Shown here in pieces: positions 1 to 28,680 of a DNA stretch of 28,680 bases; position 1 is the first letter of the stretch; each line of letters opens with the position of its first letter. Source of the stretch: a virus; IMG/VR virus record IMGVR_UViG_3300021474_000025, positions 1 through 28,680 of that record; one strand, given 5' to 3'. The notes under the pieces are model-generated. The model worked only from the letters and a program-made list of their open reading frames with translations. It was not told the origin of the DNA and did not search any database. The position numbers and the translations under genes were made by a program.

Positions 1-2
1 GC

Positions 3-1259
3 ATCCTTGAGCCTCTGGTCGTCACCCTCGACGACTACCTGCTCTCGGGGCACCGTCGCCTCGCTGGGGCCAAGATCGCTGGACTGGAGACCGTCCCGGT
101 TCGCCGGAAACAGATTCGCCGCCTCGACGACATTGACCGGTTCGTGAGGCTGCTGCGGGAACACAACCGCCAGCGTCCCAAGAGTCGTGACGAGCGTTTA
201 CGCGAGGAGTTGATCGCGGTCAGCCCCGAAGAGGCCTATCAGAGCCTGATCGCCCACCGGCAACTGCGGTCGGAGGTGGTGATCGCCGAGCTGGAGCTCG
301 ACCCAGTCAAGAGACGCCGACAGATCAGCGACGCAAAGCAGTCGTTCCTTGATGCCATCCTTCGCGTGCTGGATGACCGGCGCGCCTTCTGGCCACTGTC
401 AGTTCGCCAGATCCATTATGCGCTCCTGAATTTTCCTCCGCTGAAGCATGCGAGTAAGCCCACCAGCATCTATGACAACACGATCCAATCATACAAGTCG
501 CTGGACGAGCTGACCGTCCGCGCCAGACTTCTCGACATCATTCCGCCCGAAGCTATCGACGACGAGACGCGGCCAGTCGTGCTCTACGACGTCCACCGGG
601 AAGCAGCCCCATTCATTGCTCAGCAGTTCGATCGTTTTCTCCGGGGTTATTGGCGCGACCTGATGCAGTCGCAGCCGAACCATGTCGAAATCGTCGTCGA
701 GAAAAACACCGTCGCCAGCATCATCAAAGACGTCGCGACGGAGTATTGCATTCCAATGACCAGTGGGCGGGGCTTCTGCTCCCTGCCTCCCCGCATGGCG
801 ATGCGCGATCGGTTTCGCAAGAGCGGGAAGCAGCGGCTCGTCGTGCTGATGGCTACCGACTTCGACCCGGCCGGCGAGCAAATCGCCCGATCGTTTTGCC
901 GGTCAATGCGGGACGAGATGCATATAGACATCGTTCCCGTCAAGGTGGCACTGACGCAGGCTCAGGCCCTGGAGCACAAGCTGCCCGAGAACTCGATCGA
1001 AGCCAAGGAGACTACGAAAACTAAAAAGGGCCCAGGCTATGCGAAGTTCGTGCACGATTACGGTGCCGGGCACAGCGTCTACGAACTCGAAGCCCTCGAG
1101 CCACTGACGCTCCGCGGGATCATGCGGGACGCGATCGATGCCGTGATTGACCGGGAAGCATTCAACAGGGAACTGGACGAAGAAAAGCAGGACGCCGCGC
1201 ACCTGGAGCGTGTTCGCCTGAGGGTAATCGACGCCATGCGTGATGCGATTGCGGAATGA
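3..1259 (+). CDS. ParB-domain / Spo11-TopoVI-A-like fusion protein (5' end cut by window)
   Basis: The frame is open from the window edge, so the true start lies upstream; the GTG at 144 is internal. Before it comes a ParB-type N-terminal motif (SGHRRLAGAKIAGLETVPV), the fold of plasmid and phage ParB proteins. From about residue 80 (counting GTG 144 as 1) the protein looks like the A subunit of type IIB topoisomerases and Spo11: a winged-helix motif SVRQIHYALLN whose Tyr92 sits where the catalytic tyrosine lies in RDIFY/RELYY motifs, then a Toprim core with Glu186 (IVVEKNT) and Asp239/Asp241 (ATDFDPAGEQIA), and YELEAL near 313. All expected catalytic residues are present. No B-subunit ATPase is visible here. 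Family knowledge suggests DNA cleavage or resolution in replication, or a Mini-A-like role; actual activity is inference. It heads the early gene group, before an HNH nuclease and a primase-polymerase. Confidence 0.75.
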   Translation: MLEPLVVTLDDYLLSGHRRLAGAKIAGLETVPVRRKQIRRLDDIDRFVRLLREHNRQRPKSRDERLREELIAVSPEEAYQSLIAHRQLRSEVVIAELELDPVKRRRQISDAKQSFLDAILRVLDDRRAFWPLSVRQIHYALLNFPPLKHASKPTSIYDNTIQSYKSLDELTVRARLLDIIPPEAIDDETRPVVLYDVHREAAPFIAQQFDRFLRGYWRDLMQSQPNHVEIVVEKNTVASIIKDVATEYCIPMTSGRGFCSLPPRMAMRDRFRKSGKQRLVVLMATDFDPAGEQIARSFCRSMRDEMHIDIVPVKVALTQAQALEHKLPENSIEAKETTKTKKGPGYAKFVHDYGAGHSVYELEALEPLTLRGIMRDAIDAVIDREAFNRELDEEKQDAAHLERVRLRVIDAMRDAIAE

Positions 1260-1263
1260 CTTC

Positions 1264-1307
1264 GCCGACAGCCGGGGCAAACGGCGATTGGGGCTCTGGC
1301 TGTCGGC
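1264..1307 (+). terminator. Possible intrinsic terminator after the ParB/Spo11-like gene
   Basis: A perfect 10-bp inverted repeat, gccgacagcc at 1264-1273 and ggctgtcggc at 1298-1307, lies five bases after the stop codon. It can extend inward by about three pairs with wobbles. The following bases (tctcttgtgtgtc) are pyrimidine-rich but not a clean T run, so termination may be weak or the hairpin may only stabilise the transcript end. Confidence 0.45.
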
Positions 1308-1442
1308 TCTCTTGTGTGTCGATGATTTCAGCCAATTTGGTTTGGGGGGCAAGGAGCGGGCGGAAGCCCGAAGCGTTAGTTGAAAGTTAAGGGTTACGCG
1401 CGTCGGACTCGACCCGACGCTGGCTGGTGCAAGTCGGTCGAG

Positions 1443-1943
1443 ATGCGGGTGACATGGTTCAGGACGGCGCTGTCCGCCGGCAGATTTCCAGACGCGTCGT
1501 TCACGCTCACCGGCGCGATCACTGTCGTCGAGCCTCAGGTTTTCTATGACGGCCTGATCGCCGACATTGAGGCAGGACCCGATGGCATCCGAGCTGCCGT
1601 CCTCGACGATGACTTACGTGCAGTCCAAGCCGTCTGCGGGCCTCTCAGGATTGATCTGAGGCCGCCATCGTCGCGTAGGGGCTATGGCGACGGCTGGCCG
1701 GCACTACGAGAGGCACACGCGAAGGCCAATCCTTGGTGCGCGGTGTGTCTCGCTGAAGGCGCTGAGGTGCCGCTCTGGGAGGTCGATCACATCCGGCCGT
1801 TCCTGAGCCTCAGCGACCCGCTCAGGCTCGACGCTGGCAATCTCCAGTCGCTATGCCGACCGCACCATGCCGCCAAAAGCGCGGAGGCCACGCGCGCGGG
1901 CCAAGCCCCCATTTGGAAACAACCCCGGGAGGACGCCGCGTGA
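1443..1943 (+). CDS. HNH endonuclease
   Basis: A 166-residue protein whose C-terminal half carries a complete HNH/zinc-finger nuclease signature: NPWCAVC (Cys99, Cys102), EVDHI (His116), NLQSLC (Asn133, Cys138) and PHHAAKS (His141, His142). The YGDGWPALREAHAKANP lead-in is typical of small phage HNH proteins that nick or cut DNA and often assist terminase. The N-terminal 80 residues are not recognised. I chose ATG 1443; the frame is open to a TTG at 1380 directly after an in-frame stop, and that start has no ribosome site. No strong Shine-Dalgarno is seen for either. It overlaps the next gene by GTGA, so the two are probably translated together. It sits far from the terminase, so a replication or restriction role is equally possible. 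Confidence 0.8.
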   Translation: MRVTWFRTALSAGRFPDASFTLTGAITVVEPQVFYDGLIADIEAGPDGIRAAVLDDDLRAVQAVCGPLRIDLRPPSSRRGYGDGWPALREAHAKANPWCAVCLAEGAEVPLWEVDHIRPFLSLSDPLRLDAGNLQSLCRPHHAAKSAEATRAGQAPIWKQPREDAA

Positions 1944-2200
1944 GCCGCAACAAGCATCGCACCGACGGCCACCGTCTCGACGCCGCGGTCGTGCGTGCTG
2001 TCGAGCAGCGGAGGGGCGCGACGTCGTTCGACCGGATCATCGCCGAAGAGCGGCGCAAGGCTGCGCGCCGCGCCGCCCGGGCCGAGCGTTCCGTTGCACG
2101 AAGGACTAAGAGGCGGTCGCGCTTCGCTGAGAAACGAAGGGCTACCATCGAGGATAGGCTGCTTAATAATGAATACCGCGAGATCGTACGCGGTAAATAA
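1940..2200 (+). CDS. Arg/Lys-rich small protein of unknown function
   Basis: An 86-residue, strongly basic protein with many Arg in its middle third (KAARRAARAERSVARRTKRR). GTG 1940 overlaps the HNH stop codon (GTGA), and a good GGGAGG ribosome site lies 7 bases upstream inside the HNH gene, which decides this start and predicts translational coupling. The segment AAVVRAVEQRRGATSFDRIIAEERRK looks helical. No family is recognised; charge suggests nucleic-acid binding, possibly as partner of the HNH protein. It ends just before a strong hairpin, closing this transcription unit. Confidence 0.6.
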   Translation: MSRNKHRTDGHRLDAAVVRAVEQRRGATSFDRIIAEERRKAARRAARAERSVARRTKRRSRFAEKRRATIEDRLLNNEYREIVRGK

Positions 2201-2204
2201 AAGT

Positions 2205-2236
2205 GGCCCAGCCCGGAGAGCAAATCCGGCTGGGCC
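2205..2236 (+). terminator. Strong hairpin, probable terminator
   Basis: ggcccagcccgga at 2205-2217 pairs with tccggctgggcc at 2225-2236 through 12 pairs with one bulged base, around a 7-base loop, five bases after a stop codon. It is followed by gtgttt, a short T tract only. It separates the HNH/basic-protein unit from the primase-polymerase gene and argues against starting that gene at GTG 2237, immediately after the stem. Confidence 0.5.
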
Positions 2237-2275
2237 GTGTTTCAACTGGTGAGCAACCAGCAGAAAGGGAAACGA

Positions 2276-3751
2276 GTGAGCACTGCTATTTTAGCAACGC
2301 AAGACGGCGAAGCAAACGGTTCTATCCTTCTCGGCAACGAAAAATCTCATGCCATTCCGCCGTACAACCTGGAAGCATACAAGGGCGCTGTCGAGCTGCT
2401 CGAATGCGGCTATCCGGTCAATCTGGTGTACGGCGTCGAGTTCCATAAATGCGGTTGCATCAAGAAGGCGAAATGCGGGACGCCCGGTAAACACCCGGTC
2501 GGCGGATGGCAGTCGTTCACCAGGGATCCTGACATGGTCAGGGGCTGGTTCGCGGGCGCAAAGCGCTGCAACGTTGGACTTCCAACAGGTGTCGAGTCCG
2601 GCATCTTTACCATCGACGTCGACGGACGACACGGTGGATACGACTCCCTTAGCAAGCTGATCAAGATGGCCGGTCGCCCCGAGACGCTGTGGGGCAAATC
2701 TGGCAACGGCCTGCACCTGCATTTTGAGCACCCCGGTGGACACGTTCCTTCCAGAATCGGGGTGATGCGCGGGATTGATATTCGGGGTGACGACGCCGGA
2801 GTTGTCGCTCCCGGGTCGCGACACGAATCTGGCAAGCTGTACTCGTGGGGCGTTTCGCCCAGACGATGCAGACCGATCAAATTGCCAGACTCGTGGCTGT
2901 TTTTGTTGTCTCCATCTCCGCAGCGTTACGCAGAGAACAAAACTGCTGTCGCTGCGGACCAGAGAGGCAGTGTTACACAGAGAGTTCAGAGTGCGCATGA
3001 GGATCCAGAGCATTCAGGAGATTCACTTGGCCTCCCCCGCGAAAAATCGCGGGAGGAGGAGCCGGCCGAAAAGAGAATCCAGAAGGCGATCGACTCGACG
3101 ATTCCCGACGGTCCCGGTCTGCGGCACCGGTTCGTCTTCGAGCTGATCAGGGCGCTGAAGGCAATCCCTGAGATTGCTTCGGCCGACCCGTTTGACCTGG
3201 AAGACATCGTTCGGGAGTGGCACGCCAAGGCTATTCACCGGATTGGCACGAAGGCGTTCGAAGAAACTTGGTTCGATTTTGTTGACGGCTGGCCCCGGTG
3301 CCGATGGGCGAAAGGAGAAGGTCCAGTGAGCGATGCACTAAACCGCGCGCGAGCGGCCGAAGTTCCCGAATTTGCGAAACGGTACGAGCAGCCCGGCCTT
3401 CGCCTATTGGTCAAGCTGTGCCGGGAGCTCCACGCGGTCGCCGGGAGGGATGCCGATGGCAATGACAGACCGTTTTTCTTGGCTGGCAGCACAGCCGCCG
3501 AATCCGTGAATTGTGACCGTCAAACAGCATGGCGCTGGCTGCGGTTGCTCGTGGCAGAGGGCGTTCTCGACCAAGTGCAGGTCGGCAGCCGCAAGGGCAG
3601 GCAGGCCTCGGAATACAAATACAACCCTGATGGCCGCGGGAACCGGACCAAACGATGCAGCCGCCGCGGAGGATTGTCTGACACGGTGGCCCCGCTCATC
3701 GCGAAGTGGAAGCGGCAATTGGATTCGCGATGGACCGGAAATGCGACGTGA
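2276..3751 (+). CDS. Bifunctional DNA primase/polymerase (prim-pol)
   Basis: A 491-residue replication protein. The N-terminal half fits the bifunctional prim-pol family of phages and plasmids: a cysteine cluster (HKCGCIKKAKCGTPGKHP, residues 58-74), the NVGLPTG segment, the metal-binding DVD (Asp114, Asp116), SGNGLHLHF (142-150), and GIDIRGDDAGVVAPGS (166-181). It should make primers and extend them at the phage origin. A charged linker follows (about 220-265), then a helical region and a C-terminal winged-helix-like segment (NCDRQTAWRWLRLLVAEGVL) that probably binds DNA. GTG 2276 is preferred over GTG 2237 because AAAGGGA lies 5 bases before it. No helicase gene is seen nearby; it may lie upstream of the window. 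High confidence in family, moderate in the exact start. Confidence 0.85.
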   Translation: MSTAILATQDGEANGSILLGNEKSHAIPPYNLEAYKGAVELLECGYPVNLVYGVEFHKCGCIKKAKCGTPGKHPVGGWQSFTRDPDMVRGWFAGAKRCNVGLPTGVESGIFTIDVDGRHGGYDSLSKLIKMAGRPETLWGKSGNGLHLHFEHPGGHVPSRIGVMRGIDIRGDDAGVVAPGSRHESGKLYSWGVSPRRCRPIKLPDSWLFLLSPSPQRYAENKTAVAADQRGSVTQRVQSAHEDPEHSGDSLGLPREKSREEEPAEKRIQKAIDSTIPDGPGLRHRFVFELIRALKAIPEIASADPFDLEDIVREWHAKAIHRIGTKAFEETWFDFVDGWPRCRWAKGEGPVSDALNRARAAEVPEFAKRYEQPGLRLLVKLCRELHAVAGRDADGNDRPFFLAGSTAAESVNCDRQTAWRWLRLLVAEGVLDQVQVGSRKGRQASEYKYNPDGRGNRTKRCSRRGGLSDTVAPLIAKWKRQLDSRWTGNAT

Positions 3752-3858
3752 GGCTTAAAGCCAAACGCAAGCGGCGCATCAATGGTCGCACCGCAATGCG
3801 AGGATCCCGCAGGGCATGGCGGGACAAAAGGATGATTGCCGACGATGGCCAAAGTTAG
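3748..3858 (+). CDS. Possible 36-residue basic peptide
   Basis: A short frame starting at GTG 3748, overlapping the prim-pol stop codon as GTGA, and ending at TAG 3856. The product starts VRLKAKRKRRINGRTAMRGS and is very basic. No clear ribosome site is seen, so support is only the coupled overlap and the composition. The remaining bases to 3932 hold no better gene; a competing frame from 3836 overlaps the zinc-ribbon gene and looks like a shadow. Confidence 0.3.
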   Translation: MRLKAKRKRRINGRTAMRGSRRAWRDKRMIADDGQS

Positions 3859-3932
3859 ATTTCGACGACCAGACCAACGATCAAGTTCCACGGTGGAACC
3901 TGATTTTCCGTTCCCCCGATCCGAGAGGACGA

Positions 3933-4199
3933 ATGGCCAACTCAACATCGTTGCCGATCAAGCCCGGCTACCGACCCGCGAAGTTCCCCAAGGAACGCCG
4001 GACGTGTGCGGCACACCAATGTCACCTTCAGCCGCGGTCCGCGCGGGGCGTGACATGGTGGCGCTGCCCGATCCTCGGGTGCGAAGTTGCCGAGAAAACA
4101 CAATCTCGCAAGCGCCAACAAAAACATGCTGGAACGTCAAACACCGCTATTCCCGAAACTGATCAGATGCCCGAAAATTTAAACGTGGGTCGCGCATAA
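3933..4199 (+). CDS. Small zinc-ribbon-like protein
   Basis: An 88-residue basic protein. ATG 3933 is preceded by AGAGGA ending 3 bases before it. The core is CAAHQCHLQPRSARGVTWWRCPILGCE, with Cys/His pairs 20 residues apart, which suggests one bound zinc. The Trp-Trp-Arg-Cys-Pro segment is typical of short zinc ribbons in phage genomes. The C-terminus is hydrophilic and probably disordered. It may touch nucleic acid or a replication protein; no specific function can be assigned. Its position between prim-pol and the alpha-CTD-like protein suggests early expression. Confidence 0.5.
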   Translation: MANSTSLPIKPGYRPAKFPKERRTCAAHQCHLQPRSARGVTWWRCPILGCEVAEKTQSRKRQQKHAGTSNTAIPETDQMPENLNVGRA

Positions 4200-4344
4200 G
4201 CTACCGTGTAAACCGAGGCCGGCATGACAGGCATTCGGTGAACAGTGGCGCGGCTCGCTCGACCGCAGCGATGAGCCAGGTTTACCGGTCTGGCTGGATC
4301 ACGTCGTTGCGGACCAACCGGCGACGGGGTGGGGCTTGACCGAG
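4200..4344 (+). other. Leader with good ribosome site, 5-codon frame and open frame into the next gene
   Basis: ATG 4224 has GAGG five bases upstream but reads only MTGIR before TGA 4239. One base later the frame of the downstream gene is open from 4228 and reads protein-like sequence (EQWRGSLDRSDEPG, then PVWLDHVVADQPATGWGL) into ATG 4345 without any ATG, GTG or TTG until 4336. A single-base indel, real or from assembly, would join the two into one longer gene. Confidence 0.4.
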
Positions 4345-4767
4345 ATGACCGTCAACGAGAATCATCCGTGGCAAACTCTCGCCACTCCGTCGCCGTTTTC
4401 CCACCTCAGCGCCGATTGCGGGACCCTGTTGCAGCTCGCATGCCGGCTCGAACGTGTCGCTGCCGAACTACGTCAGATCGACGAGTCCCTGAAAGGCCTG
4501 CCTGGAACGCCGCTGTCTTCGCTGGACGGCTTTGACCGTCTCTCGAAGCGGGTTCGCAAGGCGCTTGAAGCACGCGGAATTGAGAACGCCACGCAGTTGT
4601 CGATGGCGACCCTCGATCAGATTTTGCAGTACCGAGGTTTCGGCTCCGCCGCGATCGTCGAGCTGGAAAACTGGATGAAGTCTCACGGTCTGAGGTGCAG
4701 CGAGCATCCCCCCTATTACCTCAACAGCAGCCATTTCGCTTCTCTGCGGGGAGCTGTTGCAGGTTGA
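4345..4767 (+). CDS. Protein with RNA polymerase alpha-CTD-like domain
   Basis: A 140-residue protein whose second half (about residues 60-117) aligns without gaps to the C-terminal domain of the RNA polymerase alpha subunit: LSKRVRKALEARGI, then ATLDQILQYRGFG, then VELENWMKSHGL. By that alignment Arg69 matches E. coli RpoA Arg265 and Gly100 matches Gly296, both DNA-contacting, while the Asn268, Lys298 and Ser299 positions are changed. The first half is helical (LLQLACRLERVAAELRQID) and has no RpoA N-terminal assembly domain. It could bind AT-rich promoter DNA or a host activator and so bias transcription, or simply be a helix-hairpin-helix DNA-binding protein. The start is uncertain: TTG 4336 is possible, and the frame may continue upstream past an indel. 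It ends 11 bases from the convergent gene. Confidence 0.65.
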   Translation: MTVNENHPWQTLATPSPFSHLSADCGTLLQLACRLERVAAELRQIDESLKGLPGTPLSSLDGFDRLSKRVRKALEARGIENATQLSMATLDQILQYRGFGSAAIVELENWMKSHGLRCSEHPPYYLNSSHFASLRGAVAG

Positions 4768-4778
4768 ACGGTCCAACG

Positions 4779-6428
4779 CTATCGGTTCGGCACGTCCGCG
4801 CCTTCCGCCCACTCATTGCCCGGCTTGCTGGCAGTGAATGTCACGCACCGCTGTGGGTCAGGCTCTTCGAAGGCGAACGGCAACGGCCCGATGAACGCCG
4901 ATCCGAATCCCGCGCCAACTCTTCGGGACATGACGCTGACGAGCGTTTTCACTTCCGCCTCCGTCTGAACGGGGGACGGCTTGACGCAGTCCCTGGGCGG
5001 ATTCTTGGTGTCAACATTGTCGCTCGGCAACGCCAACAAATCGCCAGTGCCCCAAGCTGGGCTGACGAAGTCTACGGGACGCGCGCCGCGGCGTTCGAGG
5101 TACCATTGGAACCCCCAATGCCCCTGGAACCAGAGTGTTTGCCCTGCGGCATTGTCGCCGACCTTGGTGGCCAGATCGCGCCAAGAATTCGCCCACGCGT
5201 AATCGGCCTGGGCGACCGCCAACGACAAGACGAACGATGGAACGAGCGGGATCCATACGCGCCGAACACCTGCGGCCTCCAGGCGTCGAGCGACCAGAAC
5301 GCCAACGGCCGGAGCCATCGGGAGCACGCTGCGAACGTTGTTCCCCCAATTCAGGTAAGACGCGAACACGAACGTGCCGACGATCCAGAGCGAGAAGATC
5401 ACGAGGAGCGGTTGCTTACGCGCGTCGCTCATGCGGGGAACGGCCAACCAGAGCACCAAGACGCCAGCACTGACGAAAAGCCCAAGCTGGAGCGCCAGTG
5501 CCCACGTGGCAAGTCTGTGATAGCTGATCGCGCCGAGTTCGGGGCGCCAAGCGAGTATCAACGTCCAGACGGCGACAGCACCCAGGGCCAGGGTGGCCGC
5601 AACTGTGACGCGTTTCGAGAAGATCGCGGGAGCGAAGAACACGACCGGCAAGAACGATCCTCCCGCGAAGCTCAGACCGACAAGAGTCTTTGCCCAGAGT
5701 GGGACGCCACGGTCAACATCGGTCGCGACGCTGGAAGCGTGCAGCACGTGCACGGTGCCGTACAGTTTCCAGGTCCAAAACTCGAAAGCCGCGAAGATGA
5801 AGGCCGGCACCAAGAGCCAGAGGGCTGCGGCATACTGACGCGGGCGAGCGACGGCAAACGTGCAGGCCGCGAGCAGTGGGAACAGGCTCAGCGCGAAGTA
5901 TTTCGTGAGCACCGCGAGAGCTACGAAGAGCGATGCTGCCGCAAGCCGGGGCCAATTCGAAAGTCGCAGGCCATCGATCCAAAGAGCCACCGCCCAAGCG
6001 AAGAAACAGGTCATCAACGTGTCGCACATGATGCTCGTGCTCGACGCGAGGAATGCGGGCGTCGCCAGTGCGACCGCCGCGGCAGTGACCTGGTTGGAAG
6101 TGACCGACCCGGCCAGCCTCCATGTCGCGAGCGTGGCACCGATCGCCGGCAAGATGAACGCCAGGTGCATCGCGACCTCGGATGTTCCGAAGAAGCACGC
6201 GACGGCGGCGATGTAATAGCTCGCGGCCGGCGGATTGTGGGTAGCGGTCCACATGGGCTGCCATGTGCCGTACCAGTTTGTCTGGAAGCCGTACGGGTCG
6301 AGCGGGTGTCGCTGGATCTGTTCGGTGGCCCACAAAAAGAGCGGATCGTCGAGTGCGAAGGCTTTGAACACGAACGGCAACAGGCACGCCGCCGTGACGA
6401 CGCAGACAACAGCGACCGGCTTACGCAT
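4779..6428 (-). CDS. GT39/ArnT-like membrane glycosyltransferase
   Basis: A 549-residue integral membrane protein, the only gene on the minus strand. The first membrane segment (residues 4-24) is followed at once by an Asp pair (ALDDPLFLW, Asp27/Asp28), the place of the catalytic acidic motif of GT-C enzymes, and then by HNPPAASYY. Around ten further hydrophobic segments and a soluble C-terminal domain from about 430 follow. The family (PMT/ArnT/GT39) moves sugars from polyprenyl-phosphate carriers to lipids or proteins on the outer side of the membrane. ATG 6428 is used; a TTG at 6467 would add 13 residues. Placement alone and backwards inside a phage late/early junction fits a lysogenic-conversion gene altering the host surface. 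It could also be an acquired host gene; the precise acceptor is unknown. Confidence 0.75.
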   Translation of the reverse strand: MRKPVAVVCVVTAACLLPFVFKAFALDDPLFLWATEQIQRHPLDPYGFQTNWYGTWQPMWTATHNPPAASYYIAAVACFFGTSEVAMHLAFILPAIGATLATWRLAGSVTSNQVTAAAVALATPAFLASSTSIMCDTLMTCFFAWAVALWIDGLRLSNWPRLAAASLFVALAVLTKYFALSLFPLLAACTFAVARPRQYAAALWLLVPAFIFAAFEFWTWKLYGTVHVLHASSVATDVDRGVPLWAKTLVGLSFAGGSFLPVVFFAPAIFSKRVTVAATLALGAVAVWTLILAWRPELGAISYHRLATWALALQLGLFVSAGVLVLWLAVPRMSDARKQPLLVIFSLWIVGTFVFASYLNWGNNVRSVLPMAPAVGVLVARRLEAAGVRRVWIPLVPSFVLSLAVAQADYAWANSWRDLATKVGDNAAGQTLWFQGHWGFQWYLERRGARPVDFVSPAWGTGDLLALPSDNVDTKNPPRDCVKPSPVQTEAEVKTLVSVMSRRVGAGFGSAFIGPLPFAFEEPDPQRCVTFTASKPGNEWAEGADVPNR

Positions 6429-6490
6429 TGGATGGTGCCCGGAGCGCGTGAAGCACGGTTGTGCCAAGCGCTGGCTGGATCATAAGCGAT

Positions 6491-6847
6491 ATGGGGCAAC
6501 AAACTCCACAACTCGTCACTGTCTGCATCGTCGCAAGGGCGGCAGAGATTCAGCGCGCCCGCGAATTGTCTTTTGCGTGGATCAAGCTACGCCGCCCGTC
6601 CACGCGACAGACTGCCGACGAAATGCTGCCGACGCCGCTGAGCCCAACCGGTGCCGGAATTCCGACGCATTGGCTGTGCGTCCTGACGCTCACTGTGGCC
6701 GATGCCGATCACATGCAAGTGTTCATCGAAACGCGCTCGGTTCCGGTGTCCGCCACGGTCGTCGGTCCCCAGGATGACGTGATGGATTCAAGGCTGGCAA
6801 ACCGCGACCTTTGGCTCGCCCGCAATGGACTGAGGGTCGTGGCCTGA
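6491..6847 (+). CDS. Hypothetical protein
   Basis: A 118-residue protein of unknown function, first of the plus-strand fibre-like cluster and divergent from the glycosyltransferase gene with only 62 bases between starts, a space that must hold both promoters if both are used. The middle (GIPTHWLCVLTLTVADADHMQVFIETRSVPV) looks like beta strands. ATG 6491 is chosen; no clear ribosome site is seen and the frame is open to a TTG-type start at 6461. Its stop overlaps the next start as TGATG. Probably a small structural or accessory virion protein. Confidence 0.5.
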   Translation: MGQQTPQLVTVCIVARAAEIQRARELSFAWIKLRRPSTRQTADEMLPTPLSPTGAGIPTHWLCVLTLTVADADHMQVFIETRSVPVSATVVGPQDDVMDSRLANRDLWLARNGLRVVA

Positions 6848-7413
6848 TGCCAAGTTCAACAGTCGCTCCCAGCAGCGATATCACAACGACCGACTGGTCG
6901 ACGACAGGCTCGAATTTCAACGGCGTTCTGTCGGCGAGCAGCGGGGCCGGAGACGGAACACACTACGTCGATCAAAGTGCCGGGACCGGTGGCACGAATA
7001 ACCTGGTTTTGGGCTGCACGTTCAACACCACCGGGATCGTGTCCATTACGGGCGTGACCTATACCGTTCATTGGGAAACTTCTGGCAAAGGTGGGACGTC
7101 GGATTTTCAGTTGATTCTGAAAAGCAACGGCGGCGCCACGACGCTCGCCTCGATGGCTACGTTCATCACGACCAGCAGCACTTCCGAGGTTGCGTCGGGC
7201 CCGACGGCGATGACGCTCAACAACTCAACGCCCAGCAATTGGACCAACTTTCAGATGGTCGTTGAAACCTGCTTTTCAGGATCCCCTTCGGGGAACTTTT
7301 TCGGCTTGAACGTCTCGATCACTTATACGACGAGCAGCGGAGTAACGTCGGTCATGTCGACGGTTTTCGATCACATGTCCGGCGGAATGCAAACCCTCGG
7401 GATGAACTTCTAG
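6847..7413 (+). CDS. Ser/Thr/Gly-rich beta-structured protein, probable virion surface protein
   Basis: A 188-residue protein with very high Ser, Thr, Gly and Asn content, alternating polar/hydrophobic patterns (ITGVTYTVHWETSGKGGTSDF) and few charges, as in beta-sandwich fibre or decoration proteins. It starts within TGATG of the previous gene and its TAG overlaps the next GTG by one base, so three genes are translationally linked. The last residues (STVFDHMSGGMQTLGMNF) are Met-rich and different in character, possibly a docking tail. No family is recognised; a receptor-binding or capsid-decorating role is inference from composition and context. Confidence 0.55.
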   Translation: MPSSTVAPSSDITTTDWSTTGSNFNGVLSASSGAGDGTHYVDQSAGTGGTNNLVLGCTFNTTGIVSITGVTYTVHWETSGKGGTSDFQLILKSNGGATTLASMATFITTSSTSEVASGPTAMTLNNSTPSNWTNFQMVVETCFSGSPSGNFFGLNVSITYTTSSGVTSVMSTVFDHMSGGMQTLGMNF

Positions 7414-8957
7414 TGCTTATTGACTATCAACTCAGCCAGACATCGATCGTGCTGCGGGTCAAGGTGCGCGACACCACTAGCGGCAACGGTAAAACCGGTC
7501 TCGCAACATCGTCGGGCGGAAACATCACGACAAGCGGCCTGATCATCGCCGCGATCGCCGACGTCGAGGCGAGCACGACGGCCTACACCGTCGCCGCGAC
7601 ACATGTGCAGACGATCGCGACACTCGGCACCTTTGCGGCTCCGACCTCCAGCTGCTGCCGGTGGGGCGAAGTCGACAGCACCAATCACAAGGGCATCTAT
7701 GAGCTGCAACTCGACAATTCGCGATACGCGGTCTCAAGCGCGAAGAGCCTGACGGTTTCGATCAGCGGCGTAAGCGGGATGTTTGATTGCGATGTGGTGA
7801 TCCCGCTTCGCGCGACGAATCCCTACGACGGTGTGCACGGTGGCATGTCCGCCCTGCCCAATGCGGCGGCGGCCGCCAGCGGCGGACTGCCCACGGTCGG
7901 CACGGGCAGCGGCCAGATCAGCGTCACCGATGGATTTGTCCAACTGGCTGAACAACCGATCGTGCGGACCGGAACCGCTCAGGGCGGCGCGTCGGCCTCG
8001 ATCACGCTCGATTCCGGGGCATCTTCGTCGAACAGCTTTTACAACGGCATGGTCGTCTCGATTGTCTCGGGCACTGGCTCGAGCCCCGTGCAAACGAACC
8101 TGATCACCGCCTACGTCGGCAGCACCAAGGTCGCGACGTTGGCGAATAACTGGACGACGAACCCCGACAACACCAGCGTGTTCATCGTCAGCCTGTTGCC
8201 GCTCGCGAACCTCCTGCAATGGTTCTGGGGGACGCAAAGCGCGGTGGATTCCAACGGCTTCCCGAACGTGGCCGTGGCCGACTGGAAGAACGCAACAGCG
8301 CCAGCGATGACGGGGGACGCTTACGCAAGGCTAGGAGCGCCGGCCGGGGGCTCCGTTTCGGCGGACATCGCGGCGGTCAAAGGCGTGCTGCCCACGGCCC
8401 TCACGGGTGCAGGCAACATCAAAGCCGACGCATTGGCAGTCAATGGAGTCGCGACGTCCTCCGTCACCGCGGTTAACGCCAATGTCGGCACGACTCAGCC
8501 GACAAACTTCACGGGCACAGGCGGATCGGCGCTCGTGCAAAGCGACGTCACGGATTGGAAAGCCAGCGCCGCTCCAGCGATGACCGGCGACGCTTTCGCC
8601 CGTCTGGGTGCCCCCGCTGGGGGCTCGGTCTCGGCCGACATTGCGGCGGTCAAGCTCGACACGGCGCATCTCTCAAACGAGTGCATCAGCAATTCGATCG
8701 CCAGCGGCACGCCACTGGTCGGATCGTTCATCGGCAACACCGGCCTGAGCAGCACGGACAACTTCTATTCCGGCTCGATGCTGGCATTCACGTCGGGCGC
8801 GAACAAGGGCATCGCTCGCGCGATCAGCAGCTATACGGGCTCGACCAAGACGTTCAGTTTCACGGGAGCGACGGGTGCGATTGACGCGCCCTTCCCGACC
8901 GCACCGTCGGTTGCGGACACCTTCGACATCCTCGGCCGCGCGGCCTCCGGGACATAA
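7413..8957 (+). CDS. Large repeat-containing fibre-like protein
   Basis: A 514-residue protein, the largest of the fibre-like cluster. The N-terminal 140 residues look like a beta domain (ending DCDVVIPLRATNPYDGVHGG), followed by an Ala-rich linker (LPNAAAAASGGLPTVGTG). Two beta modules resemble each other: one near 209-258 (SFYNGMVVSIVSG, GSTKVATL) and one near 448-510 (NFYSGSMLAFTSG, GSTKTFSF). Between them are two copies of a 34-residue repeat ending in GGSVSADIAAVK, a type I associate with phage tail-fibre shafts. GTG 7413 overlaps the preceding stop. Likely a trimeric fibre or baseplate-proximal protein; its exact place in the particle cannot be told from sequence. Confidence 0.65.
   Translation: MLIDYQLSQTSIVLRVKVRDTTSGNGKTGLATSSGGNITTSGLIIAAIADVEASTTAYTVAATHVQTIATLGTFAAPTSSCCRWGEVDSTNHKGIYELQLDNSRYAVSSAKSLTVSISGVSGMFDCDVVIPLRATNPYDGVHGGMSALPNAAAAASGGLPTVGTGSGQISVTDGFVQLAEQPIVRTGTAQGGASASITLDSGASSSNSFYNGMVVSIVSGTGSSPVQTNLITAYVGSTKVATLANNWTTNPDNTSVFIVSLLPLANLLQWFWGTQSAVDSNGFPNVAVADWKNATAPAMTGDAYARLGAPAGGSVSADIAAVKGVLPTALTGAGNIKADALAVNGVATSSVTAVNANVGTTQPTNFTGTGGSALVQSDVTDWKASAAPAMTGDAFARLGAPAGGSVSADIAAVKLDTAHLSNECISNSIASGTPLVGSFIGNTGLSSTDNFYSGSMLAFTSGANKGIARAISSYTGSTKTFSFTGATGAIDAPFPTAPSVADTFDILGRAASGT
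8280..8381 (+). repeat. 34-residue coding repeat, copy 1
   Basis: Encodes DWKNATAPAMTGDAYARLGA followed by PAGGSVSADIAAVK. Copy 2 begins 273 bases downstream and keeps 30 of 34 residues, while many third-codon bases differ, so protein sequence rather than DNA is conserved. Probably two equivalent shaft segments of the fibre. Confidence 0.85.
8553..8654 (+). repeat. 34-residue coding repeat, copy 2
   Basis: Encodes DWKASAAPAMTGDAFARLGA followed by PAGGSVSADIAAVK. It differs from copy 1 at four residues (N to A, A to S, T to A, Y to F), all mild changes, and is in the same reading frame 91 codons away. Confidence 0.85.
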
Positions 8958-8963
8958 GAGAAC

Positions 8964-9401
8964 ATGGCAAGTCACTGGTTCGACAAAGCGTTGACGCAAA
9001 TCATCAGCAGCTACATGGTTTCTGGCAGCACGATCAAAGCGTGTCTCTGCATGACCAACACGACGGCCGACACGCAATTCAGCCCGGCATTTCTTTCAAA
9101 CATCACGACCCTCGATCGCTGCGACGGGACGAACTACGCCGATCAGACGATTTCAGGCCCGACGGCGACGCAGGACGACACCGACCAGCAGGGAATTTTC
9201 AGCGGCGGGAACGTGACGTTCGCCTCACTGGGTGCTGGCTCTCGCCAGACCCAGGGCGTCTTGATCTACAAATTCGGCACCGGCGACACCGACAGCACGC
9301 CACTCATCTGGGTCGATTTCTCCAGCCCAGTTACGCACAACGGGACGGACTTCGCGATCAGCTGGAACAGCGGCGGAATTGGGGTTGTCCAAAACGGTTG
9401 A
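8964..9401 (+). CDS. Probable structural protein, beta-rich
   Basis: A 145-residue protein beginning MASHWFDKALTQIISSYM, with a short amphipathic start and then a Ser/Thr/Gly-rich body (NVTFASLGAGSRQTQGVLIYKFG, PLIWVDFSSPVTHNGTDFAISW) that reads as alternating beta strands. Similar small proteins accompany tail fibres in environmental phages, often as a bead or adaptor near the fibre. AGAGA lies just before ATG 8964. It follows the large fibre gene by six bases and is likely co-translated. Function is inferred from composition and position only. Confidence 0.55.
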   Translation: MASHWFDKALTQIISSYMVSGSTIKACLCMTNTTADTQFSPAFLSNITTLDRCDGTNYADQTISGPTATQDDTDQQGIFSGGNVTFASLGAGSRQTQGVLIYKFGTGDTDSTPLIWVDFSSPVTHNGTDFAISWNSGGIGVVQNG

Positions 9402-9414
9402 AGCAAAATGAGCT

Positions 9415-9930
9415 ATGAGACTTCAATTCTTCGTCAACGTTCTTCCGAGAATCGCAGTCACCGTCAGCCCGGTGCACGCGACCGCGAACGTTTTGCCCGT
9501 GCGGCCAACGCAAGTTGTGTCGATCGGCTCGGCAGTGCACGCCACGGCTTCCGCGCCTTCCGTCGCATCTGCGGCGCAGATCAACCAGGTCACTCCCAAG
9601 CCGGTCGTGGCATCGGCCCTGGTGCTGCTTCCGGGCTTGCGATCAACGCTGCGAATCACAAAGGCGCCGGTTCACGCCACGGCGCTGGCCAAGCTGCCCG
9701 GCGAAGTTCTCGCTCCATCTGCGCCGGTTCACGCGACTGCGAACATCCTCGCGCCAAGGCTGTCGATGATCGTGCGCCCGGAGCCAGTGCACGCTTCGGC
9801 CATCGTGCTCAGCCTGCTGTTTCCGAAGATGACGTCTTATCTGTGCACGCTCGACGCGAGCCCGACCTACATTTGCCAGCTCGATGCCGTGCCGGCTTTC
9901 AGCTGTGACCTGGACGTGATGCAAAGGTGA
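9415..9930 (+). CDS. PVHATA-repeat protein with tandem C-x-L-D tail
   Basis: A 171-residue protein of unknown family built from two kinds of repeat. Residues 19-129 carry five PVHATA-like units (starting 19, 40, 85, 104, 124) with a weaker one at 63, spaced about 19-23 residues; the intervening segments are Val/Leu/Pro-rich. Residues 142-170 carry three units at an exact 10-residue period: YLCTLDASP, YICQLDAVP, FSCDLDVMQ. The His-bearing repeats and Cys/Asp units could bind metal or stack as a beta solenoid; this is speculative. An overlapping frame from 9408 gives Arg-rich sequence without repeat structure, so 9415 is preferred. No strong ribosome site is seen. Confidence 0.6.
   Translation: MRLQFFVNVLPRIAVTVSPVHATANVLPVRPTQVVSIGSAVHATASAPSVASAAQINQVTPKPVVASALVLLPGLRSTLRITKAPVHATALAKLPGEVLAPSAPVHATANILAPRLSMIVRPEPVHASAIVLSLLFPKMTSYLCTLDASPTYICQLDAVPAFSCDLDVMQR
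9469..9801 (+). repeat. PVHATA-type protein repeat region
   Basis: Five clear units (PVHATA, AVHATA, PVHATA, PVHATA, PVHASA) and one degenerate unit (PVVASA) in one frame, with start-to-start spacing of 21, 23, 22, 19 and 20 residues. At DNA level the units read gtgcacgcgacc, gtgcacgccacg, gttcacgccacg, gttcacgcgact and gtgcacgcttcg. Confidence 0.8.
9838..9924 (+). repeat. Three 10-residue C-x-L-D repeats
   Basis: Cys at residues 144, 154 and 164 and Asp at 147, 157 and 167 give an exact period of ten residues, with an aromatic residue two before each Cys. The third unit runs into the C-terminus. Confidence 0.8.
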
Positions 9931-9936
9931 CAACCT

Positions 9937-10245
9937 GTGGCTGGGTTCATTTACGCCGACAACAATTACAACACCTTCCGTGTCAGCCCCGTAGTCTCCG
10001 AGTCGGATGGCACGATTCAAACGACGGTCGTGTTCTCGGTCACCGTATACGACTCGACGGGAAGCCCGGTGTCGGGCGCGACCGCCATGTCGACGGCGTT
10101 CAGGGCGACGAAACAGGATAACGCTGTCGTGTGTACAAACAACTTCGCGGCCGGCAGTTTCACCATTGACGCCGCGGCAACTGGGCCCTTCGCCGGGATG
10201 ATCAAGTTCACTGCCGCGCCGCTGAATTGTGTGTTGAGGCAATAA
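9937..10245 (+). CDS. Ig-like/beta-sandwich small protein
   Basis: A 102-residue protein with a beta pattern (TTVVFSVTVYDSTGSPVSGATAMSTAF) resembling Ig-like or BppU-type domains that polymerise fibres or decorate capsids. The phrase VTVYDSTGSPVSGA is a usual Ig-like strand-turn. GTG 9937 has AAAGGTG about seven bases upstream, overlapping the previous stop, which supports this start. No catalytic motif is seen. Likely part of the fibre/baseplate set. Confidence 0.5.
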   Translation: MAGFIYADNNYNTFRVSPVVSESDGTIQTTVVFSVTVYDSTGSPVSGATAMSTAFRATKQDNAVVCTNNFAAGSFTIDAAATGPFAGMIKFTAAPLNCVLRQ

Positions 10246-10251
10246 GCAAGA

Positions 10252-10500
10252 ATGACCTTAATTCGTGAAATGGAGAACTTGCGAATGAGCGGCGGCTCCG
10301 GTGATACGCAGGCGAAGAGCGAATTCAAGATGGGCTTTGCCGTGGGCGTCAGTGGCGGCGCATCCGGCAGTAGCTCATTTACTGTCAACGGCATGGGCGT
10401 CAGCGGCAGAGAATTTGTCGCGATGTGCCGAGCGCGCAATGTCGATTTGCGGATGGTCCTAAAAGCCTGCTTGGGCGAGGACATGCTGAATGCCATTTGA
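10252..10500 (+). CDS. Hypothetical protein, Gly/Ser-rich middle
   Basis: An 82-residue protein not recognised. It has a Gly/Ser-rich centre (VGVSGGASGSSSFTVNGMGVSG) and a helical C-terminus (REFVAMCRARNVDLRMVLKACLGED). The next gene starts 11 bases before its end, and the ribosome site of that gene (GAGGA) is inside this coding sequence, so the two are coupled. May be an adaptor or chaperone of the fibre cluster; no evidence beyond position. Confidence 0.45.
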   Translation: MTLIREMENLRMSGGSGDTQAKSEFKMGFAVGVSGGASGSSSFTVNGMGVSGREFVAMCRARNVDLRMVLKACLGEDMLNAI

Positions 10501-10750
10501 AGTTGGCGTCGCGACGCCTGACGAAATTGCCCTGATGGGCGTGCAAACCTTCCTGCAAGAGAACGCCGGAACGGTTATCACGTTCGCGTTTGCGCTCCAA
10601 GGCAACGTCGTTATCAAGGGCAGCGATGTTCATGGCAAGGTGCTGGGCCAGATGAACGATCGCAACGGCCGGCACTACGAAGTCGAGTTTGGGTTGATGG
10701 GCAATCCAGTCCGCAAATGGTTCACCGAATCGCACCTGATCGGTGCTTAG
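10490..10750 (+). CDS. Hypothetical small protein
   Basis: An 86-residue protein of unknown function with beta-rich sequence (TVITFAFALQGNVVIKGSDVHGKVLGQM, then HYEVEFGLMGNPVRKWFTESHL). The pattern resembles a small SH3-like or barrel fold but I cannot name a family. ATG 10490 has GAGGA seven bases upstream, overlapping the preceding gene. Placed in the fibre/accessory cluster. Confidence 0.5.
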   Translation: MPFEVGVATPDEIALMGVQTFLQENAGTVITFAFALQGNVVIKGSDVHGKVLGQMNDRNGRHYEVEFGLMGNPVRKWFTESHLIGA

Positions 10751-10761
10751 GGAATTGACAC

Positions 10762-10986
10762 GTGAAAGTAACACGATCGGTCACGCACACGGTCGACGGT
10801 GTTCAGGTGGAGCATACCTGGACCATCGAGTCCGACGGCGACGTTACCGGAGTGCTGGACGAGGTCGAGCGGCGCATTGTCGAGATCGCCAATTTGGGCG
10901 ACGCCTCCGATCCGACCATCACAGAATCGTCGGTCACTGCCCAAAAAGCGTGGCTTGAGAGTTTCAGGGAAGGCGTCAAATCATGA
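10762..10986 (+). CDS. Hypothetical small protein
   Basis: A 74-residue protein: a short beta hairpin start (VTRSVTHTVDGVQVEHTWTIES) followed by a helix (DVTGVLDEVERRIVEIANLG). AGGGAA precedes GTG 10762 at good distance. Its end overlaps the next ATG (ATGA), implying coupling to the next, probably structural, gene. No family is recognised. Confidence 0.5.
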   Translation: MKVTRSVTHTVDGVQVEHTWTIESDGDVTGVLDEVERRIVEIANLGDASDPTITESSVTAQKAWLESFREGVKS

Positions 10987-11339
10987 GCGCGTTACCCCGA
11001 CCCAATTCACCGAATCCCGGCAGCATCGTCGACGTCACCTATCAGGTGGCTCCAGGCGAAGTCCTGACCGAAACGTTCGACTTCTCGACGCGCCCCCTGA
11101 ATGCCGGCGAAGCGCTGACGACGGTTGCCAGCTCGACCGTCACCACGTTCTCCCGCAATGCCCAGAGCACTTTGACCGTCGCCAGTACGTCGATCACCGG
11201 AACGGTCCTGACATTCTCACTGTCGGGCCAGATCGCGCCCGCGTCGTATCTAGTGGAGATTCTCGTGAACACCACGACGAGCGGCGCACCGAATCAGGTT
11301 CGTGCGGCAATGGTCGAAGTGATTTGCGTGGGAACGTGA
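10983..11339 (+). CDS. Beta-sandwich-like protein, probable structural protein
   Basis: A 118-residue protein with a Pro-rich N-terminus and a beta-strand pattern (PGEVLTETFDFSTRPLNAGEALTT, STSITGTVLTFSLSGQIAPASYLVEILVNTTT) like Ig/BppU-type fibre connector domains. Ser/Thr-rich and low in charge. It overlaps the previous gene by ATGA. It closes the fibre-like cluster; its function is inferred from composition and context. Confidence 0.5.
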   Translation: MSALPRPNSPNPGSIVDVTYQVAPGEVLTETFDFSTRPLNAGEALTTVASSTVTTFSRNAQSTLTVASTSITGTVLTFSLSGQIAPASYLVEILVNTTTSGAPNQVRAAMVEVICVGT

Positions 11340-11342
11340 AGA

Positions 11343-11609
11343 ATGGAACGCGACGACGAGGTGCCCAGCAAAATGGATGTGATGACCGGCCGAGGATTGC
11401 CGCGACACCGGAGCCATCAGCAGGAACGGGATCCTAGGTCAGAGGGAGAGGAGGAGCGGAACAGGCTGGAGCGGGCCGAAGCCGACGCAGCCAAGGCCAA
11501 GCTGATCCCGCTGTACTGCGAACGGATCGAGCAGGGATTGGCGATATTCGACGGACGGCCATTGACGCCAAACCAAGTTGCGCAGGTTAACCATGAAAGC
11601 CACGGTTGA
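11343..11609 (+). CDS. Charged helical small protein
   Basis: An 88-residue protein that changes character sharply from the fibre genes: very rich in Glu, Arg and Lys, with a likely coiled coil (EEERNRLERAEADAAKAKLIPLYCERIEQGLAIFDG). ATG 11343 follows a GGGAACGTGAAGA stretch that could serve as a ribosome site. It overlaps the start of the HNH-like gene by 17 bases. No family is recognised; a regulatory or chaperone role is possible. Confidence 0.5.
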   Translation: MERDDEVPSKMDVMTGRGLPRHRSHQQERDPRSEGEEERNRLERAEADAAKAKLIPLYCERIEQGLAIFDGRPLTPNQVAQVNHESHG

Positions 11610-12108
11610 ATATCGCCCAGTGCCAGGACACCTGAACTACCGCGTGGGAGATGACGGCAGCGTTTGGAGTCGCGCCCGTGGCGAATGGAAGCAGCTGTCG
11701 CCATACGGAAGCGCGCAGCCGACGGTTACGCTCTCGGGTCGCGTGAAAATGTCGGTTGCCCGAATCGTGCTGCTCGCGTTTGTCGGCGAATGTCCAAAAG
11801 GCATGAGAGGACGCAACATCAATCGGAACACCGACGACTGCCGGCTAAGCAACCTGAAGTATCTGTCACGCAAGGAATCGCAGCGGGATGTTCCGCCACC
11901 TCCGCCCATGCCAGGTGAGGACAACCCGCAACATAAGCTGACAAGCGACAACGTGATGGAGGTTCTCGCCCTCATTGACCAGGGAATCCCGCAGCGCGCC
12001 GTCGCTCGACGTTTCGACGTATCGAAAAATTGCGTCTACCAGATCATCCATGGGATCAAATGGGGCTGGCTCACTGGACGCAAGTTGGAACAGAAGGCTG
12101 TGGCATGA
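11593..12108 (+). CDS. NUMOD4/HNH-like homing endonuclease relative with HTH, catalytic His replaced
   Basis: A 171-residue protein. Residues 6-100 follow the NUMOD4-HNH layout (YRPVPGHLNYRVGDDGSVWS, then VARIVLLAFVG, then a TDDCRLSNLKYLSRKES end). Where active members have HxN or HxD the sequence reads RNIN (Asn75), so the general-base His is apparently replaced by Asn. After a poly-Pro linker (101-107) comes a helix-turn-helix (EDNPQHKLTSDNVMEVLALI, QRAVARRFDVSKNCVYQIIHG) like those in NUMOD/resolvase-type DNA-binding domains. It may be a homing endonuclease that lost cleavage and kept DNA binding, perhaps becoming a repressor; that is inference. ATG 11593 is used, with AGG only upstream. 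Being free-standing between modules fits a mobile intruder gene. Confidence 0.65.
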   Translation: MKATVEYRPVPGHLNYRVGDDGSVWSRARGEWKQLSPYGSAQPTVTLSGRVKMSVARIVLLAFVGECPKGMRGRNINRNTDDCRLSNLKYLSRKESQRDVPPPPPMPGEDNPQHKLTSDNVMEVLALIDQGIPQRAVARRFDVSKNCVYQIIHGIKWGWLTGRKLEQKAVA

Positions 12109-12260
12109 TCGACACGCACAGCAGCGGTCGCCGCGTTCGTCCTAATAGGCTCCGTCGTTATATGGCGGTGCGAATAGCTCGATCCTCTTTTTGCTGCGGA
12201 GCACTTTGTGGAGAACGAAGTGAAACGCGAGTGGGGAATAGGTTCTTTTTTGGATGGTAG
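12105..12260 (+). CDS. Possible 51-residue basic Cys-containing protein
   Basis: A short frame starting at ATG 12105, overlapping the HNH-like stop codon (ATGA), ending at TAG 12258. The product is Arg-rich with SFCCGALCGE near the middle. Support is the coupled overlap only; no homologous family is recognised and the reading frame may be chance. Confidence 0.3.
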   Translation: MIDTHSSGRRVRPNRLRRYMAVRIARSSFCCGALCGERSETRVGNRFFFGW

Positions 12261-12445
12261 TCTGGGTAATCCGCACGGGGAACCCGCACCAAATTGATTT
12301 GATTCATCACGCCCCGGGGATGGCTGTGGCGCGACAATTTGTCCGCCATGGCGGACATTTTGCCAAGCGAACGAACGGCAGGCCAGACCGCTGAGTGGGC
12401 TAACGTCGGACCTATGGCTGACTGAAAAGAGAAGGCGACGCAGGA
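12261..12445 (+). other. Gene-poor junction before packaging genes, candidate promoter/cos region
   Basis: About 185 bases without a convincing gene lie directly upstream of the packaging operon, the place where lambda-like phages keep cos or a late promoter. It contains two ccgcac copies at about 12271 and 12285, an 18-bp palindrome (separate entry) and a short AT-rich patch (aaattgatttgattc). No clear paired -35/-10 boxes are seen at normal spacing. Confidence 0.35.
12340..12357. promoter_or_regulatory. 18-bp perfect palindrome
   Basis: tgtccgccatggcggaca is perfectly symmetric and is followed by tttt on the plus strand. It could be a dimeric-repressor operator, a symmetric terminase cut site, or a short hairpin terminator for the unit ending with the HNH-like gene. 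The sequence alone does not separate these. Confidence 0.55.
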
Positions 12446-12655
12446 ATGACTGACCCGCAATTCCTGATATTTGAGAGGCCGAACGGCCGCACGATCGTCA
12501 ACGTGGCGTCGATCGATATGATCCAGGAGAACGACGACGCGATCTTAGGAAAGGGGTGCGACGTGCTGCTGAATTCGGGCTCGACGGTGCGGGTCGCGCA
12601 GCAGTTCGACGACGTCGAGAAGGTCCTGAGGAACATTTCCCGGGGTGAGTCATGA
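12446..12655 (+). CDS. Small protein resembling FlbD-type fold
   Basis: A 69-residue protein with sequence pattern FERPNGRTIVNVASIDMIQEND then DVLLNSGSTVRVAQQFDDVEKVLRNI. The order of strand, N-V-x-x-I-D, strand, then S-G-S/T-x-x-V and terminal helix is like short FlbD-like proteins, which phages also carry, but the match is weak. AGAAGG lies about ten bases upstream of ATG 12446. Its stop overlaps the next start (ATGA). First gene of the packaging operon; role unknown. Confidence 0.55.
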   Translation: MTDPQFLIFERPNGRTIVNVASIDMIQENDDAILGKGCDVLLNSGSTVRVAQQFDDVEKVLRNISRGES

Positions 12656-12897
12656 TGACCGGAGAACCCTCGGTCGAGTATCACGTCGACGACCGCAAGT
12701 TACTTGAGGGACTGAAGGCGGCCGAGGCGTCGCTGCAACGGTTCGGCCAAGACTGGCGCGAGCGTCACGCCCAGATCGTCCGCGAGCGGATCGCAGCCGG
12801 GTCGTTGGGCATCTCGATCGCGCTGCTGCACGTTCCCCTTCCGATGCCCGGCCGGATGGCGCGCACCATGAATTTTGGGACGCATGGCCACCGCTGA
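12652..12897 (+). CDS. Small protein preceding terminase; possible TerS-like or accessory
   Basis: An 81-residue protein starting with a long charged helix (VDDRKLLEGLKAAEASLQRFGQDWRERHAQIVRERIA). ATG 12652 overlaps the previous stop, with GGGGTGAG upstream, and the gene overlaps the large terminase start by 14 bases. This is where the small terminase subunit lies in lambda-like phages, but no helix-turn-helix DNA-binding motif is visible, so the identity as TerS is only a positional guess. Confidence 0.5.
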   Translation: MMTGEPSVEYHVDDRKLLEGLKAAEASLQRFGQDWRERHAQIVRERIAAGSLGISIALLHVPLPMPGRMARTMNFGTHGHR

Positions 12898-14938
12898 GCT
12901 GTCGCGCGCCGAGTATCAGAACGAATACCACAAGGCGCGTCGGTCCCAACGCCGGGAGATCGGGCTTCCAGATCCCTACACCGCCGAAGAACTGGCGCTC
13001 CGCGCCCGGTGTCGCGACAGCCTGAAGTTCCACCTGCAAATCTGCTACCCCGAAGCGTTCTACCTGCCGTTTTCGCACGAGCAAGACGAAGAGATCGCAA
13101 CGACCCAACGGATCATTGTTGAGGGCGGCCTCTCGGCTCGTGCCGCGCCCCGCGGCGACGGGAAGACTACGCGTGCGGCCCGCGCCGCTCTCTGGGCCAT
13201 CCTGGAAGCCTACCGCGAATTCGTGACGATCGTCGGTGCGACCGAAAAGCTGGGCGAGAAGCTGCTCAAGCTGATCAAGTTCGAGATGGAAAACAACCCG
13301 CTGCTCTGGCGGCTCTACCGTCGGGAGTTGTGGGGGATCGCCCAACTCCGGAACGATGCCAAGCGGTGCATCGGACAACTCGCAGGGGGTGAGCCGACCC
13401 GGATCACGTGGGCCGTCGATCAGGTCGTCATGCCGACCGTTCCCGGCAGCCTGTGCTCAGGCTCAATCCTGACCGTCTCGGGCATCACCGGGGCGATCCG
13501 GGGTCAGATTCACGAGAAACCCGGGGGCCGTGTCGTGCGGCCGTCCCTCGTGCTCTTGGATGACCCACAAACGCGAGAGTCCGCCAAGTCGCCGATGCAG
13601 TCAAAAGACCGCGCAGCCACCATCAACGGGGACGTCCTGGGCCTAGCTGGACCCGGTGTCGCGATTGCCGCGGTGATGCTTTGCACGGTCATTCAGCGCG
13701 GCGACCTGTCAGACACGTTCCTGGACCAGAGTAAGCACCCGGAATGGCAGGGCCACCGGTCACCGATGGTGTACGTTTTCCCCAAGAATGAGGCGCTTTG
13801 GGAGGAGTATCGCGAGAAGCGGGCCGACTCCTACGCCACGCGAAAGAATTGCAGCCTTGCGACTGAGTTCTATCAGGCCAACCGGGAGGCGATGGACGAG
13901 GGGACTGAAGTCTCATGGCCCGAGCGCTTCGACACAGGCGAAGCGAGCGCCCTACAGCACGCGATGAACCTAAAGTTTCGGAACGAGAGCGCTTTCTGGG
14001 GCGAGTATCAGAATGCGCCGCAAGATGAACCGTCGGGCGACCTGGTGATTCTCAGCGCCGACGAGATTATCAAAAAGCTGAGCGGGTTTGCTCAGGGAGT
14101 TGTGCCGGTCAACTCGGACGTCCTGACGGCGCACATCGACATTCACGACGAGGTCCTTTACTACGCCGTCGGGGCTTTCGCGCCCGGCTTCAGCGGTCAG
14201 ATCATTGACCGGGGCACGTTTCCGCCGCAGCCGACCAGCTATTTCACGCTGCGGAAGGCCCCGCGCCGGCTCTCGCACCTTTACACGGGCGTGGCACTCG
14301 AAGCGGCGATCGTCAAAGGCCTCGGCGAGCTGATCGACCAGATTGTCGGCAGGGAGTGGAAGCGCGAGAACGGCACGGTCGCCCGCCTTAGGTTTGTCAT
14401 CATCGACTGCGGCTATAAACCGGAACAGGTCGAGCTGGCCTGCCGCATCTCGAAATATGCCCCAATCCTCATGCCTTCCCGCGGCATCGGCGTCGGCGCG
14501 ACCGATATGCCATTTGCCGAACGCGACAAATACAAGAAGGCCGCCGCAAGGGGCGACAACTGGTACATCTCGGCATCGAATGCGAGCGGCGTCGCGCGGA
14601 TTTGGTTTGACTCCAACTATTGGAAGACGTTTCTGCACGGTCGCCTTTGCACGCCACTCGGCGCGTCTGGGTGCCTCTCGCTGTTCAACGCTAAGCCGGC
14701 GGCACTCGAATGTTTTGCCGAACATCTGACTGCGGAGTTCCCCCGCGAGGTGCTGGCCCAGGGCCGACGCGTCGTGCAATGGGAACTGAGAACAGGTCGA
14801 GACAATCACTGGCTCGACAACACGATTGGTTGTCACGTCGCCGCGTCGCGACTTGGCATGGCACTAGAAGGTCAAGCGCGCGTGCCAGTCACGCGGGCAC
14901 AATCCCGGCCACGAAACCGGGTGAGCTATATCCAATGA
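12884..14938 (+). CDS. Large terminase subunit, GpA type
   Basis: A 684-residue packaging motor and nuclease of the lambda gpA family. The ATPase domain has a Walker A variant APRGDGKTT (residues 88-96), preceded by a P-loop-adaptor-like segment, and Walker B SLVLLDDPQT (221-230). The nuclease half begins around 410 with TAHIDIHDEVLYYAVGAF (Asp419, Asp422), then FVIIDCGYKPEQV (near 506), and a late DNHWLDN motif, giving the acidic cluster expected of an RNase H-like nuclease. It translocates DNA into proheads through the portal and cuts concatemers. ATG 12884 is preferred to TTG 12875 since GGGA lies just before it. The gene overlaps both neighbours (14 bases upstream, ATGA downstream). Length is close to the usual 600-700 residues of the family. 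Confidence 0.93.
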   Translation: MATAELSRAEYQNEYHKARRSQRREIGLPDPYTAEELALRARCRDSLKFHLQICYPEAFYLPFSHEQDEEIATTQRIIVEGGLSARAAPRGDGKTTRAARAALWAILEAYREFVTIVGATEKLGEKLLKLIKFEMENNPLLWRLYRRELWGIAQLRNDAKRCIGQLAGGEPTRITWAVDQVVMPTVPGSLCSGSILTVSGITGAIRGQIHEKPGGRVVRPSLVLLDDPQTRESAKSPMQSKDRAATINGDVLGLAGPGVAIAAVMLCTVIQRGDLSDTFLDQSKHPEWQGHRSPMVYVFPKNEALWEEYREKRADSYATRKNCSLATEFYQANREAMDEGTEVSWPERFDTGEASALQHAMNLKFRNESAFWGEYQNAPQDEPSGDLVILSADEIIKKLSGFAQGVVPVNSDVLTAHIDIHDEVLYYAVGAFAPGFSGQIIDRGTFPPQPTSYFTLRKAPRRLSHLYTGVALEAAIVKGLGELIDQIVGREWKRENGTVARLRFVIIDCGYKPEQVELACRISKYAPILMPSRGIGVGATDMPFAERDKYKKAAARGDNWYISASNASGVARIWFDSNYWKTFLHGRLCTPLGASGCLSLFNAKPAALECFAEHLTAEFPREVLAQGRRVVQWELRTGRDNHWLDNTIGCHVAASRLGMALEGQARVPVTRAQSRPRNRVSYIQ

Positions 14939-15279
14939 CGAAAGATAGAAGCAACGTAGTCCCGATCAAGCGCCGCCCCGGCGTGTCTGATGTATTTGGC
15001 GTAAAGCTGGATGCCCCCGACCTGGACCAACGAAAGTCCGGGCGGCCACCGGGCAGCAAGACGCAGGAGGTCCCCTTCGTTGAGGCTGTCTTGACCCGCT
15101 GTCGTTGCGGAAGCACTGAGCGATCAAAATACACTCACCGACGCGAGCACGCGTTCTCAGGCGTGACTCCAGATGGCGTCGCCTATACGCACACTGTATG
15201 GCACGACACCACGTGTCTAAAATGCGGCCAGCGTCGAGTGGACATTGCGCGAGAGAACAGGGTGCAAAATGCCGACTGA
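14935..15279 (+). CDS. Zinc-ribbon small protein
   Basis: A 114-residue basic protein. The N-terminal third is low complexity (KRRPGVSDVFG, RKSGRPPGSKTQE). A four-Cys ribbon follows: CRCG at about 56-59 and CLKCG at about 94-98, with HRREHAFSGVTPDGVAYTHTVWHDT between, a layout typical of single zinc ribbons. ATG 14935 overlaps the terminase stop codon. It may assist packaging or recognise DNA, but nothing in the sequence names its partner. Confidence 0.6.
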   Translation: MTKDRSNVVPIKRRPGVSDVFGVKLDAPDLDQRKSGRPPGSKTQEVPFVEAVLTRCRCGSTERSKYTHRREHAFSGVTPDGVAYTHTVWHDTTCLKCGQRRVDIARENRVQNAD

Positions 15280-15601
15280 CCTTCCCGAACTGACGGAACG
15301 GATGATCGAAGAGATTGGACCGATCGAGGTGCCCACGTCGCTGTCTTTGCCCGGCGCGACCTTCGCAAACGCTAAGTGCAAGGCTGCCGACGGGACACTC
15401 AGGATCACGGCGAGCACGCACTTCTGTGCGAGCGCCGCCCTCGGCAACGCCAAGGCTAACGTCCAGGTCTGTACCATCGGGCGAGCATTCCTGGCATGGT
15501 GGGAGTCGCTCCAAGGCACGCTGAGCACGGACGGGAAAACGTGGGATTACGAGATCGTCCTGATGCCGTTCAAAAGTGGCGCTCAAACTATCCTGATTTG
15601 A
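15269..15601 (+). CDS. Hypothetical protein
   Basis: A 110-residue protein of unknown function. Sequence begins MPTDLPELTERMIEEIGPIE and continues with beta-like segments containing three Cys (KCKAADGTLRITASTHFCAS, VQVCTIGRAFLAWWESL). AGGGTG lies 4 bases before ATG 15269, inside the preceding gene, which it overlaps by 11 bases. It belongs to the run of small genes between terminase and portal. Confidence 0.5.
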   Translation: MPTDLPELTERMIEEIGPIEVPTSLSLPGATFANAKCKAADGTLRITASTHFCASAALGNAKANVQVCTIGRAFLAWWESLQGTLSTDGKTWDYEIVLMPFKSGAQTILI

Positions 15602-15611
15602 GAGGGCGACA

Positions 15612-15833
15612 ATGAACAGCCCCGGATGGGGAGTGTCGTTCGACCAAGCCAACGCGGCTTTCCTATCGATCGCCGCCGGCTGCCTGAAGATGGGCGAGCC
15701 TGTCGTGCGGCCCGTCTGGGGCCACAATCCTCTGCGCAGGCTCTTCCGCACGCCGCTCTACTACCAGATCGAATTCCGATTAGAGAGCGTCGGCGGGTCG
15801 AACTGGACTCCGCCTGGGAGGGCGACGAAGTGA
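15612..15833 (+). CDS. Hypothetical small protein
   Basis: A 73-residue protein of unknown family (MNSPGWGVSFDQANAAFLSI, then EPVVRPVWGHNPLRRLFRTP). A good GAGAGGG ribosome site precedes ATG 15612. Its TGA shares a base with the next ATG (TGATG), indicating coupling. It is probably an accessory protein; no motif suggests a role. Confidence 0.5.
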   Translation: MNSPGWGVSFDQANAAFLSIAAGCLKMGEPVVRPVWGHNPLRRLFRTPLYYQIEFRLESVGGSNWTPPGRATK

Positions 15834-16018
15834 TGCGGTTTTTCCTCGGCGCGAACGTGAAGGGCGAAGTAGTTTTGTTCGTCCAGCGGGCGGGTGACGA
15901 GCGCCCCGTTCCGGTTTCCGAGTCCGCCGGAACCTGGGACTATTGGATCGATGCTCTCGACAGCGCGGGACTTCCGATGGGCCAATTCGTGCCGGTCAGT
16001 ATTGAAAAGGCGCTCTAG
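15833..16018 (+). CDS. Hypothetical small protein
   Basis: A 61-residue protein reading MRFFLGANVKGEVVLFVQRA then SESAGTWDYWIDALDSAGLP, a mix of short strands and a Trp-rich turn. GGGAGGG lies upstream of ATG 15833. Its TAG is immediately followed by the next ATG without a gap. Unknown function. Confidence 0.5.
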   Translation: MRFFLGANVKGEVVLFVQRAGDERPVPVSESAGTWDYWIDALDSAGLPMGQFVPVSIEKAL

Positions 16019-16837
16019 ATGTTGCGAACCGAATGGCCGGAGCGCTGCGCCCGCGTCGAGGTGCCGGCAAGCGCCTTCGCAGAGTTCCGCAAGGCAATTC
16101 CGGCAAACGCCATCGTTGTCGAGGTGAACGCGCTCACCGACGGGGCCGACGATACCGGTGAGGTCGAAGTCTTCGTCAGCCATCCACTGCTGAAAAAGGT
16201 CGAGCCGGGTTATCTGCCGCCGACGACCATTCCGCAGTTTTCGATGAGCATTTGCGAACGAAGGACCCCCAACACCAAGACTGGGGGCTGGGAATCCGAG
16301 CCAGTGCCCGGCTCTCGTTCGACGCGTTTCCTGAATTGGGGCGATCAACACGACCGTGGAGCGGATGACATGCTTACGAGAGAAGGGCTGGCGGAACTGC
16401 GGAGGGATGCCACCTATCGCAGTGGGATGGGAGAGCGGATCGAAGTCAATCCGGCGATTCTCTTGCAGATGCTCGACGTCTGCGACGCTCACGCCGAACT
16501 GGCCGTGCAGTGCGTCGACTGCAAAGGCCACATGTCGCCCAAGAATCCAGACCTCACGCTTCTCGACCTCGCGGCCCGAACCTGCCTCTGTCCTCGCTGT
16601 AAGGCGCTTCGCGAGCGGGTCCCGAAGCCGAACCAACCAACACGGCCCGGGAACTTTTGGCACAAGTGCGCCTGGCACGGCAACAAGGCCGAGTGGCATC
16701 CCGTCAACGTCGATGCGGGGCATCGCGGCCTGACCGTTTATCACATCGGAAGCGAAGAGGATTACGACGTCTTCGATATCGACGGTGAATGGGGCGCTGA
16801 GATCATCGACCCCGCTCAACCCGCGCCGACAGCCTGA
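16019..16837 (+). CDS. Cys-pair protein, possibly two-part
   Basis: A 272-residue protein of unknown family. Residues 1-80 form one block (RVEVPASAFAEFRKAIPANA, then EVFVSHPLLKKVEPGYLPPT). A low-complexity stretch follows to about 117. The rest is a separate block with a helix (EVNPAILLQMLDVCDAHAEL), Cys pairs CVDC and CLCPRC that suggest a zinc ribbon, and a hydrophilic C-terminus ending in PAQPAPTA. An in-frame ATG at 16370, with GTGGAG eight bases upstream, could give the second block (155 residues) as a separate product. ATG 16019 follows the previous stop directly. Role unknown; placement suggests a packaging or early head accessory. Confidence 0.55.
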   Translation: MLRTEWPERCARVEVPASAFAEFRKAIPANAIVVEVNALTDGADDTGEVEVFVSHPLLKKVEPGYLPPTTIPQFSMSICERRTPNTKTGGWESEPVPGSRSTRFLNWGDQHDRGADDMLTREGLAELRRDATYRSGMGERIEVNPAILLQMLDVCDAHAELAVQCVDCKGHMSPKNPDLTLLDLAARTCLCPRCKALRERVPKPNQPTRPGNFWHKCAWHGNKAEWHPVNVDAGHRGLTVYHIGSEEDYDVFDIDGEWGAEIIDPAQPAPTA

Positions 16838-16842
16838 AGTAG

Positions 16843-16861
16843 AAAGTATCTAAGGTACTTT
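16843..16861 (+). terminator. Small hairpin between accessory genes and portal unit
   Basis: aaagtatc and ggtacttt pair across a 3-base loop (eight pairs including one wobble), followed by tcccgtctcc. It lies in the only gap of this operon and could attenuate transcription or end the accessory unit, but the T tract is poor. Confidence 0.3.
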
Positions 16862-16904
16862 CCCGTCTCCGCAGAATCGGTTGCCCTGTCCAAACTATAA
16901 GGAT

Positions 16905-17138
16905 ATGGCAAACAACGCTGTGGCGATTGCCCAGATTCAGGCCCTGCTAAACACGGGCGCGACGCAGGTCATCGTCGACGGACAGACCGTCACGATCAGC
17001 CCGGCATCGCTGCGCAAGCGGCTCCGTCTGCTGATGGCCTCCGACGACACGAATGCCGGGCGACGTCCGCTCGTGTCGACGGTCAACCTTGGTGGCTATT
17101 GGCGCCCCGACTTCTGTGGGGGCTGTCCGACGCCGTGA
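16905..17138 (+). CDS. gpW-like head-tail joining protein
   Basis: A 77-residue protein whose body (helix, QVIVDGQTVTIS hairpin, then PASLRKRLRLLMAS helix and an RRP tail) matches the layout of lambda gpW: helix, two-strand hairpin around xVxxDGRxVxF, helix. gpW closes the packaged head at the portal and joins the tail. The gene lies between terminase and portal, exactly as in lambda (A-W-B), and is slightly longer than the usual 68 residues. ATG 16905 has AAGGA almost touching it, so a TTG at 16881 remains possible. The stop overlaps the portal start by GTGA. Confidence 0.65.
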   Translation: MANNAVAIAQIQALLNTGATQVIVDGQTVTISPASLRKRLRLLMASDDTNAGRRPLVSTVNLGGYWRPDFCGGCPTP

Positions 17139-18661
17139 AGTTGAAGCCCCCCGCTTGGATTGAAAACCGGCTCTCGCAATTCTTCGGCGAGCATGGCCAA
17201 TCGCGTCTCGGTTATGACGCGGTGAAGTTCGACAACAAGCGCCGCCCGGCGACCGGTCGACTGCTTTGGGAAGAGCGCGAGCTGATGGAAAATCAGCGGC
17301 GCTTGCTCGTCTCCGACACCCGCGACCTTCAGCGCAATTTCACCATCGCCGCTTGGGCGATTCGCAAACACCTCGACTTCGTCGCGTCGTTCAATTTCAA
17401 CTGCCGGACCCCCGACAAGGGCCTCAACGTCGAGATCGAAGCGCTGGTCGAGGAATGGTCCCGCAAAGAAAACTTTGACGCCTGCGCGCGCCACGACCGC
17501 CAGCGGTTCATTCGCTTGCTCGAGGCGCGTCGCTACGTCGACGGCGATATCGGCGTCTTGAAGATCATCGACGGCACGGTGCAGGCGATCGAGGGCGACC
17601 GCATCCGCAATCCGTTCGGAGCGATGGACCTCGTGCCCGACCCGGGCCTCTTGGGCGTCAACCTGAAAGGGTTGATCGAGGGCGCGATTCTTGATGACCG
17701 GGGCCGCACGACCGGCTACGTCGTCAACAAGCGGACGCTCTACGGCGGCTTCATCCCGGAGCGTGTCGTTTCCTCGGCCGACCTGCTCTTGCACGGGTGC
17801 TTCGATAGGTTCGACCAAGTTCGCGGGGTGTCGCCGATCGCCGCCGGCCTCAATCAGTTCAAGGACGTTTACGAAAACTTCGACTTCGCGCTGGCGAAAA
17901 TGAAGATTGCCCAGCTGTTCGGCATGGTGCTGACGCGGGATTCGGATGACGCGCCCGCACCGACATATCCCGAATTCACCGACCCCAGCGTCACTGACGA
18001 CAGCAGCCAGAACCCGGCGAAAACGGCTGCGGAGACCAATAAGGCCCGCTACGAAATCAACTTCGGCCGCGGCCCGGTCATTCTCGACATGGACCCCGGC
18101 GACGATGCGAAGTTCCTGGAAAACAAGACCCCATCGACGGAGTTCAAAGAGTTTACTCAGACGATTATCCAGGTCGCCTTGAAGGCGCTCGACATCCCGT
18201 TCTCGTTCTACGACGAGGCCTACACGAATTTCTTCGGCTCACGCTCTGCGCTGATGCTCTACCTCAAGAGCGCCGAGTTCAAGCAGCACGAGGTGCGCGA
18301 GGTCTTGCGGCATCTCACGGTTTGGAAGCTGATTCTCTGGATCGCCAGCGGCCGCTTGATTTTGCCGCGCGGAATGAGCGTCGCGGACATCAAGTTTCAC
18401 TGGATTCCGTCGGGCGTGCCCTGGTGGAACCCGCAACAGGAAATCACCGCCGAGTTGTCGGCGATCGCCGGCACCTTACAGGACTTCGACGAGATTCGAC
18501 GCGAGCACTTTGGCGACAGCTGGTATGACGTGATCGACCGCCAGGCGGAGCAGCGAGCCTACGCGAAGTCCAAGGGCGTTCCCATCTCCCTGCCGACGAC
18601 ACTGGCCCCACAAGCGGCCGATGACGCGGCACTTCACGAAGTTCCCGGAGCCGCAGCATGA
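17135..18661 (+). CDS. Portal protein, lambda gpB-like family
   Basis: A 508-residue portal protein, forming the dodecameric ring through which DNA passes and to which the neck binds. Family signs: RDLQRNFTIAAWAIRKHLDF near 65-85 (the N-x-x-x-x-x-A-I-R segment after the wing), DGDIGVLKI, EGDRIRNP, a helical stem with VRGVSPIAAGLNQFKDVYEN near 228-250, and GIPFSFYDEAYTNFFGSRSA-like core near 350-370. The C-terminus has an Ala/Pro tail. GTG 17135 overlaps the gpW-like stop (GTGA) with a G-rich stretch upstream; the frame is open earlier, but this start keeps the coupling. It ends in ATGA with the protease gene. Confidence 0.9.
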   Translation: MKLKPPAWIENRLSQFFGEHGQSRLGYDAVKFDNKRRPATGRLLWEERELMENQRRLLVSDTRDLQRNFTIAAWAIRKHLDFVASFNFNCRTPDKGLNVEIEALVEEWSRKENFDACARHDRQRFIRLLEARRYVDGDIGVLKIIDGTVQAIEGDRIRNPFGAMDLVPDPGLLGVNLKGLIEGAILDDRGRTTGYVVNKRTLYGGFIPERVVSSADLLLHGCFDRFDQVRGVSPIAAGLNQFKDVYENFDFALAKMKIAQLFGMVLTRDSDDAPAPTYPEFTDPSVTDDSSQNPAKTAAETNKARYEINFGRGPVILDMDPGDDAKFLENKTPSTEFKEFTQTIIQVALKALDIPFSFYDEAYTNFFGSRSALMLYLKSAEFKQHEVREVLRHLTVWKLILWIASGRLILPRGMSVADIKFHWIPSGVPWWNPQQEITAELSAIAGTLQDFDEIRREHFGDSWYDVIDRQAEQRAYAKSKGVPISLPTTLAPQAADDAALHEVPGAAA

Positions 18662-19962
18662 ACACCAAATTAGAGTTTTTGCGCAAGCGCCCCAAGCATA
18701 GCCGCACGGCTGTCGCCCGCGGTCTGCCGGCGATGGATAACGTCGCCGATGGCGAAGACGACGACGCCGAACCGGTCGTGCGCGATGGGGGAGACTTCGG
18801 AGCCGGACTAATCAGCGGCGTTTCGGTCGCGACCCGCGGCGAGGCTGAAGGGCATGATTTCTGGCTCGACGGGTCGTTTCTCGACAGTCTCGTTAACTCG
18901 ATCAACAGCGATCCGGCCGGAAAAGGGCTGAAGAGCCGCTTTACGCACCCGTCGTTGTCTGGCGACGGCATGGGCTCATTCCTGGGTCGCCTCAAAAACG
19001 CCAGTCGAGACGGCGACGTTGTGCGGGGCGATCTGCACTTGGCAGAGTCCGCGCACGACACGCCCGACGGCAACCTCGCCGGCTATGTGATGGATCTCGC
19101 TGAAGAGGACCCCGCGGCCTTCGGTATGTCCATCGTCTTCGATCACGACGAGGACGACGAGGATGAATACACGATCGCCAACGGTGGCAATCGTGGAACC
19201 GGCACGAAGGGCGAAGGCGGTGCTCTCTGCGACCGCGACGAAATGATGGTGGGCTTCAAGAGCCAAGACGAAAGGAATGTCGGCAACCTGATGCACGCGC
19301 GTCTCAAAAAGCTACGCGCGGCGGACGTCGTCGACTCGCCAGCCGCCAATCCCGACGGCCTGTTCCTGAGTCGCAATACGGTGGCCGCCGAGGCGTCGCA
19401 ACTCGCGTCATACGCGCTCGGGCTCACCGAATCGAAACCCGTTTCCTCTCAGCTCGACATTCACCCCGACAGGCTCCGGGGCTTCCTCGGGCGTTTCCTT
19501 GAATCGAATGGCCTGACGATCACCAAAAAGGGTGCTTCCATGTCCGAACCCGCAAAACAACCCGAAGTGAAGACCGAACAAAAAACCGATCCGACTCCCG
19601 CGCCCGAGGCGCTGTCGAGGGAGGACGCTTTGGCCGCAGCGCGCCAAGAGGCGAAGCGATTCGCCGATGCCTTCGGTGCTCAGGGAGGCGCTTGGTTCGC
19701 GGAGGGCAAGACCTTCGAGGAGTGCCAGGTGTTGCAGCTGGCGGAACTCCGCAAGCAGAACACTGAACTCGCCGAGCGCCTCAAGGCTGTCGGGGGCGGT
19801 CAGCCCGCGCCGGTCAGTTTCGGCGGTGCCGATCCCAAGGCGAAGGAAAGCGATCCGAAGTTTGTGGCGCTGAAGAATGCGTTGGGGTCCGACAGCCTCG
19901 CGCGGTTCGCAGCTGGAATGAAGTTCACGAAGGCGCAGCCGGCGCAGTCGCCGGCCGCTTAA
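18658..19962 (+). CDS. Prohead protease with C-terminal scaffold domain
   Basis: A 434-residue protein of the capsid-maturation protease type. The protease core (about residues 48-180) shows THPSLSGDGMGSFLGRL (His97) and DPAAFGMSIVF (Ser158), the expected nucleophile and base of herpesvirus-like phage assembly proteases. An acidic stretch follows (FDHDEDDEDEY), then DVVDSPAANPDGLF near 223, a possible self-cleavage linker. From residue 295 the protein is Pro/Ala/Glu-rich and helical (DALAAARQEAKRFADAFG, LQLAELRKQNTELAERLKAV), the usual scaffold design. An internal start at 19540 would release that part alone. ATGA overlap with the portal couples them. It should cut the scaffold and capsid protein before DNA entry. 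Confidence 0.8.
   Translation: MNTKLEFLRKRPKHSRTAVARGLPAMDNVADGEDDDAEPVVRDGGDFGAGLISGVSVATRGEAEGHDFWLDGSFLDSLVNSINSDPAGKGLKSRFTHPSLSGDGMGSFLGRLKNASRDGDVVRGDLHLAESAHDTPDGNLAGYVMDLAEEDPAAFGMSIVFDHDEDDEDEYTIANGGNRGTGTKGEGGALCDRDEMMVGFKSQDERNVGNLMHARLKKLRAADVVDSPAANPDGLFLSRNTVAAEASQLASYALGLTESKPVSSQLDIHPDRLRGFLGRFLESNGLTITKKGASMSEPAKQPEVKTEQKTDPTPAPEALSREDALAAARQEAKRFADAFGAQGGAWFAEGKTFEECQVLQLAELRKQNTELAERLKAVGGGQPAPVSFGGADPKAKESDPKFVALKNALGSDSLARFAAGMKFTKAQPAQSPAA
19540..19962 (+). CDS. Nested in-frame scaffold protein (internal start in the protease gene)
   Basis: ATG 19540 lies in frame within the protease gene and has a strong ribosome site, aaaaaggg ending seven bases upstream. The product is 140 residues, begins MSEPAKQPEVKTEQKTDPTP, and covers only the helical scaffold region. 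This repeats the lambda C/Nu3 arrangement, in which the shorter product acts as scaffold in greater number than the protease fusion. Family knowledge supports the design; use of this start is inference from the ribosome site and domain boundary. Confidence 0.65.
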   Translation: MSEPAKQPEVKTEQKTDPTPAPEALSREDALAAARQEAKRFADAFGAQGGAWFAEGKTFEECQVLQLAELRKQNTELAERLKAVGGGQPAPVSFGGADPKAKESDPKFVALKNALGSDSLARFAAGMKFTKAQPAQSPAA

Positions 19963-20058
19963 GGAATCCGTCCCGATGAGGGTTGCTCCGGCCGGGGCAC
20001 CCTCAATCGGGTTGATCACACGAATGAAAACCGGGACGGAACCGAAAAGGTTCCGGTC
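19963..20058 (+). promoter_or_regulatory. Structured 96-nt leader of the capsid gene
   Basis: The space between protease/scaffold and capsid genes folds heavily. A 40-base inverted repeat (19972-20011) forms about 19 pairs with two bulges and no loop. Separately, tccgtcccg (19967-19975) can pair with cgggacgga (20032-20040), excluding part of that stem, and cggaacc (20037-20043) can pair with ggttccg (20049-20055) around gaaaa. The last hairpin covers the AAAAGG ribosome site for ATG 20059. It probably sets transcript processing or translation of the capsid mRNA; a promoter could also be here but none is clear. Confidence 0.6.
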
Positions 20059-20988
20059 ATGGCGAACGCCTATCCGACGCTGTTTGACATTGCGGTTCAG
20101 AACGGGGCCGACCCCCTTGCTGGTCTGATCGACGAAACGATGAAGGCAACGCCGGAGGTTCGCTTGGGCGCTGCCCGAACGATTCCCGGCATTAACTACC
20201 GTGTGAATGTTCGCACGGCGCTCCCGACGATGGCCTTTCGTGCCGCCAACCAGGGCACCGCGTCGACCAAGTCGACTTACGAGAACCGGTTGACCGAATG
20301 TTACAACCTGAATCCGATCTGGCAGTGCGACAAGGCGGTTGCCGATTCGCACATCGATGGAGCGGCAGCCTACATCGCGCTGGAAGGGTCGGCGATGACG
20401 CTGTCGGCGTTCCAGTGGGCGTCGTCGCAGTTTTACTACGGTAACGCTGTCGGCACGGGCAACGACGTCAACGGCTTCCCTGGGCTGATCCAGGGCTACA
20501 ACACCGCGAACATCATCGACGCCGGCGGCACGACCGCGAACACCGGGTCGTCTGTCTGGATGGTGAAGTTCGGCCCGACCTACTGCCAGTGGGTGGTGGG
20601 GCAGAACGGCAACATGAGCCTGACGGACGTCGTCGAGCAGATCCTATTCGACACGAATAGTCTGCCGTATCCCGGCTACGTCCAAAGCTTGATGGTGCGG
20701 CTCGGTCTGCAATTCGGCAATACGAAAACGATCGTCCGTATCAAAAAGCTGACGGCCGACAACCTCTGCACGCTGACCGACAAGATGATTTCGGACGCGC
20801 TCGCGCTGTTCCCGGCGGGTTACGAGCCGGACGTCATGTTTATGACGCGGCGGTCCCGCTCTCAGCTTCGCGACAGCCGCACAGCGACGAATCCGACCGG
20901 CCAGCCGGCACCGATTCCCGAAGAGGCCTTCGGCGTTCCGATCGCCGTCACGGACGGCATCAGCAACACGGAATCCCTCACTCTCTAA
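20059..20988 (+). CDS. Major capsid protein
   Basis: A 309-residue protein right after the protease/scaffold gene, as expected for the shell protein. It opens with NAYPTLFDIAVQNGADPLAGLIDE and TIPGINYRVNVRTALPTMAF, then DKAVADSHIDGAAAYIALEG and a mid-domain NGFPGLIQ (an HK97-like P-domain feature). It ends with PEEAFGVPIAVTDGISNTES, the usual position of the last A-domain strand with a DGI motif. The layout fits HK97-fold capsid proteins of the gp10/BcepB1A-like type (established family knowledge; exact subtype not certain). No obvious cleaved N-terminal delta domain is present, which is consistent with a separate scaffold. AAAAGG before ATG 20059 sits in a hairpin, and a terminator-like hairpin follows the gene. 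Confidence 0.85.
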   Translation: MANAYPTLFDIAVQNGADPLAGLIDETMKATPEVRLGAARTIPGINYRVNVRTALPTMAFRAANQGTASTKSTYENRLTECYNLNPIWQCDKAVADSHIDGAAAYIALEGSAMTLSAFQWASSQFYYGNAVGTGNDVNGFPGLIQGYNTANIIDAGGTTANTGSSVWMVKFGPTYCQWVVGQNGNMSLTDVVEQILFDTNSLPYPGYVQSLMVRLGLQFGNTKTIVRIKKLTADNLCTLTDKMISDALALFPAGYEPDVMFMTRRSRSQLRDSRTATNPTGQPAPIPEEAFGVPIAVTDGISNTESLTL

Positions 20989-21002
20989 TCCCCGCTGACA
21001 TT

Positions 21003-21020
21003 CGGTCAAAGACCGTTTTT
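21003..21020 (+). terminator. Short hairpin plus T5 after the capsid gene
   Basis: cggtc-aaa-gaccg followed directly by ttttt, 14 bases after the capsid stop. The stem is only five pairs, so it may reduce rather than stop transcription into the cement gene, whose GGAGA ribosome site begins at 21021. Confidence 0.5.
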
Positions 21021-21032
21021 GGAGACCTTCAA

Positions 21033-21440
21033 ATGGGTTACGCAGTTCAAGACGCCTTGCTGAGCAACACGACCGCGCTGCCCAGCTCGGCATCGAGCAC
21101 GGTGCATGCGGCCTCGTTCGACCTTGAAAATGGGCCGTTCGGTGACGCAGTCGCCGACTTCCAGTTCAACGTCTCGATTCCCGCGCTGAACGCGACCGAG
21201 TTGCCCAACGGCGACACGCTCACAGTCGACATCGAGCACTCGCTCGACAACTCCAGCTGGACGACTTTGATTCCCCAGGTGCTCGTCGCCACGGGTGCCG
21301 GAGGCGTCGGTGCTGCGGCGGCGACGTTCGCGACGCGGCTCCCCGTCGACGTCAACCGGTATGTCCGATCGTCGGCAACGACGGGCTCGGGCACTGGCAC
21401 GATGGCGGCCTCCAATATGACCTGCTGGCTGTCGTTCTAA
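21033..21440 (+). CDS. Probable capsid cement (decoration) protein
   Basis: A 135-residue beta-rich protein immediately downstream of the capsid gene. It follows the pattern of Bbp16-like capsid cement proteins: a short N-terminal arm (VQDALLSNTTALPSSASSTV), a strand with ENGPFGDAVADFQFNV, LTVDIEHSLDNSSWTTL, and a late LPVDVNRYVRSSATTGSGTG strand. Such proteins bind between capsomers after expansion and stabilise the shell. GGAGA sits 7-8 bases before ATG 21033. Family match is by pattern; the position next to the capsid gene supports it. Confidence 0.65.
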   Translation: MGYAVQDALLSNTTALPSSASSTVHAASFDLENGPFGDAVADFQFNVSIPALNATELPNGDTLTVDIEHSLDNSSWTTLIPQVLVATGAGGVGAAAATFATRLPVDVNRYVRSSATTGSGTGTMAASNMTCWLSF

Positions 21441-21450
21441 GGCGTGGCCC

Positions 21451-21837
21451 TTGTCCATCGTTTCCGGCGCGATCAACGCGGCCCTGGGCATCGTCCAGAC
21501 GCTGAATGGGGTGACGGTCGATTACGTCGTCACCGAAGCGGACGTGACGATCCCGGGGATCCAGGCGGTCAAGGGCAGCACCAAGACCGAAACCGCTGAC
21601 AACACCGGAACGATCATCGAAGCCCGAGAAGTCGATTGGCTGATCGCCGCTTCGCTGATCACGGTCAACGGAGCGAAGGTCAACCCGGCCGAAGGCGATC
21701 AAGTCGTGTTCGTGAACCCGTTCAAACAAACAGAGACGTGGGAAGTGAGGCCGCTGGCCGGGCAGAAGTGCTTTCGTCCAATCGACACGATGGGAATGTA
21801 TCTGCGCATCCACGCAAAGTTGAGGAGCGGGGCCTAA
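21451..21837 (+). CDS. Putative head-tail connector/adaptor protein
   Basis: A 128-residue protein starting at TTG 21451 (no ATG or GTG available in this frame before; AAGGCG lies upstream). It starts with a short helix (SGAINAALGIVQTL), then beta segments (VTIPGIQAVKGSTKTETADN, DWLIAASLITVNGAKVNPAE, QVVFVNPFKQTETWEVRPL). Small beta proteins in this position, after capsid and cement, usually form the neck ring on the portal. Sequence alone does not identify the exact type (gpFII-like or gp6-like). Confidence 0.6.
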   Translation: MSIVSGAINAALGIVQTLNGVTVDYVVTEADVTIPGIQAVKGSTKTETADNTGTIIEAREVDWLIAASLITVNGAKVNPAEGDQVVFVNPFKQTETWEVRPLAGQKCFRPIDTMGMYLRIHAKLRSGA

Positions 21838-22314
21838 ATGCCAGAAGCGGTGATTCAAGAGCTAGCCGACTTCGTCGTCGAGCAGATCAACGCTAACGCA
21901 GCGACCTTCGGAACGTGGGGCGCGGACAACGGCACGATCGCAGCGACCCGGGTTTATCGCATCAAAAAGGACCTGACAGACGCGCCCGGCATCACTGGCG
22001 TCCCGCTTGTGCAAGTCTCGTTCTACGACGAGACGATGCAGCTCCTTAATCGCGAGCTGGCATCGCTGCGAACGCTCGCGCTCAACGTTTGCATCATTCA
22101 GAACGTCAACCCCGACGACAACTCGCAATGCGACCCGCTGGTGGCCCTCTCAGATCAGCTGGTCAATTTTTTTATTCCGATCGGCGTCCAAATCGGCAGC
22201 CATCGGTATGCCCTGTCAGTGATCGAGAAGCCCGCTCTCTATCTTCCTGAAGATCTCGACCAAGAGGCTGCTTTCGTGTCCGTGACGCGGTTCATCTACC
22301 AGTTGGCGATGTGA
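21838..22314 (+). CDS. Putative tail terminator/neck protein
   Basis: A 158-residue protein starting directly after the connector gene (GGCCTAA then ATG 21838). It has a mixed alpha/beta pattern: helix EAVIQELADFVVEQIN, strand VPLVQVSFYDE, strand LNVCIIQNV, helix LVALSDQLVNFFIPIG, strand HRYALSVIEKPALY, and a terminal strand. This layout is like tail terminator proteins of lambda gpU or HK97 gp8-gp9 type that end the tail tube and bind the connector. Its TGATG overlap couples it to the HK97 gp10-like gene. Identity as terminator is positional inference. Confidence 0.55.
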   Translation: MPEAVIQELADFVVEQINANAATFGTWGADNGTIAATRVYRIKKDLTDAPGITGVPLVQVSFYDETMQLLNRELASLRTLALNVCIIQNVNPDDNSQCDPLVALSDQLVNFFIPIGVQIGSHRYALSVIEKPALYLPEDLDQEAAFVSVTRFIYQLAM

Positions 22315-22757
22315 TGCAAGCCGGTTTCCGAATCGACCAAGTCAAAGGGATGTTCTTCGACAGTCCGGCTGTCACGAAGGCCGTCGAGGCCTCCGAGCGC
22401 GAGCCCCTGTCGAAGGCGGGTGCCTTCATCCGTCGCGATGCGCAGCAGTCGATCCGCAGCGGCAAGAAAAGCGCGCAGCCCTTCTCTCCCCCGAAGAGCC
22501 ACACGGGGCTGTTCAAGCGGAACATTTTCTTCGGTTGGGACGCGAGCAGTCGCTCAGTCGTCGTCGGTGCCGCCCTCTTTGCCAAGAACGCGGGCAATTC
22601 CGTGCCCGCATTGCTCGAAGGCGGCGGTCCCGGGCTCGTCCGCCGGCGCGGCAAGCTCTTGCGAGCGAACTTTCAGCCGCACCCGTACATGGGTCCGGCA
22701 CGTGAAAAGAACGAGGAAAAAATCGGCAGCGTGTTTGCCGACAGCGTGAAGGGTTAG
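22314..22757 (+). CDS. HK97 gp10-like tail completion protein
   Basis: A 147-residue protein beginning MQAGFRIDQVKGMFFDSP. It shows the HK97-gp10 pattern: an N-terminal helix with KAGAFIRRDAQQSIRSG, a HTGLFKRNI segment matching the conserved TGxLxxSI, VVVGAALFAKNAGNS, and PHPYMGPARE at the end like the conserved PF/PY-x-x-PA. The role is to join the tail to the neck (lambda gpZ-like). GTG 22311 lies in the same frame, but ATG 22314 makes the tidy TGATG overlap. Confidence in family is fair, based on motif order. Confidence 0.7.
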   Translation: MQAGFRIDQVKGMFFDSPAVTKAVEASEREPLSKAGAFIRRDAQQSIRSGKKSAQPFSPPKSHTGLFKRNIFFGWDASSRSVVVGAALFAKNAGNSVPALLEGGGPGLVRRRGKLLRANFQPHPYMGPAREKNEEKIGSVFADSVKG

Positions 22758-22761
22758 GTCC

Positions 22762-23217
22762 ATGACTGGAAGCGCGGTTAGTTACACGATCGGCCTCAAC
22801 GGGCTGTTCTATCTCAATTCCGGGTCGTACGGCTCCCCGACGTGGGGCATCGTCAACAACATCGTCGACCTCGACACTGAAATGCAGATGGGCGAGGAAG
22901 ACGCCTCGAACCGCGCGCAGAGCGGGTTTAAGACCATCATGCCGACGCTGGACGAATGGTCGATCGAGGGCGGCATGCTCTACAACCCCTCGGACACCAA
23001 CTGGCAGACGTTCAACACGTCCCGCGCGGCCCGCACTCCGATCGACCTCACGCTGCGCGATCAGGCGATCGCCAACACCGGCTCACAGGGCCCGCGAGTT
23101 CCCACGGCCTATATCACCAAGTTCGGCCGCAAAGAGCCGCTGAACGGCGTGATGACGACCCCGCTCGCGATCAAGCCGGGTCCCGGCAGCAATCCCCCGA
23201 GCTGGATGACTACGTAA
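22762..23217 (+). CDS. Major tail (tube) protein
   Basis: A 151-residue protein in the tube gene position. It opens with GSAVSYTIGLNGLFYLNSGSYG and VNNIVDLDTEMQMGEEDASN, features typical of tail-tube proteins: an initial short strand, an acid-rich loop, then ASNRAQSGFKTIMPTLDEWSIEGG, which resembles the conserved R-x-S/A-x-x-x-x-x-x-x-x-LxxxSxEG/GxM motif. A late loop reads PLNGVMTTPLAIKPGPGS. GAAGGG lies eight bases before ATG 22762. Hexamer rings of such proteins stack to form the tube around the tape measure. Confidence 0.7.
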   Translation: MTGSAVSYTIGLNGLFYLNSGSYGSPTWGIVNNIVDLDTEMQMGEEDASNRAQSGFKTIMPTLDEWSIEGGMLYNPSDTNWQTFNTSRAARTPIDLTLRDQAIANTGSQGPRVPTAYITKFGRKEPLNGVMTTPLAIKPGPGSNPPSWMTT

Positions 23218-23236
23218 ACCAAAAGGACATTCTCAC

Positions 23237-23680
23237 ATGCCGACGCGCACGCCAATCGATATCGCCAAAGACCTTCAATTCGGGCTCACCCGCGCCCACC
23301 AGGACATCGTCGCTCAGCAGCTTTCGTGCTGGCTGGCCGTCTGCGGTGCCTACGCGCCGAACGAGGCGGCCGATCCGGGCGCCGATTCGTTGGGCATGAA
23401 ATTGACCGACGCTCAACGGAAGGACCTGCGTTCGGTCATCGTCAGTTCGCACACCGACGACGAACTTTACAAGTACCAGGGCGATCGCCGCGGACACCTC
23501 GCCGTCGACGAGGCGATTCGCCTGCGTCTCGATCCCAACAAGCCGCACCCGTTCGAGAAGATTCGCCACGTCGACGTCGACCGGCGCAAGGCACTCGACT
23601 TCGTGACGAAGTTTCTGCAAGCGCAGACCGCTCCGCCCGCTCCGGTGAAGACGTCGATTGACGGTGCTCCCACCAAATGA
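23237..23680 (+). CDS. Putative tail protein of unknown detail
   Basis: A 147-residue, alpha-helical, charged protein located between the tail tube and the assembly chaperone. Segments: PIDIAKDLQFGLTRAHQDIV, DAQRKDLRSVIVSSHTDDEL, HVDVDRRKALDFVTKFLQA. AAAGGA lies upstream of ATG 23237. It overlaps the chaperone gene by ATGA. I do not recognise the family; a minor tail or assembly role is inferred from position. Confidence 0.55.
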   Translation: MPTRTPIDIAKDLQFGLTRAHQDIVAQQLSCWLAVCGAYAPNEAADPGADSLGMKLTDAQRKDLRSVIVSSHTDDELYKYQGDRRGHLAVDEAIRLRLDPNKPHPFEKIRHVDVDRRKALDFVTKFLQAQTAPPAPVKTSIDGAPTK

Positions 23681-24153
23681 AGCAATTCAAGGACTCTAAG
23701 AGCCGCCCTTGGAACGTCTCTGTGACGGTCTCCGCGATGGAGCGTGTTCGCGATCTCTGCGGAGAGAACATCTCCGACCTGATCCAAGGCGAGCCGCCAC
23801 TCGGCGTCCGGTTGACGACCGAACCGATGCTATTCGGCAACGTCCTTTGGGGGGTGCTGCAACCGCAGGCGGAAGCCCAGGGCGTCTCCCGCGAGGAATT
23901 GCTGGAGATGGAGGGCGAGCAATATGCGGAAGCCTTCGACTGCCTGATGGGGGAACTCGTCGGTTTTTTCCAGAAGTGCGGCCGGAAGGAGCAAGCGATT
24001 GCGCTGACGAAGCAGCTCGAAGTGCTGACGGCCGCAGCGAACTTGGCGACGAAGCGGGTGGAGAACCTGAACATCGAGAAGCTGCTCGCGTCGACGTTTT
24101 CGACCTCTGCTACCAGTGCGCCGGAATCGTCGGAATTGACCCCGGACCCCTAA
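23677..24153 (+). CDS. Tail assembly chaperone, G-like
   Basis: A 158-residue protein directly before the T-like frame and tape measure, where lambda-type phages keep the G gene. Mostly helical and acidic: VTVSAMERVRDLCGENISDL, LLEMEGEQYAEAFDCLMGEL, KEQAIALTKQLEVLTAAANL. The last 20 residues are Ser/Thr/Pro-rich. Its coding overlaps the T-like frame in the -1 direction, as in gpG/gpGT. A canonical slippery heptamer TTTTTTC occurs at 23964-23970 in phase (codons GGT TTT TTC). The partner protein would bind the tape measure during tail assembly. ATG 23677 overlaps the preceding stop. Confidence 0.65.
   Translation: MKQFKDSKSRPWNVSVTVSAMERVRDLCGENISDLIQGEPPLGVRLTTEPMLFGNVLWGVLQPQAEAQGVSREELLEMEGEQYAEAFDCLMGELVGFFQKCGRKEQAIALTKQLEVLTAAANLATKRVENLNIEKLLASTFSTSATSAPESSELTPDP
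23964..23970 (+). promoter_or_regulatory. Candidate -1 frameshift slippery site
   Basis: TTTTTTC in phase T TTT TTC within the G-like gene is a canonical -1 slippery heptamer. Slippage would give a fusion of about 232 residues ending at 24371. Against it, the site is 61 codons before the G stop, and the intervening -1 frame (to about 24090) reads as low-complexity acidic sequence; a closer, non-canonical site near acg ttt tcg (24094-24102) is an alternative. Confidence 0.4.
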
Positions 24154-24173
24154 CGCTCCGCAACCTTCTGGTG

Positions 24174-24374
24174 ATGACCGAGGCGAAGAGACGCGACGCC
24201 TGGGATCGCACGGCCAACCTCATGGCGCTTATCGCAAACTGCAACAGACACCCCAAGGCCAAGTCATTTCGCGCCGAAACGTTCCATCCGTTTCACCAGG
24301 ATCCGAGCGAGCGGGAGAGCGAGCGCATTCCGCTCGAAGACTGGAACGTCCTGCGCGGCGCGTGGGGGCTGTAA
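24174..24374 (+). CDS. T-like tail assembly partner (probably made only as G-T fusion)
   Basis: From ATG 24174 the frame gives 66 residues (MTEAKRRDAWDRTANLMALI, then ANCNRHPKAKSFRAETFHPF). The same frame upstream, to about 24093, continues with protein-like sequence (VFDLCYQCAGIVGIDPGPLT, then LRNLLV) that has no start codon before GTG 24171. I associate this whole pattern (A-G-x-x-G-x-D-P-x-x-x-T-L-R-x-L, W-x-x-T/A-x-L-M-A-L-I-A-N) with a known small tail assembly family next to tape measure genes, so a frameshift from the G-like gene is more likely than separate initiation. The frame offset is -1, as in lambda G/T. Confidence 0.6.
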   Translation: MTEAKRRDAWDRTANLMALIANCNRHPKAKSFRAETFHPFHQDPSERESERIPLEDWNVLRGAWGL

Positions 24375-24377
24375 TCG

Positions 24378-26381
24378 ATGGCTGGCAACTCAGGTGCAGT
24401 TCGAGCCGGGCGCGCCTTCGTTGAGCTCTTCACAGACAAATCCAAGCTGGCGAAGGGCCTCAAGGACGCTGGGCAAGACCTCAAGAGCTGGGGATCCAGC
24501 GTCTCCGCTATCGGCGCGAAGATCTTCGCTGCCGGCCTGGGTTTGAAGGCCGCTCTCTCTGGTGCCGCAGCCATCTTCGCAGAAACGGGCGCGGGGCTCG
24601 CCCACATGAGCGAGCGCACGGGCGTCAGTGTCGAAGCGCTCTCTCAGCTTTCCTACGCCGCGGACCAAACCGGCGTCGACATGGAAGGCTTTGAGAAGTC
24701 GCTCGGCAAAATGCAGCAGAACCTCGGGCACGCGATGATCGGCGACGAGGCCGGCGCTAAAGGGTTCGACCGTCTCGGGCTCTCGATTCAGAAACTCGCC
24801 AAAGAATCACCCGAGCAGCAGCTGATGGAAGTGGCGGAAGCGATTCGCCGCATTCCTGATCCCGCGGAACGCGCTGCGGCGGCGACCGACGTCTTTGGCA
24901 AGGCTGGCAAACAGCTCTTGCCGTTCCTGATGCAGGGCAAAGCCGGCATTACGGGATTGATGAAAGAGGCCGATCGTCTCGGGCTCACCATGTCTGCCGG
25001 CGACGCAGCCGCAGCCGAAGAACTTGAACGCTCAATGAAAGGCGTCTGGGCCACTCTCAAAGGCGCGGCCGTTGCGATCGGATCGGCACTCGCGCCGGCC
25101 ATGACTGAGTTGGTCACGAAGATCCTCAACACAGTCGGAACGGTCGTCAACTGGATTAAGGAAAACAAAGGGCTAATCGTCACCATCTCGACAATCGCGA
25201 CCGGAATTGTCGCTGCCGGCGCGGCCATGATGGCTGTGGGGTACGTGATCAGTGCAGTTGGTGGCATCGTCGCTGGGCTGGGAACTGTTGTCGGCACCAT
25301 TGGCGCGGTGATTGGTTCAGTGTTCACAGGCGCCGTCGGGGTGATTGTTTTCCTGCTCTCGCCGATCGGACTGGTGATCGCCGCGATTGTCGCACTCGGT
25401 GCCTACGTCGTTTACAGCTCAGGAATCATCGGGCAAGCGCTCTCCGGGCTGTCCGACGTGTTCGGGCAGTTGAGCGGTGATTTCAAGATCGCCTTTGACG
25501 CGATCAAGGCCGCGCTCTCTGCCGGCGACTTCGCGGCTGCGGCCAAGGTGCTCTGGGCTGCGCTTAAGCTCGAATGGCTCCGGGGCATTAACTACATCAA
25601 CTCGCTGTGGGTCAGCGCAAAAACGTTCGTGCTGGAAATCTGGTCAAGCGCGGGCTTCCAGATCGCGGAGTTCTTCGACACGGCATTTTCGCACGTCGAA
25701 GAGGCGTGGGAGACCGTCACGAGCGCGATGGGCGACGGATTCCGGGCCGTCGTCTCGACGCTGTCCAACATTTGGAACAAGTTTATCGGGTTCTTGGCAT
25801 CGATGGGGGCGCGCATCGTCGATGCGTTCTCACCGCTGATCGAACTCGTTGGCGGCGACGTCGACGCGCTCAAGAAGTCTCTGCTGGGCGTCAAGGACGC
25901 GAGCGACCAGCACGTTCGGTCGAACGACCAGGCGTATTACGCCGACAAGGCCCAGCGACAGCAATCGCGGCAGGATCGCACCGCGCAGATTCAACAAGAG
26001 CGCGAGCAGTCGCACGCGAACTATCAAAAGGCCTTCGACGAGCAGATGGCTCAGTACGAAAAGGCCAAGCAAGACGCGCTCAACAAGGGAACCGACGAGG
26101 CTGAGCAGAATCTCGCTACAGCAAAGGCCGCTCTCGTCAGCGCGGCAGCCGCAGCAAAGAGCGCCGATCACAAAACCGGCACGGCAAAAACGGGCAAGGT
26201 TCCCAGCACCGACGATATCGAGATGCAGGGCAAGACGTCGGTCATGAGCACGTTCAGCCCCTTCCAGGCGGCGATGCTTGGGACCGGCCGCACCGACGAC
26301 TTTTTGCATCAGATCGCCGGCAACACGCGCGATACAAACGAGTCGGTCAAGAAGATCAAGACCGCCGGGATGAAGCCATGA
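24378..26381 (+). CDS. Tail tape measure protein
   Basis: A 667-residue protein of the usual tape measure design. Residues 1-80 have an amphipathic start and hydrophobic segment; SERTGVSVEALSQLSYAADQ (79-97) and SPEQQLMEVAEAIRRIPDP (144-162) are typical of the TP901-type core. Hydrophobic membrane-like segments run from about 266 to 346. The C-terminal part (about 520-610) is a charged coiled coil (RQQSRQDRTAQIQQEREQSH). It sets tail length, which by comparison with known tape measures would be about 100 nm (inference), and may help DNA entry through the membrane. ATG 24378 follows the T-like stop by 3 bases. It overlaps the next gene by ATGA. No lytic peptidase domain is visible. Confidence 0.9.
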   Translation: MAGNSGAVRAGRAFVELFTDKSKLAKGLKDAGQDLKSWGSSVSAIGAKIFAAGLGLKAALSGAAAIFAETGAGLAHMSERTGVSVEALSQLSYAADQTGVDMEGFEKSLGKMQQNLGHAMIGDEAGAKGFDRLGLSIQKLAKESPEQQLMEVAEAIRRIPDPAERAAAATDVFGKAGKQLLPFLMQGKAGITGLMKEADRLGLTMSAGDAAAAEELERSMKGVWATLKGAAVAIGSALAPAMTELVTKILNTVGTVVNWIKENKGLIVTISTIATGIVAAGAAMMAVGYVISAVGGIVAGLGTVVGTIGAVIGSVFTGAVGVIVFLLSPIGLVIAAIVALGAYVVYSSGIIGQALSGLSDVFGQLSGDFKIAFDAIKAALSAGDFAAAAKVLWAALKLEWLRGINYINSLWVSAKTFVLEIWSSAGFQIAEFFDTAFSHVEEAWETVTSAMGDGFRAVVSTLSNIWNKFIGFLASMGARIVDAFSPLIELVGGDVDALKKSLLGVKDASDQHVRSNDQAYYADKAQRQQSRQDRTAQIQQEREQSHANYQKAFDEQMAQYEKAKQDALNKGTDEAEQNLATAKAALVSAAAAAKSADHKTGTAKTGKVPSTDDIEMQGKTSVMSTFSPFQAAMLGTGRTDDFLHQIAGNTRDTNESVKKIKTAGMKP

Positions 26382-27250
26382 GCGCCGTCTCGCTCATTTG
26401 GACCGGCGCCAAGCGGCAGTTGGGCACGACAACCCAGCTCGAACAGCCGTTCATCCTGACGGGGCCGACCGATCAACTCACCGCCGAGCTCGCGGTCATT
26501 GCGAACTCGCCACCGTTCACCACGTTTTCTAATGGCGCGCAGCTTCCCCTCACGCAAGTCGACTTGGATGTGCTCAGCCCGGGCCAATGGAAGGGCTCAG
26601 CGACCTGGGGCAAAGACGACAACGCGATCAAGCAGGTTCCGACGATCCAATTTGATACGGACGGCGGAACGAGCAAGATCACGCAGTCGCTCGCAACGCT
26701 TAACAGCTACACGGCGAGCGGCACGGCCCCCAATCACAAGGGCGCGATCGGCGTCACGAAGGACAACGTTGAAGGCACGGAGATCACGCAACCGGCCTTC
26801 AAATTTACTGAGAAACACTATCTGCCCATCAGCGTTGCGACGTCAGCACCGTACCTCAAGACGCTCGCCGGGCTCACCGGGTCGATCAACCAAGGACCGT
26901 GGCGAACCTTCGATGACGGGCAAGTCCTTTTTCTCGGATGCTCTGGCGGGGGACAGATCGGCACCATCTGGGAAGTGACCTTCAAGTTCTCTGCGCAGCC
27001 AGACGCGAACGGCCTGACGATCGGTGACATCACGGGCATCGACAAGCCAGCCTGGGCGTGCCTCTGGGTGAGCTACCAGGAGAGCACCGACCAAAATTCG
27101 CTGGTGAAAAAACCTTTCGCGGTCTACGTCGAACGCGTCTATCCGTACGCCAACTTCGACCTCTTGGGCATCGGCGGCGGTTCCGTCCTTACCGGCCCTC
27201 AGTCGCTGCTTCCGCCTCCGCCTGATTTGCCGCCCATTCCGTCATTCTGA
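26378..27250 (+). CDS. Putative tail/baseplate protein
   Basis: A 290-residue protein just after the tape measure, where distal tail or baseplate hub proteins lie. It is beta-rich (QWKGSATWGKDDNAIKQVPT, NEGTEITQPAFKFTEKHYLP-like strands) with a Pro-rich tail (LLPPPPDLPPIPSF). ATG 26378 overlaps the tape measure stop. The middle includes GKDDNAIKQVPTIQFDTDGG and GQVLFLGCSGGGQIGTIWEV. Not matched to a named family; a distal tail role is positional inference. Confidence 0.55.
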   Translation: MSAVSLIWTGAKRQLGTTTQLEQPFILTGPTDQLTAELAVIANSPPFTTFSNGAQLPLTQVDLDVLSPGQWKGSATWGKDDNAIKQVPTIQFDTDGGTSKITQSLATLNSYTASGTAPNHKGAIGVTKDNVEGTEITQPAFKFTEKHYLPISVATSAPYLKTLAGLTGSINQGPWRTFDDGQVLFLGCSGGGQIGTIWEVTFKFSAQPDANGLTIGDITGIDKPAWACLWVSYQESTDQNSLVKKPFAVYVERVYPYANFDLLGIGGGSVLTGPQSLLPPPPDLPPIPSF

Positions 27251-27258
27251 GGCCAGCG

Positions 27259-28089
27259 ATGGGCGACCCCTTCCAGCAGTTCAGCGCCGGCGATGACATC
27301 ACGAACGTGTCGGCCGCGTTCCTGAACGACCTTCAAGCGATGCTCGCGGAATGGAAAAAGGCCCGCAGCAGCAAGGGTAGCAGCTTGTCGACGCTTCCCC
27401 CGAACCCGTCAGTCGTGCGGATTCAGAACAACGGCAGCGACGTCGACAGATTCGGCGTCTTGGGGATCGATTACCGGCTCTCCACAATCCCGATCGACCC
27501 CAACAACAGCGTCCCGGGGTTTCAGAGCACCGTCCTCTCTGGATTCAGCCCCGACCAGACGCAGCATCACTTGGGGTTCGCTGTGACCTTGGAGCCGATC
27601 CCATCCGCAACGATGGGCCGGGCCGCGGTCTCCGGCATCGTCCCCGTCCAAGTCCAGGCCAACCAATTTACCGCGGGCATTCTCGCGGCCGACGTCCTGC
27701 AAGGTGATAACACGCAATTACAGCTGACGTCCGGCGGCTTTCGCGTGCTGTGGATCGAAGAGTACGACGCCACGACAGCCGCACCAGGCCAGCAGAACGA
27801 CGCAGGCGCCGGCTCGCCGCAGAATCAGACCCTATGGGCCTACGTTCAATTGGGGCTCGCCGAGGGCATCGTGAGCGGCACGCTGACGGCTGGCCAGCCC
27901 GACACGTCCCACCCTCAGGGCAGCTATCGCAAGTACAACATCAGCTCCGGTCCCTACCAAGCGCAGCCGACGACGATTTCCGTGCTGAACGAGATCAAGA
28001 CCGTCGCCAACGCGTCGGGGAAGACCGCTTATATCCAGGGCTTCGGCGGCATCGCTCGGCTGCTCGAAATCGACCCCTGCTCGTCGTGA
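27259..28089 (+). CDS. Putative tail-associated protein
   Basis: A 276-residue protein with a mixed N-terminus (DDITNVSAAFLNDLQAMLAE, helical) and beta-rich body (GFAVTLEPIPSATMGRAAVS, GIVPVQVQANQFTAGILAAD). GAGG precedes ATG 27259. Possibly a baseplate or fibre-attachment protein. The start DITNVSAAFLNDLQAML is like N-terminal anchors of tail proteins in other phages, but that is a loose resemblance. No enzyme motif is seen. Confidence 0.5.
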   Translation: MGDPFQQFSAGDDITNVSAAFLNDLQAMLAEWKKARSSKGSSLSTLPPNPSVVRIQNNGSDVDRFGVLGIDYRLSTIPIDPNNSVPGFQSTVLSGFSPDQTQHHLGFAVTLEPIPSATMGRAAVSGIVPVQVQANQFTAGILAADVLQGDNTQLQLTSGGFRVLWIEEYDATTAAPGQQNDAGAGSPQNQTLWAYVQLGLAEGIVSGTLTAGQPDTSHPQGSYRKYNISSGPYQAQPTTISVLNEIKTVANASGKTAYIQGFGGIARLLEIDPCSS

Positions 28090-28092
28090 CCC

Positions 28093-28680
28093 ATGGCAAC
28101 TCTCTTCGCGCTCGTCGTCTTTTTCCCGATGTTCTTCTGGTGCTGCTGCACGGAGCCCACCGGCGGCATCACGTTCCGCCGCTATGCTTCGTCGTCGCCC
28201 CCGGACTTCGAACAAAAATGGGACGCGGGCACGAACTGCACTCCGTTCGCGGTTGACGGCTCGGGGAACGTCTACACTTTCAGCTCGACGGGACCGGGAA
28301 ACCCGAACGGCTCGACCGCTCCCAGCGCTCTCACGAAGTGGGACAAGACCGGCAATCTGATTTGGAGCCTGCCGGTCACCGGCACGGCCGGTGGCGTCTG
28401 TGTGTCGCCCGACGGCTCGAAGGTCGTGTTCACCGGGAACTTCCATCAGCCGAGCGTCACAACGTCCCCGCTGAGCCCTACGGCGGTGGGGTTTCAGACG
28501 GGCGGGGCGGTCACGCTAAACGACGCCAGCGACACGCTCGTGCAGACGACCGATTACCTGGCTCTGCAATTCAACTCGCCGCTGCCCCCGTACGCAACGC
28601 TGAACGTCGGCACGCTCTCGCTCTATTGCCCGATCGCCAACGAGTCGACGGTCAACGCGTCGGTCTACATGGAGGTTGTC
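28093..28680 (+). CDS. Beta-propeller-like surface protein, 3' end cut by window
   Basis: Open to the window edge (196 codons seen). It starts MATLFALVVFFPMFFWCCCT, a hydrophobic segment ending in three Cys with no charged leader and no classical lipobox. Then blade-like repeats follow: KWDAGTNCTPFAVDGSGNVY and KWDKTGNLIWSLPVTGTAGG, with CVSPDGSKVVFTGNF, as in PQQ/SBBP-type propellers. Later residues (TLNDASDTLVQTTDYLALQF) look like a beta-sandwich. A tail-tip or adhesin role is likely from position. ATG 28093 lacks a clear ribosome site. Confidence 0.55.
   Translation, partial: MATLFALVVFFPMFFWCCCTEPTGGITFRRYASSSPPDFEQKWDAGTNCTPFAVDGSGNVYTFSSTGPGNPNGSTAPSALTKWDKTGNLIWSLPVTGTAGGVCVSPDGSKVVFTGNFHQPSVTTSPLSPTAVGFQTGGAVTLNDASDTLVQTTDYLALQFNSPLPPYATLNVGTLSLYCPIANESTVNASVYMEVV

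Follow-up and report, generated by a model that had tools for sequence, protein, structure and literature searches.

A ParB-type domain fused to a Mini-A core of the Top6A/Spo11 type on a tailed-phage contig and on other elements

Cores of the Spo11/Top6A type need control over the time of cutting, and the partners described for them are GHKL ATPases or presumed derivatives or replacements of these. Topoisomerase VIII is a type IIB relative from mobile elements, in which a single chain can comprise both the A part and the nucleotide-binding part. Mini-A, a smaller relative, was reportedly named by Takahashi et al. in 2020, together with a discriminating C-terminal motif. ParB dimerises on NTP binding and closes a clamp on DNA. 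Mini-A has been described as a viral, truncated homologue of Top6A (PMC7614492, PMC8185306, PMC11302465). The ParB fold is described as a switch worked by NTP that, on mobile elements, is frequently joined to a second enzyme; which nucleotide it uses is not predictable from sequence (Kaljevic et al. 2025, PMC12704722). Partners named in the main text of that survey are HNH, methyltransferase, DUF and others; topoisomerase, Toprim and Spo11 are not mentioned there.

The locus described here is a gene of the window, the whole stretch of 28,680 bases analysed (virus record IMGVR_UViG_3300021474_000025), which starts at base 1 of the record. The ParB_N–Mini-A fusion gene (3' part, 3..1259, plus strand) is in frame from base 3, with 418 codons plus a stop at 1257-1259. 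Because the frame is open at the left edge and the record begins at base 1, the true start lies off the contig; about 60-100 N-terminal residues are missing in comparison with full-length relatives. The 418-residue product is confirmed to consist of the end of a ParB_N domain, a linker and a complete Mini-A core (winged helix and Toprim), as the original prediction had it. Chance cannot account for this architecture, the matches being far beyond chance. As in the ParB-CTPase-fold fusions of the main text of the 2025 survey (PMC12704722), PF02195 is joined to another enzyme on a mobile element. As in Mini-A (PHROG 6247), the core has a winged helix and Toprim with invariant R-xxx-Y, E and DxD, and the gene belongs to phages and integrated elements without a fused or adjacent B subunit; unlike the fusion, the other Mini-A proteins compared lack a ParB domain. 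The same five catalytic residues occur in the same order in Topo VI A/Spo11, which has a GHKL partner where the fusion has ParB instead. The nucleotide-binding part of topoisomerase VIII is a GHKL ATPase, and that of the fusion has the ParB fold. Mini-A itself is already known; no description of a ParB–Mini-A fusion was found in the literature searched, to which the 2020 naming paper and the supplements of the ParB survey did not belong.

The fusion gene is followed on the plus strand by genes for an HNH endonuclease (1380..1943; PF01844, E 2e-5; phrog_144, E 8e-17) and a Prim-Pol type primase of the replication module (2237..3751; PF09250, E 1e-28). Further plus-strand genes encode the terminase large subunit (12875..14938; PF20454, phrog_38), portal protein (17099..18661; PF05136, phrog_21), major capsid protein of the GP7 family (20059..20988; PF20911) and tape measure protein (24378..26381; phrog_8462, E 3e-41). 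A major tail protein gene is also present. The contig is assigned to a tailed phage on account of its terminase, portal, GP7-type capsid, tape-measure and major tail protein genes. Four other frames of the window are recorded: a small protein at 4336-4767 (plus) with a match to the RNA polymerase alpha C-terminal domain below threshold (17.7 bits, cut-off 23.8); a membrane glycosyltransferase-like frame at 4779-6467 (minus, opposite to the phage genes; PMT_2, E 1.5e-9); a frame overlapping it at 4695-6485 (plus), probably spurious; and a second HNH endonuclease-like gene at 11578-12108 (plus), homing-endonuclease-like, with a C-terminal HTH.

The core matches PHROG 6247 ('DNA topoisomerase') over residues 129-404 (E 2.6e-32). 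Pfam gives Toprim below threshold only, so a Pfam-based survey would share this blind spot. The winged-helix motif R135-x-x-x-Y139 lies at 405..419 (plus), with the codon of the predicted DNA-cleaving tyrosine Y139 at 417-419 (plus); Toprim Glu233 (VEKNTV) lies at 699..701 (plus), Asp286 and Asp288 (DFDPAG) at 858..866 (plus). These are in register with R114/Y118, VEKDTV and DNDPWG of Top6A. All five residues are invariant in the alignment with 10 phage Mini-A proteins and across a 78-row alignment (4 fused proteins, 74 Mini-A). The full catalytic set claimed earlier is therefore present; the numbering used then began at the GTG at base 144, so that Y92, E186, D239 and D241 are Y139, E233, D286 and D288 of the 418-residue frame. 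Two features set the fused clade apart: an insert of its own after the tyrosine (NDPPLxHASKP), and another sequence in place of PPNPAKxTDSR, a stretch frequent among Mini-A proteins.

Against a profile of six Top6A proteins (two planctomycetes, four archaea), the 78-row alignment brings the R-xxx-Y motif, the glutamate of VEK and the two aspartates into register, with a score of 27.3 compared with a maximum of 25.5 in 60 column shuffles; hhalign itself gives a low probability (4.5%). A profile built from two Top6A sequences was too thin for a convincing alignment; the one from six sequences did better. The model of the window core (pLDDT 91) has M. mazei Top6A as its best PDB match, in agreement with the TopoVI-A fold foreseen, at a probability of 0.99 and E 5e-3 but with a weak TM of 0.28. 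A nuclease of C. glutamicum is also among the fold matches. The window protein has 94 residues from Y to E and 53 from E to D. The catalytic tyrosine of M. jannaschii Top6A is taken to be Y103. Counted from there to E197 and D249 (PMC11746154), the spacing in that protein is 94 + 52; agreement extends to yeast Spo11 (Y135, E233, D288, D290; PMC11746154). In Top6A/Spo11 each active site is a hybrid, with the tyrosine from one subunit and the Mg pocket from its partner (PMC11746154). The distance between tyrosine and acidic residues in a monomer model is therefore no valid test. The core is of the Top6A/Spo11 type, at an overall sequence similarity near the detection limit. Two archaeal Top6A genes (L240, L242) carry a long in-frame intein-like insert directly after the DADPWG...SGS stretch.

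Mini-A, which the original prediction noted as known from mobile elements, is widespread: tblastn finds 56 phage and 22 plasmid records, all with less than 80% of the query covered, and places in viral and genome contigs number in the hundreds. Scanning viral contigs with the window protein alone gave no match, the patterns being too specific; DNA-pattern matches for TDFDPAGE were rejected as unrelated phage proteins only.

The ParB N-terminal (NTP-binding) domain is represented by its C-terminal part at 3..227 (plus), as placed by ParB PHROGs, by ParB_N in full-length relatives and by alignment. ParB-like PHROGs match residues 1-58 of the window protein (E 2.6e-4), a weak match on its own because the contig end cuts the domain. 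Of the seven fusions from genomes, five (L181, L197, L198, L229, L230) exceed the Pfam cut-off for ParB_N (PF02195), and L199 and L228 stay below it. A full-length model of L204 (pLDDT 85) matches the folds of ParB, Noc and KorB (E to 4e-6) and of M. mazei Top6A (E 8.5e-3). The P-motif GHRR (Box II) lies at 48..59 (plus) and is G[HN]RR in 11 of 11 fused proteins. NRQR stands at the place of Box III (canonical ENxQR) at 165..176 (plus); N-x-x-R is likewise kept in all 11, and the canonical glutamate is not (xNRQR), so hydrolysis may be lost. Both halves are conserved as one unit: dN/dS of the pair L199/L207 is 0.13 and equal in both halves, and other pairs with unsaturated synonymous sites give 0.16–0.30, values that are rough since synonymous divergence is high throughout.

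The preferred reading, given about an even chance, is a DNA-cleaving enzyme of the Spo11/Mini-A kind that works as a dimer, is switched by nucleotide through its ParB-type domain and takes part in replication of the phage genome. Two subunits would pair, and each tyrosine would attack DNA in the Mg pocket of the partner. The ParB domain, situated at the N-terminus, the end where topoisomerase VIII has its GHKL ATPase part, would bind NTP and act as the switch for DNA capture or cleavage; the enzyme may help to replicate, recombine or process the phage genome. Alternatively, ParB_N may be a passive DNA-binding or structural addition, independent of nucleotide, to an enzyme that works like other Mini-A without NTP regulation. 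In most phages Mini-A has no ParB domain, the Box III glutamate is lost, and a CTP-independent ParB-like protein is on record (PMC12260392); the retention of the G[HN]RR P-motif and of NxxR in every fused protein argues against such a passive role, which is judged distinctly unlikely.

Ten further distinct fused genes, 29–54% identical to the window protein, are found in viral contigs, Planctomycetota and a second phylum. A Phycisphaerae bacterium genome holds a full-length relative (54% identity over residues 1–417); with three more fusions in its phylum, 4 of 392 sampled genomes are positive. The second phylum, that of L166 (Akkermansia) and probably Verrucomicrobiota, has fusions in 3 of 388 genomes; one of these, L228, is truncated on its 3' side by the contig end. 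Four further viral contigs carry the fusion, two of them with identical gene copies. The 11 distinct fused proteins form one clade (support 100/99). No match reaching the ParB domain at E <= 1e-20 is found in the phyla of L155 (Acidobacteriia, 247 genomes), L093 (Caulobacteraceae, 299 genomes) or L137 (Nannocystis, 189 genomes). Long upstream frames of L022, L138, L089 and L227 looked fusion-like at first and were read as out-of-gene sequence. The split form is not found, stand-alone ParB_N near Mini-A amounting to 6 ORFs in 5 of 171 loci; L231, from a genome of the acidobacterial phylum, has a ParB-less Mini-A with no ParB neighbour. On two archaeal contigs (L170:4748-6529 and L171) the Mini-A frame has an N-terminal extension of about 300 residues, not ParB-like by eye, possibly another fusion or a read-through upstream frame. 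The database annotation of the Mini-A in phage record BKO1-3 lists a 'Chromosome partitioning' protein as its structural match; fused sequences are thus probably already present, unremarked, in public databases.

The absence of a B subunit from the window, noted in the original prediction, is borne out. Neither the window nor the fusion-bearing viral contigs, which are fragments, contain PF09239 (Topo VI B), and no GHKL ATPase or B-type domain is found in the window ORF or elsewhere in the window. Five of the seven host genomes, two of them with a main contig of 7.7–7.8 Mb, lack Topo VI B and A; the other two have them, and there the fusion may possibly borrow the host B subunit. A more specific proposal, tentative and rather doubtful, is a type IIB topoisomerase-like machine in which a ParB clamp operated by CTP or another NTP replaces the GHKL gate, that is, a CTP-gated topoisomerase. 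Nucleotide-driven closure of ParB would then capture DNA and license a Spo11-type double-strand break or strand passage. A conserved ParB fusion suggests a second, independent solution to the control of such cores in viruses. It would link two active fields, that of NTP switches with the ParB fold and that of cleavage by Spo11/Mini-A, and would give a functional handle on Mini-A in phages; a single chain of about 470 residues would be a direct system in which to study how nucleotide might govern a core of the Spo11 type.

Prim-Pol or other primase genes lie near the fusion in the window, L197, L199, L204, L206 and L207, phage-type helicase genes in L206 and L207, integrase genes in L197 and L200, and terminase genes in L199 and L228; in L205 and L206 the fusion directly precedes the terminase gene. 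The position next to terminase would suit a ParB domain that targets the Spo11-like nuclease to a parS-like phage site, as a site-directed nuclease or resolvase acting, for example, near packaging. Such targeting was proposed in the original prediction, and an extra N-terminal HTH before the ParB domain in 2 of 11 fused proteins (L199, by Pfam HTH models; L207, by alignment) agrees with it. No HTH besides the catalytic winged helix is detected in the other nine, however, and Pfam recognises no parS-reading part of ParB in the fused proteins; site targeting is considered unlikely. The two genes with the extra HTH (L199:8816-10423 and L207:9776-11335) adjoin a separate ParB–DNA methyltransferase fusion.

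An attack enzyme, making double-strand breaks in host or competitor DNA for nucleotide supply, anti-defence or superinfection exclusion, has a precedent in the Top6A-like MksG nuclease of C. glutamicum, which acts against plasmids (PMC10123090), and a C. glutamicum nuclease appears among the fold matches of the core. Such a role is very unlikely, as the fusion sits in replication and packaging modules and no defence genes are consistently beside it. A ParABS-type partition protein of a phage-plasmid, which the ParB domain alone might suggest, is rejected as barely conceivable: no ParA-type ATPase is found in five viral records, nor, in seven host genomes, on the contig of the fusion or less than about 150 kb away from it, and no parS-binding domain is detected. 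The replication-module setting is consistent with the preferred reading of a switched cleavage enzyme.

The fusion is essentially the sole gene common to the window and the other elements, the exception being an HNH match to L199; it therefore moves as a unit between unrelated elements. L199 and L207 have several genes in common, and other pairs are connected by a few matches between primases or integrases. The two most divergent fusions, L229 and L230, are directly followed on the 3' side by a gene of no assigned function (L229:5713-6399 and L230:4043-4828; 37% mutual identity), a possible functional partner.
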